From NCBI GenBank assembly GCA_030609365.1, contig JAUWCJ010000004.1, positions 1 through 60,878 of the forward strand: a stretch of DNA of 60,878 nucleotides, written 5' to 3'. Positions 1 to 60,878 of this stretch are shown here, in pieces. The position numbers and the translations under genes were made by a program. The notes below the pieces were generated by a model, which was not told the origin of the DNA, made no database searches, and worked only from the letters and a program-made list of their open reading frames with translations. This DNA comes from Candidatus Eiseniibacteriota bacterium (lineage in GTDB: Bacteria > Joyebacterota > Joyebacteria > Joyebacterales > Joyebacteraceae). Every line of letters starts with the position of its first letter. The first letter of the stretch is position 1.

Positions 1-1038
1 GAGATTCTGGTGCCATCGCGCTGCGAAAGCATCTACTGCTTCAACCCGGACGGCTCGCGTGTGCCTGGCTGGCCAGTCAACATGGGGGGGGCCGCCCGGA
101 GTTCGATCGCAGTTGGCGACGTCAACAACAACGGGCAGCTCGAGGTCGTGGCCGCGGCCAACAACAACGAAGTCCGCCTGCTCTCGGCGGCCGGCGCAAC
201 GTTCCCGAACTGGCCCCAGACGTGCGTTCTGAACGACGACTTCGCATCTTCTCCGACACTCGCCGACCTGGACGGCGACGGCGACCTTGAGATCATCATC
301 GTGAGCACCGATGACCAGGTCCACGTGTGGACCTGGGAGGGAGATACCTATGCTGGGTGGCCACAGACCATGGCCGGCGGGGGTGGTCCTCCGGAGAAGC
401 GCAGCAGCGCCGTCGTGGGCGACATAGACGGGGACTCCGAGCCGGAGATTCTCACGGGTGCCAACAGCGGGAAGGTGTACGCATTCCACACTGATGGGAG
501 CGTCGTGGCCGGATGGCCGATTCAGACCGACGCAGAGGTGTACTCGACGCCAGCTCTCGCAGACCTGGATGGTGATGGAGACATCGAGGTCGTGGTCTCG
601 GGGATGGATGAAATGGTGTATGTCTGGGACACGCCGGGCGTATATGCTGACGGGGATGGCATCGAGTGGGGCACGTTCAGGCACAACAACAGGCGCTCCG
701 GGCTCTACGGCTACGAGGAGGAGGTCGGTGTTCCCGCTGAGGGGGCGTGGTCGGTGTCGGAGGCGAGGTTGAGGCAGAACGTCCCGAATCCCTTCAATCC
801 CATCACGACCATCTGCTACGTATTGCCGGAGGGAGGGGACCGCGTGCTGCTCGAGATCTTCGACGCGGCCGGCCGCCACGTCCGCACTCTCATCGACGGC
901 TACTGTGACGGAGGTCCTCAGTCTGTCGCTTGGGGTGGAGATGACGAGGAGGGGCGGACAGTCGCTTCAGGTATCTACTTCTACCGCCTCGTCACGGCTC
1001 GCTCGCGGGACACGAAGAGGATGGTGCTGCTCAAGTAG
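1..1038 (+). CDS. Secreted FG-GAP/VCBS repeat protein with C-terminal sorting domain (5' partial)
   Basis: The reading frame is open to the first base of the window (E-I-L before the first GTG at 10), so this is the C-terminal part of a longer protein. Four aspartate-rich FG-GAP-like motifs are visible (GDVNNNGQLEVV, ADLDGDGDLEIII, GDIDGDSEPEIL, ADLDGDGDIEVVV), each near a GWP turn, as in integrin-type beta-propellers of extracellular proteins. The last ~85 residues start with NVPNPFNPITTI and run through a Gly-rich core to GIYFYRL and a basic KRMVLLK end. That is the classic shape of the type IX/FlgD-like C-terminal sorting domain of FCB-group bacteria. It is therefore probably a surface or secreted protein; the ligand is unknown. 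A strong terminator follows. Confidence 0.88.
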   Translation, partial: EILVPSRCESIYCFNPDGSRVPGWPVNMGGAARSSIAVGDVNNNGQLEVVAAANNNEVRLLSAAGATFPNWPQTCVLNDDFASSPTLADLDGDGDLEIIIVSTDDQVHVWTWEGDTYAGWPQTMAGGGGPPEKRSSAVVGDIDGDSEPEILTGANSGKVYAFHTDGSVVAGWPIQTDAEVYSTPALADLDGDGDIEVVVSGMDEMVYVWDTPGVYADGDGIEWGTFRHNNRRSGLYGYEEEVGVPAEGAWSVSEARLRQNVPNPFNPITTICYVLPEGGDRVLLEIFDAAGRHVRTLIDGYCDGGPQSVAWGGDDEEGRTVASGIYFYRLVTARSRDTKRMVLLK

Positions 1039-1079
1039 CCGGAGGAGTGACGCTGGCGCGCTGCTCCCATGTGGGTATC

Positions 1080-1118
1080 GTGACGCGGGGTAGGACCTTC
1101 GGGTTCGCCCCGCGTCAC
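1080..1118 (+). terminator. Rho-independent-type hairpin after the FG-GAP gene
   Basis: Perfect 11-bp stem, GTGACGCGGGG at 1080-1090 with CCCCGCGTCAC at 1108-1118. The loop itself contains a small ACC-TTC-GGT hairpin. The downstream T-tract is weak (TTCGCTTC). It lies 41 bp after the stop codon and ahead of the next promoter. Confidence 0.65.
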
Positions 1119-1149
1119 TTCGCTTCGGGCGCCCCAATCTCGAAACCGC

Positions 1150-1179
1150 TTGACACTCCGTAACTTGCGGTGCAAGAAT
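1150..1179 (+). promoter_or_regulatory. Sigma70-type promoter for the DASS transporter
   Basis: A perfect TTGACA (1150-1155), an 18-bp spacer and AAGAAT (1174-1179, four of six matches to TATAAT). It lies between the preceding terminator and the transporter start, giving a leader of roughly 50-90 nt. Confidence 0.5.
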
Positions 1180-1238
1180 CCGCGCCACCCGGCCGTGAAA
1201 GAGCCGCTCTTGTTCTTGGCGTCCTCCCGTGAGCGCCG

Positions 1239-2663
1239 GTGCGGAACCTGAGGCGCCGGATGACCCGGGGAGACGTATTGACTCGCCGCAAAACCCTGAG
1301 CATCATCATCGCCTTCGCCGTATGCGTGGGCATTGTGCTCGCACCCACGCCCGCCGAGCTGACCCGGGAGGGGCAGAACGCGCTGGCGATCTTCGCGCTC
1401 TGCTTCGTGCTCTGGGTCGGGAACGCGCTGCCCCTCGCGGTGACAAGTCTCTTTGCCATCGTTCTCCTGCCTACCCTCAGAGTGCTCCCGGCCTCGCGCT
1501 CCTTCGAACTCTTCGGCAGTCCCGTGGTGTTCTTCATCCTGGGAGCTTTCATACTGGCCGCCGCGCTGATGCGGTCCGGCCTCTCCACGAGACTGGCTCT
1601 GGCCTTCCTGCGACGATTCGGCCGCAGTCCGAGATCGCTTCTTGCGGGCGTCATCTTCTCAGGGGGGTTCCTGGCCTTCTGGATGCCCCAGCACGCCGTG
1701 GCTGCCCTCCTGTTTCCCATTGTTCTGGAGATAGCGCACGCCCTTGACCTCAAGCCGGTGAAGAGCCGCTACGGCCGCGCGCTGTTCCTGGCGCTGGCGT
1801 GGGGGGCTGTCATCGGCGGCATCGCCACCTTCCTCGGCGGAGCGCGCAATCCGCTCGCACTGGGCATCCTGAGTCAGCACTACGACATGTCGATCACCTT
1901 CGTCGAGTGGGTGGTCGCCGTGGCGCCCTTTTCCATCATCCTCATGGGGTGCGCACATTTCCTGCTGCTGAAGGGCTTCGGCGTCGATGTCGAGGACGTC
2001 TCCCGCGCCAGGGAAGTTCTGAACCAGAAGGCGAAGGCGCTGGGCCCCATCAGCAAGAGGGAGAAAGGCGTCGGGATCGTGATGGTCCTGACGATCGTTG
2101 CCTGGATCGTGAGCGGCCAGGTTGTGGGGCTGGCCTCGATCTCCATCCTGGCCGCGGTCGCGCTCTTCGTGTTCAATCTCATCGAGTGGAAGAGCGTTGA
2201 GGAGTACGTCAACTGGGGTGTCATCTTCATGTACGGTGGTGCCATAGCGATCGCGACGGCGCTCCACGAGTCCGGCGCCACCCGCTGGATCGCGTACGTG
2301 GCCGAGGACCGGATAGCCGGGCTCCCGCCGTTCTGGATGCTCATGGTGTTCGCCGCGGCCGCGACCTTCCTGACAGAGGCCATAAGCAACGTGGCCGCGG
2401 TAGCGCTGCTGTTGCCCATCTGCTTCGGACTCATGGAGGGGAGTGGGGTGTCTCCCATCTCCGTCGTCTTCGTCGTTGCGGTGCCCGCGGGGCTGGCCTT
2501 CTCGCTGCCGATGGGCACACCCGCCAACGCCATAGCGTACTCCGCGGGATACTACAGGCTACGTGATTCTTTCGTGGCGGGAGGGATATTCAAGATCGTT
2601 GCGCTCCTTCTGTTCGCGCTCGTGGTGAAGTTCTACTGGCCGCTTCTCGGCGTAGGCACATAG
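1239..2663 (+). CDS. DASS/SLC13-family anion:sodium symporter
   Basis: Hydrophobic protein of about 474 residues with ~11-12 membrane segments, the usual size of divalent anion:Na+ symporters (dicarboxylate, sulfate or citrate). The second half contains TEAISNVAAVALLLP and LPMGTPANAIAYS, which match the SNT-type sodium/substrate motif and the second conserved loop of the family. The first half has the corresponding FLGGARNPLA loop, giving the inverted-repeat architecture. The substrate cannot be read from sequence. The start is uncertain: GTG 1239, ATG 1260 or TTG 1278 are in frame, and TTG 1278 has a good GGGGAG Shine-Dalgarno 7 nt upstream. It is followed closely by a UspA-like gene, probably in the same transcript. 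Confidence 0.88.
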   Translation: MRNLRRRMTRGDVLTRRKTLSIIIAFAVCVGIVLAPTPAELTREGQNALAIFALCFVLWVGNALPLAVTSLFAIVLLPTLRVLPASRSFELFGSPVVFFILGAFILAAALMRSGLSTRLALAFLRRFGRSPRSLLAGVIFSGGFLAFWMPQHAVAALLFPIVLEIAHALDLKPVKSRYGRALFLALAWGAVIGGIATFLGGARNPLALGILSQHYDMSITFVEWVVAVAPFSIILMGCAHFLLLKGFGVDVEDVSRAREVLNQKAKALGPISKREKGVGIVMVLTIVAWIVSGQVVGLASISILAAVALFVFNLIEWKSVEEYVNWGVIFMYGGAIAIATALHESGATRWIAYVAEDRIAGLPPFWMLMVFAAAATFLTEAISNVAAVALLLPICFGLMEGSGVSPISVVFVVAVPAGLAFSLPMGTPANAIAYSAGYYRLRDSFVAGGIFKIVALLLFALVVKFYWPLLGVGT

Positions 2664-2678
2664 GAGGGAGGTGTATCC

Positions 2679-3152
2679 GTGAATCGCGTTCTTCTCGTTC
2701 TCTCTGCCTCCCGCGTATCGAACTCGTGCGTTGACGGAGCGCTGGACGCGGCGGAGAGTGAGGGCGCAGAGCTGGTGGTCCTCTTCATTCTGGACACCGT
2801 GATGCCGCGCGATGTCCGGGAGCGCATGTCGCACGAGGGATTTCTCGGGGAGGCCCCGAGCGGGCGCCTGCTGCTCTCGATGCGAAGGGAACTCAAACGT
2901 CAGGGGATCAACGAACTCACCGAAGTCGCCCGGGCCGCTGAGAGGCGGGGGATCACGCACCGCACGGAGCTGGTTGAGGGTGAGTTCCTCATGCGTGCGC
3001 TCGAGGCCGCCCAGGCGGAGGCGCCAACGGTGATCTTCGTTGCGAAGCGGGAGCGTGCCGCACTGTCCCGCCTGGTGTCCGGCTCGCGCGCCGAGGAACT
3101 CAAGGACGCCGCGACGTGTGATGTTAAGATACACGAAGGCGGCGATAGCTAG
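2679..3152 (+). CDS. Universal stress protein (UspA-like)
   Basis: 157-residue soluble protein with an N-terminal strand MNRVLLVLSASRVSNSCVDGA, an alpha/beta layout, and a variable C-terminus ending in a beta-strand-like CDVKIHEG, consistent with the UspA fold. The ATP-binding G-2x-G-9x-G(S/T) motif is not clear: the loop reads AKRERAALSRLVSGSRAEEL, so nucleotide binding is doubtful. The GTG start has a strong GGAGGGAGG Shine-Dalgarno and lies 15 bp after the transporter stop. UspA-like proteins often accompany transporters and may modulate them. The stop is 3 bp from the convergent end of the minus-strand TPR gene. Confidence 0.7.
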   Translation: MNRVLLVLSASRVSNSCVDGALDAAESEGAELVVLFILDTVMPRDVRERMSHEGFLGEAPSGRLLLSMRRELKRQGINELTEVARAAERRGITHRTELVEGEFLMRALEAAQAEAPTVIFVAKRERAALSRLVSGSRAEELKDAATCDVKIHEGGDS

Positions 3153-3155
3153 CCG

Positions 3156-5615
3156 CTACTGCCGGAGCCCACCCAGCTCGCGTTCAAGAAACTCGATCAT
3201 GTGCTCGTCGTTCGTCAGTGACCGGGCCGTCTCGTACTCGTGAGTGGCCTCGGCCACCCTGCCCTGTTCAGCGAGGAGACGGGCGAGATTCGCGTGCGGT
3301 GACGCCAGCTTGGGTCTGACCGCGATCTCCTTCCGGAGTTCGTTCTCGGCCGCGCTCATGTTCCCCAGCGCGTAGTATGCCTCCGCAAGCCTCGTGTGCG
3401 CGTGACTGACAGACGTGCGTCCGGTCAGAGCGGCCTTGAGAACCGCTATGGCCTCCGTGTACATCTCGTTGGCCAGATAGACATCGGCCAGCCTCGAGAG
3501 TGCCGCGCTGTTTCGAGGGTCCGCGATGGTAGCAGCGACGAGGGCCTCGAGCTCGAGCTCCAGTTCGCCCAACTCCTGATAGATGATCGCCTTCGTGTAG
3601 TGCGCGTCCGCGTTTTCCCGGTCGAGTTCGAGCGCTCTCGTGAGTTCCTCCAGGGCCTGATCCGGCTCGCCCAAGAGCTTGTGGACCTGCGCCAGTCCGA
3701 CTCTGGCCGTCGCGTCATCCGGATTGAGGGCCTGGGCTCTCCTGAACGAGTTTGCGGCCTCCGTCAGCCGGTCCATTCGCATGTACGCGCTGCCCATGCT
3801 GACGTAGGCCTGCGCGTTCTCGGGGTCGAGCTCGCTCACCCGTTTGAAGGCCTCTACCGCGCCCTCGAAGTCCCCGCGTCTGAACCGTTCTATCCCGTCG
3901 CCGAGAAACTGCTGCTCCTCCGTCACGCTATCGCGGTCGAACATCTCGAACTCGCCGCTTCTCCTGGTGGTGCGTGAGAAGTCGGTGTCTGCGAGCCCCG
4001 CGGTGAGAACGGGGGCCCCTGCGCCGCCCATTGCGAACCCGACGATCAGTGAGATCGTGGCGAGCGCGGAGAGCGCGGCGGGTATCTTCCGCTCCGCCAG
4101 CTTCAGCACGGCAGCGGCTCCTGCCAAGCCCACGGCGGCACCGATCCAGGCCAGCGCCGGCTGACGCAGGATCGCCGCCGGGAGAAGGGAGGCTAGGATG
4201 ATCCCGAGCGCAGCGACGGAGCGCGCCCTCTTCGCTCCGAGCACGTCTCTCAGGTTCCAGCGCCGGCTGTCTGCCTCATCGGCAGTCTCCCATACGTCCC
4301 GCGCGAGGAACGCGAGCGCGGGGGTGAAGAGGCACGCGAGAACGGCGCCCTTCGGGAGCCAGAGCGACGCAGAGCCTCCTGCGTACGCCGCGAAACCGAG
4401 CGTCACGGAGAACAGTGTCACCGCACCGATCGCCAGTCCGGCGAGAGGCGTGAACCGCACGAGCCTCAGCGGGCGGGCGTAGTAGAAGTAGTAAACGGCC
4501 ATCATTGACAGCACGTAGGTCATCGCCACGTAGCTCACAGACAGCGCAAACAGGAGGGCGAACATGCAGGAGAAGGTACAGAGCATCAGAAGAGCGTTCC
4601 TGTCACTGCCGGCGGCTTGCCGGCCCTCGCCGTGCAGCTCTCTCAAGCCGGAGGCCGTGAGCGCCGTGAAGAACGACGCGGCCAGCAGCCCGGCTATCGA
4701 GATGACGTCGAACGGGTGGGTGATCGCCGGGAGATTCCCGGACCCCATAATGAGTCTGGCGCCCAGCAGCAGACCCGCGGACGTCGTGAGCACGTGGAAC
4801 GCCGCCGTAACGGGATCGGTCACCTTCCGCAGGGAAGCGGATCTGTCGGGGGTGTACATCCGGTACCAGATGGCTAGGAATGGCGCCAGCACGAACAGGT
4901 CGATCAGCGAATTGGAAAGGTCCGAGACCGCGAACGGCGTGGCGTTCGCGAACGCCCTGTGCACGCTGGCCCGGGCGAAGAGCAGCTGGTATACGTTCTC
5001 GACGTCGCCACCGAAGAGGCGACTCAGTTCCACGGTGATAACCGGCAGCGTGAAGAAGAAGAACATCGTCACGTAGATGCCGAAGAACGAGAGGACCGCC
5101 CTGCCGAGGCTTCGGGTCTTCAGGTGCACGTAGAAGGCGCCCAGCAGGCATCCGAGCGCCGCCTCGATCCTGATACCGGCGGTGGCGCCCTGGAACTGCT
5201 GGTAGGTCGGGTTGAAGAGATTGAGAAACGCCCCGGCGAGAGTGCCACTCTGCGGGATGAGGTAGCCGATGAGTTCGGGTCCTTCGCCCGCCCTCGACAG
5301 GAGGATGTCAATGAGCGGCGGCAGGAGCGTCAGAAGCCAGGCGAACAGCATCAGCTTGGTTACTCGCTCGACTCGCTCGCGCGCGAACGCGGCAAGGACC
5401 ACCGACAGGGCGATCAGAGGAGTGACGTAGGCCAGCGGGTAGTGGAGGAAGTACGAGAGGAAGTACAGGGTCTTCTGTTGCCCGGAGAGTTGCTCCAGGA
5501 AGTGTCTGAGGACGATGATGGCACCCAGGATCAGCAGCCACCGGCCCAGCGTGATGTGACTTCCCTCGACCGCCTCTGAGGCGCGCAGCACTCTCTGTCT
5601 GACTCCCTGACTCAT
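3156..5615 (-). CDS. Large polytopic membrane protein with C-terminal TPR domain
   Basis: 819 residues. The start ATG at 5615 is chosen because GAGGTGG lies just upstream and the first hydrophobic helix begins ~25 residues in; the upstream in-frame extension to 5927 is low-complexity and overlaps the next gene. Residues ~25-540 hold a dozen or more hydrophobic helices. A stretch around YYFYYARPLRLVRFTP faintly recalls the second half of UbiA-type prenyltransferases, but the Asp-rich motifs are missing. Residues ~560-819 form about seven TPR repeats (e.g. GAVEAFKRVSELDPENAQAY). I do not recognise the family. The layout suggests a membrane-anchored assembly scaffold, with the TPR domain on one face. 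Confidence 0.75.
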   Translation of the reverse strand: MSQGVRQRVLRASEAVEGSHITLGRWLLILGAIIVLRHFLEQLSGQQKTLYFLSYFLHYPLAYVTPLIALSVVLAAFARERVERVTKLMLFAWLLTLLPPLIDILLSRAGEGPELIGYLIPQSGTLAGAFLNLFNPTYQQFQGATAGIRIEAALGCLLGAFYVHLKTRSLGRAVLSFFGIYVTMFFFFTLPVITVELSRLFGGDVENVYQLLFARASVHRAFANATPFAVSDLSNSLIDLFVLAPFLAIWYRMYTPDRSASLRKVTDPVTAAFHVLTTSAGLLLGARLIMGSGNLPAITHPFDVISIAGLLAASFFTALTASGLRELHGEGRQAAGSDRNALLMLCTFSCMFALLFALSVSYVAMTYVLSMMAVYYFYYARPLRLVRFTPLAGLAIGAVTLFSVTLGFAAYAGGSASLWLPKGAVLACLFTPALAFLARDVWETADEADSRRWNLRDVLGAKRARSVAALGIILASLLPAAILRQPALAWIGAAVGLAGAAAVLKLAERKIPAALSALATISLIVGFAMGGAGAPVLTAGLADTDFSRTTRRSGEFEMFDRDSVTEEQQFLGDGIERFRRGDFEGAVEAFKRVSELDPENAQAYVSMGSAYMRMDRLTEAANSFRRAQALNPDDATARVGLAQVHKLLGEPDQALEELTRALELDRENADAHYTKAIIYQELGELELELEALVAATIADPRNSAALSRLADVYLANEMYTEAIAVLKAALTGRTSVSHAHTRLAEAYYALGNMSAAENELRKEIAVRPKLASPHANLARLLAEQGRVAEATHEYETARSLTNDEHMIEFLERELGGLRQ

Positions 5616-5646
5616 CTCGGATTCCACCTCACTTCCAGAATTGCAT

Positions 5647-5666
5647 CGCCCGGCATTCGCCGGGCG
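5647..5666 (-). terminator. Hairpin between the two minus-strand genes
   Basis: Perfect 8-bp inverted repeat CGCCCGGC/GCCGGGCG around an ATTC loop, in the 101-bp gap between the 61-residue ORF and the membrane-TPR gene. There is no clear T-tract on the minus strand, so it may act as an attenuator or mRNA-stabilising structure rather than a full terminator. Confidence 0.35.
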
Positions 5667-5716
5667 ACTGTGGGCCCGCACCCGGCGGGGCGCTGTCCGC
5701 CGGCCGTCTCTTGTGT

Positions 5717-5902
5717 CTAGCGTTCGTCCTTGGCATAGAGGTGCAGGTAGATGGCGAACCCTATGCAGGCCACAGAAAATCGCCACAGCGTGACAGGAGC
5801 CATGTCCATCACGAACTCTCTGCTCGATATCCTCACGGCGATGCCGAGAAGCAGGACGACCGCAGCAACGACGGCGAGCACGAAAGACATCAGTCTGAGC
5901 AT
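5717..5902 (-). CDS. Small two-helix membrane protein, function unknown
   Basis: 61 residues starting MLRLMSFVLAVVAAVVLLLG, then a short polar loop (RISSREFVMDM) and a second hydrophobic segment (LWRFSVACIGFAIYLHLY) ending in a charged tail KDER. The ATG at 5902 has a textbook GGAGGT Shine-Dalgarno 5 nt upstream, which argues for a real gene. It is upstream of, and probably co-transcribed with, the large membrane-TPR protein. I do not recognise a family. Confidence 0.65.
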   Translation of the reverse strand: MLRLMSFVLAVVAAVVLLLGIAVRISSREFVMDMAPVTLWRFSVACIGFAIYLHLYAKDER

Positions 5903-5946
5903 CGAGACCTCCAAGCTTCCCCGGCAACGGTCAGCGTCTGGAAACA

Positions 5947-5976
5947 AGCCTACGCCCCGTGGGCGACGGGTGTCAA
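5947..5976 (-). promoter_or_regulatory. Minus-strand promoter for the small membrane ORF
   Basis: Read on the minus strand: perfect TTGACA (5976-5971), an 18-bp spacer and TAGGCT (5952-5947, three of six matches). It leaves a leader of ~40 nt before ATG 5902. Together with the plus-strand promoter at 7282 it once formed a divergent pair, now separated by the insertion element. Confidence 0.45.
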
Positions 5977-5977
5977 G

Positions 5978-5995
5978 CCGCTTGCCGAAGGCGCT
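5978..5995 (+). repeat. 18-bp direct repeat, left copy (probable target-site duplication)
   Basis: CCGCTTGCCGAAGGCGCT, identical to 7265-7282. Removing one copy plus the DNA between rebuilds a palindrome with arms GTCAAGC and GCTTGAC, which is good evidence that the two flanks were once contiguous. An 18-bp duplication is long for an IS3/IS481-type element. Confidence 0.7.
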
Positions 5996-6006
5996 AGGTA
6001 ACGCAT

Positions 6007-6025
6007 GGGTACATCGTGACCCACC
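6007..6025 (+). repeat. Left terminal inverted repeat of the insertion sequence
   Basis: GGGTACATCGTGACCCACC. The reverse complement of 7239-7257 reads GGGTACATGGTGACCCACC, 18 of 19 identical. The repeat contains its own short palindrome (GGGT...ACCC). Confidence 0.85.
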
Positions 6026-6204
6026 CAGCCGGGTGAGGAAGTTAGCCTGCTTCGGCCCCAGAACCCATTGTCAGTTGAAGGAGATCCTGGCTTCCGAGAG
6101 CTTCAGGAGACCCCGATACCGCTCCAACAAGAGAAAGGGGGACACAAAGAGACGCCTCCGTTAGACTGCGTGTCGTCCAAAACCCGCAGAAGAAAGAGGT
6201 GCTC

Positions 6205-7290
6205 ATGTGCCCCGACGGGTACTATAACATGATCCGATCCAAAGACTACATCTTCGATCTCAGGTTCAGGATGGTACAGCATGCCCGCAAGCACGGCATC
6301 AGGGCCACCGCCAGAGCCTTCAAGTGCTCCAGGAACACCGTCAGGAAGTGGGTCAGAAGGCGCAGATCCGAAGGACTCCGAGGGCTCAGGGACAAGAGCA
6401 GAGCTCCACACTTCTGCCCACACAAGACCTCGCCGGAGGACGAGAAGATCATCATCCGACAGGCAAGAAAGACTCCGGGCTTCGGAGCAAGACATCTCAA
6501 GCACGAGTTCGATCTCCCATACGGTGTCAACTCCATCGCACGCGTCAAAAGAGAGAACGGACTCAGTCGCAAACGACCGAGGAAGCACAAGAGAAGGAAC
6601 GATCTCAGAGCGATCAAACAGGCCTGCAAACCCTTCACACGCTTCCAGATGGATGTCAAGTACCTCAACGACATCCCCAACTACTACCCCTGCATCAGAA
6701 CCCTCAACCTTCCGGGCTTCCAGTACACCATCAGAGAACTCGCCACAGGTGCCCAGTTCGTCTCCTACGGTGACTCTCTCTCCGTCAACTACGCAGAACT
6801 CACCGTCAAACGCTTCCTCGAACACCTGCAGGAATGCGGCATCGACACCACAAAGGTCCACATCCAGACTGACAACGGTTCCGAGTTCGAGGGTGGGGTT
6901 GTCAGAGACAAACTCTCCGGCTTTGCCCACACCATCGAGTCACTCATGGGAGCCACCCACGCCTACATCCCACCCGGATGCTGCAACGCAAACGCCGACG
7001 TCGAGTCCGTACACGCGACCATCGAACCCGACTTCTTCGACATCGAGTCCTTCTTCTCACGTGACGACTTCTTCGCTAAGATCACCATCTACCAGCACTA
7101 CTACAACCTCGCCCGAAAGAACGGCTCGCGCGGATACCGCTCGCCTCTTACCATCCTCCACGAACGCGACCCCACTCTTGACCCGCGTCTCTTCATGCTG
7201 CTACCGTGCGACCTTGATCGCACCTTCAGATCCATCAAGGTGGGTCACCATGTACCCGGTCTGACCGCTTGCCGAAGGCGCTTGACCTGA
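6205..7290 (+). CDS. DDE transposase, IS481/IS3-like (rve integrase core)
   Basis: 361 residues from ATG 6205, preceded by AGAGG; GTG 6199 is an in-frame alternative. The N-terminus is a helix-turn-helix (HGIRATARAFKCSRNTVRKWVRR) followed by a second DNA-binding helical region. The catalytic core shows all three acidic residues in context: FQMDVKYL, HIQTDNGSEF and NADVESVHATIE. It cuts and joins the element ends. The coding frame runs straight through the right inverted repeat and direct repeat and stops at TGA 7288-7290 in host DNA, so the last ~11 residues come from the flank. The frame is intact and the element may be active. Confidence 0.88.
   Translation: MCPDGYYNMIRSKDYIFDLRFRMVQHARKHGIRATARAFKCSRNTVRKWVRRRRSEGLRGLRDKSRAPHFCPHKTSPEDEKIIIRQARKTPGFGARHLKHEFDLPYGVNSIARVKRENGLSRKRPRKHKRRNDLRAIKQACKPFTRFQMDVKYLNDIPNYYPCIRTLNLPGFQYTIRELATGAQFVSYGDSLSVNYAELTVKRFLEHLQECGIDTTKVHIQTDNGSEFEGGVVRDKLSGFAHTIESLMGATHAYIPPGCCNANADVESVHATIEPDFFDIESFFSRDDFFAKITIYQHYYNLARKNGSRGYRSPLTILHERDPTLDPRLFMLLPCDLDRTFRSIKVGHHVPGLTACRRRLT
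7239..7257 (-). repeat. Right terminal inverted repeat of the insertion sequence
   Basis: Plus-strand GGTGGGTCACCATGTACCC, complementary to the left repeat with one mismatch. It is also translated as part of the transposase (VGHHVP). Confidence 0.85.
7265..7282 (+). repeat. 18-bp direct repeat, right copy
   Basis: Identical to 5978-5995. Its last base is the first T of the TTGACC -35 box at 7282-7287. Confidence 0.7.
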
Positions 7291-7310
7291 GCGCACACGG
7301 GCCGTAGAAT
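7282..7310 (+). promoter_or_regulatory. Sigma70-type promoter downstream of the insertion
   Basis: TTGACC (7282-7287), a 17-bp spacer and TAGAAT (7305-7310), five of six matches in each box. It would start transcription near 7317, ahead of the small helical ORF and perhaps the whole polysaccharide block. The -35 box abuts the direct repeat, so the insertion left it intact. Confidence 0.6.
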
Positions 7311-7367
7311 CCTGCTCAAGTATGGGATTCGCGGACCGATGGCAACTCTACCGGAGTGATTCTACAC

Positions 7368-7637
7368 ATGGACGACAAGTTCGACGATGCCGAGATGCAG
7401 ACGCTTCTGGCCGAGGAGGAGGAGAAGCTCCTCGCGCTGAGGGAGTTGGTAGACGGCGCGTGCGAGGAGATCATGGGTGGCCACCTCAACCGGCAGGAGG
7501 CCACGGTCCTGGCTCAGCGCGTTCGCCGGCAAGCCTCTGAGATCATCCCGGATATGATGGAGACGTTCGACCTCATCTACAAGAGCAGATTCGAGCGGCT
7601 TATCGCTCAGTACATCAGTGGACAGACGGGAACCTGA
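7368..7637 (+). CDS. Small acidic helical protein, function unknown
   Basis: 89 residues from ATG 7368 (GTG 7356 is an in-frame alternative that would add four residues; GGAG overlaps it). The protein is almost entirely helical, charged, Leu/Glu-rich, with one cysteine (DGACEEIMGG) and an amphipathic C-terminal half (RFERLIAQYISGQ). No signal peptide or membrane segment is seen. I do not recognise a family. It has its own promoter and lies 173 bp before the WalJ-like gene. Confidence 0.6.
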   Translation: MDDKFDDAEMQTLLAEEEEKLLALRELVDGACEEIMGGHLNRQEATVLAQRVRRQASEIIPDMMETFDLIYKSRFERLIAQYISGQTGT

Positions 7638-7810
7638 GGAGCGCGCGCGGCGGTGTTGTGTTCCCTGTTGCTCAACGGGTCACTCGACGGTCGCTGGTAC
7701 GTCGGGTGGCCGCTTCTTCAGGAGGGCGCGGTGATCCCGGGGTGGTCAGCCTGGCTGGCCGTTCTGGTTGCGCCGTTCGGGTCCTCATCGAACGTGGCCG
7801 GGGGAGATTC

Positions 7811-8647
7811 ATGAAGGTTGCGGTGCTCGCCAGCGGAAGTTCCGGGAACGCGATCTGGGTATCGAGCGGGTCTACCGCCGTACTCATCGACGCCGGCGTC
7901 TCCGGCAGACGCATATCGCAGACGGTGGAAGAACTGGGTCTCGATGCCACGCAGCTCTCGGCCGTGCTGGTTACGCACGAGCACTCGGATCACGTGAGCG
8001 GCCTTGGTCCTGTCACGCGCAAGTTCGACATTCCCGCCTGCGCCACGGCCGGAACGCACGCCGCGATCGACCGGCGTCTGGGGAAATGCCCGGGGCGGAC
8101 CGTCGTGGAAGCGGGGAGCGACTTCGAGATCGGCGACCTCCTTGTCTCGCCGTTCGCTATCAGCCACGACTGTGCGGAACCGGTCGGCTACTCCGTGAGC
8201 GATGGTCACACCGTCGTCGTGGTCGCCACAGACCTCGGCGTGGTCAGCCACCCGGTACGTCACCGCATCGGCAACGCGGACTGCGTCGTGCTCGAGTTCA
8301 ACCACGATGAGAAGATGCTGCTGGATGGTAGCTACCCGTGGTTTCTGAAGCAGCGGATAATGAGCAATGAGGGACATCTCTCTAACGAGGCGGCGGCGAG
8401 GGAACTCGTCTCGCTGGCGGACGGTCCGATGTCCACGCTGGTTCTCGCGCACATGTCCAGGGAGAACAACACTCGTGAGCTGGCGCTTGCGACCGCTCGC
8501 GACGCTCTGAAGCGGGCCGGCAGGGCCGATGTTGATGTCCTTCTGGCGGAGCAGGATCGGGCGACCGGCCCTATCTGTCTGGGTCTTGACGCTCAATCGA
8601 CCAATGTGACCACCTCTACGGGAGTGTCTGCTTCATGCACAAGATAG
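7811..8647 (+). CDS. MBL-fold metallo-hydrolase, WalJ/YycJ-like
   Basis: 278 residues from ATG 7811 (GGGGAGATTC just upstream). It starts MKVAVLASGSSGNAIWV, the signature opening of YycJ/WalJ proteins, and carries the metal-binding HEHSDHVSG loop plus downstream ligands (AISHDC, ATDLG, FNHDE, LAHMSRENN). Family members are predicted metal-dependent phosphodiesterases or nucleases; WalJ affects DNA-replication-linked cell-wall control in Firmicutes, which may not apply here. The end overlaps the next gene by 13 bp, so the two are translationally coupled. The upstream extension of the frame to 7658 looks non-coding. Confidence 0.85.
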   Translation: MKVAVLASGSSGNAIWVSSGSTAVLIDAGVSGRRISQTVEELGLDATQLSAVLVTHEHSDHVSGLGPVTRKFDIPACATAGTHAAIDRRLGKCPGRTVVEAGSDFEIGDLLVSPFAISHDCAEPVGYSVSDGHTVVVVATDLGVVSHPVRHRIGNADCVVLEFNHDEKMLLDGSYPWFLKQRIMSNEGHLSNEAAARELVSLADGPMSTLVLAHMSRENNTRELALATARDALKRAGRADVDVLLAEQDRATGPICLGLDAQSTNVTTSTGVSASCTR

Positions 8648-9948
8648 CGGTTATAGGAACTGGGTATGTGGGGTTGGTGGGGGGAGCGGGACTTGCGGAC
8701 TTCGGCAACCAGGTCGTCTGCGTCGACCGCATCGAAGAGAAGATAGACCGGCTCAAGCGCGGTGAGATCCCGTTCTACGAGCCGGGGCTCTCGGAAGTCG
8801 TAGAGAGGAACGTGAGGGAGGGGCGGCTCAGTTTCACGACCGATTTCGCCAGGGCGGTCGCCGAGAACGACGTCATCCTCTGCGCGGTCGGCACGCCGGA
8901 AGGTGAGGGAGGACGTGTGGACCTGTCTCAGGTGGATTCGGTCGCGCGGGATGTGGGGAAGCACATGACCGGCTACCGCGTCATCGTCCAGAAGAGCACG
9001 GTCCCCGTGGGAACGGCCAGGAGGCTCAGGAAGATCGTCGAGGAGAACCAGGCCGAGCCCATCGAGTTCGATGTCGTGAGCAATCCCGAGTTCCTCCGCG
9101 AGGGATCGGCCGTCGAGGACTTCATGCGGCCCGACAGGGTCGTGGTCGGGGCAGACAGCGAGCGGGCGCTGGAGGTGATGCGGGGCATATACGCACCCCT
9201 CTACCTGAACCGGACGCCCATCGTCGAGACCACTCCGGAGAGCGCCGAACTCATCAAATATGCGTCGAACGCGTTTCTCGCGACGAAGATCTCGTTCATC
9301 AACGAGATAGCGAATGTCTGCGAAAGCGTCGGGGCAGACGTTCAGGTCATCTCGTACGCCATGGGCCTGGACAGGAGAATCGGACCGAAATTCCTGCACG
9401 CGGGCGCCGGGTACGGCGGCTCGTGCTTCCCGAAGGACACCAAGGCGTTGGTGCACATCGCAGAGGAAGCGGGCGCCGCGGCACGCATCGTCAGCGCGGC
9501 GGTCGGAGTGAACCAGGAACAGAAAGAGCGAATGGTGGCCAAGGTCCTGAAAGTCGTGGGCGGGGACGCTTCCGGCAAGACCGTGGGTCTTCTGGGGCTT
9601 GCCTTCAAGCCGAACACCGACGACATGCGCTACGCGGCCTCGATCGTACTGGCCGAGGGACTCTCGGCGCGCGGCGCGTCCATTCGGGCATTCGATCCGG
9701 TGGCGATGGACAACGCCAGAGAGCTCATGCCGTTCATCGATTACGTCGCGGACGCGTACGCCGTCGCGGAGGGCGCGGACGCGCTCGTCATCGTCACCGA
9801 ATGGAACGAGTTCAGGCAGCTCGATTTCGACCGGTTGAAGAAACTCATGCGAACTCCCGTCGTTATCGATTGTAGGAACGTCTACGACCCCGAGGTTCTC
9901 GAGAGACACGGATTCAGCTACGTTGGCGTCGGGCGCGGCGCGCGGTAG
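8635..9948 (+). CDS. ugd: UDP-glucose/GDP-mannose dehydrogenase family (UDP-glucose 6-dehydrogenase)
   Basis: 437 residues, standard length. The N-terminal Rossmann motif is IAVIGTGYVGLVGG. Conserved blocks follow in order: VGTPEGEGG, VQKSTVPVGTA, SNPEFLREGSAVEDF, YASNAFLATKISFINEIANVCE, and the catalytic-cysteine loop GAGYGGSCFPKDTKAL. GLAFKPNTDDMR marks the C-terminal UDP-binding domain. It oxidises a nucleotide sugar to its uronate with two NAD+; the text matches the UDP-glucose 6-dehydrogenase (TuaD/Ugd) branch better than GDP-mannose dehydrogenase. It would supply UDP-glucuronate to the polysaccharide genes downstream. Confidence 0.93.
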   Translation: MHKIAVIGTGYVGLVGGAGLADFGNQVVCVDRIEEKIDRLKRGEIPFYEPGLSEVVERNVREGRLSFTTDFARAVAENDVILCAVGTPEGEGGRVDLSQVDSVARDVGKHMTGYRVIVQKSTVPVGTARRLRKIVEENQAEPIEFDVVSNPEFLREGSAVEDFMRPDRVVVGADSERALEVMRGIYAPLYLNRTPIVETTPESAELIKYASNAFLATKISFINEIANVCESVGADVQVISYAMGLDRRIGPKFLHAGAGYGGSCFPKDTKALVHIAEEAGAAARIVSAAVGVNQEQKERMVAKVLKVVGGDASGKTVGLLGLAFKPNTDDMRYAASIVLAEGLSARGASIRAFDPVAMDNARELMPFIDYVADAYAVAEGADALVIVTEWNEFRQLDFDRLKKLMRTPVVIDCRNVYDPEVLERHGFSYVGVGRGAR

Positions 9949-9976
9949 CTCAAGGGCTCAACTCCAGGAGGGGAGA

Positions 9977-10474
9977 ATGGTATCCGGCGGCCTTCCCAGA
10001 GGCGTCAAGGCCAAGAGGCTGATAGACGGCGTCCGCATCAAGGAACTCAGGTTGATACCGGACGAGCGCGGCTACCTGATGGAGATGCTCCGCGCCGACG
10101 ACGATATCTTCGAGAGGTTCGGGCAGGTCTATCTGTCCGTCGGCTACCCCGGCGTCGTCAAGGGGTGGCACTACCACAAGGTGCAGACCGACTACTTCAC
10201 CATCGTCAAGGGCATGATGAAGGTCGTGTTGTACGATGGGCGACCCGATTCGCCCACTCACGGCGAGATCAACGAGTTCACCATGGGTGAGCTCAATCCG
10301 CTTCTGATCACCATCCCCCCGGGTGTTCTCCACGGGATGAAGGCCATAGGGGACGAACCGGGCTACCTCGTGAACTGCCCGACCGAACCGTACCGCTACG
10401 ACGAGCCGGACGAATTCCGCGTGGACCCGCACGGCGGCGACGTTCCCTACGATTGGGGAATCAAGGAAGGCTAG
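9977..10474 (+). CDS. RmlC-like cupin (dTDP-sugar 3,5-epimerase family)
   Basis: 165 residues from ATG 9977, preceded by an excellent AGGAGGGGAG. The motifs ELRLIPDERGYLMEM, YPGVVKGWHYHKVQTDYF and IPPGVLHGMKAIG give the cupin core; the histidines of GWHYHK and VLHG are positioned like those of RmlC. It is shorter than typical RmlC (~180), and the active-site Asp is not obvious, so it may isomerise another sugar nucleotide. It lies 28 bp after ugd and is clearly in the same operon. Confidence 0.8.
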   Translation: MVSGGLPRGVKAKRLIDGVRIKELRLIPDERGYLMEMLRADDDIFERFGQVYLSVGYPGVVKGWHYHKVQTDYFTIVKGMMKVVLYDGRPDSPTHGEINEFTMGELNPLLITIPPGVLHGMKAIGDEPGYLVNCPTEPYRYDEPDEFRVDPHGGDVPYDWGIKEG

Positions 10475-10486
10475 GCGGCGGGCCTC

Positions 10487-10514
10487 TTGACACGCCCGGC
10501 GCGCGGACGGACAA
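10487..10514 (+). promoter_or_regulatory. Possible promoter for the SLBB export gene
   Basis: Perfect TTGACA (10487-10492), a 16-bp spacer and GACAAT (10509-10514), four of six matches. It lies in the 82-bp gap before the export gene and could give internal transcription of the second half of the polysaccharide operon. Confidence 0.45.
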
Positions 10515-10556
10515 TCAGTGTTCTTACCGAGAGACGCCTTTCCAAGTGGGGTCACG

Positions 10557-12155
10557 ATGGATCGCAGCTTCTCCAGGTTCGGCAGCATATTCCTTTCAGT
10601 TCTGCTGGTGCTGCTTGCCACGTCCCTGGTGGCGACGGGCGCAGACACGCGTGTCACGGACGTGGGCGTTGCGTCGGCACAGAGGCCCGGGGCCGGACCG
10701 GCGCTCGCAGCTCCGGTCGTTCCTGTCCTGCAGGGGCCGGTCGATGACGGGACCTACATCGTGGGGCCGGGCGACCGCTTCTCGATCACCGTCTGGGGAC
10801 AAGGCGTCGCCAGTCACCTGGTGACCGTGACGCCCGAGGGAGAGCTCGTTATCGCGAGCGTGGCGACCGTCCCTGTCGCCGGGAAGCTGCTGAGGGACGC
10901 CAAGGTCGACGTGGCGAAGAGTCTCGAGCTCTTCTATCACAACGTCGAGGTCAGCGTCTCACTCGTGGGTCTCAGGAGGATGCTCGTCAACGTGCTCGGG
11001 GGTGTTAAAGTCCCGGGCAGCTACGCAGGGACGGCTCTCGATCTCGCCGGCGAGCTCGTGCGAAAGGCCGGCGGCCCAGCTCCCGATGCCAGCAGCAGGA
11101 ACATCAGGATCACGCGGAGGAACGGCCAGGAGCACCAGGTCGACCTCGTGCGATATCGGAACACCGGCGACGTCGCGGCGAACCCGCCCATCCTGGACGG
11201 TGACGTCATATTCGTGCCGCACGCCGTGGAGTTTGTGCACATCGAAGGAGCCGTCGCCGCGCCCGCCCGCTACGAGCGAATCGCCGGCGAGACCGTCGGC
11301 TCGCTGATCGAGCTGGCCGGGGGCTTCGCCCGTGGGGCCGTGAGAGACAGCGTTGAGGTCAGGCAGTTCGTGGACGACCGGGAGATGCGCTCGTTCTTTG
11401 TGGACGCGAGGAGTCCGGCGGGCGCCGGAACGGAACTCGGCGACGGCGACCAGGTCTACGTGCGCGAGCTGAACGAGTGGCGTCGCGTCACGAGCGTCGA
11501 GGTCGAGGGCGAGGTCGAGCGTCCTGGACCCTGTGGTATCAGCGAGGGAACCGACCGGCTCTCGGATGTTATCCGGTGGGCGGGCGGGCCGACCGCCGAG
11601 GCGTCGCTCGAGGACGCGAGGCTCATCCGCACCGTCCCGTGGGGAGGTCCGGACGTGGAGTTCACGCGCCTGCAGGAGATGCCGGTGAGCGAGATGACGG
11701 AGATGGAGTACGACTACTTCCGGATCCGGTCGAGGGACCGTGGCACCGTGGTCGTCGACTTCGTCCGTGCGCTCGGCGGCGACGAGAGCGAGGACGTGCT
11801 TCTTCTGGACGGAGACCGCGTCGTCGTGCCCAAGAGAACGACCACCGTGGAGGTCATAGGGCAGGTCGTCGACCCGGGCGAGGTGAAGCACATGCCGGGG
11901 AAGCGTTACGACTACTACATCAAGGAGGCGGGTGGCTACGGCTCCGCCGCTCGGAAGGACAGGGTCAGGGTCGTAAGCGGCTCGACGGGGGAGTGGATGG
12001 ACGCGAGGAGGGCGAACGTGCTGTCGCCGGGCGACGTTGTCTGGGTGCCCGAGCGTCCTGAGACCGACTGGTGGAAGGTCACGAAAGAGATTGCGGCTTT
12101 CCTCACATCGGTGGCCACCGTGTACATCGTTGTCGATCAGGCTGTGGGCAACTAG
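10557..12155 (+). CDS. Polysaccharide export protein with SLBB repeats (Wza-like)
   Basis: 532 residues from ATG 10557, chosen because a signal peptide follows at once (SFSRFGSIFLSVLLVLLATSLVATG). Next comes the Poly_export domain (GTYIVGPGDRFSITVWGQ) and about four SLBB beta-grasp repeats (e.g. VNVLGGVKVPGSYAG, VHIEGAVAAPARYERIAGE, VEVEGEVERPGPCGI, VEVIGQVVDPGEVKHMPGK). A C-terminal hydrophobic helix (EIAAFLTSVATVYIVVDQAV) would sit in the outer or inner membrane. The predicted role is the periplasm-spanning export channel of the surface polysaccharide. No lipobox cysteine is seen, unlike enterobacterial Wza. Confidence 0.88.
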   Translation: MDRSFSRFGSIFLSVLLVLLATSLVATGADTRVTDVGVASAQRPGAGPALAAPVVPVLQGPVDDGTYIVGPGDRFSITVWGQGVASHLVTVTPEGELVIASVATVPVAGKLLRDAKVDVAKSLELFYHNVEVSVSLVGLRRMLVNVLGGVKVPGSYAGTALDLAGELVRKAGGPAPDASSRNIRITRRNGQEHQVDLVRYRNTGDVAANPPILDGDVIFVPHAVEFVHIEGAVAAPARYERIAGETVGSLIELAGGFARGAVRDSVEVRQFVDDREMRSFFVDARSPAGAGTELGDGDQVYVRELNEWRRVTSVEVEGEVERPGPCGISEGTDRLSDVIRWAGGPTAEASLEDARLIRTVPWGGPDVEFTRLQEMPVSEMTEMEYDYFRIRSRDRGTVVVDFVRALGGDESEDVLLLDGDRVVVPKRTTTVEVIGQVVDPGEVKHMPGKRYDYYIKEAGGYGSAARKDRVRVVSGSTGEWMDARRANVLSPGDVVWVPERPETDWWKVTKEIAAFLTSVATVYIVVDQAVGN

Positions 12156-12187
12156 CAGTCGGCGCAGTTGCCGGGGAGCGTTGAGGC

Positions 12188-13423
12188 ATGGAGACAGAGA
12201 GGTCGGCGACGAATCTCGTTCTCTCGTGGAGGAAGCTCATCTACCGCGTCACGCTGACGGCGGCTGTCGTCTCGGTGGTAGTGAGCCTTGTCATGCCCAG
12301 ATGGTACGAGGCCACCGCGACGTGCATGCCTCCGCAGGAAGGCGAGTCACGGGGTGGACTCCTGAGCATGTTCACACAGATAGGTATGGACTTCGGGGCC
12401 GGGGGGCTCTTGTCCTCGACACCGATGACCGACATGATGATAGGCGTCCTGAAGAGCAGGCTCGTCCGTGGCCAGGTCGTCGATCAGTTCGATCTCGAGA
12501 CGGTTTATCGCGCGAAGACCCGCGCTCACGCCGTCAGGGATCTGGACGACCACATGCTGGTAGAGACCACGCCGGAGGGATTCGTGGAGGTCCGGGTCGA
12601 AGACCGGGACAAGCAGCGCGCCGCCGACATGGCCAACGCCTTCCTGGAATTTCTGGACGACTACCACCGTAGGACAAGCCTGGAGGACGCGGGCCGCACC
12701 AGCGAGTTCGTGCTCACTGCTTTGGATGAGAACGGAGCGAGGCTCGCCGAGGCGACGATGGTTCTGAAGGAGTTCCAGAAGACGCACATGGCCATCGATC
12801 TGACCGAGCAGACGCGTGTCACCGTCGAGGCCATCGCGGAGCTCCAGACCGAACGCACGCGGCTCGAGCTCGAGCGCGGTGTGCTCGAGGGGTTCTCCGG
12901 ACCCGACCAGATGCGCATGCGGCAGATCGAGGCGGAGCTGAGAGAGCTTGATGAGAAGATAGCCGAGTTCGCGGGATCGGGCGGTGCCTCACCCGCCGGC
13001 GGTGTTGTTATCCCGCTGTCGGACATTCCTGAGCTTGCCTACGAACTCGCCGATCTGACGCGCGAGGTGATGGTCCTCGAGAAAGTGCGGGCCTACCTGA
13101 GCAGCCAGCTCGAGGAGGCGCGCATTCAGGGGGCGAGAGATCTGGAGATCATACATGTTCTCGACCGCGCCGTTCCTCCTATCAGGAAGAGCCGGCCGCG
13201 CCGGAGTCTGATAGTGGTGCTGACGACCGGGCTGGCGTTGCTCGCGTCCGTGGGCCTTGCCTTCTTCGCTGACGGCGCTCTGGACTACTCGGAGCGACTC
13301 CATCCCGAGTACGGGCTCGGCGAACGCGGCCCGTCCCGCGTCGTTCTTCGTTCTCTCAGGTGGCTCAAAGAGTGGGGTGGATCGAAAGGACCGGGGGAGG
13401 GACCAGCCTCCGCGAGCTTCTAG
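12188..13423 (+). CDS. Wzz/GNVR-family chain-length determinant
   Basis: 411 residues. An N-terminal membrane helix (LIYRVTLTAAVVSVVVSLVMP) opens the Wzz domain. A long coiled-coil (about residues 170-270, EAIAELQTERTRLELERG...) follows, then the GNVR-like region and a second helix near the C-terminus (SLIVVLTTGLALLASVGLAFF) preceded by the typical VLDRAVPPIRKSRPRR proline-rich segment. There is no C-terminal Walker-type tyrosine kinase domain, so this is a co-polymerase without its own kinase. It controls polymer length together with the polymerase and export channel. Its stop codon touches the start of the flippase gene. Confidence 0.87.
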   Translation: METERSATNLVLSWRKLIYRVTLTAAVVSVVVSLVMPRWYEATATCMPPQEGESRGGLLSMFTQIGMDFGAGGLLSSTPMTDMMIGVLKSRLVRGQVVDQFDLETVYRAKTRAHAVRDLDDHMLVETTPEGFVEVRVEDRDKQRAADMANAFLEFLDDYHRRTSLEDAGRTSEFVLTALDENGARLAEATMVLKEFQKTHMAIDLTEQTRVTVEAIAELQTERTRLELERGVLEGFSGPDQMRMRQIEAELRELDEKIAEFAGSGGASPAGGVVIPLSDIPELAYELADLTREVMVLEKVRAYLSSQLEEARIQGARDLEIIHVLDRAVPPIRKSRPRRSLIVVLTTGLALLASVGLAFFADGALDYSERLHPEYGLGERGPSRVVLRSLRWLKEWGGSKGPGEGPASASF

Positions 13424-14890
13424 ATGAAACGTGCTGTCGTCCGAGGCGTCGCGTGGGTCGGGGGCATCATGTTCCTCGACCGCGTGATCCGATATCTGGC
13501 CCTCCTTATTCTGGGAGGGCTTCTTTCCCCGCAGGACTTCGGTCTCTTCGCGGCTCTCTACGTCATCATCGGAGGGCTGGCGCTGCTCCAGGGCTTCGGC
13601 ATCGGGCAGGCCCTCATCTACCGCAAGGACAGAACGGACGAGGCGGCGAACACGTCGTTCTACCTGTCCATCGGGCTGGGCGTTCTGCTGGCCGGAGGCG
13701 CCTGGTTCCTGGCTCCACTGGTTGCCTCGTTCTATCGCGAGGAGTCCATGTGTGCGCTCTTCCGCGCCGCGTCCGTGATCCTCGTCATCAGGTCGCTCAG
13801 ACTCGTTCCCTTCTACCTGTTCGAGAAGGCGCTGGACTTCCGGAAGAAGTTCATACCGGGGTTGTGTGCGTCGACGGCGTACCTCGTGGTCGCCCTGGTG
13901 CTGGCGTTCAGGGGGCACGGCGCGTGGGCGCTCGTGGGGGCCGAGATCGCCTCCATCTCGGCCGAGGCAGTCGCCTACTGGTTCATCTCCCCCTGGCGGC
14001 CCAGGTTGAGCTTTTCGCCCGCCCTCGCGCGGCAGGATCTCAAATTCGGCTGGGTCGTGCTCGGAGGCAGCATCCTCATCTTCGCGTTCCGCAGCGTCGA
14101 TCGGGTCGTGCTCAGCCGAGTGCTGGGAACCCACGAACTGGGGCTCTACGCGTTCGCCTACACCATCGCCAACGTCCCGGCGATGCTCTTCACCCGCGTG
14201 CTCAATACGGTGCTGCTTCCTTCCTACAGCGCGCTCCATGAGGACAGAGAGAAGCAGGGGAAGCTCTTCTTCCGGGCGACCTCGTACCTGGCCGGAGGCA
14301 GCGCGCTGTTCGTGCTCTGCCTGGTCGTATACGGGGGGTACCTTCTATCATCACTCTACGGCGACAAGTGGATGGGCGCCGTCCTGCCGCTCTCGGTGCT
14401 GTCCGTCTTCGGGTTCTCCCGCGCTCAGACCGACCTCTGCGGCGACCTTCTCATCGGGACGGGGAGCCCCGGGCAGTTCAGGAAGGTCAATGCCGTGCAG
14501 CTGGCGGTCGCCGTTGCCGGGCTCTACGCGGGCGCGGTCCTGGGCGGCATTCCCGGCGTGGCTCTGGCGATGACCGTCGCGGCGAGCTCCGCCCTGGTAG
14601 TCGCCTGGCGCTACGCGGGCAGGGCCGTGGGCGGAAGGGCCGTGGACTTCGTACGGGCGTTCCGCGGACCCGTCGTCGCGTTCGCAGTGCTCCTGCTGCC
14701 CGCGATCGAACTTCGCCGGCTTCTTCCCAGTGAGGGTAGTCTCCCCGCGGTCGCCCTGGCGGTCGTGGCGGTCTCGGTCGTGTACCTGTCCGTCTGGCTC
14801 GCAGCCGATCCCGGGCTCCGTCGCGACCTGTCGGACTGGAGACGCAGCCGGCGCGATGCGGCGCCCGGAGCGAGCGGGGGCCGGCCATGA
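13424..14890 (+). CDS. Oligosaccharide flippase (Wzx-like, MOP superfamily)
   Basis: 488 residues with about 14 hydrophobic helices. It opens VRGVAWVGGIMFLDRVIRYLALLILGGLLSPQDFGLFAALYVI, the usual N-terminus of the polysaccharide synthesis (PST) family. It would flip lipid-linked repeat units across the inner membrane. ATG 13424 immediately follows the wzz stop, and the end overlaps the polymerase start by 4 bp (ATGA), so translation is coupled on both sides. Confidence 0.9.
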   Translation: MKRAVVRGVAWVGGIMFLDRVIRYLALLILGGLLSPQDFGLFAALYVIIGGLALLQGFGIGQALIYRKDRTDEAANTSFYLSIGLGVLLAGGAWFLAPLVASFYREESMCALFRAASVILVIRSLRLVPFYLFEKALDFRKKFIPGLCASTAYLVVALVLAFRGHGAWALVGAEIASISAEAVAYWFISPWRPRLSFSPALARQDLKFGWVVLGGSILIFAFRSVDRVVLSRVLGTHELGLYAFAYTIANVPAMLFTRVLNTVLLPSYSALHEDREKQGKLFFRATSYLAGGSALFVLCLVVYGGYLLSSLYGDKWMGAVLPLSVLSVFGFSRAQTDLCGDLLIGTGSPGQFRKVNAVQLAVAVAGLYAGAVLGGIPGVALAMTVAASSALVVAWRYAGRAVGGRAVDFVRAFRGPVVAFAVLLLPAIELRRLLPSEGSLPAVALAVVAVSVVYLSVWLAADPGLRRDLSDWRRSRRDAAPGASGGRP

Positions 14891-16266
14891 ACGCGCGCGC
14901 CTGGTTGAGAAGCCCGTGGCCGCCCGTGGTCCTCGTTCTCGTCGCGCTGACGCTCGGCGTGGCGTTCGCTCCGCTGGGCGTGGCACTGGGAATCGCAGGC
15001 GCCACGGCCGGGGCGGTGCTCATATGGAAGTTCGGAGCGAGGCAGGGGCTCTGGTTCCTCCTGCTGGTCTCGATCCCGCTCCGCGAGCCACTGTCCATCG
15101 ACATCGTCGGCACGGCCTCGCTCTTCCCGAACGACTTTCTTCTGCTCGCTCTCGTGATTGCCGTCGCCAGTCGGGAGGGGTTCCGCTCCACGTGGCGCGA
15201 GAGTCCGGCCTTCCGGATTGGTCTCATCATAATCGTGCTCAGCCTTCCCGGGCTCGTCACCGCGTCCCGGTTCTTCTGGGGCGTGACCTCCGTCTACCGT
15301 ACCGTGGCGCAGGTCGCCTTCCTGTACGTTGCGCGGAGCATGGTGCGAACGGGCCGCGATGCGCAGAAGGCGCTCATTGCCGTTGTCATCGGTCTTGTTC
15401 CCATCGCCGTGTACGGCCTCTATCAGGCGTCGCTCCCGTTCGGCGCAGACCTTCCGGACTGGTCCGTACACTACCCCGCGTGGGACGCCCTGGGTCACAA
15501 GACCGTCCGCATATTCTCCACGTTCAGGCACCCGCTGCACCTCGCGCACTACCTTTCGATCGGCGTCGGAATGACACTGGGGCTGGCTTGGTCCACCCTC
15601 AGAACGGGACACAAGTGGCTCCTGCTCCTCGTGGGCGCGGCGGCCGCGTTCTGCAACCTCTTCACGTCTTCCATCGGCGGCCTTCTCGGGATGTCGGGGG
15701 CCGTGGTGACGATGATCGTTCTTGAACGCAGGCGCCGCATAGTCCTGCTTGCTCCCGTGCTGCTCATACTGCTCCTGGTCGTGGCGCCCCCGGCCCTGAC
15801 GGCGAAGCTCGGCCGGGTCATAACCGGGCAGGCGACGACGGGGGCCGCCAGGATGGTCACCTACACTCAGTCCTTCCAGGTCGTGCGCGACAACCCGATC
15901 CTGGGCGTGGGCTGGGGAAGCGTCCGGAGCGCGCTCGAGCACGACTACAGGATGACGCGCGCGGATGCCGTCGCGTTCGCGGCTGAGAACTACTTCCTGC
16001 AGCGGGCCGTGGCGCTGGGAATCCCCGGGCTTGTCCTCTCGCTGCTCCTGTGTATCCTGTTCTTCAGGAACGCCGTCAGGCCGCGCGGCGAGCTGCCTGA
16101 CCCGTCGTGGCCGAGGGTGGCCATCATCACCGCGGGCGTAGTCTTCTACCTGCAGGGGCAGACGTTTCCGGTCGCATACGTGAGCGGCAGCTACATTCTG
16201 TGGTTGCTCTTCGCTCTCGCGGAGAGGATGCGGGAGAACTCCGTCACATCCGGAGGGATTCGCTGA
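14887..16266 (+). CDS. O-antigen polymerase/ligase (Wzy/WaaL family)
   Basis: 459 residues, ~12 membrane helices, with the large periplasmic loop between residues ~160 and 210 (SLPFGADLPDWSVHYPAWDALGHKTVRIFSTFRHPLHLAHYLSIG, quoted only for its position) and the conserved DNPILGVGWGSVRSALEHDY element before the last helices. These match the Wzy_C domain. Polymerase and ligase cannot be separated by reading; as the only member in this locus beside wzx and wzz, polymerase is more likely. ATG overlaps the flippase stop, and the end overlaps the next gene by one base. Confidence 0.86.
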   Translation: MNARAWLRSPWPPVVLVLVALTLGVAFAPLGVALGIAGATAGAVLIWKFGARQGLWFLLLVSIPLREPLSIDIVGTASLFPNDFLLLALVIAVASREGFRSTWRESPAFRIGLIIIVLSLPGLVTASRFFWGVTSVYRTVAQVAFLYVARSMVRTGRDAQKALIAVVIGLVPIAVYGLYQASLPFGADLPDWSVHYPAWDALGHKTVRIFSTFRHPLHLAHYLSIGVGMTLGLAWSTLRTGHKWLLLLVGAAAAFCNLFTSSIGGLLGMSGAVVTMIVLERRRRIVLLAPVLLILLLVVAPPALTAKLGRVITGQATTGAARMVTYTQSFQVVRDNPILGVGWGSVRSALEHDYRMTRADAVAFAAENYFLQRAVALGIPGLVLSLLLCILFFRNAVRPRGELPDPSWPRVAIITAGVVFYLQGQTFPVAYVSGSYILWLLFALAERMRENSVTSGGIR

Positions 16267-19200
16267 TGTCTTACAGTGCCAGCGTGATCGTCGTCAGCTA
16301 CAACGGCGGTTCCGAGGCCGTCTCGAATCTGAGAACCTTGAGCGAGCAGGTCGGCGACAGCGGGTGGGAACTCCTGGTCGTGGACAACTGCTCGACCGAC
16401 GGCAGTCCCGACCTCGTGAGCCATGAGGTGCCGGCGGCCAGGCTCGTTCGCGAGCCCGAGAACCGCGGATACGCGTCGGCGGTCAACCGTGGTCTCGGGG
16501 AAGCGTCCGGGGACGTTCTCATCGTGCTCAACGCCGACGTCGCGCCCAGGCCCGGGGCTCTGGTTGCCCTGGCCGACGCCGTCGACGCGAACAGGCACTA
16601 CGCGCTTCTCGGTGGCGTCCTGATGGACGGCAGCGGAAAGGCCTCCCCGAACACGGCGCGCATGCTCCCTCGCCCGGGCGAGATATTGAGAGAGGGCCTG
16701 TTCCTGCCGCCGAGACGACCTTCCATGAGTGGTGACGCGGCGCGAGAGGGAGGAGGTCCCCGCGAGTCCGGCATCGTGCCCGTGCCTGTGATAGGCGGCG
16801 CGGTCGTGGGCGTGCACCGTGAGACGCTGGCGGTGCTCGGTCCCATGGACGCCGAGTACTTCCTGTACAATGAAGACGTCGAGTGGTGTCGCCGCGCGGT
16901 CCGGAACGGACTCGCGGTCGGCGTCGTCACGGGCGCGCTGTTCGACCACGAGGGCGGAGCTTCCACCCGCCTGAACGAGGGCCCGTCGTTCGCCGCGCGC
17001 GTGCTCGCGGACTTCCAGTACTTCTGTGAGGGAGAGGGCATTGCGCCCGAGAGGATACGCCGGCTCTGGCGACTCCGCCTGGTCCTCCGTTCGTGGTTCT
17101 ACAGGGCCGACGCGCGATTGGGGATCCTCGGGCGCCGTCCCGAATCCGGGAAGCGGGCCGCCATATACCGCATTCTGGCCCGGGAACTCGCGGCGTTCCG
17201 CTGGTCGACCTCGGAGGGCCTGCAGAACTGCCATCCGTCCAGGTTGTTCCGCTTCCCCGAGGCCGCGCCGGATCGCGAGGGGGACGGACGCAGAAGCGTC
17301 ATCCACGTGATTCCCAACATGGAGTACGGCGGCGCGCAGCGTCTCGTGGAGACGCTCGTCACAGGGTCCCTGTCAGAGTTCTACCGGTTTGAGGTGCTGT
17401 GTCTGACCCACGCCGGGGAGATAGGCGAGGAGCTCCGGGCGCGCGGCGTACCCGTGCACGTCGCCGGGCTCTCGGGCTGGAGACGGCCCTCCGACTGGAA
17501 GCGCGCCGCCGATTACGCGGCGCTGCTTGAGGCCGACCTCGTTCACTCGCACCTGATTCCGGGAGACATCGCCGCGTACGTCGGGTTCCGCGGCAGGGCC
17601 GCCAGGCTCTCGACCAAGCACAACGTCGATCCGCTCTTCACGCCTGCCGTCAAGCTGTTCGAGCGCTACGTTCTCAGGGGAGTCGACGTGCTCGCCGTCA
17701 GCGACGCCGTCGCATCGGCGAAGGCGCACCTCTGTCCGGCGGGGATGCTGCCGCCTGTTCTGCAGAGCCCGCCGTCCGTGCCGGTCGCGTCGAGCGCGGC
17801 CCCTTTCTTCAGGGAGGGCGAGCCGGTGAGGCTTCTGGCGATCGGCCGCCTGCACGCTCAGAAGAGGCTCGACATCTACATCAAGGCCGCGGCCGAGCTC
17901 GAGCAGCGCTTCCCCGGTCGGTTCTCGTTCCGCGTGGTCGGGGAGGGGCAGGAGCTCCCAGCGCTCGAGGAGCTGGCGACGAGCCTCGGGATCCGCGACA
18001 GGATCGACTTCCGTCCGCCCGTCTCCGACGTGGCCAGCGCGCTCGACGACGCGGACATCGTGCTCATGGTCTCGGACTACGAGGGGCTGCCCCTCACCAT
18101 TCTCGAGATGCTCGCGCGCGGCCGGATCCCGCTCGTCAGGCGGGTGCCGGGCACGGACGAGGCCCTGCCCGCCACTCTCGAGCGGTGCTACGTCGACTCC
18201 TCGTCGCCCGTGGACGTGGCGGAGAAGGTACTCGAGATATGCGACGAGCCCGACCACTTCGTCGAGCTTGCGCGCGAGGGGTTGAAGTGGGTGACGGGGC
18301 GCTCGGACTACGCATCCGTGACCGGCAGGATATACGAGGGGCTTCTCCCGACCGACGCGGCGCCCTCGAGAAGGCGAGTACTGCATCTCATCACGCGGCT
18401 CATCGTCGGCGGCGCGCAGGAGAACACCATCGCCTCCGTGGAGCGGGTGGACCCCGACACGTACGATTCACAGCTATGGATCGGCCCTCAGACGGGTTCC
18501 GAGGGCTCGCTGCTGGCCGACGCGCGGTCGAGAGGGATCGTCGTCCGCGTGCTGCCGAACCTCGTGCGTGAGATCAATCCCAGGCGAGATGCTCTTGTGC
18601 TCGTTCAGCTTGTGAGGTTGCTCAGACGGGAGCGATTCGACATCGTTCACACACACAGCTCCAAGGCCGGCATTCTCGGCCGCATCGCCGCGAGGATAGC
18701 GGGCGTGCCCCACATCGTGCACACGGTCCACGGGTGGGGTTTTCACGACCGGATGAACCCGCTTCTCAAGAACACCTACGCGGCGCTGGAGCGTATGCTG
18801 CAGCCCCGGACTCGCCCGCTCGTTTCCGTCTCCAACAAGACCACGAGCGTCGGTTTGGACGAGGGCATCGGTCGGCCCGATGCCTACCGCCTCATCAGGA
18901 GCGGCATACCGCTCAGCAGATTCTTCCCGGACACCGGGCGCGGCGCAGAGATCCGGGGCAGGCTGGGGCTTGAGCCCGATGATGTCGTCGTAGGTTCCGT
19001 AGGTCGCCTGTCGCCTCAGAAGAACCCCGATGACTTCGTGCGCGTGGCCGAGCTCCTTTCGACCGGTCGCGAGAGACTGAAGTTCGTCTACGTCGGTGAC
19101 GGTCCCATGAGAGCACAGATCGAGCAGACCCTGGCTTCGAAGGGGCTCTCCGACCGCGTCCTCCTTCTCGGCATCCGCGACGATGTTCCCGATCTTCTTC

Positions 19201-19526
19201 GTGCCATGGACATCTTCATACTGACGTCTCTCTGGGAGGGACTGCCGAGGGTCGTTCTCCAGGCGCTCGCGACCGGCGTGCCGGTCGTCGCCTACGACAC
19301 CGCCGGCATCGAGGAGGCCGTTCTTGAGGGGAGGAACGGACACCTCGTCGCCCCAGGCGACGTCGATGGCATGCTGGAGCGGCTCGCACCCATCGTGGAT
19401 GACCCTGACCTCCGCCGCCGTCTGAGCGCGGCCGCGTCCGACGAGTTCGACGCCTCCTTCACGGAGGACACCATGATCCGGGATCTCGAGGATCTCTACG
19501 GGGAACTGACCTCGGACGGGGTCTGA
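16266..19526 (+). CDS. Tri-domain glycosyltransferase: GT2-GT4-GT4 fusion
   Basis: 1086 residues from ATG 16266, which overlaps the polymerase stop. Residues 1-~330 are a GT2 rhamnosyltransferase-like domain (ASVIVVSYNGG, VVDNCSTDGS, VLNADVAP, YNEDVEWCRR). Residues ~344-695 are a first GT4 domain (HVIPNMEYGGAQRLVE, LLAIGRLHAQKRLD, EGLPLTILE with the E-x7-E motif). Residues ~701-1086 are a second GT4 domain (HLITRLIVGGAQENT, HTHSSKAGILGR, GSVGRLSPQKNPDDF, EGLPRVVLQ). The second GT4 has Gln where the second Glu of E-x7-E is expected. No internal stop or frameshift is seen. It probably adds three successive sugars at the cytoplasmic face. A terminator follows. Confidence 0.9.
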   Translation: MSYSASVIVVSYNGGSEAVSNLRTLSEQVGDSGWELLVVDNCSTDGSPDLVSHEVPAARLVREPENRGYASAVNRGLGEASGDVLIVLNADVAPRPGALVALADAVDANRHYALLGGVLMDGSGKASPNTARMLPRPGEILREGLFLPPRRPSMSGDAAREGGGPRESGIVPVPVIGGAVVGVHRETLAVLGPMDAEYFLYNEDVEWCRRAVRNGLAVGVVTGALFDHEGGASTRLNEGPSFAARVLADFQYFCEGEGIAPERIRRLWRLRLVLRSWFYRADARLGILGRRPESGKRAAIYRILARELAAFRWSTSEGLQNCHPSRLFRFPEAAPDREGDGRRSVIHVIPNMEYGGAQRLVETLVTGSLSEFYRFEVLCLTHAGEIGEELRARGVPVHVAGLSGWRRPSDWKRAADYAALLEADLVHSHLIPGDIAAYVGFRGRAARLSTKHNVDPLFTPAVKLFERYVLRGVDVLAVSDAVASAKAHLCPAGMLPPVLQSPPSVPVASSAAPFFREGEPVRLLAIGRLHAQKRLDIYIKAAAELEQRFPGRFSFRVVGEGQELPALEELATSLGIRDRIDFRPPVSDVASALDDADIVLMVSDYEGLPLTILEMLARGRIPLVRRVPGTDEALPATLERCYVDSSSPVDVAEKVLEICDEPDHFVELAREGLKWVTGRSDYASVTGRIYEGLLPTDAAPSRRRVLHLITRLIVGGAQENTIASVERVDPDTYDSQLWIGPQTGSEGSLLADARSRGIVVRVLPNLVREINPRRDALVLVQLVRLLRRERFDIVHTHSSKAGILGRIAARIAGVPHIVHTVHGWGFHDRMNPLLKNTYAALERMLQPRTRPLVSVSNKTTSVGLDEGIGRPDAYRLIRSGIPLSRFFPDTGRGAEIRGRLGLEPDDVVVGSVGRLSPQKNPDDFVRVAELLSTGRERLKFVYVGDGPMRAQIEQTLASKGLSDRVLLLGIRDDVPDLLRAMDIFILTSLWEGLPRVVLQALATGVPVVAYDTAGIEEAVLEGRNGHLVAPGDVDGMLERLAPIVDDPDLRRRLSAAASDEFDASFTEDTMIRDLEDLYGELTSDGV

Positions 19527-19528
19527 GC

Positions 19529-19547
19529 GGCCCGTCCGGGCCTTTCT
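19529..19547 (+). terminator. Intrinsic terminator of the polysaccharide operon
   Basis: Stem GGCCC/GGGCC with a GTCC loop (19529-19542), followed by TTTCT. It begins 2 bp after the stop codon of the triple glycosyltransferase. Confidence 0.6.
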
Positions 19548-19629
19548 CGTCGTGAACGCTCCGTCTGGAACGCCGCGTGCATCGCCTCGCGTTGTGGGAG
19601 ATCGCCGCGTTCCGAGGCCACGAATCGGG

Positions 19630-19658
19630 TTGCGGGCGGCGGCCACCCAATGTATACT
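19630..19658 (+). promoter_or_regulatory. Promoter for the SDR epimerase gene
   Basis: TTGCGG (19630-19635), a 17-bp spacer and TATACT (19653-19658, five of six matches; a TG lies at 19651-19652). The leader is ~75 nt and ends in GAGGGGGGA before ATG 19741. Confidence 0.45.
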
Positions 19659-19740
19659 CCGCTTCTGTCCAGTGAATGTTCCGGGGTCGCCCGGCGTCTT
19701 GTGTTTTCGCAGGTCATGTTCAGAGGGGGGACAACCGTCA

Positions 19741-20700
19741 ATGAAGGTCCTCGTCACCGGCGGTGCCGGTTTCATCGGTTCTCATCTCGTCGAGGCGCTT
19801 CTTGCCAGGGGCGACAAGGTCTCGGTCATTGACGACCTGTCTACCGGCCGTTTCGAGAACATCGCGCATCTGGAAGGCAACCCCGATTTCGATTACGTCA
19901 TCGATACGATCCTCGATGAGCGGGTCGTTTCCGACATGACGGCCAAGGTGGACATCGTCTTCCACCTTGCCGCGGCCGTCGGTGTGGCCTACATCATCGA
20001 CAATCCGCTGAAGTCGCTGGAGACGAACATCCGGGGCACGGAGATCGTGCTCCAGAAGGCCAACGACGGCAAGAAGAAGGTCGTCCTGTTCTCGACCTCC
20101 GAGATCTACGGCAAGGCGAACTCGCAGCCGTGTAAGGAGGGGCACGACAGGGTGCTCGGGACCACGACGATCACGCGCTGGGGCTACTCGTCCTCGAAGG
20201 CCATCGACGAGTTCCTGGCGTTCGCATACCACAGGGAGAAGAAGCTGCCCATCGTCATCGTGAGGTGCTTCAACACCTGCGGACCCAGGCAGACCGGACA
20301 GTACGGTATGGTGATACCCCGCTTCGTGAAGCAGGCGCTTCTGGACCATCCGATCACGGTCCACGGCGACGGCCAGCAGACGAGGTGCTTCTGCGACGTG
20401 TCCGATGTCGTTCGCGGAGTGCTCGGTCTGGCGGACGAGCCCGCGGCGAACGGCGAGGTGTTCAACCTGGGGAGCGACGAAGAGACGACGATCGACGACC
20501 TCGCCGCGATGGTCAAGGAACTGACGACGAGCAAGTCGACGATCGAGCACATTCCATACGAGCGCGCGTACGAGGAGGGATTCGAGGACATGCGGAGGCG
20601 TGTTCCCGATCTGACTAAGATCCGCGAGACCATAGGTTATGAGCCTCGCGTGTCTCTTTCGGAACTCCTCGAGCGCGTGGTCGCGGATTTCGAGAAGTAG
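19741..20700 (+). CDS. NAD-dependent nucleotide-sugar epimerase/dehydratase (extended SDR)
   Basis: 319 residues, typical length. It has the N-terminal VLVTGGAGFIGSHL dinucleotide site, IDDLSTGRFENI, FHLAAAVGV, a catalytic Ser/Tyr/Lys set (FSTSEIYG; WGYSSSKAIDEF with Y-x3-K), and RCFNTCGPRQTGQYGMVIPRF. The VGV...DNP and GDGQQTRCFCDVSD segments resemble UDP-glucuronate decarboxylases/UDP-GlcA 4-epimerases more than GalE. With ugd upstream, a UDP-glucuronate-processing role is plausible but not proven. It has its own promoter. Confidence 0.85.
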   Translation: MKVLVTGGAGFIGSHLVEALLARGDKVSVIDDLSTGRFENIAHLEGNPDFDYVIDTILDERVVSDMTAKVDIVFHLAAAVGVAYIIDNPLKSLETNIRGTEIVLQKANDGKKKVVLFSTSEIYGKANSQPCKEGHDRVLGTTTITRWGYSSSKAIDEFLAFAYHREKKLPIVIVRCFNTCGPRQTGQYGMVIPRFVKQALLDHPITVHGDGQQTRCFCDVSDVVRGVLGLADEPAANGEVFNLGSDEETTIDDLAAMVKELTTSKSTIEHIPYERAYEEGFEDMRRRVPDLTKIRETIGYEPRVSLSELLERVVADFEK

Positions 20701-20775
20701 CGCGCTCAAGCCCGCGCGCGTCCTTCCGCCGGCAACGTTCGGTGAGCCCGAGGAGGTGAATGCCAGAGAAAGAAC

Positions 20776-20805
20776 TTGACAGCTGTGTATCTGTGTCAGA
20801 ATAAT
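20776..20805 (+). promoter_or_regulatory. Sigma70-type promoter for the WecA-like gene
   Basis: Perfect TTGACA (20776-20781), an 18-bp spacer and AATAAT (20800-20805, five of six matches). It predicts a start near 20812 and a ~30-nt leader. Confidence 0.6.
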
Positions 20806-20843
20806 CCCGTGCTAAACGGGCATCAGTTGGCTTGGAAACTGTC

Positions 20844-22025
20844 ATGATCTTTCTTTGCGCGTTCGGCCTATCGCTCCTGGCGGTTCTGGCCCTCACCCCC
20901 GCGGTGAGGAGCTTGGCCAAGCGTCTGCGATTCCTGGACTATCCCAACAAGAACAAGGTCCATCTGAGTCCAACTCCTCTGATGGGCGGCATCGCCGTTG
21001 CTCTAGCCAGTCTGGCGGCCTCAGCCGCGGCGCTCGCGCTCATCAGGTGTCCGTACAGCGCGCGGCTCGTCGGATTCATGTCCGGCGGTCTCATGGTCAT
21101 CGTTCTCGGTCTTGCCGACGATGCGAACGGCATGCGCCCGCGCTCGAAGTTTGTCGGGCAGACAGTAGCCGCGACCGTCATGCTCCTGTCGGGTGGCATC
21201 GACGGCATACCTCTGCCCGCACCACTCGCGTTCGTCCTGGCTCTCTTCTGGATGGTCGGCCTGATGAACGCATTCAACTTCCTGGACAACATGGACGGCA
21301 TCACCGCAGGACTGGCGGGGATAGCCACTCTCGGTATCTTCGTGCTGGCAGTCGGTCACGGCCACACCAACACCGCCATTGCCGCGATCGCGGTTGCCGG
21401 CGGCGCACTGGGATTCCTGTGGTACAACTTCGCCCCCGCATCTATCTTCCTGGGAGACGCCGGAAGTCTGTTCCTCGGCTACGTCGTGGGCGGCCTGTCT
21501 CTCCGAGCCGTGGCCTACGCCGAAGGCGGCGTCAGCGCGCTGGTCATTCCGGTTCTCATGCTGGGCTATCCGATCTTCGACGCGGTTCTGGTCACGACCT
21601 CGCGATTCTCCGAGGGACGGGACCTCGCTCAGGGAGGCCGTGATCACAGCTCCCACAGGATTGCCTGTCTGGGGCTGAGTTCCAAGCAGACCGCGACGGT
21701 CATATACGTGATCTCCGGATTCCTGACCGCCGTGGCCGTCTACCTCTCGTTGTTCCAGAGCGGGAGGCCGCTCTTCATAGTGCTCGTCGCCGTCGCCGCG
21801 GCGAGCGGGATGGCCCTTCTGGGCATCAGGCTCTTCCACGTTCCGGTCGCAGCCGCGCCCGGGGAAGCGCCGGCGACGCTGGCCCGCTCGGGCACAGCCC
21901 TCTGCGAGCCGCAGGAGGACGACCTCCTCGTTCTCAACCTTCCGCGGACTACACGGCCCCAGGCTCCTCCCGCTGAGGTCGTTCCCGTGGACAGCTCCTC
22001 CCGTGAGACAGTGAAGACGCGCTAG
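20844..22025 (+). CDS. WecA/TagO-like undecaprenyl-phosphate HexNAc-1-phosphate transferase
   Basis: 393 residues from ATG 20844 (TTG 20832 is an alternative). About 11 membrane helices. Family motifs are all present: KVHLSPTPLMGG near the N-terminus, GLADDANGMRPRSKF (the DDxx(D/N) Mg2+ site), NAFNFLDNMDGITAG, SIFLGDAGSLFLGY and GGRDHSSHRI (the HxxH-type loop specific to WecA rather than MraY). It loads the first sugar-1-phosphate onto undecaprenyl phosphate, starting surface polysaccharide or O-antigen synthesis, and so is the likely entry step for the locus upstream. The C-terminal ~60 residues are a soluble tail of no known role. Confidence 0.9.
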   Translation: MIFLCAFGLSLLAVLALTPAVRSLAKRLRFLDYPNKNKVHLSPTPLMGGIAVALASLAASAAALALIRCPYSARLVGFMSGGLMVIVLGLADDANGMRPRSKFVGQTVAATVMLLSGGIDGIPLPAPLAFVLALFWMVGLMNAFNFLDNMDGITAGLAGIATLGIFVLAVGHGHTNTAIAAIAVAGGALGFLWYNFAPASIFLGDAGSLFLGYVVGGLSLRAVAYAEGGVSALVIPVLMLGYPIFDAVLVTTSRFSEGRDLAQGGRDHSSHRIACLGLSSKQTATVIYVISGFLTAVAVYLSLFQSGRPLFIVLVAVAAASGMALLGIRLFHVPVAAAPGEAPATLARSGTALCEPQEDDLLVLNLPRTTRPQAPPAEVVPVDSSSRETVKTR

Positions 22026-22063
22026 AGAGCGCCAACATCCGGAACCGACTGGCGGATACGAAC

Positions 22064-23335
22064 ATGCTGGATCTGAGATTCATAAGGGCAAATCCCGACA
22101 TCGTGCGGAAGGCGATCGCCGACAAGGGAGAGAAAGCGGAGCTCGACCGTCTGCTCGAACTGGACGAGGCCGCGCGCGCGATCATCGTCGAGTCGGACGA
22201 ACTCAAGCGTCAGAGAAACGTCGAGAGCGAGCGGATTGCAACGCTCAAGAAGGCGGGCGAGGACGCGTCCGAGCCCATCGCGCGGATGCGCGAGGTCGCG
22301 GCGAGCATCAAGGAGTACGACGAGAAGCTGGCCGCCATGCGCGGGGAGATAGAGACTCTTGCTCTCATGATCCCCAACATGCCGCACGAGTCCGTGCCGG
22401 TGGGGGCGGACGAGGATGAGAACGTCCCCGTCAGGGAGTGGGGCGAGCCCCATGCTTTGTCCGACAAGCCGGTCCCGCACTGGGAGATAGGCGAGGCGCT
22501 TGGCATTCTCAACTTCAAGGCATCGGCCAAGATCGCCGGGTCGAATTTCCCGGTCTTCGTGGGAGCGGGGGCACGCCTGGAGCGCGCGCTGATCCAGTTC
22601 ATGCTGGACGTCCACACGAACGAGCACGGGTACACGGAGGTATCCCCGCCGATCGTCGCGAACCGTCTGGCCGTACAGGCGACGGGACAGCTGCCGAAGC
22701 TCGAGTCGGACATGTACCACATCGAGCAGGACGACCTCTTCCTGATATCGACCGGTGAGGTCCCGCTGACGAACCTCCACCGCGAGGAGATCATCCCGGA
22801 GGGACGTCTCCCCATCTGCTACACTACATACACGCCCTGCTTCCGGCGCGAGGCCGGGTCGTACGGGCGAGATACGCGCGGCCTCGTGCGCGTGCACCAG
22901 TTCGACAAGGTCGAGATGATGAAGTACGTGGAGCCGTCGACCTCCTACGACGAGCACGAGGCGCTGACGAGGAACGCGGAGACTATTCTCCAGCGCCTTG
23001 ACCTGCCGTACCGCCTGAAGATGCTGTGTACGGGCGACCTCTCGTTCGCGGCGGCCAAGTGTTACGACATTGATATCTGGTCCGCTGGCGTGGGGAAATG
23101 GCTGGAGGTCAGCTCGTGCAGTAACTTCGAGGACTTCCAGGCCCGGCGGGCGGGCATTCAGTACAAGCCGGCCGACGGAGGGAAGCCCCGGTTCGTTCAC
23201 ACACTGAACGGATCCGGAGTGGCGCTCGCCCGGACGGTCGTGGCGATACTCGAGAACTACCAGACGCCCGACGGGAAGATAGCCATCCCGGAGGTTCTGC
23301 GACCGTACATGGATGGGCTCTCGCAGATAGCGTAG
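22064..23335 (+). CDS. serS: Seryl-tRNA synthetase
   Basis: 423 residues, standard bacterial length. The N-terminal coiled-coil tRNA-binding arm spans ~30-105 (opening MLDLRFIRANPDIV). Class II motifs follow: motif 2 TPCFRREAGSYGRDTRGLVRVHQFDKVE and motif 3 LNGSGVALARTVVAILENYQ, with TGQLPK and STGEVPLTN between. It charges tRNA-Ser and also tRNA-Sec, which matters here because tRNA-Sec lies at 55646. No T-box or other leader structure was seen in the 38-bp gap upstream. Confidence 0.97.
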   Translation: MLDLRFIRANPDIVRKAIADKGEKAELDRLLELDEAARAIIVESDELKRQRNVESERIATLKKAGEDASEPIARMREVAASIKEYDEKLAAMRGEIETLALMIPNMPHESVPVGADEDENVPVREWGEPHALSDKPVPHWEIGEALGILNFKASAKIAGSNFPVFVGAGARLERALIQFMLDVHTNEHGYTEVSPPIVANRLAVQATGQLPKLESDMYHIEQDDLFLISTGEVPLTNLHREEIIPEGRLPICYTTYTPCFRREAGSYGRDTRGLVRVHQFDKVEMMKYVEPSTSYDEHEALTRNAETILQRLDLPYRLKMLCTGDLSFAAAKCYDIDIWSAGVGKWLEVSSCSNFEDFQARRAGIQYKPADGGKPRFVHTLNGSGVALARTVVAILENYQTPDGKIAIPEVLRPYMDGLSQIA

Positions 23336-23396
23336 GACCGCCGGTCGGTTCGGCGGAGGGCCACGCGTTTTCGATTCGCGCGGGAGGTGGTGCCGC

Positions 23397-24674
23397 ATGC
23401 CTTTTCGCTGGGGCAAGCTCCAGGACACCGAGCGACCCGTTGTCTACAGGACTCGGGCCTACGTCTTCGTCGCCGTCTCGGTGTTCGCCATACTCATATT
23501 CTTCTACACGAACAGCCTCATCCGTCGTCTGGAGGCGCAGTCGGCCACGCTGTCGCGCTCGATCGCGGGCCTGTGCGCCACCGCGACGTACGAGGCCCGT
23601 GAGAACGAGCCCCTGCGAGTCATCTTCTCCGAGCTCATCGAGGCCATCAACTTTCCGATCGTGATATCTGACGTTCGGGGCATCCCCATCACGTGGAAGG
23701 GTGTTCCGGTCGACGTGGTTCCGGACGACATCAGCCACGACGAGTACATCAGCGCCGACCCGTCCAACCTCGAGGGTTCGGTCTTCCAGGACATAGTCGC
23801 GTTCTCGGCCGGGCTCGACGAGAAGCACGACCCCATCCCCATGACGCACATTGGTGACGCCACCGTCCTCGGCTATATCCACTACGGCGAGTCGAGCATG
23901 ATCCGTGAGATGCGCTACGTCCCGGCTCTCGAGCTTCTGGCGTTCGGCGTGCTCGTGTTCCTCGGCTACCTCGGTTTCCGGAACGCGAAGCTGGCGGAAC
24001 TCCGCTCGATCTGGGTGGGTCTGGCCAAGGAGACGGCCCACCAGCTGGGGACTCCCATATCGTCTCTCATGGGGTGGGTGGAGCTCATCAAGGAGTCGGC
24101 CCGGGGCGGCTGTCCGGCCGAGGAGATGGCCGACATGACCGACGAGATGCAGAGAGATCTCGACAGACTCGAGAAGATATCGCTCCGCTTCAATCAGATC
24201 GGGTCGATACCGAAGACGAAGCGCCAGGACCTTGTCGTGGCTCTCAGGGACGTGGTGGACTACCTGCGCCGCAGGCTCCAGTCGCTCAAGAGGGATATCA
24301 CGATCATCGAGGATTACGGCGCCGTACCGCCCGTCGAGATCAACCGCGAGCTGATGGAGTGGGTCGTGGAGAACCTGGTCAAGAACTCGACCGAGGCGCT
24401 GCCGGACAGCGGCGGGACGATCGAGATATCGACCGAGTACACTCCGAGGGACGGCTCGGTACATGTCAGCGTAACCGATAGCGGGAAGGGGCTCACGCCG
24501 GCGGAACGTAGGCGCGTCTTCGTTCCGGGCTACTCGACGAAACGGAAGGGCTGGGGCCTGGGACTGGCGTTGGCCCGGAGGATAGTGGAGGAGTACCACA
24601 ACGGGAAGCTGGACGTGAGCTGGTCGGAGGTCGGGCGGGGTACGACGTTCGTGATCACGCTTCCTACGAACTGA
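23397..24674 (+). CDS. Membrane histidine kinase, PorY-like
   Basis: 425 residues from ATG 23397 (GGGAGGTGG upstream). Helix 1 spans ~24-43 and helix 2 ~180-198, with a ~135-residue extracytoplasmic sensor between. The H-box is KETAHQLGTPISSLMGW with phospho-acceptor His215; AHQLGTP is the form common in Bacteroidetes kinases. N-box VENLVKNSTEAL, G1 DSGKGL and G2 KGWGLGLAL complete the ATPase domain. The neighbour 70 bp downstream is a PorX-type regulator, making this its probable partner, equivalent to PorY, which controls type IX secretion genes in Porphyromonas. What it senses is unknown. Confidence 0.85.
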   Translation: MPFRWGKLQDTERPVVYRTRAYVFVAVSVFAILIFFYTNSLIRRLEAQSATLSRSIAGLCATATYEARENEPLRVIFSELIEAINFPIVISDVRGIPITWKGVPVDVVPDDISHDEYISADPSNLEGSVFQDIVAFSAGLDEKHDPIPMTHIGDATVLGYIHYGESSMIREMRYVPALELLAFGVLVFLGYLGFRNAKLAELRSIWVGLAKETAHQLGTPISSLMGWVELIKESARGGCPAEEMADMTDEMQRDLDRLEKISLRFNQIGSIPKTKRQDLVVALRDVVDYLRRRLQSLKRDITIIEDYGAVPPVEINRELMEWVVENLVKNSTEALPDSGGTIEISTEYTPRDGSVHVSVTDSGKGLTPAERRRVFVPGYSTKRKGWGLGLALARRIVEEYHNGKLDVSWSEVGRGTTFVITLPTN

Positions 24675-24743
24675 GGAACCACACCGCGTCGTCGAGGGGC
24701 AAGAACCCCCGCGCGCGGGCTACCTGGAGAGGCGACGACATAG

Positions 24744-26309
24744 ATGAATGTCTCAGCACGAAGGATCCTGTGGGTCGACGATGAGATAGAGATGCTCAAG
24801 CCACACATCATCTTCCTCGAGCAGAAGGGCTTCGAAATAGCTACCGCCGCAGGCGGGAGCGAGGCCCTGGACATGCTCCGTGACGGGCACTACGACCTGG
24901 TGCTCTTAGACGAGATGATGATCGGCATCGACGGACTGGAGACACTCGGGTGCATCAAAGAGCTCGATCCCTCCATTCCCGTCGTGATGGTCACGAAGAG
25001 CGAGGAAGAGGAGCTGATGGACGACGCGCTGGGGCGGCGCATCGACGACTTCCTCATCAAACCGGTCAAGCCGAGTCAGGTCTTCCTCGCGATCAAGCGC
25101 CTTCTGGACGGCAGGAGGATCCAGCAGGATCAGCTGGCGCAGACGTACGCCTCGGAGTTCAACGAGCTCCGCGGCCGGATCATGGAGCCGATGACGTGGG
25201 AGGACTGGATCCAGGTCTACGCCAGGCTGGTCAACTGGGACCTGGAGCTCGACCGGTTCCGCGATGCGGGTCTCAGGCAGACGCACTCCGATCTGGAGCA
25301 GTCCGCCAACGCCGAGTTCGCCCGCTACGTGACCGACGTCTACCTGGACTGGACGAGCGATGCTCCGGACAGGCCCATCCTGTCCGTGGACATATTCGAA
25401 CGGTTCGTGGCTCCCCACCTCAAGGCGAAGAAGAAGACCTACTTCGTCGTGCTCGACTGCATGCGCCTCGACCATTGGATGAGTCTTGTGCCGAGCCTCG
25501 AGCCGTACTTCGACATCGAGAACGACTACTACTACTCGATCCTGCCTACGGCGACGCCCTACTCGAGGAACGCGCTCTTCAGCGGGCGTTGGCCGATCGA
25601 ATTCTCCGAGCAGTTTCCCGAGCTGTGGGCGACGCACTCCCGCGACGTGTTCAGCAAGAACAGGTTCGAGCGGCAGATGATGGACCGGCAGCTCAGCGAC
25701 CTCGGCATCTTCCTTCAGCGTGACCACAAGTACATCAAGATCTACGAGAAGAACGAGGCCGACAACATCAAGCGCCAGATGTCGACTTTTCACGACCTGC
25801 CTTTCGTGTCACTGGTCTACAACTTCGTGGACATCCTGTCTCACTCGCGGTCGGAGTCGGTGATCCTGCAGGAGATCGCGCCCGACGAGCCGGCGTTCCG
25901 CTCGCTCGTGCGTTCGTGGTTCAATCACTCCGCCCTCTACGACATCATGAGGGAGATGGCCCGCCAGGGAGCGACGGTCATCGTGACCACCGACCACGGA
26001 GCGGTGCTGGGGAAGCGCGCCGCGCTCATCAGGGGCAACCGCGACACCTCCACGAACCTCAGGTACAAGTTCGGCAGTAACCTCGGGTGCGACGAGAAGG
26101 AAACCTTCCTCATCAAGGACCCCGCCGCGTACAAGCTGCCGAGCGACGGCGCGAGCAAGCAGTACGCCATCGCCAAGGAGGACTACTACTTCGTCTATCC
26201 GACTGAGTTCCACAAGTACGAACGTCAGTATCGGGGCAGCTTCCAGCACGGGGGCATCTCGCTGGAGGAGATGATCCTGCCCTGTGCCACCATGGTCCCG
26301 AAACGCTAG
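24744..26309 (+). CDS. porX: PorX-like response regulator with C-terminal PglZ phosphatase-fold domain
   Basis: 521 residues. Residues 1-~125 are a receiver domain: RILWVDDEIEMLKPH, phospho-acceptor Asp56 in LVLLDEMM, Thr/Lys switch in VMVTKSEEEE and FLIKPVKPS. There is no DNA-binding domain. Residues ~215-521 form the PglZ/alkaline-phosphatase superfamily domain, with VVLDCMRLDHW, the nucleophile loop LPTATPYSRNALFSG, VTTDHGAV and FQHGGISLEEMILP. This is the PorX architecture; PorX is a metal-dependent phosphodiesterase that regulates the type IX secretion system. The start has a GGAG 10 nt upstream. Adjacent kinase supports the pairing; symbol assigned by architecture, not by a search. Confidence 0.85.
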   Translation: MNVSARRILWVDDEIEMLKPHIIFLEQKGFEIATAAGGSEALDMLRDGHYDLVLLDEMMIGIDGLETLGCIKELDPSIPVVMVTKSEEEELMDDALGRRIDDFLIKPVKPSQVFLAIKRLLDGRRIQQDQLAQTYASEFNELRGRIMEPMTWEDWIQVYARLVNWDLELDRFRDAGLRQTHSDLEQSANAEFARYVTDVYLDWTSDAPDRPILSVDIFERFVAPHLKAKKKTYFVVLDCMRLDHWMSLVPSLEPYFDIENDYYYSILPTATPYSRNALFSGRWPIEFSEQFPELWATHSRDVFSKNRFERQMMDRQLSDLGIFLQRDHKYIKIYEKNEADNIKRQMSTFHDLPFVSLVYNFVDILSHSRSESVILQEIAPDEPAFRSLVRSWFNHSALYDIMREMARQGATVIVTTDHGAVLGKRAALIRGNRDTSTNLRYKFGSNLGCDEKETFLIKDPAAYKLPSDGASKQYAIAKEDYYFVYPTEFHKYERQYRGSFQHGGISLEEMILPCATMVPKR

Positions 26310-26323
26310 CTTGAGGCCCCGAC

Positions 26324-26797
26324 GTGATTGACACCTTCCGCTTCCGGACAGCGTCACCCGAGCAGACCAGGGCGTTCGGGCGGGCGTTGGGTGCGGCGCT
26401 CTCTCGGGGCGCGTTCGTGGGTTTTGAGGGACGGCTCGGCAGCGGCAAGACGGTAGCTATTCAGGGCGCCGCGGAGGGCCTGGGGTACGATGGCTACGTC
26501 ACCAGTCCCACGTTCGTCATCGTGAACGAATACGTTGGGCGCGTGCCGATACTTCACGTCGACCTCTATCGCATCACGGACGCGCGCGAGCTCGAGGACA
26601 TCGGTTACAGGGAGATCTTCTTCGTTGACGGCGTCGCACTGGTTGAGTGGGCCGACCGGGTGCCAGAGCTTCTCCCGCCGGACCGCCTGCGCGTTGTCAT
26701 AGACATCGAGGAGCCGGACGGCCGCGCGTTCACGGTGAGCGCGTTCGGGGACGGTGGAGAGGCGTTACTTGCGCGGCTAAGGGAGTCCTGGTCCTAG
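26324..26797 (+). CDS. tsaE: tRNA threonylcarbamoyladenosine biosynthesis ATPase TsaE
   Basis: 157 residues from GTG 26324. It has the Walker A FEGRLGSGKTVAIQG, YVTSPTFVIVNEY, HVDLYRITD and the terminal FVDGVALVEWADR, all diagnostic for TsaE. It is the P-loop ATPase partner of TsaB/TsaD in making t6A37 on ANN-decoding tRNAs. It is 12 bp ahead of tsaB and followed by rimI, a widely conserved order. tsaD is not in the window. Confidence 0.94.
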   Translation: MIDTFRFRTASPEQTRAFGRALGAALSRGAFVGFEGRLGSGKTVAIQGAAEGLGYDGYVTSPTFVIVNEYVGRVPILHVDLYRITDARELEDIGYREIFFVDGVALVEWADRVPELLPPDRLRVVIDIEEPDGRAFTVSAFGDGGEALLARLRESWS

Positions 26798-26809
26798 GAA
26801 CGAGGGCGG

Positions 26810-27478
26810 ATGCTGATTCTGACGATCGAGACGTCGACACCGATGGAACGGGTGGCCGTTGTCAGGGACGGGGCCGTTCTGGCGGAGTTCACGGAGACCG
26901 TGGGCAGGGGCCACACCGAGAAGCTGCTCAGCGCAGTAGAGTCGGTGCTGTCGCGTTCGTTCGTCCGACTCCGCGAACTCGATGTGATCGCGGTGTCGAT
27001 CGGGCCCGGGAGGTTCAGCGGACTCCGCGTCGGGCTCGCGACCGCGAAGGGACTCGCGACCGCCTCGGGCCTGCCCGTGGCGCCCGTCGAATCTCTGGAG
27101 GCTCTGGCCGAGAGCGCCAGGCCGTACGCGGGGCTCGTCTGCCCGATGCTGGATGCGAGAAGGGGAGAGGTCTACGCCGCGCTCTTCCGTCTGGGCGACG
27201 TCAGGGAGCGGATGCTCCCGGACATCGCGGTCGCCCCCGCCGCGATGATCGAGCGCGTGGAGGCGGTGACCGGCGGGGAGCCGGTTCTCTTCCTCGGCAG
27301 TGGTGTTGCGGAGTGCGCGGACGAGCTCTCCGCGTCCCTCGGGGATCGCGCGCGCTTTCCGGACGAGGAGGTGTCCACGGCCACACCCCTCGCGATGGCG
27401 GCCATTGTCGGAGAACTCGTGCCGCCCGACCCCGCGGAGGCTGCTACGCTCGAGCCCGTCTATCTCAGAGGGATCTAG
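26810..27478 (+). CDS. tsaB: tRNA threonylcarbamoyladenosine complex dimerisation protein TsaB
   Basis: 222 residues, normal length. It opens LILTIETSTPMERVAVV, with GHTEKLLSAVESVL and IAVSIGPGRFSGLRVGLATAKGLA, the conserved TsaB blocks of the ASKHA fold. It pairs with TsaD as a non-catalytic scaffold for t6A synthesis. The C-terminal ~90 residues are more divergent, as usual, ending EPVYLRGI. Confidence 0.94.
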   Translation: MLILTIETSTPMERVAVVRDGAVLAEFTETVGRGHTEKLLSAVESVLSRSFVRLRELDVIAVSIGPGRFSGLRVGLATAKGLATASGLPVAPVESLEALAESARPYAGLVCPMLDARRGEVYAALFRLGDVRERMLPDIAVAPAAMIERVEAVTGGEPVLFLGSGVAECADELSASLGDRARFPDEEVSTATPLAMAAIVGELVPPDPAEAATLEPVYLRGI

Positions 27479-27506
27479 GGCGCCATCGGCCGGGGAGCTG
27501 TTTCAG

Positions 27507-27980
27507 ATGGGCGCGACGCCCCTTCACATCAGACCCATGAGGACCGTCGACCTGGACCGGGTGTGTGAGATCGAGGAGGAGATCTTCCCGATGCCGTGGT
27601 CGCGGACCTCGTTTGAGGACGAACTCGCCGGCAACAAGTGCGCGTTTCCCTGGGTTGCCGAGAAGGCGGGCAACGTCGTCGCCTACCTGGTCTCGTGGCT
27701 CGTCGAGGACGAGCTGCACATAGGCAACATCGCCGTCGCGCCATCGCTACAGGGAGAAGGCGTCGGGCGGGCGCTCTTCGCGCACTGTCTGGACGCTGCC
27801 TGCGAGCGCGGCGTGACGCGGGCGACGCTCGAGGTTCGCGTTTCGAACGCACGTGCCATCGCTCTCTACGAAAGCCACGGGTTCATTCCCGTCGCCATGC
27901 GCAAGGGATACTACTCGGACACCGGTGAGGACGCGGTCGTCATGCTCAAGATGATCCCGTCCGGGGATGAGGGGAATTGA
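27507..27980 (+). CDS. rimI: Ribosomal-protein-alanine N-acetyltransferase RimI
   Basis: 157 residues from ATG 27507 (CGGGGAG upstream); upstream in-frame codons belong to the tsaB shadow. GNAT motif A is IAVAPSLQGEGVGRALFAHCL, preceded by ELHIGNI; the C-terminal half has RVSNARAIALYESHGF and RKGYYSDTGEDAVVM, the RimI signature. It acetylates the N-terminal alanine of ribosomal protein S18 (bS18), using acetyl-CoA. It overlaps the next gene by 4 bp (TTGA). Confidence 0.93.
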   Translation: MGATPLHIRPMRTVDLDRVCEIEEEIFPMPWSRTSFEDELAGNKCAFPWVAEKAGNVVAYLVSWLVEDELHIGNIAVAPSLQGEGVGRALFAHCLDAACERGVTRATLEVRVSNARAIALYESHGFIPVAMRKGYYSDTGEDAVVMLKMIPSGDEGN

Positions 27981-28789
27981 CACATCCGCGTGACAAGGAC
28001 TCCGCTGCCGTCTCCGCCGCCATGAATCTGCTGCTCGATCGCGGGCTCGAGCGACCGGACGTGGCCGTCGTTCTGGGGTCCGGGCTCTCCTCGTTCGTGG
28101 ACGGGCTGGGTGACGCGGTCGTCGTGCCCTACGCGGACATCCCCGGATTTCCTCGTACGGCGGTCAGCGGACATCGCGGTGCGGTGGTCGGCTGCACCCT
28201 CGGGGGGACGCGGACGCTCGTGTTCTCGGGTAGGGTCCATCACTACGAGGGGCATTCTCCCGATGACGTGACGTTCGGCGTTCGGCTCGCGGCACAGATG
28301 GGAGCGGGAGTGCTTGTGATCACGAACGCGTCGGGTGGGATCGACCCGGGATTCGACGTGGGGGATCTCATGCTCATCAGCGACCAGATTGCGGCTGTGT
28401 CAGGCCCCCGGAGACTGCCGCAGAGCACGTTCCGAATGGGCGGCGCCTACTCCGAACGTCTCAGGGCCGTGGCCCGGACGGCCGCGGCGGAACTCAAGAT
28501 CGTGCTCCGCGAGGGCGTCTACATGGGCTCTCTCGGGCCGACGTACGAGACCCCGGCTGAGATACGGATGGCCAGGCTGATGGGGGCCAGGGCGGTGGGG
28601 ATGTCGACCGTGTCGGAGGTGCAGGCGGCTCACTCAAGGGAGCTGGAGGTTCTCGGGATAGCGCTCCTGACAAACGTCCCGCTGCCCGGGCGCTTCCATG
28701 GGACCACTCACGAGGAGGTTCTTGCGGCCGGCAGGCTCGGAGCGGGCGCGCTCGTTTCCCTCGTATCGAACACCCTCGAGAGGCTATAA
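27977..28789 (+). CDS. Purine nucleoside phosphorylase (trimeric PNP type)
   Basis: 270 residues from TTG 27977, with GATGAGGGG just upstream and overlapping the rimI stop. Motifs: VLGSGLSSF, FSGRVHHYEGH (phosphate and base contacts), TNASGGID, LMLISDQI and SLGPTYETPAEIRMARLMGARAVGMSTVSEVQAA. It splits (deoxy)guanosine/inosine into base and (deoxy)ribose-1-phosphate. The purine-site Asn and Glu are usually in VTNAAGG and a later ALLTNxA; here NVPLP replaces the usual NxAAG/NWA segment, so base preference may differ. Confidence 0.9.
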   Translation: MTHPRDKDSAAVSAAMNLLLDRGLERPDVAVVLGSGLSSFVDGLGDAVVVPYADIPGFPRTAVSGHRGAVVGCTLGGTRTLVFSGRVHHYEGHSPDDVTFGVRLAAQMGAGVLVITNASGGIDPGFDVGDLMLISDQIAAVSGPRRLPQSTFRMGGAYSERLRAVARTAAAELKIVLREGVYMGSLGPTYETPAEIRMARLMGARAVGMSTVSEVQAAHSRELEVLGIALLTNVPLPGRFHGTTHEEVLAAGRLGAGALVSLVSNTLERL

Positions 28790-28885
28790 TAGCAGCGGAG
28801 CAGATGCCCCGTGCGGTCGCCGTTGCGACAACGACGACGGCACGACGCGAACCGCACTCCGAGTGGCTGAGAAGGAGCATCCACC

Positions 28886-29788
28886 ATGGACCAGGTATCT
28901 TGGCTGAAGCGGCGCAAGCCCGGAATCAAGGACGCCAAGAGGCGCGAGATGCCGGACGGCCTCTGGCGCAAGTGCGAGGGCTGCGGTGAGATCATCTACC
29001 ACAAGGAACTTGAGCGGAACCTCTGGACCTGCAACAAGTGCGGGTACCACTTCCGGATCTCGGCCGACCAGTACCGCGACATTCTGACGGACCAGGGTTC
29101 GTTCGTCGAGCTCCTGACCGCCCTCGAGTCGAAGGATCCCCTGGGGTTCGTGGACTCAAAGAGCTACGCCGAGCGTATCAGCGACGCCAAGAAGAAGACG
29201 GGCCGCAGGTCGGCCGTCATGACTGGGAGCGCCCGGGTCGACGGGCACCTAGCGATGTTTGCCATTCTCGATTTCAGATTTCTCGGCGGGAGCATGGGCT
29301 CCGTCATGGGCGAGAAGATCGCGCGCCTGACCAGAATGGCCATCGAGGAGCGCATACCGCTCGTGACTCTGTCGAGCTCGGGCGGGGCGCGGATGCAAGA
29401 GGGTATCCTCTCACTGATGCAGATGGCGAAGACGAGCGCGATGCTGGCGAAGCTGCACGAGGAACGCCTGCCGCACATCGCGATCCAGGTGCATCCGACG
29501 ACGGGTGGTGTCACGGCGAGCTTCGCCTCGCTGGGAGACGTGATCGTCGCTGAGCCCGGCGCGCTCATCGGCTTCGCGGGGCCCAGGGTCATCCAGCAGA
29601 CGATCAAGCAGGACCTCCCGGACGGATTTCAGCGGTCCGAGTTCCTGCTCAAGCACGGGATGATCGATATGATCGTTCATCGCAAGGAACTGAAGAGCGC
29701 CCTCGCGAAGCTTCTGGACTTCTTCTCAGACGACAACCGCGATTCGGCGGAGGACGCGCTTGGTCAGGCAAGAAGGCAAGGCCTCTGA
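28886..29788 (+). CDS. accD: Acetyl-CoA carboxylase carboxyltransferase subunit beta
   Basis: 300 residues from ATG 28886 (AAGGAG upstream). The N-terminal zinc ribbon CEGCGEII...CNKCGYHF has all four cysteines. The crotonase-like carboxyltransferase core includes LDFRFLGGSMGSVMGEKI, LSSSGGARMQEGILSLMQMAKTS, THP-like HPTTGGVTASFA and GFAGPRVIQQTI. It transfers the carboxyl from biotin to acetyl-CoA in fatty-acid synthesis; accA, accB and accC are elsewhere. It overlaps folC by 29 bp, the common accD-folC order. Confidence 0.96.
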   Translation: MDQVSWLKRRKPGIKDAKRREMPDGLWRKCEGCGEIIYHKELERNLWTCNKCGYHFRISADQYRDILTDQGSFVELLTALESKDPLGFVDSKSYAERISDAKKKTGRRSAVMTGSARVDGHLAMFAILDFRFLGGSMGSVMGEKIARLTRMAIEERIPLVTLSSSGGARMQEGILSLMQMAKTSAMLAKLHEERLPHIAIQVHPTTGGVTASFASLGDVIVAEPGALIGFAGPRVIQQTIKQDLPDGFQRSEFLLKHGMIDMIVHRKELKSALAKLLDFFSDDNRDSAEDALGQARRQGL

Positions 29789-31070
29789 ATCATACAGGGC
29801 GTGCGTCGACTGGTTGTTCGCACGTCACAGGTTCACGATGAAGCCCGGCCTCGAGCGCGTCGAGTGGCTGCTGGGGGCCGTCGGTTCGCCGCACGAGCAG
29901 TTCAGGGTCGTCCATGTGGGCGGCACCAACGGCAAGGGTTCCACTTCCTGCATGATAGCCTCCGTCCTGCGCGAGCACGATATCAGGGTGGGGCTCTACA
30001 CTTCACCGCACGTGGTCGATTTCACCGAACGGATCCTGATAGGCAGTGAGCCCATCCGCCCGGAACGGGTGGTGGAGTTCGTCGACAGGCTCAAGCCTGC
30101 CGCGGAGGAGATGGAGGCGACCTTCTTCGAGATCGCCACTGCCCTGGCCGCGCTCCACTTCGCCGAAGAGAGCGTCGACATCGCGGTCGCGGAGGTGGGG
30201 CTCGGTGGGCGGCTGGACGCGACCAACGCGCTCGATTCCGTGCTGTCGGTCATCACCGGGATCGCGGTCGACCACTCCGAGATACTCGGCAGCGACATCG
30301 CGGCGATCGCGTCGGAGAAAGCGGGCATCATACGCGAGTCGGGCGCCGTCGTGACGGGCGCCGCCGGCGACGCTCTCGATGTCATCCGCGGAGTCGCCGC
30401 GGCAAGACGGGCGCGATTTGTCTCAGTGCTCGAGGATACTCCGATCGACTCGATCTCGATCTCCTCGAACGGGAGCGCGTTCGATCTTGAATACGACGGC
30501 ACGTCGTACGAGGCACTGTCCGTCGCGATGCTGGGGCGGCATCAGGTCGACAACGCCCGCGTGGCCGTCGTGGCTCTGCACGAGCTGGACACGCTCGGTG
30601 TCTTCTCGCTCTCGGAGGGCCTGTTGCGGCGCGGCCTCTGTGAGGCGTGCTGCATGGGGCGCATGCAGGTCATCGATCAACGCCCGACAATCGTGGCCGA
30701 CGTCGCGCACAATCCCGACGCGGCGGAAGCGCTCCTGTCGTCTCTGCCGGACGTCTTCGACTACGACCGGCTCATCGCCGTCGTGGGCATAATGGGCGAC
30801 AAGGACGTGCGTGGGTTTCTCTCGGCGTTTCGCGACCGCGCGGATCTCGTGCTTCTGACGAGGCCGGCCGGCGAGCGGGCCGCCGATCTCGAGACCCTGA
30901 GATCCGTCGCCCTGGAGCTCGACCTTCCTCATCGTGTCGTCCCCAGTGCGGGGGCGGCGCTCAAGAGCGCGCTCTCGGACGCCCGCGAAGGAGACCTTGT
31001 CTTGGTCACCGGTTCCCACTACACTGTTGGCGACATTCTGACCAGTCTGGGCGTCGGGCAGGCGCTGTAG
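29760..31070 (+). CDS. folC: Bifunctional folylpolyglutamate/dihydrofolate synthase
   Basis: 436 residues from TTG 29760, with GGAGGACGCGC upstream and overlapping accD. It shows the Mur-ligase-like layout: FTMKPGLERVEWLLG, VHVGGTNGKGSTSCM (P-loop), GLYTSPHVVDFTERI, EVGLGGRLDATN, TGIAVDHSEILG, and the late VADVAHNPDAAEALL. It adds glutamate to dihydropteroate and folates, using ATP. An upstream ATG is lacking; the later Met (residue ~27) would cut into the conserved start. Confidence 0.93.
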   Translation: MVRQEGKASESYRACVDWLFARHRFTMKPGLERVEWLLGAVGSPHEQFRVVHVGGTNGKGSTSCMIASVLREHDIRVGLYTSPHVVDFTERILIGSEPIRPERVVEFVDRLKPAAEEMEATFFEIATALAALHFAEESVDIAVAEVGLGGRLDATNALDSVLSVITGIAVDHSEILGSDIAAIASEKAGIIRESGAVVTGAAGDALDVIRGVAAARRARFVSVLEDTPIDSISISSNGSAFDLEYDGTSYEALSVAMLGRHQVDNARVAVVALHELDTLGVFSLSEGLLRRGLCEACCMGRMQVIDQRPTIVADVAHNPDAAEALLSSLPDVFDYDRLIAVVGIMGDKDVRGFLSAFRDRADLVLLTRPAGERAADLETLRSVALELDLPHRVVPSAGAALKSALSDAREGDLVLVTGSHYTVGDILTSLGVGQAL

Positions 31071-31108
31071 CCGGGCACTCCAAGCCGCGTGGGGCCTTAG
31101 GAGGCATC

Positions 31109-32227
<1,119 letters not shown>

Positions 32228-32233
32228 GCCGGC

Positions 32234-33184
32234 GTGAGGACTTATCTGGGCATCGACATAGGCGGCACAAACATCAAGGCCGCGCTCGTGTCGGAGGAGG
32301 GTGGTCTTGTCGCCTTCCTGAGCATGCCCTGGTCGGGAGGTGCGGCGGGTGATGCGGTCGATGTCGTCTCCAGATTGAAGCAGAACCTCACCAGCGCAAA
32401 CGAGGACCACGAGGTCGTTGCCTGCGGTGTAGGGTCGGCGGGGCTCGTCGACACCCGCACGGGAGTGGTCCGCCTTTCTCCGAATCTTTCCGAGTGGCAT
32501 GACGTCGAACTCCGACGGATGGTCGCTGAGGCGGTGGGGCTTCCGACCCGCATCGAGAACGATGCCAACGCTGCGGCATACGGCGAGTACCTGGCCGGCG
32601 CGGCCCGCGGCGCAACCAACGCGGTCGTTCTTACTGTCGGCACCGGCATCGGCGGCGGTCTCATCCTGAACGGCAGCCTCTACAGGGGCAGCGGGTTCGC
32701 GGGTGAGGTCGGCCACATGACGATAGAACGCGACGGAGATCCGTGCCCGTGCGGCAACGCGGGTTGCCTCGAGCGGATGGCGAGCGCCGAGGCCGTGGTC
32801 CGGAGCGTCCGCAGGCTCTTAGACGAGGGACGGGAGTCGGTCCTTGCTACAACGGGAGCTGCGACGGCCCTGACCGCGAAGGAGGTCGGTCGTGCCGCCG
32901 CCGGGGGCGACGCGGTCGCGACGGAAGCCCTGGAGGAAGTGGGGCGGGCGCTGGGCGCCGGTCTGGCGAATCTGGCTCTCACCCTCGACCCCGACGTGAT
33001 AGTGATAGGCGGCGGAGTGGCGGCCGCCGGGGAGCCGCTCCTGGCGCCGACGCGCGCAGAGATGGCCCAACGCTGCTACGGCAGCAGCGTCTCGTTGCCC
33101 CGGGTGGTCCCGGCCGAACTCGGTAACACCGCCGGGGTCGTCGGCGCGGCCCTCCTGGCCCGCGACGAGTTCCCGCCCGTGTGA
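32234..33184 (+). CDS. ROK-family sugar kinase (glucokinase-like)
   Basis: 316 residues from GTG 32234. Phosphate loops GIDIGGTNIKAAL and VGTGIGGGLILNGSL, the catalytic ENDANAAAYGEYLAG, and the ROK zinc motif EVGHMTIERDGDPCPCGNAGCLERMAS. It phosphorylates an incoming hexose with ATP, most likely glucose. It fits with the sugar ABC ATPase just upstream. Its stop TGA overlaps the GTG at 33181. Confidence 0.92.
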   Translation: MRTYLGIDIGGTNIKAALVSEEGGLVAFLSMPWSGGAAGDAVDVVSRLKQNLTSANEDHEVVACGVGSAGLVDTRTGVVRLSPNLSEWHDVELRRMVAEAVGLPTRIENDANAAAYGEYLAGAARGATNAVVLTVGTGIGGGLILNGSLYRGSGFAGEVGHMTIERDGDPCPCGNAGCLERMASAEAVVRSVRRLLDEGRESVLATTGAATALTAKEVGRAAAGGDAVATEALEEVGRALGAGLANLALTLDPDVIVIGGGVAAAGEPLLAPTRAEMAQRCYGSSVSLPRVVPAELGNTAGVVGAALLARDEFPPV

Positions 33185-33231
33185 GACGAGACTCCGCGGG
33201 CAGTGCTGTCCCCGAATCCGGCGGTGTCCCT

Positions 33232-36200
33232 GTGAAGCTGTCCCCGACAGTCATCTCTCTCCTCATCGCGGTGGCGACTGCCGCCTGGCCGGTGGTTCCC
33301 TCTCTTGCCGCCGTTCCTGATGAGCCCGGTTCCGACCAGTTCGTGATTACCGCCGAGCGCGTGGAGGCCGAGGAAGGCCCCCCGGGCAGGATCGTGTGGC
33401 TCGAGGAGAACGTGACAGTAACCCATCTGGGAGCGACGCTCAGAGGGGCGCACGGCATCTACTATGAGACCGAAGGCCATGTCATCCTTGTCGGCAACGT
33501 CACCGGTGAGGATGAGGGGCGAGCCATCGCCTGCGACACCCTGGACTACTTCCTGGACACCGAGATCGCCCATCTCAGGGGCAACGCCTCCTACTCGGAT
33601 ACGTCCGCCACGACCACGGCCGACAGGATCCTGATGCTGAGAGGAGAGAACGTCGTCGTCTGCCGTGGCAACGTCCGCTCCCGGGACAGCGGCGGTACCT
33701 CCGAACTCCTCGCGGGCTCGCTCGTCTACGATTTCGACACCGGTGAGGGCAGGGCCTCCAGGGGGCCGGTTCTCAAGACCTACGATGACGAGGGAGCGCA
33801 GGACGGGACGCTCACCGCGGACGTCATCGAGTTCAGCACGGTCGACGATGCCATCCGCGCCTTCGGTGATGTGACGATCGAGCGTGAGGACATCACGGCC
33901 CTTGCTTCGGCCGCGTCGCTCAGCAGGGGTGGCAGCATCGTGCTCGTGGGCGACCCGTTCGTGCAGCAGGGCGAGGACCGGTTGACCGGCAACCGCATCA
34001 GGGTCTCGACCCGCGACGGCGAGGTCTCGCGTGTCGTCTCCACGGGGAACGCCCGGGCCACGTATCACATCGAGCCGGATGAACCGGAGGGGGATTGGTC
34101 GCATGGCGTCGTGCGCGGCGACACGCTGACCATGTTCATGGAGGAGGGTCAGCCCGTTCTCACGACCGTCAGAGGGCACGCGGAGAGCGAGCACTTGGTC
34201 GGGGAGTCGGGTGAGAGGAACTTCATCACATCACGGACCATCGATGTGCTGTTCACGGAGAGCCTCGTCAAGCGAGTGGCCTTCCGTGGGCAGGCCTCGG
34301 GCACGTATTCCTTCCCGCCGGAAGGGTTGGCGCCAGTCGAGCCGGGGGCGCCCGCAGACTCCGATACGTTGATCGGGCCCCCGGCGCCCGCCGCTCCGAT
34401 CACGTTCGACACCGTCGCTTACCAGAGCAACGAGATCAACTACTACGTCGCCCGCAACCGGATCGTCCTGACCGGAGCGGCACGGATCGACCACCAGACC
34501 ACCGTCCTTTTGGCCGAGGACATCATCTTCGACCCGGACGAGCAGATCCTGGAGGCGTCCGGGAACCCTGACCTCCGCGAGAAGGAGGACAGGCTGGTAG
34601 GTGCGCACCTGAGTTATGACCTTGAGGGGAAGACCGGGACCATCGACGGCGGAGTTACGACGTTCGAGGACGGTCTCTACTATGGCGACCACATCGTCCG
34701 GGAGCAAGACGGCGCACTCAAGGTGGGCCACGGGACCTACACGACCTGCTCCGACCCCAACCCTCATTACCGCCTGGTGTCGCACAGGATGAAGATCTAC
34801 ATGGACGACAAGGTCGTCGCGAAGCCCATCATTCTCTACATCGGTGAGATCCCGGTGCTTGCGCTGCCGTTCTATGTCTTCCCCATCAGGAAGGAGCGTC
34901 ACTCCGGCTTCCTGCTTCCCCAGCTCGAACTCGGGATCACGGAGGGCGAAGGCAAGTTCGTGCGGAACTTCGGGTACTACTGGGCGCCGAGCGACTACTG
35001 GGACGCATCCGTGTGGGCCGACTACTACGAGCTGACGCGGTGGATCGGGCATGTGGAAACCAGATACAAGCGGAGGTACATGCTCTCCGGCAGCGTCGAG
35101 GCGTCCTTCATGCAGGAGCTTGTCTACAACAAGCGCCGCTGGGACCTGAAGTTCAGCCATAGACAGGAAATGGGCAGGGTGTGGACTGCGGGCGCCTCCG
35201 GTGACTTCCGAAGCGACGCGACCTACGCGAGCGATTCCAACCAGAGCATTCAGGAGAGCCTCAACAGGAGCCTCCGCTCCCAGCTCTGGGTCAGGGGGAG
35301 GTGGAGCAGGTATTCACTCGGTGTGACGGTCGACCGGCGCGAGCAGCTGGACGCCGAGACCATCGATGAGCTCCTGCCTAAGGTCGATGTGACGGCCACG
35401 CAGCAGCCGATAGTCGGTCCCGATCAAGAGCTGCCTGGATACGCCTCGTGGCTCAAGAGGATTTCGTTCGGCTGGAGCGCCCGGGCTGTCAACGACCGGG
35501 ACAAGGCCGGGGACGAGACGGTGGTGCGCCAGGGCGTGGGTGTCAAAGGGTCCCTCAAGGGCACCGGGAAGTACCTGGGCTGGCTCAGCCTGTCGCCGCG
35601 GCTCAACTTCAGGCAGGACTGGTACGACCGCGACAAGGAGGGCACGGAGTTCCCCGGCCGGTTCACCTACGACGCGGGCTTGTCGGCGAGGACCACCGTC
35701 TACGGCACGTTCTTCCCGGGGGTTGCGGGTCTCTCGGCCCTCAGGCACATCGTGGAGCCGTCCGCGTCGTTCTCGTGGACGCCCGAGTTCCTGCAGTACT
35801 TCGACGAGAACGGGCAGGACCGTTTCTACAGGTTCAGCGGGTTCGGCTCGACGCCCCGGTCGAAGAAGTCGGTGGGCCTCTCGCTCGTCAACAAGCTGCA
35901 GGCCAAACTGGGTTCGGGCGAGTCGGAGCGGAAGGTAGATAATCTCCTGAGGCTCTCCACGTCGACGTCGTACGATCTCAAGAAGGACGACCGGCCGTGG
36001 TCGGACCTGGTGACGGGGCTGGAGGTCCGCCCGGGGCCCGCGGTCTCGATGAGATGGAACGCCCGCCACGACGCCTACGACGGCGCGATAGAGAACTCGA
36101 CCGTTACGGCCACCGTCAACCTCAGTGGGCAGCCCTCCGCGGTGTCGGCGGAACCGTGGGAGGACCGCGTCGCGCAGACGGATTCTCCAGCCGACCAGCT

Positions 36201-36567
36201 GAGGCGCGAACTGGAAGCTGGGTCAATGAGGTCTCTCCCGGGCGATAGGGCGTGGGACGGCTCGCTGACCTTCCGTTACTCCCGGGGCGCCGATCCCACC
36301 AACGCCTCCTACTGGATCGACGGCGGGCTCGCGTTCTCTCCGTCCGAGCGGTGGCGGTTGAACTACTCCCTGCACTACGACCTCGATGAGGGAGAGGTCG
36401 CCAGCCAGGAATACACCATCTACAGGGACCTCCACTGCTGGGAGGCCCAATTCACCCAGCGCTATTACGACGGGGAGTGGCAGTACTACTTCCGCATCAG
36501 CGTTAAGGCGCTGCCCGAGATAAAGGCGGAGTCGGGCCAGAGGTTCATAGCCCGTTCGGTTCGCTAG
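33232..36567 (+). CDS. lptD: LPS-assembly protein LptD with N-terminal OstA/LptA-like region
   Basis: About 1111 residues, far longer than E. coli LptD (~784). GTG 33232 is chosen because a Sec signal peptide follows (KLSPTVISLLIAVATAAWPVVPSLAAV); GTG 33181 overlaps the kinase stop and is an alternative. Residues ~25-400 are repeated OstA beta-jellyroll strands (VTVTHLGATLRGAHGIYYETEG, ADRILMLRGENVVV). From ~400 comes the LptD proper: INYYVARNRIVLTGAARID, ATYTTCSDP-like GTYTTCSDPNPHYRL, IYIGEIPV-like LYIGEIPVLALPFYVFPIRKERHSGFLLPQ, then an aromatic-rich barrel to the end. It should insert LPS at the outer membrane. The four-cysteine disulfide pattern of enterobacteria is not seen. Confidence 0.86.
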   Translation: MKLSPTVISLLIAVATAAWPVVPSLAAVPDEPGSDQFVITAERVEAEEGPPGRIVWLEENVTVTHLGATLRGAHGIYYETEGHVILVGNVTGEDEGRAIACDTLDYFLDTEIAHLRGNASYSDTSATTTADRILMLRGENVVVCRGNVRSRDSGGTSELLAGSLVYDFDTGEGRASRGPVLKTYDDEGAQDGTLTADVIEFSTVDDAIRAFGDVTIEREDITALASAASLSRGGSIVLVGDPFVQQGEDRLTGNRIRVSTRDGEVSRVVSTGNARATYHIEPDEPEGDWSHGVVRGDTLTMFMEEGQPVLTTVRGHAESEHLVGESGERNFITSRTIDVLFTESLVKRVAFRGQASGTYSFPPEGLAPVEPGAPADSDTLIGPPAPAAPITFDTVAYQSNEINYYVARNRIVLTGAARIDHQTTVLLAEDIIFDPDEQILEASGNPDLREKEDRLVGAHLSYDLEGKTGTIDGGVTTFEDGLYYGDHIVREQDGALKVGHGTYTTCSDPNPHYRLVSHRMKIYMDDKVVAKPIILYIGEIPVLALPFYVFPIRKERHSGFLLPQLELGITEGEGKFVRNFGYYWAPSDYWDASVWADYYELTRWIGHVETRYKRRYMLSGSVEASFMQELVYNKRRWDLKFSHRQEMGRVWTAGASGDFRSDATYASDSNQSIQESLNRSLRSQLWVRGRWSRYSLGVTVDRREQLDAETIDELLPKVDVTATQQPIVGPDQELPGYASWLKRISFGWSARAVNDRDKAGDETVVRQGVGVKGSLKGTGKYLGWLSLSPRLNFRQDWYDRDKEGTEFPGRFTYDAGLSARTTVYGTFFPGVAGLSALRHIVEPSASFSWTPEFLQYFDENGQDRFYRFSGFGSTPRSKKSVGLSLVNKLQAKLGSGESERKVDNLLRLSTSTSYDLKKDDRPWSDLVTGLEVRPGPAVSMRWNARHDAYDGAIENSTVTATVNLSGQPSAVSAEPWEDRVAQTDSPADQLRRELEAGSMRSLPGDRAWDGSLTFRYSRGADPTNASYWIDGGLAFSPSERWRLNYSLHYDLDEGEVASQEYTIYRDLHCWEAQFTQRYYDGEWQYYFRISVKALPEIKAESGQRFIARSVR

Positions 36568-36654
36568 CGGCCTGTTGTCGCTGTGTCCACTATATCACAC
36601 TTGTTCCTGTTTCACAGACAGGCCCATTGCTAGGCGCTTCGCGGACGATTCCTA

Positions 36655-36683
36655 TTGACAAGATGTAGGGTGTGCTGTAGTTT
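36655..36683 (+). promoter_or_regulatory. Promoter for the HU gene
   Basis: Perfect TTGACA (36655-36660), 17-bp spacer, TAGTTT (36678-36683, three of six matches). It lies in the 182-bp gap after lptD and predicts a ~60-nt leader. Confidence 0.5.
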
Positions 36684-36749
36684 GCCCCCACGTTTTGGGC
36701 ATTCTTTGTGGAAGCGTTGGCAGGCAAAGGGCTGAGAGGGGGCCAAGGT

Positions 36750-37034
36750 ATGAACAAGGCTGAGCTGATCGAGAAGCTGGCAACAAGAGCAGAAATGTCG
36801 AACAGAGCCGCCAAGGATGTTGTTGACGCGCTTTTCGGCATCGACGGTGGCATCATCTCCAGTGAGCTCAAGGCCAAGGGCAAGGTCCAAGTCACCGGTT
36901 TTGGTACGTTCAGTGCGCCCCGCCGGCCCACTCGCGACTGGCGGATCCCGGGCACGGACAAGACCAAGCGCGTCGCCGCCCACTACTACCCGAAGTTCAA
37001 GGCCGGCAAGTCGCTGAAGGAGTTCGTGAAGTAG
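36750..37034 (+). CDS. HU/IHF-family DNA-binding protein
   Basis: 94 residues from ATG 36750 (MNKAELIEKLATRAEMSNRAAKDVVDALF), the standard HU opening, then VTGFGTFSAPRRPTRDWRIPGT and AAHYYPKFKAGKSLKEFV. The usual GRNPQTG/RxARxGRNP arm motif is altered to RPTRDWRIPGT, so its DNA contacts may differ. It packages and bends DNA as a dimer. It is monocistronic by appearance, with its own promoter and a terminator hairpin. Confidence 0.93.
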   Translation: MNKAELIEKLATRAEMSNRAAKDVVDALFGIDGGIISSELKAKGKVQVTGFGTFSAPRRPTRDWRIPGTDKTKRVAAHYYPKFKAGKSLKEFVK

Positions 37035-37062
37035 CTGCGATCCTTCGTTGTACGAGGATGTC

Positions 37063-37097
37063 GAGAGAGGCGGGGGATCAGCGATCTTCCGTCTCTC
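37063..37097 (+). terminator. Terminator hairpin after HU
   Basis: Stem GAGAGA-(GG)-CGGGGGATC with GATCTTCCG-TCTCTC around an AGC loop, one two-base bulge and two G-T pairs, followed by TTCCTGT. About 30 bp after the HU stop. Confidence 0.6.
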
Positions 37098-37279
37098 TTC
37101 CTGTACCGGACCTTGTGGCGCGGAGACCCGCGACCACGCGGACGCCGGCAGGCGGAGGGGGTTGACCGCTGTCGGAACCGAACGAGGTTGACAGACGCTC
37201 CCACTGTGTCGCAGGATGAAGCAGGAGATGATCCTACTCTGGAAGCAGTGGAGCAGAGTAGATTCGAACGGAGGAGCAG

Positions 37280-37618
37280 ATGGGCGAGTTCACCGGGCTT
37301 CTGGAGCTTCTGGGCGCCCTGTTCCGCCTCTTCGGGTTGGGGCAGAACGCGATCTTCCCGGCGATCGGGCTTCTGATAGTGTTCTTTCTGATAGCGGTCC
37401 CGGTAGGGCTCGCGGCGCAGTCGGGGCGTGTTCGCACCGGCAGGGCCGGGATGACAGGTGAGAGGGGCGTGGCTGTCACGGACCTCCGGCCCGGAGGGCG
37501 CGTGCACGTCCACGGCGAGTACTGGAACGCCGTTTCGGATGAGGAGGTGTCCTCGGGTGATGCCGTCGAGGTCGAGTCCGTCACTGGAATGGTCCTGAAA
37601 GTGAAGCTGGTCGGATAG
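37280..37618 (+). CDS. NfeD-like short protein (membrane helix plus OB fold)
   Basis: 112 residues from ATG 37280, preceded by GGAGGAGCAG. One hydrophobic helix ([23 protein letters not shown]) and a C-terminal OB-fold with [34 protein letters not shown] and [15 protein letters not shown], the hallmark of short NfeD1b-type proteins. They form a pair with slipin/flotillin-like SPFH proteins in membrane microdomains; here the SPFH gene is 10 bp downstream. The 245-bp gap upstream holds only the HU terminator. Confidence 0.87.
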
Positions 37619-37628
37619 GAGGTGCCGT

Positions 37629-38381
37629 ATGGGCGGGATCCTGATCATCGCATTGGTGGTGCTGGTTCTCCTCAAGATGTCGATCTACGTGCTGAAAGAG
37701 TACGAGCGAGCGGTCGTGTTCCGTCTGGGGCGGCTGGCCGGCGTCAGGGGTCCCGGGCTCATCCTCGTCATACCCTTCATCGACCGCGTGGTGCGTGTTG
37801 GCCTGCGGATAGTCGCGATGGACGTGCCGCCTCAGGATGTGGTGACGAAGGACAACGTCTCCGTCAAGGTGAACGCCGTCGTGTACTTCCGCGTCTTCGA
37901 GCCGGACAAGGCCATCGTGGAGGTGCAGGACTACAACTACGCGACCTCTCAGCTCTCCCAGACCACGCTCAGGAGCGTGATCGGCGGCGCGGAGCTCGAC
38001 GAGCTCCTGTCCGCGCGAGAGAAGATCAACATCGAGCTGCAGTCGATCCTGGACCGCCAGACCGACAGCTGGGGCATCAAGGTCTCGGCCGTCGAGGTCA
38101 AGCACGTCGACCTTCCCGACACCATGCAGCGCGCACTGGCGAAGCAGGCGGAGGCCGAGCGAGAGCGACGCGCCAAGGTGATTCACGCGCTAGGTGAGCT
38201 GCAGGCCTCGGAGAAGCTGTCCCAGGCCGCCGCCGTGCTGGCCGTTGAGCCCACGTCCATTCAGCTCCGCTTCCTCCAGACGCTGAGTGAGATCGCCGTT
38301 GAGAAGAACTCGACGATCGTGTTCCCGGTCCCGATAGACCTCGTCGAGCACTTCATGAAGGGAAAGAAGGATACCGACTAG
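37629..38381 (+). CDS. Slipin/stomatin-like SPFH-domain protein
   Basis: 250 residues from ATG 37629 (GGAGGTG upstream). A short N-terminal membrane helix ([21 protein letters not shown]) leads into the SPFH domain: [65 protein letters not shown]-type [35 protein letters not shown]. It forms membrane-associated oligomers, probably with the NfeD partner, and might affect membrane proteostasis. Bacterial slipins are usually 250-260 residues. A terminator hairpin follows 14 bp after the stop. Confidence 0.93.
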
Positions 38382-38395
38382 CCCGAACTGTCAAG

Positions 38396-38422
38396 GGCCG
38401 GGTGGGTCGTCACCACCCGGCC
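38396..38422 (+). terminator. Terminator hairpin after the slipin gene
   Basis: Perfect 10-bp stem GGCCGGGTGG/CCACCCGGCC around a 7-nt loop (GTCGTCA), followed by a short TCTCT tract. Confidence 0.6.
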
Positions 38423-38444
38423 TCTCTGCATCCAAGGTGAACAG

Positions 38445-40130
38445 ATGATCTTGAGCGGGTCCAAGTACCAATGGAAGCTGGCGTCCACGGAACCCGGACT
38501 GGCGTCCGACATCAGCCGCGCGGCCGGCGTCTCGGAGCCCTTTGCCCGCGTGCTCGCGGCCAGGGGCGTCGGATCCGCGGACGAGGCGATCCGCTATCTC
38601 GCTGCTCTTGATGATCCTCTTCCTGACGCGCACCTGCTGCCGGACGCGGGTCGGGTGGTGGAGAGGGTGCGATCGGCGCTGGAGTCAAAGGAGCTTATCG
38701 CGGTGCACGGCCACGACGACGCCGACGGTGTGACCGCGACGACGGTAATGATGGAGGCTCTGGACCAGCTGGGCGCCTCGGTCGTCTCATATATCCCGGA
38801 CCGGAAGACGGAGGGGCACGGGCTCACCCGCGCCGAGCTGGACCGGCTGCACGGGGCGGGGGTCGGTCTCATCATCACCGTCGACAGCTGCGTCAGCGAC
38901 AGGGAGTTCATCAGATACGGCAACGAGCTTGGGATCGACACGATAGTCACTGACCATCACGAGATCCCACCGGAGTTGCCTCCCGCCGTCGCCATAGTCG
39001 ATCCGAAGCTGCCCGACTCACGCTTCCCCTACAGGTTCATGGCCGGCGTCGGTGTGGCGCTCAGGGTGGCCGACCTTCTCATGGACGATCTGCGCGGCGA
39101 GTTCGGTCCCGCAGGAGAGAACGTCCCCTGGTACGGGCCGAACTGGCGACAGGAATCGCTCGCGCTGGTCGCCGTCGGCTCCATCGCGGACAAGGTCCCG
39201 CTGACGGGTGACAACAGGTCACTCGTGACGCAGGGGCTCGCGGCGGCGCCAGGCACGAACCGCGTGGGCCTGAGGGCCGCGCTGGAGGAGGGACGCCTGT
39301 GGGGTCGGGAGCTCTCTCCCGAGGACGTCCGGGATTCGCTCGGACGACTCATGGGGCGCGCCCCGGGCGACTCACCTGGCACACAGAAGGCACTCGACCT
39401 TCTGGCGATGCGGGACCCGGACGACGCCCGCGCTCTCGCTGCCTCGCTCTTCGAGCGTCAGTCGAAATGGCGGGATGAAGCTGTGGCCGCGTGGAGGAAG
39501 GTGCGCGAGGACTTCGAGCGTGACGGTACCGCCGCGTCGTCGCCGGTGATCGTTCTCGAGACCGATGTGCCGGTCGGCACGGCGGGGTACGTCGCGTCGA
39601 GGCTCACCGAGGAGACCGGGCGTCCCGTGATCATGGTCGGCAGGCGCAGCTCGGAGGTGATGGCGGAAGCGAGGGGGCCCGTGGGGTTCAACTTCGTCGA
39701 TGCCTTCGCCAGCATGCGCGAGCTCTTCATCGGGTACGGCGGGCATCCGCGCGCGGCCGGGTTCTCCATGGTCCCGTCTCAGATGCCCCGGTTCAGAGAG
39801 AGAATGGACGACTTCACCCGGTCGAACCCGCCGGAGCCGGACCCCCGCCGGATCGACGCGGAACTCCGGCTTGAGGAGACGACGCCCGAGCTCGGGCGGG
39901 AGTTCGAGCTGATGAAGCCCTTCGGTCAGGGAAACCGAAGAGCCGTGCTCCTCGCGTGCCGCGTGACGTCAGCGACACTCGGTGATATCGAGGCGAGAGG
40001 TGTGAGGTTCGGGACCCCGGTGAGGATCGGCGAGACGCCGACGGACGTGGTCTTCAGGCTGCGCAATTCCGAAGGCGTGGCGCTCGTCAGCATCCTCGAT
40101 ACGATCGCATCCAGTACATCCGGAGGATGA
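38445..40130 (+). CDS. recJ: RecJ-like single-stranded-DNA exonuclease (DHH/DHHA1)
   Basis: 561 residues. DHH motifs: motif I IAVHGHDDADGVTAT, motif II TVDSCVSD, motif III VTDHHEIPPELP, motif IV DPKLPDSRFPYRFMAGVGVALR. The DHHA1 region carries GYGGHPRAAGFSM and the C-terminal OB region ELMKPFGQGNRRAVLLA, both RecJ hallmarks. It degrades ssDNA 5'-3' in recombinational and mismatch repair; the NHD of motif I reads DDAD, a small variation from the usual DYDxDG. ATG 38445 has a plausible GGTGAACAG upstream. It overlaps rsmI by 4 bp. Confidence 0.9.
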   Translation: MILSGSKYQWKLASTEPGLASDISRAAGVSEPFARVLAARGVGSADEAIRYLAALDDPLPDAHLLPDAGRVVERVRSALESKELIAVHGHDDADGVTATTVMMEALDQLGASVVSYIPDRKTEGHGLTRAELDRLHGAGVGLIITVDSCVSDREFIRYGNELGIDTIVTDHHEIPPELPPAVAIVDPKLPDSRFPYRFMAGVGVALRVADLLMDDLRGEFGPAGENVPWYGPNWRQESLALVAVGSIADKVPLTGDNRSLVTQGLAAAPGTNRVGLRAALEEGRLWGRELSPEDVRDSLGRLMGRAPGDSPGTQKALDLLAMRDPDDARALAASLFERQSKWRDEAVAAWRKVREDFERDGTAASSPVIVLETDVPVGTAGYVASRLTEETGRPVIMVGRRSSEVMAEARGPVGFNFVDAFASMRELFIGYGGHPRAAGFSMVPSQMPRFRERMDDFTRSNPPEPDPRRIDAELRLEETTPELGREFELMKPFGQGNRRAVLLACRVTSATLGDIEARGVRFGTPVRIGETPTDVVFRLRNSEGVALVSILDTIASSTSGG

Positions 40131-40888
40131 AAGAGGTGACGGACTCGGACGGAGCGGTGGAGACTGGCCGGCTGTTCGTCGTGGCGACGCCCATCGGCAA
40201 CCTGGGCGACGCGACGCCGCGTTCGATAGAGATCCTGAGGTCCGTCGACGCGATCGCCGCCGAGGACACCAGACGCACCAGGAAGCTCCTGACGCACTTC
40301 GGCATCACGACGCGCCTGCTGTCGTACCACGATCACAACGAGGAGCGAGCCTCACGTGACGTGCTGAAGCGCATCGAGGCCGGCTACGACATCGCGCTCG
40401 TCAGTGATGCGGGAACGCCGCTCGTGGCCGACCCGGGCTACCGCCTGGTCTCCGCGTGCGCGGAACGAGGGCTCGAGGTCGTCGCCATTCCCGGTCCCTC
40501 AGCGGTGGTCGCGGCGCTGTCGATCGCCGGGCTTCCCCCGCAGCCCTTCCACTTCGCCGGCTACCTGCCCCGGAAGAGCGGTCAGCGCAGGAGTAGGCTG
40601 GCCTCCCTCGCCGAGCTTGCCTGTACCGTGGTCTACTACGAGTCGCCCCACAGGATCGCCGCGGCTCTCAAGGACATGCACGAGGTGCTTGGGGATCGGC
40701 AGGCCGTGGTGGCCCGCGAGCTGACCAAGGTCCATGAGGAGATCCTGCGCGGGACCCTGGGGGAGCTGTCGGCGATGGCCGAGAGCCGGCGTCTCAAGGG
40801 AGAGATCGTCGTCGTGGTTGGATGTCCGGGGAAAGACGGGGGTCGAGGCGGGGTCACACGGGAAGAGGTTGACACCTCGGTTTTATGA
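40127..40888 (+). CDS. rsmI: 16S rRNA 2'-O-ribose C1402 methyltransferase RsmI
   Basis: 253 residues; ATG overlaps the recJ-like stop (ATGA). Family motifs: LFVVATPIGNLGDATPRSIEILRSVDAIAAEDTR, LLSYHDHNEERAS, LVSDAGTPLVADPGYRLV, IPGPSAVVAALSIAGL, YESPHRIAAALKDM and VARELTKVHEEILRGTLGEL. SAM-dependent methylation of C1402 in the ribosomal decoding centre. The C-terminal tail after GEIVVVVGCPG is short. Confidence 0.96.
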   Translation: MKEVTDSDGAVETGRLFVVATPIGNLGDATPRSIEILRSVDAIAAEDTRRTRKLLTHFGITTRLLSYHDHNEERASRDVLKRIEAGYDIALVSDAGTPLVADPGYRLVSACAERGLEVVAIPGPSAVVAALSIAGLPPQPFHFAGYLPRKSGQRRSRLASLAELACTVVYYESPHRIAAALKDMHEVLGDRQAVVARELTKVHEEILRGTLGELSAMAESRRLKGEIVVVVGCPGKDGGRGGVTREEVDTSVL

Positions 40889-40898
40889 GTGCTAAACT
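40869..40898 (+). promoter_or_regulatory. Promoter overlapping a degenerate CIRCE-like operator
   Basis: Perfect TTGACA (40869-40874), an 18-bp spacer and TAAACT (40893-40898, four of six). GAGTGCTAA, a perfect CIRCE right half, sits at 40887-40895, and TTGACACCT, exactly nine bases upstream of it, matches the left half at five of nine positions. Possible HrcA influence is inference. Confidence 0.45.
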
Positions 40899-40956
40899 GT
40901 TATGTTCACGGGGGAGTGTCGTCAGAAGTTCTCCGTTACGAGGTGAGTGCACGAGC

Positions 40957-41553
40957 ATGTCGGCTCGCAGGCTAAAGAACAAAGTCCGTGGATTCCTTGG
41001 TCCTACCGCGCGACTCGTGGCCGATCTGGGGATCCCTCCCGCGGCGATCACGTTCGCGGGACTGGTTCTGTCCGTTTTCTCCGGATGGGGCATTGCCACC
41101 GGGCATTTTCTGCGCGCGGGCATCCTGTTGATACTCGCGGGTTTCTGCGACATGATCGACGGCGAGACCGCCAGAGCCGGGAACAAGGCGACCGCGTCGG
41201 GCGCCTTTCTCGACTCGACGGTCGACCGGTACTCTGAGATCGTCGTGTTGCTCGGGGCGCTCTTCTACTATATGGCCAGGACTCACGCGGCGCCGGAGGT
41301 TGGGACCGCAGTGGCGGTTTTCGCCGCGCTCGCCGGTTCCCTGATGGTAAGCTATACGCGGGCACGCGCTGAGGCCGTTGGGACGAGCTGTGAGGTCGGA
41401 CTAACAGAGCGGCCCGAGCGCATGATCATACTCATCGCCGGCGCGTTGCTGGGCGCCGGGGCCTTCAGAGTGGCGATCTGGGTACTTGCCGTGCTCGCCA
41501 ATCTGACGGCCATACAACGGATCCGTCACGTCCTGGTCGCCACGAGGGACTGA
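40957..41553 (+). CDS. CDP-alcohol phosphatidyltransferase (phosphatidylinositol-phosphate synthase-like)
   Basis: 198 residues from ATG 40957; ATG 40885, overlapping the rsmI stop, lies inside the promoter and is less likely. The complete family motif is visible, DMIDGETAR-8[11 protein letters not shown], i.e. D-xx-DG-xx-AR-8x-G-xxx-D-xxx-D. Five or six membrane helices. Because inositol-1-phosphate synthase follows immediately, the acceptor is probably inositol phosphate, giving phosphatidylinositol phosphate, as in actinobacteria and archaea. PgsA-type glycerol phosphate use cannot be excluded from sequence. Confidence 0.85.
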
Positions 41554-41591
41554 CGGGGCCGCCACTCTATGTATCACTGGGGGTAGCGTTC

Positions 41592-42758
41592 ATGGGAGAC
41601 AAGAAGAAGGTCAGAGTAGCGATCATTGGATTGGGGAACTGCGCGTCCTCCCTTGTGCAGGGAGTGGAGTACTACAAGAACGCGCCGGTCGATGCGTTCG
41701 TGCCGGGACTGATGCACGTCAATCTCGGCGGCTACCACATCGGTGACATCGAGTTTTCGGCCGCGATCGACATCGACAAGAACAAGGTGGGGCGGGACGT
41801 CTCCGAGGCCATCTTCACTGGTCCGAACAACACCTACAAGTTCAGCGACGTGCCGGATCTCGGGGTGACGGTCGCGCGGGGTATGACGCACGACGGTTTG
41901 GGGAAGTACCTCTCCGAGATCATCGAGAAGGCGCCCGGTCCGACCGATGACATCGTCGAGCTCCTCAAGGACACCGGAACCGACGTCGTGATCAGCTTCC
42001 TGCCCGTCGGCAGCGAAGAGGCGACCAAGTGGTACGTCGAGCAGATCCTCGAGGCCGGGTGCGGTTTCGTCAACGGTATTCCGGTCTTCATCGCGCGTGA
42101 GCCCTACTGGCAGCAGCGCTTCGAGAAGAAGGGCCTGCCGGTCATGGGAGACGACGTCAAGTCGCAGGTTGGCGCGACCATCGTGCACCGCGTGCTGACC
42201 AGGCTCTTTCGGGAGAGGGGAGTCAAGCTCGAGAGGACCAGCCAGCTCAACGTCGGAGGGAACACGGACTTCCTGAACATGCTCGAGCGTTCGCGTCTCG
42301 AGTCGAAGAAGATCTCCAAGACGAACGCGGTGACGTCGCAGCTCGACTACGACATCGGTGCGGACAACGTCCACATCGGCCCGTCCGACTACATCCCGTG
42401 GCTGACCGACAGGAAGTGGGCCTACGTGCGGATGGAGGGCACGACCTTCGGCGATGTCCCGCTCAACGCCGAGCTCAAGCTTGAGGTCTGGGACTCGCCC
42501 AACTCGGCCGGTGTCATGATCGACGCCGTCCGCTGCATGAAGCTCGCGCTCGACAACGGTCTGAAGGGGGCCGTCGAGGGACCGTCCTCGTACTTCTTCA
42601 AGTCGCCGCCTACTCAGTACACCGACGACGAGGCCCGACGGGCGACCGAGGACTACATCACCAAGCACGCTCAGAAGGGCTGGTCCTCCGAGGAGAGCAC
42701 TCCCGAGGACGCTCTGGACGTGCAGCAGCAGGAACTCGTCGAGGAGCTGTCGAGCTAG
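41592..42758 (+). CDS. ino1: Inositol-3-phosphate synthase (MIPS)
   Basis: 388 residues, the shorter prokaryotic form. N-terminal Rossmann [23 protein letters not shown], then [41 protein letters not shown], and the conserved [14 protein letters not shown]...[13 protein letters not shown] active-site block with catalytic lysines. Converts glucose-6-phosphate to inositol-3-phosphate via NAD+. It lies 38 bp after the CDP-alcohol phosphotransferase. The C-terminal ~35 residues are an acidic tail. Confidence 0.93.
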
Positions 42759-42811
42759 TCCGAGGGAGCTTGGTTCCCACGCGGCGGCCACGAGGTTCAG
42801 ACGATCATCTT

Positions 42812-42836
42812 CGAGGCCGGGCATCGCCCGGCCTCG
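42812..42836 (+). terminator. Terminator hairpin after ino1
   Basis: Perfect 11-bp stem CGAGGCCGGGC/GCCCGGCCTCG around an ATC loop, followed by TTCACA. It closes the inositol-lipid transcription unit before tmk. Confidence 0.6.
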
Positions 42837-42864
42837 TTCACACACGGCGCCACGGGGGCTTCTC

Positions 42865-43533
42865 ATGTCTCGGTACCCAGGTCTCTTCATCACGTTCGAG
42901 GGCGTGGAGGGATGCGGGAAGTCCACGCAGGCGCAGGTGCTGCTCGAGCGGCTGCGCGCCGACGGCTTGCCCGTGACCCTGAGCCGGGAGCCCGGTGGAA
43001 CGCCGGTCGGCGAGTGGTGCAGAGAGATCCTGCTGGACACCGGGCACACCGGCATGGAGGCGGCCACCGAACTCTTCCTCTACCTGGCTTCCCGAGCGGA
43101 GCACGTCGCGAAGGTGATCATCCCGGGGCTCGAGGCGGGCGAGGTTGTCATATCAGACAGATTCGGCGATGCCAGCGTGGCGTATCAGGGCGGCGGCAGG
43201 GGCTTGGGTCCTGCGACCGTGGAAGCGTTGAACCAAGTTGCCACTGGTGGCGTCAAACCGGATATGACCTTTCTCATGGACCTCGATCCCGAGGAGGGCC
43301 TGGACAGGCTCGTCAGGGAACGTGGAGAGCACGCGCGTGACCGTATAGAGAGCGAGGTGCTCGACTTCCACAAGAGGGTGAGGGAAGTCTACCTGGAATC
43401 ATCGAGACGGGAGCCCGCGCGGTTCGTGGTCATTGATGCGAGGCTCTCGCGCGAGGAGATAGAGGCGCAGGTGAAGGCCGCTGTCGATGAGCTCCTCGGA
43501 GAGCGGGGCATGCGAACGGGAAGGACACCATGA
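42865..43533 (+). CDS. tmk: Thymidylate kinase
   Basis: 222 residues. P-loop FEGVEGCGKSTQAQVLLERL, VTLSREPGGTPVGEWCREILL, DR motif ISDRFGDASVAYQGGGRGLG and the lid region RLVRERGEHARDRIESE. dTMP to dTDP with ATP. The lid lacks extra basic residues in the P-loop (E. coli type carries them in the lid); the LVRERGE lid fits the E. coli class. ATGA overlap with the next gene. Confidence 0.96.
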   Translation: MSRYPGLFITFEGVEGCGKSTQAQVLLERLRADGLPVTLSREPGGTPVGEWCREILLDTGHTGMEAATELFLYLASRAEHVAKVIIPGLEAGEVVISDRFGDASVAYQGGGRGLGPATVEALNQVATGGVKPDMTFLMDLDPEEGLDRLVRERGEHARDRIESEVLDFHKRVREVYLESSRREPARFVVIDARLSREEIEAQVKAAVDELLGERGMRTGRTP

Positions 43534-45113
43534 CGAGACGAATGAGAAGAGCAACACCGATTTTGGTCGCACTCCTGGTTGGCGTGCTCGTCGGCGGGTG
43601 GTTCGTCGAGCGAGTCAGCGCCAGGAAGGACATCTACTCATACCTCGATCTCTTCACGGACACTCTGGATAAGGTGGAGCGGGGATACGTCGAGGACGTC
43701 GACTCGAAGGAGCTGATGTACGGCGCCATCAGGGGCATGCTCGGTTCCCTCGACCCTTACTCCATGTTCCTCGACGAGGATCAGTTCAGGGACTTCCAGG
43801 TGTCGACGGAGGGTGAGTTCGGGGGGCTCGGGATCCAGATAACCGTTCGCGACGGCGTCCTGACCGTGGTCAGTCCCGTCGAGGGCACTCCCGCGTCCGA
43901 CCTCGGTATTCAGTCGGGCGACCGCATCGTGGGCATTGAGGGTGAATCGACTCGCGGCATCACGGTCGACGATGCCATCAAGAAGCTTCGGGGAGAGCCC
44001 GGGACGAAGGTCGACATCACGATCCGCCGAGAAGGTGTCGATGAACTCCTCGAGTACACCGTCACCCGCGACATCATCAAGATCGACAGCGTTCCGTACT
44101 CCATGATGCTGGACGGTGACGTGGGCTACGTTCGCATTGCCAGATTCTCGCGCACGTCGACCGACGAGCTGTCGGCCAGGCTGGACGAGCTTGAGGACGC
44201 CGGCATGAAGAGCCTGATCCTCGATGTCCGAAGCAACCCGGGCGGCCTCCTTACACAGGCCGTCGACGTCAGCGACATCTTCCTGGACACCGGCGAGCTC
44301 ATCGTAAGCACCAGGGGGCGCATGCAGGGGCAGGACCAGACGTTCCACGCGCGAACTCCCGCCCGGTTCGATCCCGACTTCCCGATCGTCGTTCTCGTGA
44401 ACGGCGGCAGCGCCAGTGCCTCCGAGATCCTCGCGGGCGCGATCCAGGACTGGGACCGCGGGATCGTTGTCGGGACCACGAGCTTCGGCAAGGGCTCGGT
44501 GCAGACCCTGATGAGGCTCAGGCCTCTGACCAAGGAATGCGCGATGAAGCTGACGACCGCCAAGTGGTACATGGCGAGCGGAAGGGCCATCGAGAAGCCC
44601 GAGCGGTGGACGGCCATTGCGGACAGCGGTGAGGGGGACGAGGGTGAGGACGTGGAGGAGGCCCGTCCGGAGTATCGCACGGCGGCCGGCCGGATCGTCT
44701 ATGGCGGGGGCGGGGTGACGCCGGACATCGAGATCGAACCTAACCTGCGTGCGGACATCGTCGTAGACCTGGAGCGGCGCGGGGAGTTCTTCGAGTTCGC
44801 GATTGAGTACGCCGTCAGCCACGAGGTTCCGGAGGGCGGTATCAGTGTCAGCGACGCCATGTGGTCGGAGTTCGTGGAGTTCCTCGGGCGCGACGAGTTT
44901 GAGTTCGATGCGGCGGTACTCGATGAGCACCGTGATGAAGTCGAGCTCGCGGTCCGCCGCGACATGACCAGAAGGCTGCGCAGCCGCGAGGATGCCTACG
45001 TGGTCGCTCTCGAGGGCGACACCCAGGTGACCGGGGCGACCGAGCTGGCCGCGGACGCTGCAAGCCTGAGCGACCTGTTCAAGACGGCCGAGGCGCACGT
45101 CCAGTCCGACTAG
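43530..45113 (+). CDS. ctpA: Carboxyl-terminal processing protease, S41A family
   Basis: 527 residues. N-terminal uncleaved or cleaved signal (RATPILVALLVGVLVGGWFV), then a helical region, the PDZ domain (about 90-170; GEFGGLGIQITVRDGVL, GTPASDLGIQSGDRIVGIEG), and the S41 catalytic core with Ser in VNGGSASASEILAGAI and Lys in GTTSFGKGSVQTL. A C-terminal extension of ~120 residues follows GGVTPDIEI. It trims periplasmic proteins. It shares an operon start with tmk by 4-bp overlap and ends before a terminator. Confidence 0.95.
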   Translation: MTRRMRRATPILVALLVGVLVGGWFVERVSARKDIYSYLDLFTDTLDKVERGYVEDVDSKELMYGAIRGMLGSLDPYSMFLDEDQFRDFQVSTEGEFGGLGIQITVRDGVLTVVSPVEGTPASDLGIQSGDRIVGIEGESTRGITVDDAIKKLRGEPGTKVDITIRREGVDELLEYTVTRDIIKIDSVPYSMMLDGDVGYVRIARFSRTSTDELSARLDELEDAGMKSLILDVRSNPGGLLTQAVDVSDIFLDTGELIVSTRGRMQGQDQTFHARTPARFDPDFPIVVLVNGGSASASEILAGAIQDWDRGIVVGTTSFGKGSVQTLMRLRPLTKECAMKLTTAKWYMASGRAIEKPERWTAIADSGEGDEGEDVEEARPEYRTAAGRIVYGGGGVTPDIEIEPNLRADIVVDLERRGEFFEFAIEYAVSHEVPEGGISVSDAMWSEFVEFLGRDEFEFDAAVLDEHRDEVELAVRRDMTRRLRSREDAYVVALEGDTQVTGATELAADAASLSDLFKTAEAHVQSD

Positions 45114-45153
45114 GAGCAGCCTGTTCGCTGCCGTTATGTAGATTCCAGGTGGT

Positions 45154-45177
45154 GGGGCGGTTCTTCGGAGCCGCCCC
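45154..45177 (+). terminator. Terminator hairpin after ctpA
   Basis: Stem GGGGCGG-T-TC with GA-G-CCGCCCC and a TTCG tetraloop, one G-T pair, followed by CCTGTCATTT. About 40 bp after the stop. Confidence 0.65.
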
Positions 45178-45210
45178 CTGTCATTTCGGCCTTGCCCCGG
45201 CGTGCGTTCC

Positions 45211-45240
45211 TTGACGCTTGAGCGGCAGGGGCAATATACT
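45211..45240 (+). promoter_or_regulatory. dusB promoter placing the start site on the ATG
   Basis: TTGACG (45211-45216, five of six), an 18-bp spacer and TATACT (45235-45240, five of six). The expected start, six or seven bases after the -10 box, falls on 45246-45248, i.e. the ATG at 45247. Confidence 0.65.
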
Positions 45241-45246
45241 GCATTC

Positions 45247-46215
45247 ATGCAAATCGGCAGCGTCGTCTACGAGACACCGTTCGTGCTGGCTCCGCTGGCG
45301 GGCCTGACAGACAGTCCCATGCGCAGGATATGCAGGCGCAGGGGCGCGTCCATGGTCTGGACGGAGATGGTTAGCGCCGAGGGTCTGGTGCGCGACGGCG
45401 CGAAGTCGCACGAACTGCTGGCCTTCACCGAGGAAGAGCGCCCGATCGCGTTCCAGATCTTCGGGGCGCGGCCGGAGGCGATGGCGGGCGCCGCCGCGAG
45501 TGCGGCCGCGCTTCGTCCCGACGTCATCGATATCAACGCCGGCTGTCCGGCGAAGAAGGTGGTCCGCGGTGGTGCCGGCTCGGCGCTCATGCGGGAGCCT
45601 GCTCTCCTGAGGGAGATAGCGTCGGCGGTCGTCGAGGCGGCCGGACGACCCGTCACCGCCAAGATACGGAGCGGTTGGGACGCGGACTCGCTCAATGCCG
45701 TCGAGGTCGCCGTCACGTTGGAGGAGTGCGGCGTGTCGGGCGTGGCCGTCCATCCCCGGACGCGCGCGCAGGGTTTCAAGGGGGCCGCGGACTGGAGCGT
45801 GATCCGGGACGTCGCGAACGGCGTTTCCATCCCGGTCATCGGGAGCGGCGACGTCAGGACGGCGGCGGACGCGCTCAGGATGCTCGAGACGACCGGCTGC
45901 GACGCCGTGATGATCGGACGGGCCGCCGTCGGGAACCCGTGGCTCTTTCGGAGCGCGGAGACGCTTCGGCGGACGGGCGTCAGCGCCGAGCCGGCCACGC
46001 TCGCGGAAACGCTGGCGACCGCGATAGAGCAGCTGAACCTCATGGTGGAGGCGAAGGGAGAGCACCGCGGCGTTCTGGAGATGCGCAAACACCTCGTTGC
46101 CTATCTTCGGGGATTCCGCGGCGCCTCGCACCTGCGGGCCGAGCTCGTGAGGATCGACGGCCACGCGGCCGTTCTCGAGCGGCTGCGCTCCGCCATGGAT
46201 GAATACACCCCGTAG
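45247..46215 (+). CDS. dusB: tRNA-dihydrouridine synthase
   Basis: 322 residues from ATG 45247. FMN-binding TIM-barrel motifs: VLAPLAGLTDSPMRRICRRRGA, TEMVSAEGLV, QIFGARPEAMAGAA, DINAGCPAKKVVRGGAGSALMREP with catalytic Cys, and IGSGDVRTAADALRML, MIGRAAVGNPWLF. It reduces specific uridines in tRNA with NADPH. No Shine-Dalgarno is seen and the promoter predicts a leaderless mRNA. An alternative start at 45202 would lie upstream of the -35 box. Confidence 0.94.
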   Translation: MQIGSVVYETPFVLAPLAGLTDSPMRRICRRRGASMVWTEMVSAEGLVRDGAKSHELLAFTEEERPIAFQIFGARPEAMAGAAASAAALRPDVIDINAGCPAKKVVRGGAGSALMREPALLREIASAVVEAAGRPVTAKIRSGWDADSLNAVEVAVTLEECGVSGVAVHPRTRAQGFKGAADWSVIRDVANGVSIPVIGSGDVRTAADALRMLETTGCDAVMIGRAAVGNPWLFRSAETLRRTGVSAEPATLAETLATAIEQLNLMVEAKGEHRGVLEMRKHLVAYLRGFRGASHLRAELVRIDGHAAVLERLRSAMDEYTP

Positions 46216-46248
46216 CGCCCTGGTCCAAAGCATCGAGGGAGGAACAGC

Positions 46249-47091
46249 ATGGATCACACCAGCAGCACATGGGGAGCCGGAACGGGGCGACCCGCCCCGC
46301 GAGGCGTCGGGCCGCGGCGGGCGAGTCTCGCCGCTTCCGTCGCTATCATCGCGGTGCTGCTCGCTCTGAGCGGCTGCGCGCTTCTGCCGTCCAAGAGCGG
46401 CAGCGGCGCCGGTACCGTCGAGATCGTGACGCACAGCGTGTCGTCCGGCGAGACACTGGCCTCCATAGCCGACGACTACTACGGCACACCGCGTGGGGCC
46501 GGCTACCTTGCGGACGTGAACGACGTCGAATCCGACCTTGTTCTGGAGCCGGGCGTGCTCATCGACGTGCCGGTCGGTGAGGAGGACATCGAGCGCTACC
46601 GGCGGCGGACCGAGGCGAAGATACTCTACAACCGCGGAACGATGCTCGCCGACGCTGGTAACTACGCGAAGGCGCAGGAGGAATTCACCGCCGCTCTGCG
46701 GACGGACCCCCGTTTCGTGGACGCCGGGTACAACCTGGGCGTCGTGCTGCTCGCGATGGGCGATCCCGAGCGCGCCGTCGCCATACTGGAGCAGGTGCTC
46801 AAGGCCAGACCTGATGAGCCGCTGTCCGAGTTCGCGCTGGGGAAGGCCCACTTCGACGCCGGACGCGTACGTGACGCGCTCAGGCACTTCGATCGTGCAG
46901 TGGAACTCGACCCCAAGCTTGAGGACGCGCGGTTTGCGCGTGCGGTCGCCCTGCTCAAGCTCGGGGAGCGAGAGGAGGGCATCTTCGCGCTCGACCTCTA
47001 CATTCGCGAGTTCCCGGACGGTACGTGGATCGATTCCGCCCGCGCCGAACTGGAGAAGATAGCGCGTGCCGTGAAGGAGACCACGCCTTGA
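46249..47091 (+). CDS. LysM-TPR lipoprotein
   Basis: 280 residues, GGGAGGAAC upstream. An unusually long basic N-region precedes the hydrophobic helix and lipobox LALSGC (Cys ~44), so it is probably lipidated. A LysM-like module follows (VTHSVSSGETLASIADDYYGTPRGAGYLADVND...LEPGVLIDVP, given for orientation), then three to four TPRs (e.g. YAKAQEEFTAALRTDPRFVDAGYNLGV). It may bind peptidoglycan and scaffold an envelope complex; no specific partner is indicated. Confidence 0.82.
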   Translation: MDHTSSTWGAGTGRPAPRGVGPRRASLAASVAIIAVLLALSGCALLPSKSGSGAGTVEIVTHSVSSGETLASIADDYYGTPRGAGYLADVNDVESDLVLEPGVLIDVPVGEEDIERYRRRTEAKILYNRGTMLADAGNYAKAQEEFTAALRTDPRFVDAGYNLGVVLLAMGDPERAVAILEQVLKARPDEPLSEFALGKAHFDAGRVRDALRHFDRAVELDPKLEDARFARAVALLKLGEREEGIFALDLYIREFPDGTWIDSARAELEKIARAVKETTP

Positions 47092-47125
47092 GCGCACCAG
47101 CCTTCGTCCACGAACGGGGCCGCAC

Positions 47126-47955
47126 TTGATACGCTTCAGTGACGTCTCTCTCACGTACGGCTCTTCCGCCACGCCCGCGCTCAGCGGCATCGATCTCACC
47201 ATTGAAGCCGGCGAGTCGGTCGCGGTCGTTGGGCCGAGCGGCTCGGGGAAGACCAGCCTTCTTCGACTGATGAATGCTCTCATCGTTCCCACCGGCGGAC
47301 GCGTGACCGTGAACGGGCTCGTCACCAATGACCCGTCCAGCGTCTGGGACGTGCGCCGGCTCGTGGGTCTCATCTTCCAGAACCCCGACAACCAGCTGGT
47401 CAGTACCACGGTAGAGCGGGAGCTCGCCTTCGGGATGGAGAACCTCGGGCTCGTCTCGCAGACGATTCGCGAGCGTGTGGAGGAGACTCTTGTCCGGTTC
47501 CGTCTGCAGGATCTCAGGGACCGCGCTCCTCACCGCCTGTCGGGTGGGGAGAAGCAGCGTGTGGCGATAGCGGCCGTGCTCGCAATGCGCCCGGCGTGCC
47601 TGCTTCTCGATGAGCCGACCTCGCTTTTGGACGCGGCGGGACGGCGCGAGGTCTGGCGGATGCTGGAGGAGCTCCGCGCCGACTCGTCGAAGACCGTCGT
47701 GCACGTGACGCAGTTCCCCGATGAGATAGGGTTGTCGTCGAGAGTGCTCGTCGTGTTCGAGGGGAAGGTGGTCTTCGACTCCACACCCGCTGAGCTCTTC
47801 GAACTGGACGAGGAGCTGAGCCGATGGAGCCTCAGGCGTCCGGCGACCATGGACATCGCCCATGAGCTGCGCGATGCGGGCTACGCGATACCGGAGGGCA
47901 TCTGGACACTCGACGGGCTTCTGGACGCGCTCGCGCCCGGGCACGGAGGCTCCGC

Positions 47956-47959
<4 letters not shown>
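47126..47959 (+). CDS. ecfA1: ECF transporter ATPase, first subunit
   Basis: 277 residues from TTG 47126. Walker A GPSGSGKTSLLRLMN, Q-loop IFQNPDNQLVSTTVERELAFG (the ECF-specific Q-helix form), signature LSGGEKQRVAIAAVLAMRPACLLLDEPTSLLD. Energises vitamin or metal uptake via an EcfT scaffold and exchangeable S components. The gene overlaps the second ATPase by 4 bp. No EcfT or S gene is in the window, and the E of Walker B is present so it should be active. Confidence 0.87.
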
Positions 47960-49427
<1,468 letters not shown>

Positions 49428-49495
49428 GATACGCTGACTTGCCCCGAAGACAGATTGTGCTTCGTGTGGTGATGTCGGAAGGAGCTGTCGGAACG

Positions 49496-51196
49496 GTGTG
49501 GAAGAGATACCTCATTGCCGTCCTGCTGGTCACTGCTCTGAGTTTCCTCGCGGGATGTGTCTACTACAACACCTTCTACCACGCACAGGCCGCCGCGCGT
49601 GAGGCGGAGCTGCTGCGCGAGTCCAGCGCGCCGGACGCACCTCCCGGACCCGCGGAGCGGGAGCTCCTGGAGCGTGTGGCCGAGAAGTGCGGCCGCGTGC
49701 TGCAGCTTTACCCCGACTCGAGCTGGGCGGACGATGCGCTTCTCCTGCTGGGCGAAACCCGCTACTACCAGGGACGGTACGAGAGCGCCGAGCGGCGTCT
49801 GACCGAGTTCCTGTCACTTCATCCCGACAGCGAACTTCTGCCGGAAGCCGAGTACATGCTTGCCTCCGTGCTGCTCGAGCGCGGCAACGCCGTCTCTGCC
49901 GAGAGCTATCTGGAAAGGCTTGCGCAGGCGTCGCCGCCGCACGCGTTCTCCGACGACGCTCTGGTTCTCATCGGGAGGGCGAGGAACTCCAGGAAGAAGC
50001 ACACTGAGGCGACCGAGGCTTACGAGCAGGCTCTGGAGCGCTTCCTCGGGAGCGACCGCCGCGCGGAGATACGATTCCTGAGCGCAGAGAACTACGAGGA
50101 CGTAGGCGATCTCGATGCCGCGGCCGAGCAGTACGCCCTCGTGCCGGGTGAGCGAGGTGGCAGACATCTGGCGTTCGAGGCGCGGATGCGGCTGGCGGAG
50201 GTCGACCTCGTGCGCGGGCGTTCCGAGGAGGCCCTGGAGGTTCTCGCTGACCTCGAGAGACGGACTGATGACCGCGACGAGCTGGACCGCGTTCTCCTTC
50301 TCGTGGGGAGTGCGCTCGAGGCCACGGGCGCCGTGGATGACGCGATCGCCACGTACGAGGGCATATCGGTGTCGCACACGAAGTCCGAAGCCTCCGCAGA
50401 AGCCCACTATCGGATCGGGCTTCTGCAGCGCGACTACTACGAACTTCTGGAGGAGGCCATCGCGTCCTTCAGGAAGGCGAAGGACGAAGCTCCGCGGAGT
50501 GATGTGGCGGAGCTCGCGAAGGACGCGGTGGAGGACATCGACAAGCTCGAGGGTCTCCTCGCGATAATCACGCGGACCGATGAGGAGAGTGAGGAGGGGC
50601 GCGTCGGGGGAGAGGACGAGCGTGCGCCGGAGCCGGGGGACACGCCGGAGCAGGTCGCCACGCCGTCCGGGGTCGTCGACGACACAACTCTGCACGTGAC
50701 GCTCCTTCCGCCGCCGGATCAGATCGCAGACGGAGCGGACACGACTGCCATCGACCTCGCCCCGGGCAGCGCGGACACGGGTGCCTTCAGGCCCGCCGTG
50801 GCCGCTGTGGACACGACCGGCATCGAGTCCGCCGTGGCGACCGCGGACACGACCGACATCGAGTCCGCCGTGGCGACCGCGGACTCGACCGACATCGAGG
50901 AACCGGAGGACGAGATCGCCATCGCCAGGTTCCGGGCCGCCGAGCTCTATCTGTTCCGTTTCGACGACGCCGAGCGGGCGCGAACCTACTACGCGTCCGT
51001 CATCGAACATCATCCCGAGAGTTCACTCGCGCCCAAGGCGGCTCTGGCCATCGCCTGGATCCTGGAGACAAGATGGGAGGATCTGGAGGGCGCGCGAGCG
51101 GTGTACGAGGCAATCCTCGTCGATTACCCCGATTCGGATTTCTCCGCGGCGGCGACCGAGGGCCTCCAGCGGTTGGTCTGGAGCGGTTCTGACTGA
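49496..51196 (+). CDS. TPR-rich lipoprotein (possibly PorW/SprE-like)
   Basis: 566 residues from GTG 49496, chosen so the lipoprotein signal is standard (WKRYLIAVLLVTALSFLAGC, Cys ~21). ATG 49472 is an alternative. After the lipid site comes VYYNTFYHAQAAAREAE, then eight or more TPR-like repeats (e.g. YYQGRYESAERRLTEFLSLHPDSELLPEAEYMLASVLLERGN), an acidic Thr/Ala-rich linker (~380-470) with three 12-residue repeats, and a final TPR pair. The opening YYNTFY and TPR-rich make-up recall the type IX accessory lipoprotein PorW/SprE; this is a resemblance, not a proof. Confidence 0.72.
   Translation: MWKRYLIAVLLVTALSFLAGCVYYNTFYHAQAAAREAELLRESSAPDAPPGPAERELLERVAEKCGRVLQLYPDSSWADDALLLLGETRYYQGRYESAERRLTEFLSLHPDSELLPEAEYMLASVLLERGNAVSAESYLERLAQASPPHAFSDDALVLIGRARNSRKKHTEATEAYEQALERFLGSDRRAEIRFLSAENYEDVGDLDAAAEQYALVPGERGGRHLAFEARMRLAEVDLVRGRSEEALEVLADLERRTDDRDELDRVLLLVGSALEATGAVDDAIATYEGISVSHTKSEASAEAHYRIGLLQRDYYELLEEAIASFRKAKDEAPRSDVAELAKDAVEDIDKLEGLLAIITRTDEESEEGRVGGEDERAPEPGDTPEQVATPSGVVDDTTLHVTLLPPPDQIADGADTTAIDLAPGSADTGAFRPAVAAVDTTGIESAVATADTTDIESAVATADSTDIEEPEDEIAIARFRAAELYLFRFDDAERARTYYASVIEHHPESSLAPKAALAIAWILETRWEDLEGARAVYEAILVDYPDSDFSAAATEGLQRLVWSGSD
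50813..50899 (+). repeat. Tandem 36-bp repeat in the lipoprotein linker
   Basis: Units 50813-50848 and 50849-50884 plus a partial third (50885-50899), each encoding TTDIESAVATAD-type 12-mers (TTGIESAVATAD, TTDIESAVATAD, STDIE). In frame, so copy number could vary without breaking the gene. Confidence 0.8.
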
Positions 51197-51262
51197 TGCT
51201 GGCTTTCCCGGTCGACCGGTTCTCGATCGGAACCGACGGCTGAACAGCCGGGGAGACTGCGC

Positions 51263-52636
51263 GTGTTGATTCGAAGTGTGTCCGGAGTCCGTGGACTGAT
51301 CGACGGAGAGGTCACGCCTGACGTGGCTCGCCGGTACGGCGGGGCGTTCGCGGCGCAGACTCCCGGCGACATCGCCGTGGGCTGGGATTCCAGGTCCGGC
51401 GGAGACGTCCTGAAGAACGCCGTCGCCGCCGGGATCATCGAGGCGGGAGGGCGCGTCGTCGATGTCGGCGTGGTTCCCACACCGACGGTGGGCGTCATCG
51501 TGAGGCGGCGCGAACTCGCCGGTGGCGTCGTGATCACCGCCAGTCATAACCCCGAGGAGTACAACGGGCTGAAGTTCTTCTCGCGGCGCGGAGTCTTCCT
51601 CGACGGCGAGGAGGTTGGAAGGCTCTTCGCTGCTGTCGATGCCGCGGCCGAGGCGCCGATCGGCGCCCCGCGCGGTGCGCGCGAGCCCGACGCTTCCGAT
51701 ACGCGCCGGGTGGACGATGCCGTGGAGGAGCACGTGGCTGTCGTCCTTGCCTCACCGTTCGTGAATGTCCCCGCCGTGTCTGCAGCCCGGCCGCGCATAG
51801 TGGTGGACTGCGTCAACGCCGCCGGGTCGGTGATCCTGCCGAGGCTGCTCCGCGAGCTCGGCTGCGAGGTCGTCGAGGTCTACACCGACACGAGCTCGGG
51901 GTTCCCGCGAGGGGCCGAACCGATTCCGGAGCATCTCGAGGCGTTGAGCCATGCTGTCGTCGCGGAGGGTGCTGTCGCGGGTTTCGCCTGCGACCCCGAC
52001 GCGGACCGGCTGGCTCTGGTAGACGAACGGGGAGTTCCCATAGGCGAGGAGTTCACACTGGCCATTGCCGCGCGCGTCGTTCTCGATATCAAGCGGGGCC
52101 CGATCGTGGCTAACATGTCCACCAGCCAGATGATGGACGACCTCGCACAGGAGTTCGAAGTGCCCATCCACCGGACACCGATCGGTGAGATAAACGTCGT
52201 TGCGAAGATGGAAGAGGTGGGCGCCGTCGTAGGTGGTGAGGGAAACGGGGGCGTCATACTGCCGGACGTGCACATGGGGCGCGACTCCGCCACCGCGGCG
52301 GCATTGGTGGCCTCGGGCATGGCGATGGGGGAGTCCGGTGCCGTGTCTGAACTTGCCGCCCGATTCACGCACTACTTCTCCGTGAAGAGGAAGCTCAAGC
52401 TCGACTCCGCCACGCGCGAGGGCATAATCGAAGCGATGAGGAAGGCCTTCCCGGACGCGGAACTTGATCTCAGGGACGGGGCAAAGATAGCTTGGCCCGA
52501 CCGCTGGATTCACGCTAGGATGTCCGGTACTGAACCCGTCGTTCGCGTGATAGCCGAGGCGGCTCGCGAGGGCGACGCCGATAGACTTGTCAGAGAAGCC
52601 ATCTCTGCTGTGACCAGCGCGGCGGGAGGGGCCTGA
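51263..52636 (+). CDS. Phosphohexomutase (phosphoglucosamine/phosphomannomutase family)
   Basis: 457 residues from GTG 51263. Family motifs: active serine loop VVITASHNPEEYNGLKFF, metal loop FACDPDADRLALVD, sugar loop GGEGNGGVILP and phosphate loop RMSGTEPVVRVI. It isomerises sugar-6-phosphate to sugar-1-phosphate. Immediately preceding glmS, it is most likely GlmM (glucosamine-phosphate mutase), although phosphomannomutase cannot be ruled out from the EGNGG loop alone. Confidence 0.9.
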   Translation: MLIRSVSGVRGLIDGEVTPDVARRYGGAFAAQTPGDIAVGWDSRSGGDVLKNAVAAGIIEAGGRVVDVGVVPTPTVGVIVRRRELAGGVVITASHNPEEYNGLKFFSRRGVFLDGEEVGRLFAAVDAAAEAPIGAPRGAREPDASDTRRVDDAVEEHVAVVLASPFVNVPAVSAARPRIVVDCVNAAGSVILPRLLRELGCEVVEVYTDTSSGFPRGAEPIPEHLEALSHAVVAEGAVAGFACDPDADRLALVDERGVPIGEEFTLAIAARVVLDIKRGPIVANMSTSQMMDDLAQEFEVPIHRTPIGEINVVAKMEEVGAVVGGEGNGGVILPDVHMGRDSATAAALVASGMAMGESGAVSELAARFTHYFSVKRKLKLDSATREGIIEAMRKAFPDAELDLRDGAKIAWPDRWIHARMSGTEPVVRVIAEAAREGDADRLVREAISAVTSAAGGA

Positions 52637-52638
52637 TC

Positions 52639-54468
52639 ATGTGTGGAATCATCGGGTGTGTTACCAGTGCCAGGGACGTCGTCCCGGTCCTCATGGAGGG
52701 CCTGAGGCGTGTGGAGTATCGCGGATACGACTCGGCCGGCATCGCGGTCGTGGGCGAGGGTAGCCTGGGCGTCAGGAAGGCGGAGGGGAAGATAGACGAG
52801 CTGGCCGGTCTTCTGGAGCGGAGTCCGGTGACCGGATCGACCGGCATCGCGCACACGCGCTGGGCGACCCACGGCGAGCCCTCCGAGGTGAACGCTCACC
52901 CTCAGACAGACGCGAGCGGTCGGCTGGCCGTCGTGCACAACGGCATCGTCGAGAATTACCGTTCCCTACGCAGATCGCTCGAGGAGGACGGCCACGTCTT
53001 CAGTTCGGAGACCGACACGGAGGTCCTGGCGCACCTCATCGGCACCTACTACGAGAGTAATCTCGAGGCGGCCGTGCGCGCGGCCCTCTCGAGAGTGCGC
53101 GGGGCGTACGGCATAGCCGTGATCCACGCGGACGAACCGGGCGTCCTGGTCGGCGCGCGAAACGGCAGCCCGCTCGTGCTCGGTATTGGTAAGGGAACGT
53201 ACTACGTTGCCTCGGACGTCGCCGCTATCGTCAGGCACACGAGGGACGTCGTCTATCTCGACGATCTGGAAGTCGTCGTGGCAACGCCGGAGGGTTTCTC
53301 GACGACGACGCTCGAGGACGAGCTGGTGACCAAGGACGTTGAGAAGGTCACCTGGAACATCGATACCATAGAGAAGAACGGGTTCCCCCATTTCATGCTG
53401 AAGGAGATCTTCGAGCAGGAGAGAACCGTTCAGGATGCGGTTCGGGGGCGCCTGGTGGAAGCCGCGGGAGACGCCTTTCTGGGCGGGCTTCGCGAACACC
53501 GCCGCAGTCTGGTCGCGGCGAACCGCATCATCATCATTGCGTGTGGGACGTCCTGGCACGCCGGGCTCATCGGCGAGTACATGCTCGAGGACGTCGCCCG
53601 GGTCTCGGCGGAGGTCGAGTACGCCTCGGAGTTCCGCTACAGGAACCCCGTCATCGGCCCAGGCGACGTGGTGATCGTTCTGAGCCAGTCCGGTGAGACC
53701 ATCGATACGCTGGCGGCGATGAACGAGGCGCAGCGCAGAGGCGCGATCGTGCTCGGGGTCGTCAACGTCGTCGGATCGACCATAGCCCGGCAGAGCGACG
53801 GAGGCGTCTACACGCACGCCGGACTCGAGATAGGAGTGGCCTCGACGAAGGCGTTCACCTCGCAGCTGATGGTCCTGGCCGCCGTGGCGCTGACCATCGG
53901 CCGGGCGCGAAGCGTGTCTGTCACCGAGGGACGGGAGATAGTCCGTGCGATGCGGGCGATACCAGGTCAGATTCGAGAGATACTCGCTGGGAGCGAGGCC
54001 ATCAGAGAGATAGCCTTGACCTACGCGAAGCACTCGAATTTCCTCTACCTCGGCCGCGGGTACAACTTCCCCGTTGCTCTCGAGGGCGCGCTCAAGCTCA
54101 AGGAAATATCCTACATCCACGCGGAGGGCTATCCCGCCGCGGAGATGAAGCACGGTCCCATCGCACTGATAGACGAGAGCATGCCCGTTGTCGTCATCGC
54201 TCCCCAGGACGTCTTCTACGAGAAGATCCTCTCGAACATGCAGGAGGTGAAGGCCCGCGGCGGGAGGATTCTGGCCATCACGTCACAGGGTGACGACCAG
54301 GTGAAGAACATGGCGGACGACGTCATCGAGATTCCCAGAACCCTGCCGCACCTGACTCCGATCCTGTCGGTGATCCCGCTGCAGCTTCTCGCGTACCACA
54401 TTGCCGTCGAGCGTGGCTGTGACGTCGACCAGCCGAGGAACCTCGCGAAGAGCGTGACGGTGGAGTGA
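52639..54468 (+). CDS. glmS: Glutamine--fructose-6-phosphate aminotransferase
   Basis: 609 residues, exact family length. N-terminal Cys nucleophile MCGIIGCV, then the glutaminase core (RRVEYRGYDSAGIAV, HTRWATHGEPSEVNAHP), two SIS isomerase domains (IIACGTSWHAGLIGEYMLE; LSQSGETIDTLAAM; GRGYNFPVALEGALKLKEISYIHAEGYPAAEMKHGPIALI) and the C-terminal LLAYHIAVERGCDVDQPRNLAKSVTVE. It makes glucosamine-6-phosphate for cell wall and LPS. It begins 2 bp after the mutase stop. No glmS ribozyme is present, the leader being coding. Confidence 0.97.
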   Translation: MCGIIGCVTSARDVVPVLMEGLRRVEYRGYDSAGIAVVGEGSLGVRKAEGKIDELAGLLERSPVTGSTGIAHTRWATHGEPSEVNAHPQTDASGRLAVVHNGIVENYRSLRRSLEEDGHVFSSETDTEVLAHLIGTYYESNLEAAVRAALSRVRGAYGIAVIHADEPGVLVGARNGSPLVLGIGKGTYYVASDVAAIVRHTRDVVYLDDLEVVVATPEGFSTTTLEDELVTKDVEKVTWNIDTIEKNGFPHFMLKEIFEQERTVQDAVRGRLVEAAGDAFLGGLREHRRSLVAANRIIIIACGTSWHAGLIGEYMLEDVARVSAEVEYASEFRYRNPVIGPGDVVIVLSQSGETIDTLAAMNEAQRRGAIVLGVVNVVGSTIARQSDGGVYTHAGLEIGVASTKAFTSQLMVLAAVALTIGRARSVSVTEGREIVRAMRAIPGQIREILAGSEAIREIALTYAKHSNFLYLGRGYNFPVALEGALKLKEISYIHAEGYPAAEMKHGPIALIDESMPVVVIAPQDVFYEKILSNMQEVKARGGRILAITSQGDDQVKNMADDVIEIPRTLPHLTPILSVIPLQLLAYHIAVERGCDVDQPRNLAKSVTVE

Positions 54469-54545
54469 CGCCGCAAGGACGGGCCGCGGCATGTCCGCGC
54501 CGGTGAAGGCGGGCGACGAGCCCGGGTCAATCACGGAGACTGCTC

Positions 54546-55592
54546 TTGTCCAAGGAAGAGATCTACAGGCTGACGCAGAAGGTGCGCTGCTCCGGCTGAG
54601 CGTCGAAACTGGGTCCGGAGGATCTGGCTAGCGTGCTGTCGAAGCTTCCGCCTGTCGTCGACCCGCGGGCGATGGTCTCGTCCGGTACCGTCGACGATGC
54701 CGGTGTGTACCGCCTGAGCGACGACACGGCGCTCGTGGTCACGCTGGATTTCTTCACGCCCGTCGTGGATGACGCGCGGGACTACGGGCGTATCGCAGCC
54801 GCGAACTCGCTCTCAGACGTTTATGCGATGGGAGGAACTCCGCTCGTCGCTCTCAATATCGTCTGTTTCCCGGACGGAGAGCTTCCGATGCCGGTGATGA
54901 CGGAGATACTCCTGGGAAGCAACGAGAAGGTCGTGGAGGCCGGCGCTCTGGTGCTGGGCGGTCATTCGGTCAGCGACCGTGAGCTCAAGTTCGGACTGGC
55001 GGTAGTGGGCACGGTGAACCCCGGGCGGGTCGTGTCGAACGCCAACGCCCGCGTCGGGGACGTGCTGGTACTGACGAAACCGATCGGAGTCGGCGTGCTC
55101 GCCACCGCGCTCAAGGAGGACGAGCTGCCTCCCGAGGGCGTCGCGATCATCACCGAGCTCATGGCCACACTGAACAGGGCGGCTTCTGAGGCGATGCTCG
55201 AGGCCGGGGCGACGGCCGCGACCGACGTCACGGGATTCGGCCTGGTCGGACACGCCAGCGAGCTGGCGGACGCGAGCGGCGTGACGCTCGAGATCGCCGT
55301 CCTTGACGTGCCGCTCGTCGAGGGTGCCAGGCAGGCCATCGAGAGAGGGCTGGCGCCGGGAGGTCTGTTCTCGAACCAGCACTACTACAGCACGTTTGTC
55401 GAGTCCCGGACTCGGGCCGACGGGCGCACGGTGGAACTGATGTATGACCCGCAGACCTCGGGCGGGCTTCTGGTCGCTCTTCCCGAGGGCAGCTACAGCG
55501 CGTTCGATCGTGCGCTGAGCGCGAGAGGTGGTAGTAGCCGGGTCATCGGACGTGTTGTGGACAGAGCGGATCGCGCAGTGATCCTGACGTAG
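54546..55592 (+). CDS. selD: Selenide, water dikinase with selenocysteine at residue 18 (in-frame UGA)
   Basis: 348 residues from TTG 54546 (GGAG seven bases upstream), reading through TGA 54597-54599. The N-terminus is SKEEIYRLTQKVRCSG-U-ASKLGPEDLASVL: the SelD catalytic Cys/Sec site followed by the catalytic lysine and GPEDL. Downstream: VTLDFFTPVVDDARDYGRIAAANSLSDVYAMGGTPLVALNIVCFP, LVLGGHSVSD, TDVTGFGLVGHASELA and YDPQTSGGLL, all SelD blocks. Conventional calling would begin at GTG 54633 and lose the active site. A SECIS-like hairpin lies 10 nt after the UGA. It makes selenophosphate from selenide and ATP. Confidence 0.93.
54609..54627 (+). promoter_or_regulatory. Bacterial SECIS-like hairpin in selD
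   Basis: 5' arm CTGGGTC (54609-54615), loop CGGAG, 3' arm GATCTGG (54621-54627): seven pairs, three of them G-T. The apical loop starts 17 nt after the UGA and has a G in its first two bases, matching the published bacterial SECIS constraints. Folding has been done by eye. Confidence 0.6.
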
Positions 55593-55645
55593 GCGGGCCG
55601 AAGCTTGGGCTCGCCCATAGGATGCGTCCGGCAGCGAATTCGCGT

Positions 55646-55743
55646 GGGGATGGATAGGTCCTGGTGGGCCTCGAGGGCTTCAAACCCTTTGTCTGGCGGC
55701 TGATCCCGTCCGGGGTGGGTTCGATTCCCACACATTCCCGCCA
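55646..55743 (+). tRNA. selC: tRNA-Sec (anticodon TCA)
   Basis: 98 nt including an encoded CCA (55741-55743) with discriminator G. Acceptor arm 55646-55653 pairs with 55732-55739 (seven good pairs, one a G-T, then G-A). The D arm has the Sec-specific long 6-bp stem and four-base loop (56-61 with 66-71, loop TGGT, last two digits). The anticodon loop is CT-TCA-AA (anticodon 55680-55682) on a 5-bp stem. A long variable arm (93-96, 97-99 with 106-108, 110-113) follows, then a perfect T arm GTGGG-TTCGATT-CCCAC. It decodes the UGA in selD. Confidence 0.95.
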
Positions 55744-55791
55744 ACGTTTGTCCGAAGGTCGCAGTCTAATTCACACGGAAGGGACTGTTCA

Positions 55792-56763
55792 ATGCGAGCT
55801 CTTGTGCTTCTGTCCGGCGGGCTTGACAGTATCCTGGCGGTGCGCCTTCTGCAGGAGCAGGGCATCGAGGTGATCGGTATCAGCTTCGTGTCCTCGTTCT
55901 TCGATGCCGAGAAGGCCGAGAAGAGCGCCCAGGAGGCGGGCATCGAACTTGTGGTGATCGACATCAGCGAGGACATACTCCGGCTGATCGAGGCTCCCAA
56001 GTACGGGTTCGGGAGGAACATGAACCCGTGCATCGACTGTCACGCTCTCATGGTCGGGCGCGCGGCCGAGCGCATGAAGGAACTGGGAGCGTCGTTCATC
56101 GCCACCGGCGAGGTGGTCGGCCAGCGGCCGAAGTCCCAGATGCGTTACGGCCTCGAGGCCGTCGAACGGGAGGCGAATATCAAGGGGTACCTGCTCCGCC
56201 CGCTCTCCGCGAAGCTGCTTCAACCGACGATCCCGGAGACTGAGGGGTGGGTCGATCGAGAGAAACTGCTTGGGCTGCACGGACGGACGAGGAAGCCACA
56301 GATGGGGCTGGCGGAACGCTTCGGCGTCAAGGAATACGAGTCGCCTGCCGGAGGGTGTCTTCTCACTGACGAGAACTTCGCCCGGGCCATGCGCGACCTC
56401 AAGGATCACGAGGGGCTGAGCGACCCCGGGGTCAGGCTTCTTTCGATCGGCAGGCAGTTCAGGTTGTCCGATCGGGCCAAGCTCGCCGTCGGGCGGAACC
56501 ACGCTGAGAACGAGAGATTGTTCTCGCTCGGTCTGCCGCATGCGCTCTACGTCAAGGCGATCGGATGCAGGGGCCCCGTGGGTGTCATCACCGGTGCGCC
56601 CTTGCCTGCGGACGAGCAGCTTGCGGGTGGGGTGGTTGCGAGGTACGCTGATACGGGTGAAGCCGAGAGCATCACCGTTGAGATCAGGAGCGACGCCGGG
56701 GCGCGCACGGTGGAGGTCGTGCCTCTGACGTCGAGGGAAGTCAGGGGGCTGGCGGTCAAGTGA
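55792..56763 (+). CDS. PP-loop ATPase, ThiI/MnmA-like, linked to the selenium cluster
   Basis: 323 residues. N-terminal PP-loop RALVLLSGGLDSILAVRLL, then NPCIDCHALMVGRAAERMKELGASFIATGEVVGQRPKSQM, and a late cysteine motif ESPAGGCLLTD. The last ~140 residues recall the NFACT-R-type C-terminus of a family often annotated tRNA thiolation-like. PP-loops with Cys pairs usually adenylate an RNA or protein for thiolation or selenation. Its position 48 bp after tRNA-Sec and near SelD suggests sulfur/selenium tRNA chemistry, but the substrate is unknown. Confidence 0.78.
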   Translation: MRALVLLSGGLDSILAVRLLQEQGIEVIGISFVSSFFDAEKAEKSAQEAGIELVVIDISEDILRLIEAPKYGFGRNMNPCIDCHALMVGRAAERMKELGASFIATGEVVGQRPKSQMRYGLEAVEREANIKGYLLRPLSAKLLQPTIPETEGWVDREKLLGLHGRTRKPQMGLAERFGVKEYESPAGGCLLTDENFARAMRDLKDHEGLSDPGVRLLSIGRQFRLSDRAKLAVGRNHAENERLFSLGLPHALYVKAIGCRGPVGVITGAPLPADEQLAGGVVARYADTGEAESITVEIRSDAGARTVEVVPLTSREVRGLAVK

Positions 56764-57290
56764 TGAGGCGCGCAGGAATTCGGGCGGTAGCCGTAGCGGG
56801 CATACTGGCCGTGTCTTTTCCGGCGATCTCGGGAGCGGTGGGCGACAGCACGCCGTCGCGTCAGGGTGGTCCTGACACGACCGGTGCAAGCGGGCCCAGC
56901 GGCGCGACCGCCATGACGGCCTCCGCGGTGTATCCGGGGCTGGGACAGCTGCTGAACGGGACGGAGTACAAGGCCGCGATCGTCTGCGCGGTGGAGACCT
57001 TCCTCGTGGCCGGCCTCGTTGTCGAGGACCGGCGCGCGCGGAACTCATTCAGACTCTACAAGCAGACGAGCGACGAGCGGTACTACGACGAGTACTCGAA
57101 GCACTTCGACAACAGGCAGACGCTAGTCTGGTGGGCCGCCATCGCGGCGCTCTACGGTCTGGTGGACGCCTACGTGGACGCGCATCTGGTGGGCTTCGAT
57201 GACCCCGCGGTCCCTCACGTGGAGAGTTCCTTCGGAGGGGACGGCGCAGGCGGCGGGGAGTTCCGCGTCGGCCTGGCATTCAGATTCTAG
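56763..57290 (+). CDS. DUF5683-like membrane protein
   Basis: 175 residues from ATG 56763 (stop-start TGATG with the PP-loop gene). A signal-like helix (AVAVAGILAVSFPAISGAVG) is followed by AVYPGLGQLLNGTEYKAAIVCAVETFLVAGLVVEDRRAR, the SxxxPGxGQxxNxxxxK motif of the DUF5683 family of FCB bacteria, and one further helix (TLVWWAAIAALYGLVDAYVDAHLVGF). The function is unknown; family members are common in envelope gene clusters. A short Gly-rich tail ends FRVGLAFRF, reminiscent of outer-membrane terminal strands. Confidence 0.72.
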   Translation: MRRAGIRAVAVAGILAVSFPAISGAVGDSTPSRQGGPDTTGASGPSGATAMTASAVYPGLGQLLNGTEYKAAIVCAVETFLVAGLVVEDRRARNSFRLYKQTSDERYYDEYSKHFDNRQTLVWWAAIAALYGLVDAYVDAHLVGFDDPAVPHVESSFGGDGAGGGEFRVGLAFRF

Positions 57291-57340
57291 ACTGAGAAAC
57301 CATGAGGCTCGCACTTCGAGCGGGCGAGGAGGTAGGCAGG

Positions 57341-57997
57341 ATGGGGAAGAAGGCGGGCACATCTGCGAAGAAGACAGGCACATCTGCGAAAAGGGCCAAG
57401 CGGAAGAACGCCTTCCGCGATTTCGTCGAGACGGTCGTCACCGCGGTCGTGCTAGCCCTCATCCTCAGGGCCTTCGTCGTCCAGACGTTCAGGATCCCAT
57501 CGGGCTCGATGGAGGACACTCTGCTTGTCGGCGACTTCCTCATCGTCAACAAGTTCATCTACGGCATCAAGGTCCCGTTCACCGACAATCGGCTGCCCGG
57601 CATCCGGGAGCCGCGCTATGGCGACGTCATCGTCTTCCAGTATCCGAACTCCGACCCGCGTGCCCGGAAGGAGAACTACGTCAAGCGCTGCGTCGGGACC
57701 GCGGGAGACATCATCGAACTCAAGAACAACGTCCTCTACCTGAACGGTGAGCGGAAGGACGAGAGCTTCATCAAGCTCAAGCCGCCGACGCCGCGCTGGG
57801 CCGACTACGGGCCCATCAAGGTCCCTGAAGGGTCCCTCTTCATGATGGGGGACAACAGGAACTGGAGCGCCGACAGCCGCGACTGGGGCTTCCTGGACAC
57901 GACCCACATGAAGGGCAAGGCCCTCGCCATCAACTGGTCCTGGGACGGCAAGACAAAACGGCCGCGCTTCGAGCGGCTCTTCGACGCCATTCGCTGA
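57341..57997 (+). CDS. lepB: Signal peptidase I
   Basis: 218 residues from ATG 57341 (GAGGAGGTAGGCAGG upstream); ATG 57302 is an alternative. A Lys/Ala-rich N-terminus contains two near repeats (KKAGTSAKK, KTGTSAKRA) before the single helix TVVTAVVLALILRAFVVQ. Catalytic Ser in RIPSGSMEDTLLVGDF, catalytic Lys in RKENYVKRCVGTAGD, and GDNRNWSADSRDWGF. It removes N-terminal signals of exported proteins. Confidence 0.95.
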   Translation: MGKKAGTSAKKTGTSAKRAKRKNAFRDFVETVVTAVVLALILRAFVVQTFRIPSGSMEDTLLVGDFLIVNKFIYGIKVPFTDNRLPGIREPRYGDVIVFQYPNSDPRARKENYVKRCVGTAGDIIELKNNVLYLNGERKDESFIKLKPPTPRWADYGPIKVPEGSLFMMGDNRNWSADSRDWGFLDTTHMKGKALAINWSWDGKTKRPRFERLFDAIR

Positions 57998-58032
57998 CGC
58001 CACAAGAGCTCCTATCCCGCGCCCCTTTCAGC

Positions 58033-58061
58033 TTGACACCCGACTCGCGTCGCGTTATCTT
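58033..58061 (+). promoter_or_regulatory. hrcA-grpE-dnaK promoter
   Basis: Perfect TTGACA (58033-58038), 17-bp spacer and TATCTT (58056-58061, four of six). The start predicted at ~58067 coincides with the first base of the CIRCE operator. Confidence 0.7.
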
Positions 58062-58066
58062 GCGCC

Positions 58067-58093
58067 TTAGCACTCTTATAAGGAGAGTGCTAA
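58067..58093 (+). promoter_or_regulatory. CIRCE operator (HrcA-binding site)
   Basis: TTAGCACTC (58067-58075), nine bases (TTATAAGGA), then GAGTGCTAA (58085-58093): a perfect match to the CIRCE consensus. It overlaps the predicted transcription start, so HrcA binding would block initiation, giving autorepression relieved by heat. Confidence 0.96.
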
Positions 58094-58120
58094 GGACGAG
58101 TCGCAAGGAGCGAGCCCGGC

Positions 58121-59149
58121 GTGCACGGAGTCGAACTTACCGACAGAGAGAGCACCATACTGCAGTCGGTCATCGAGGGCTACGTCAAGGAGGCGAAGCC
58201 CGTCAGCTCGAGTGCCGTCGTGCGCATGAGCTCGGTCAGCCTGAGCTCCGCCACGGTCAGAAACGTCATGCGCGCGCTGGAAGAGAAGGGGCTCATACTC
58301 CAGCCTCACACCTCCGCCGGGCGCATTCCGACGGACCTGGGCTACCGCTACTACGTCGACAATCTGGTCAAGCCCGCCGGTCTGACTCCCGGTGAGCGGA
58401 AGGCGATCGGAAACGAGCTTGCCAAGCTCGTGCACTGTGACCTCGCGACCGTACTCGCAGGGATATCTCACATGGTCAGTGAGGCCTCCAGGGAGATGGC
58501 CGTCGCGGTCGCTCCCTCCGGAGGGGGACAGGTCATCGAGCAGGTGGCGCTCGTCGCCATCGGTGCGGGCCGGATCATGGCGGTCGTGGCCACGGACGTC
58601 GGCCCGACACGGACCGCCGTTCTTACAACGGACGGCACGTTCCACAGGACCGAGGTATCGAAGGCAGCCGACCTTCTGAACGAGTGGCTGCGCGGCGTGA
58701 CGCTCTCCGAGGCTTCCGCAACGATCCTCAAGCGGTTCGCGGAACAGGACCCGGCGCCGGATGGGTGGTTGGGCGGACTGCTGGACGGAGTTCGCGTCTT
58801 CCTGAGCCCCGGCGGAAGCGAGCGCATCCACTACGAGGGCGCCCGCTACATCTTCCGTCATCCGGAGTTCTCGACCGATGCGTCTTCGCTGGGGGAGATC
58901 CTGGACAGCGAAGAGACGCTCGCCGACGTCGTCCGCGGCCCGGTCAGAGCGGCCGAGGTGCGGGTGGTCATCGGGGCCGAGAACGTCTGCAGCGGCATGA
59001 ACCGAATGTCCCTTGTAGCGGGCACATACAGGATCGGCGGCGTAGTGGGCCGCATGGGTGTGATCGGACCGACGCGGATGAAATACCCGAGACTGATAGG
59101 TCTTGTCGGGTACTTCTCGAAGGTGCTCGACGACCTGCTCGCGGAGTAG
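58121..59149 (+). CDS. hrcA: Heat-inducible transcription repressor HrcA
   Basis: 342 residues from GTG 58121 (AAGGAG upstream). N-terminal winged helix ELTDRESTILQSVIEGYVKEAKPVSSSAVVR, VSLSSATVRNVMRALEEKGLILQPHTSAGRIPTDLGYRYYVDNL; the C-terminal dimerisation domain ends in GVIGPTRMKYPRLIGLVGYFSKVLDDLL. It represses its own operon through the CIRCE site 28 bp upstream and is usually activated by GroE. Confidence 0.96.
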   Translation: MHGVELTDRESTILQSVIEGYVKEAKPVSSSAVVRMSSVSLSSATVRNVMRALEEKGLILQPHTSAGRIPTDLGYRYYVDNLVKPAGLTPGERKAIGNELAKLVHCDLATVLAGISHMVSEASREMAVAVAPSGGGQVIEQVALVAIGAGRIMAVVATDVGPTRTAVLTTDGTFHRTEVSKAADLLNEWLRGVTLSEASATILKRFAEQDPAPDGWLGGLLDGVRVFLSPGGSERIHYEGARYIFRHPEFSTDASSLGEILDSEETLADVVRGPVRAAEVRVVIGAENVCSGMNRMSLVAGTYRIGGVVGRMGVIGPTRMKYPRLIGLVGYFSKVLDDLLAE

Positions 59150-59188
59150 GCACTATACCCTACGACTGAGGGAGTTCGACTCACAGAT

Positions 59189-59758
59189 ATGACGAAGAAG
59201 AAACGGAAGGAAGAGGAACAGCCGGATGTGACGCGCGACCCGTCACACGATGCCGGCGACGCGGCGCTCGCCGGGGCACCGGGTCCCGACGGCCGGAGGG
59301 TTCCGGCTGAGATCGAGGACCTGAGGGCCGAGCTGGATGAGAGCAACGGCAAGTGGCTGAGGGCTCTGGCGGACCTCGACAACTACAGGAAGCGCGTGGA
59401 GAGAGACAGGCGCAGGTGGTCGGGGGCGGCGCGCGAGGAGATAATCCTCGACCTGCTCGACGTCGTGGATAACTTCGAGAGGGCGCTCGCCTGTGAAGAC
59501 ACGAATGGCTCTTCCACGGGCGGTTCCCTGAGAGAGGGCGTCGAGCTCATTCTCAAGCAGCTGGCGGACGTTCTCAGGAAGCACGGCGTAACGCCGATAG
59601 AGACTCGGGCGTGCGAGTTCGATCCCAACTTCCACGAGGCCGTGGGCCACGTGGAATCCGCCGAGCACGACCCGGATCACGTTGTCGAAGAGACCCAGAG
59701 AGGGTATCTGCTGGGAGATAAGCTGCTTCGCTGTTCGAAGGTCATCGTATCAAAGTAA
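59189..59758 (+). CDS. grpE: Nucleotide-exchange factor GrpE
   Basis: 189 residues. A charged, disordered N-terminus, the long coiled-coil (ELDESNGKWLRALADLDNYRKRVERDRRRW), and the C-terminal beta domain with GVTPIETRACEFDPNFHEAVGHVES and YLLGDKLLRCSKVIVSK. It exchanges ADP on DnaK. It lies between hrcA and dnaK in the CIRCE operon. Confidence 0.95.
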   Translation: MTKKKRKEEEQPDVTRDPSHDAGDAALAGAPGPDGRRVPAEIEDLRAELDESNGKWLRALADLDNYRKRVERDRRRWSGAAREEIILDLLDVVDNFERALACEDTNGSSTGGSLREGVELILKQLADVLRKHGVTPIETRACEFDPNFHEAVGHVESAEHDPDHVVEETQRGYLLGDKLLRCSKVIVSK

Positions 59759-59775
59759 CGTAGAGGGCCTCGGGT

Positions 59776-59820
59776 GGTGCGCCGCACGACGCGCGCACCG
59801 GGACGGGCGCTACGCCCGTC
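59776..59820 (+). other. Two tandem perfect hairpins between grpE and dnaK
   Basis: GGTGCGC/GCGCACC (59776-59782 with 59793-59799) and GACGGGCG/CGCCCGTC (59802-59809 with 59813-59820). No T-tract follows; dnaK starts 31 bp later. Might set RNA processing or differential stability. Confidence 0.5.
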
Positions 59821-59851
59821 TGCTTGCGGCCCTAAAGGAGGACACACTGAT

Positions 59852-60878
59852 ATGAGCAAGGTCATAGGAATCGATCTGGGTACGACGAACTCGTGCGTGG
59901 CAGTGATGGAAGGTGGTGAGGCCACCGTCATCCCCAGCCCAGAGGGTGCGCGCACGACGCCCTCGGTCGTCGCGTTCACGAAGAAGGGTGAGAGGCTGGT
60001 CGGGCAGGTCGCCAAGCGTCAGGCCGTAACGAACCCGGAGAACACCATCTCCTCCATCAAGCGCTTCATGGGTAGACGGTACAATGAGGTGAACGAGGAG
60101 ATGGGGCTCGTCCCGTACAAGGTCTCGAAGAACGACGCCGGCGACGTCAGGGTCGAGGCTCTCGGCAAGTCGTATGCGCCGGCGGAGATATCGGCGATGA
60201 TCCTGACCGCCATGAAGAAGGCGGCCGAGGAGCACCTGGGCGAGAAGGTCGAGCGTGCCGTCGTCACCGTTCCGGCCTACTTCAACGACTCGCAGCGGCA
60301 GGCGACCAAGGACGCCGGGAAGATCGCCGGCCTCGAGGTCCTTCGCATCATCAACGAGCCGACCGCGGCATCGCTCGCGTACGGGCTCGACAAGAAGGGG
60401 CAGGAGAAGATCGCCGTCTATGACTTCGGCGGCGGGACGTTCGACATCTCGATCCTCGAGATCGACGAGGGGCTCGTCAAGGTGCTGGCCACCAACGGCG
60501 ACACGCACCTGGGTGGCGACAACCTCGACCAGCGGGTGATGGACTGGATCGCCGACGAGTTCAAGAAGGACAACGGCATCGATCTCCGCGGTGACGCCAT
60601 GGCTCTGCAGCGGCTCAAGGAGGCGGCCGAGAAGGCCAAGTGCGAGCTGTCCTCAACGCTTGAGACCGACATCAACCTCCCATTCATCACGGCGGATCAG
60701 AGCGGTCCGAAGCACCTCGTCATGAAGCTGACCCGCGCGAAGCTCGAGTCCCTGGTCGGGGATCTGGTCGACAGGACGACCGGGCCGTGCAAGAAGGCGC
60801 TGGCGGACGCCGGCGTCGCCCCCGCCGACATCAACGAGGTCGTGCTCGTCGGTGGGACGACACGCATGCCGGCTGTTC
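59852..60878 (+). CDS. dnaK: Chaperone DnaK (3' partial)
   Basis: 342 residues are present, cut by the window edge. ATG 59852 is preceded by AAAGGAGG. It opens [22 protein letters not shown]; further ATPase-domain blocks are [45 protein letters not shown] and [15 protein letters not shown], reading to [13 protein letters not shown]. Hsp70 ATPase that folds proteins with GrpE and DnaJ. It closes the CIRCE-controlled operon seen here; dnaJ probably follows. Confidence 0.97.

Follow-up and report, generated by a model that had tools for sequence, protein, structure and literature searches.

A predicted selenocysteine codon in selD beside a tRNA-Sec gene in a Candidatus Eiseniibacteriota bacterium

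In a 60,878-nt stretch of a Candidatus Eiseniibacteriota genome (the window), we found a selD gene with an in-frame TGA at the active-site codon, followed by a tRNA-Sec gene (selC). From sequence comparison, the two are predicted, with a probability of about 0.95, to be a functional, selenium-dependent pair of a bacterium that decodes UGA as selenocysteine (Sec). SelD with Sec, a SECIS element and an adjacent selC is a standard and well-known arrangement. What is new is the lineage, as far as a limited literature search goes (it returned no earlier mention of selenocysteine in this little-studied seep lineage), and the co-occurrence with a NifS-SelD fusion that contains Cys. In a named-genome search the closest SelD relatives are 87 to 92% identical and come mostly from MAGs labelled Candidatus Eisenbacteria; one SelD with 65% identity is from a MAG labelled Candidatus Effluviviaceae.

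The selD gene (54546 to 55592, forward strand) has a TTG start at 54546 and a TAG stop at 55590. Translated with TGA as U, its 349 codons give a 348-residue protein that matches the profile TIGR00476 over the full length with 369 bits (cut-off 125) and NF002098 with 318 bits. The 349-codon read-through gene is unambiguously SelD. The product aligns almost end to end with the SelD proteins of E. coli (PDB 3u0o) and Aquifex (2yye). U18 and K21 fall on C17 and K20 of the E. coli protein, which we take to be the catalytic Cys and the following Lys. The TGA (54597 to 54599, forward strand; context CSG-U-ASKLG) had been placed exactly at the SelD active site by the original prediction, and the alignment of U18 with the catalytic Cys of solved structures bears this out. 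E. coli SelD differs in having Cys and no UGA, and the second Cys of its CxC is Ser in the window protein. Aquifex aeolicus SPS (PDB 2yye/2zod) is likewise a single-domain bacterial SelD, with RSSGCAAKVGP where the window has RCSGUASKLGP; there is no difference of substance and only the lineage is new. The native Aquifex enzyme carries Sec at the catalytic position. The window SelD is predicted to make selenophosphate from selenide and ATP.

The TGA is not peculiar to the window. A codon-by-codon comparison with separately assembled genomes of the same bacterial family found TGA at the Sec site in all 18 distinct loci, and one Zixibacteriota locus has it at the same place. A SelD profile search of 61 genomes found one TGA within SelD in almost every full-length match, and Sec-SelD is therefore the rule in the comparison set. 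This holds for the family and for the majority of the set's genomes that use Sec. Cys occupies the equivalent site in 3u0o and in a second SelD of the same genome.

The start codon and Shine-Dalgarno sequence proposed for selD are both supported by comparison. An NTG codon stands at the position of TTG 54546 in 14 of the 18 family loci (six TTG, seven GTG and one ATG) and the other four have an NTG nearby. The Shine-Dalgarno GGAG (54535 to 54538, forward strand), 7 nt 5' of the TTG, is kept in 17 of the 18.

A hairpin just downstream of the UGA had also been predicted. It is present at 54609 to 54627 (forward strand) and has 8 bp and a GGA triloop. Its core GGUCC-GGA-GGACC (54612 to 54624) pairs 54612-54616 with 54620-54624, and 17 nt separate the UGA from the loop. 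All 18 family loci can form the five pairs of the core, the single G-U variant being that of the window itself. Over the entire gene, just five degenerate codons show no variation among the 18 loci, and the codons GGT CCG GAG of this segment are three of them. The mean synonymous difference is 0.45 across the gene, 0 at these three codons and 17/153 at the next GAC. Taken alone, the window hairpin is unremarkable: its stability does not exceed that of synonymously resampled sequences (p = 0.54), and among all TGAs of the window, 2.7% have an equally placed 8-bp hairpin downstream and 41% have one of at least 5 bp. The SECIS case therefore rests on conservation. On that evidence, a conserved SECIS-like hairpin at 54609 to 54627 is supported.

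In the bacterial SECIS model the hairpin lies 16 to 37 nt downstream and has a G in the first two loop positions (PMC13188914). The window hairpin fits this consensus in loop size, G position and spacing; by itself it misses the −7.5 kcal/mol criterion and reaches it only when flanking bases are folded in. A strict hairpin-only energy filter was discarded as non-discriminating, since only 5 of the 19 loci satisfied it, as did 7.7% of all TGAs. The minimum free energy structure of a wider segment, with pairs across the UGA, was also rejected as a conserved element because its pairs break in relatives (54593-54617 in 6 of 18 and 54591-54619 in two). The Zixibacteriota locus, whose SelD is 50% identical to that of the window, carries a hairpin of another sequence at the corresponding position, GGCCAAA-GUU-UUUGGCC; its loop also starts with G, and the resampling p value is 0.03.

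The tRNA-Sec gene (55646 to 55743, forward strand; anticodon TCA; encoded CCA at 55741 to 55743) begins after a gap of 53 bp from the selD stop, as predicted. It was called by ARAGORN and by Rfam RF01852 (69.1 bits, gathering score 47), and it adjoins selD across the family loci. At its eighth acceptor pair, all the family members shown have G facing A. This pair was dropped as a tRNA oddity; some distant tRNA-Sec genes of the set have the same.

On the 5' side of selD lies an ORF named glmS from sequence resemblance (52639 to 54468, forward strand), and the glmS C-terminus precedes selD in the family loci of sufficient length. On the 3' side, the product of 55792 to 56763 (forward strand) is a PP-loop ATPase (MnmA/ThiI-like) with an NFACT-R_2 RNA-binding domain; PF03054, PF02568 and PF18297 all score above cut-off. 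An ORF with the SGGLDS motif stands immediately 3' of tRNA-Sec in 19 of the 20 loci read, some of these loci being duplicate entries for a genome present in two collections. A search of the genome for the selenouridine synthase YbbB found none. Since the ATPase is kept beside tRNA-Sec and YbbB is absent, it may act in the modification of a tRNA with sulfur or selenium.

SelB and SelA were both expected elsewhere in the genome, and only half of this was borne out in the assembly. SelB is encoded on another contig (C162; 367 bits, cut-off 242) and has its winged-helix domains. The genome search found no SelA in this 97%-complete assembly. The same search found SelA in five of five congeners (in one of them as a partial gene at the edge of a contig), as well as in 12 of 14 other family members. 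In congener G004, selA is flanked by a surA-like gene on one side and by smc (a name given by sequence resemblance) on the other, and a multi-copy element lies next to it. Contig C35 of the window's genome stops at base 4848 within the surA-like gene, and contig C148 stops at base 6117 just upstream of smc. Because the contigs break at the locus where the congeners have selA, and all five congeners have the gene, we infer that selA of this species most likely falls in a gap of the assembly, for which the repeated element is a plausible cause. A multi-copy coding element resembling the one next to selA in G004 (matches 68 to 85% identical) is found in the window's genome on contigs C115, C2, C77, C20, C38, C134, C82, C97 and C173. 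Several copies lie at the ends of contigs, where they probably cause the assembly to break. With SelB, tRNA-Sec, the conserved TGA and the conserved SECIS-like hairpin in agreement, decoding of UGA as Sec in this organism, as originally proposed, is very well supported at the sequence level.

Other readings of the gene were weighed against this one. Standard ORF calling starts selD at GTG 54633 and yields exactly 319 aa in place of 348, the 29-residue truncation that had been foreseen. Were this the true start, the 29 upstream codons would be untranslated and the TGA would be the stop of a short upstream frame. We regard this as extremely unlikely, as those codons encode the conserved SelD N-terminus (LTQ...SG-U-xxK) of the PDB SelDs and of all family loci, the Shine-Dalgarno and NTG start are conserved upstream of them, and a start at 54633 would delete the catalytic residue together with the conserved Lys close to it. 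The relatives retain the TGA; a SelD starting at 54633 without Cys or Sec at the site was not what they showed. The chance that the TGA arose by sequencing error or by codon decay in a pseudogene, the true residue being Cys, is close to nil: although TGA is one base away from TGC and TGT, it recurs in 18 of 18 family loci from separate assemblies, and most of the distant relatives that use Sec have it as well. Apart from this codon the frame is intact, with coding periodicity on both sides of the UGA and a third-position GC of 0.83 upstream and 0.80 downstream. An in-frame UGA within a conserved gene is also the minimal observation expected if UGA simply encoded a standard amino acid such as Trp or Gly. 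This has a similarly negligible probability, given that a complete tRNA-Sec adjoins selD, SelB is present, UGA is the stop codon of glmS (54466 to 54468) and of other genes read here, and the residue occupies the site of Cys or Sec in other SelDs.

The lack of SelA in the 97%-complete assembly, together with the presence of a Cys-containing SelD, could instead mean that SelA is truly lost. Sec-tRNA would then no longer be made, selD, selB and selC would be relics, and selenophosphate would come from the NifS-SelD fusion. We consider this very unlikely: contigs break off on either side of the place where the congeners carry selA, selD, selB and selC are intact, and congener G001 retains the fusion and selA together. 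The preferred reading remains that of a working Sec-decoding system with selA in the gap.

Additional UGA-containing genes had been suggested as a check. SelB was found and SelA was absent from the assembly, as described above. The genome search covered five often-Sec families (about 110 selenoprotein families are known): molybdopterin/FDH, FlpD, HesB, AhpC/TSA and CMD/AhpD were either absent or had no in-frame TGA. Sec users without FdhA were all reported to have Sec-SelD (Zhang et al., 2006; PMC1794560), and the result from the five families fits this pattern. The genome also encodes, on contig C147 (L082:3159-6917, forward strand), a 1253-aa fused flavoprotein/iron-sulfur/molybdopterin-like protein that resembles the formate dehydrogenase alpha subunit; by eye, it has no Cys or Sec at the usual position.

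The SelD profile search also matched a gene on contig C68 of the window's genome (L092:313-2532, forward strand), which encodes a second SelD. This 739-aa protein has a NifS-type cysteine desulfurase at the N-terminus and SelD at the C-terminus. The N-terminal part scores 465 bits with TIGR03402, below its cut-off of 531. The SelD part scores 393 bits, is 51% identical to the window SelD and has the active site GLGCACKLRP, i.e., Cys. The fusion is also found in G001, G012, G020 and G049 and is apparently split into two frames in G016. Its distribution within the family is patchy (the window's own genome, G001, G012 and the apparently broken G016), G020 and G049 being distant genomes. The majority of relatives have Sec-SelD alone. 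In 2008 such a fusion was reported only in Geobacter sp. FRC-32, with Sec in a CxxU motif (PMC2398784). Like the Geobacter protein, the fusion described here joins cysteine desulfurase and SelD in one chain; unlike it, it has a Cys active site (GLGCACK) and coexists with a separate Sec-SelD. Because the genome encodes this second, Cys-containing SelD, the window SelD is not the sole likely route to selenophosphate.

The proposed mechanism is as follows. The ribosome would initiate at TTG 54546 and arrive at the UGA at 54597. SelB bound to the hairpin would bring Sec-tRNA-Sec, which SerRS and SelA would make from the tRNA transcribed from 55646 to 55743. We infer that translation then continues past the UGA to give the 348-residue SelD with Sec as the catalytic residue. 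This SelD would make selenophosphate, which SelA would use for more Sec-tRNA. Since SelA needs the selenophosphate of SelD to make Sec-tRNA, SelD would depend on its own product. The fusion of Cys-SelD and cysteine desulfurase could start or back up the loop by supplying selenophosphate before any Sec-SelD is made. A more specific version, a two-step relay in which the Cys NifS-SelD makes selenophosphate from lyase-released selenium and primes the Sec-SelD, SelD being maybe the main or only selenoprotein, is speculative and we consider it rather unlikely. If true, the relay would break the circular dependence of Sec-SelD on its own product.

The gene model of selD is corrected by this work, as automatic annotation would cut the gene short and lose the catalytic residue. 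The predicted Sec-SelD would add a little-studied seep lineage of uncultured bacteria to those that use the selenocysteine code. A Sec-SelD and a Cys-containing NifS-SelD encoded in one genome would provide a natural test of escape from the circular need for selenophosphate.
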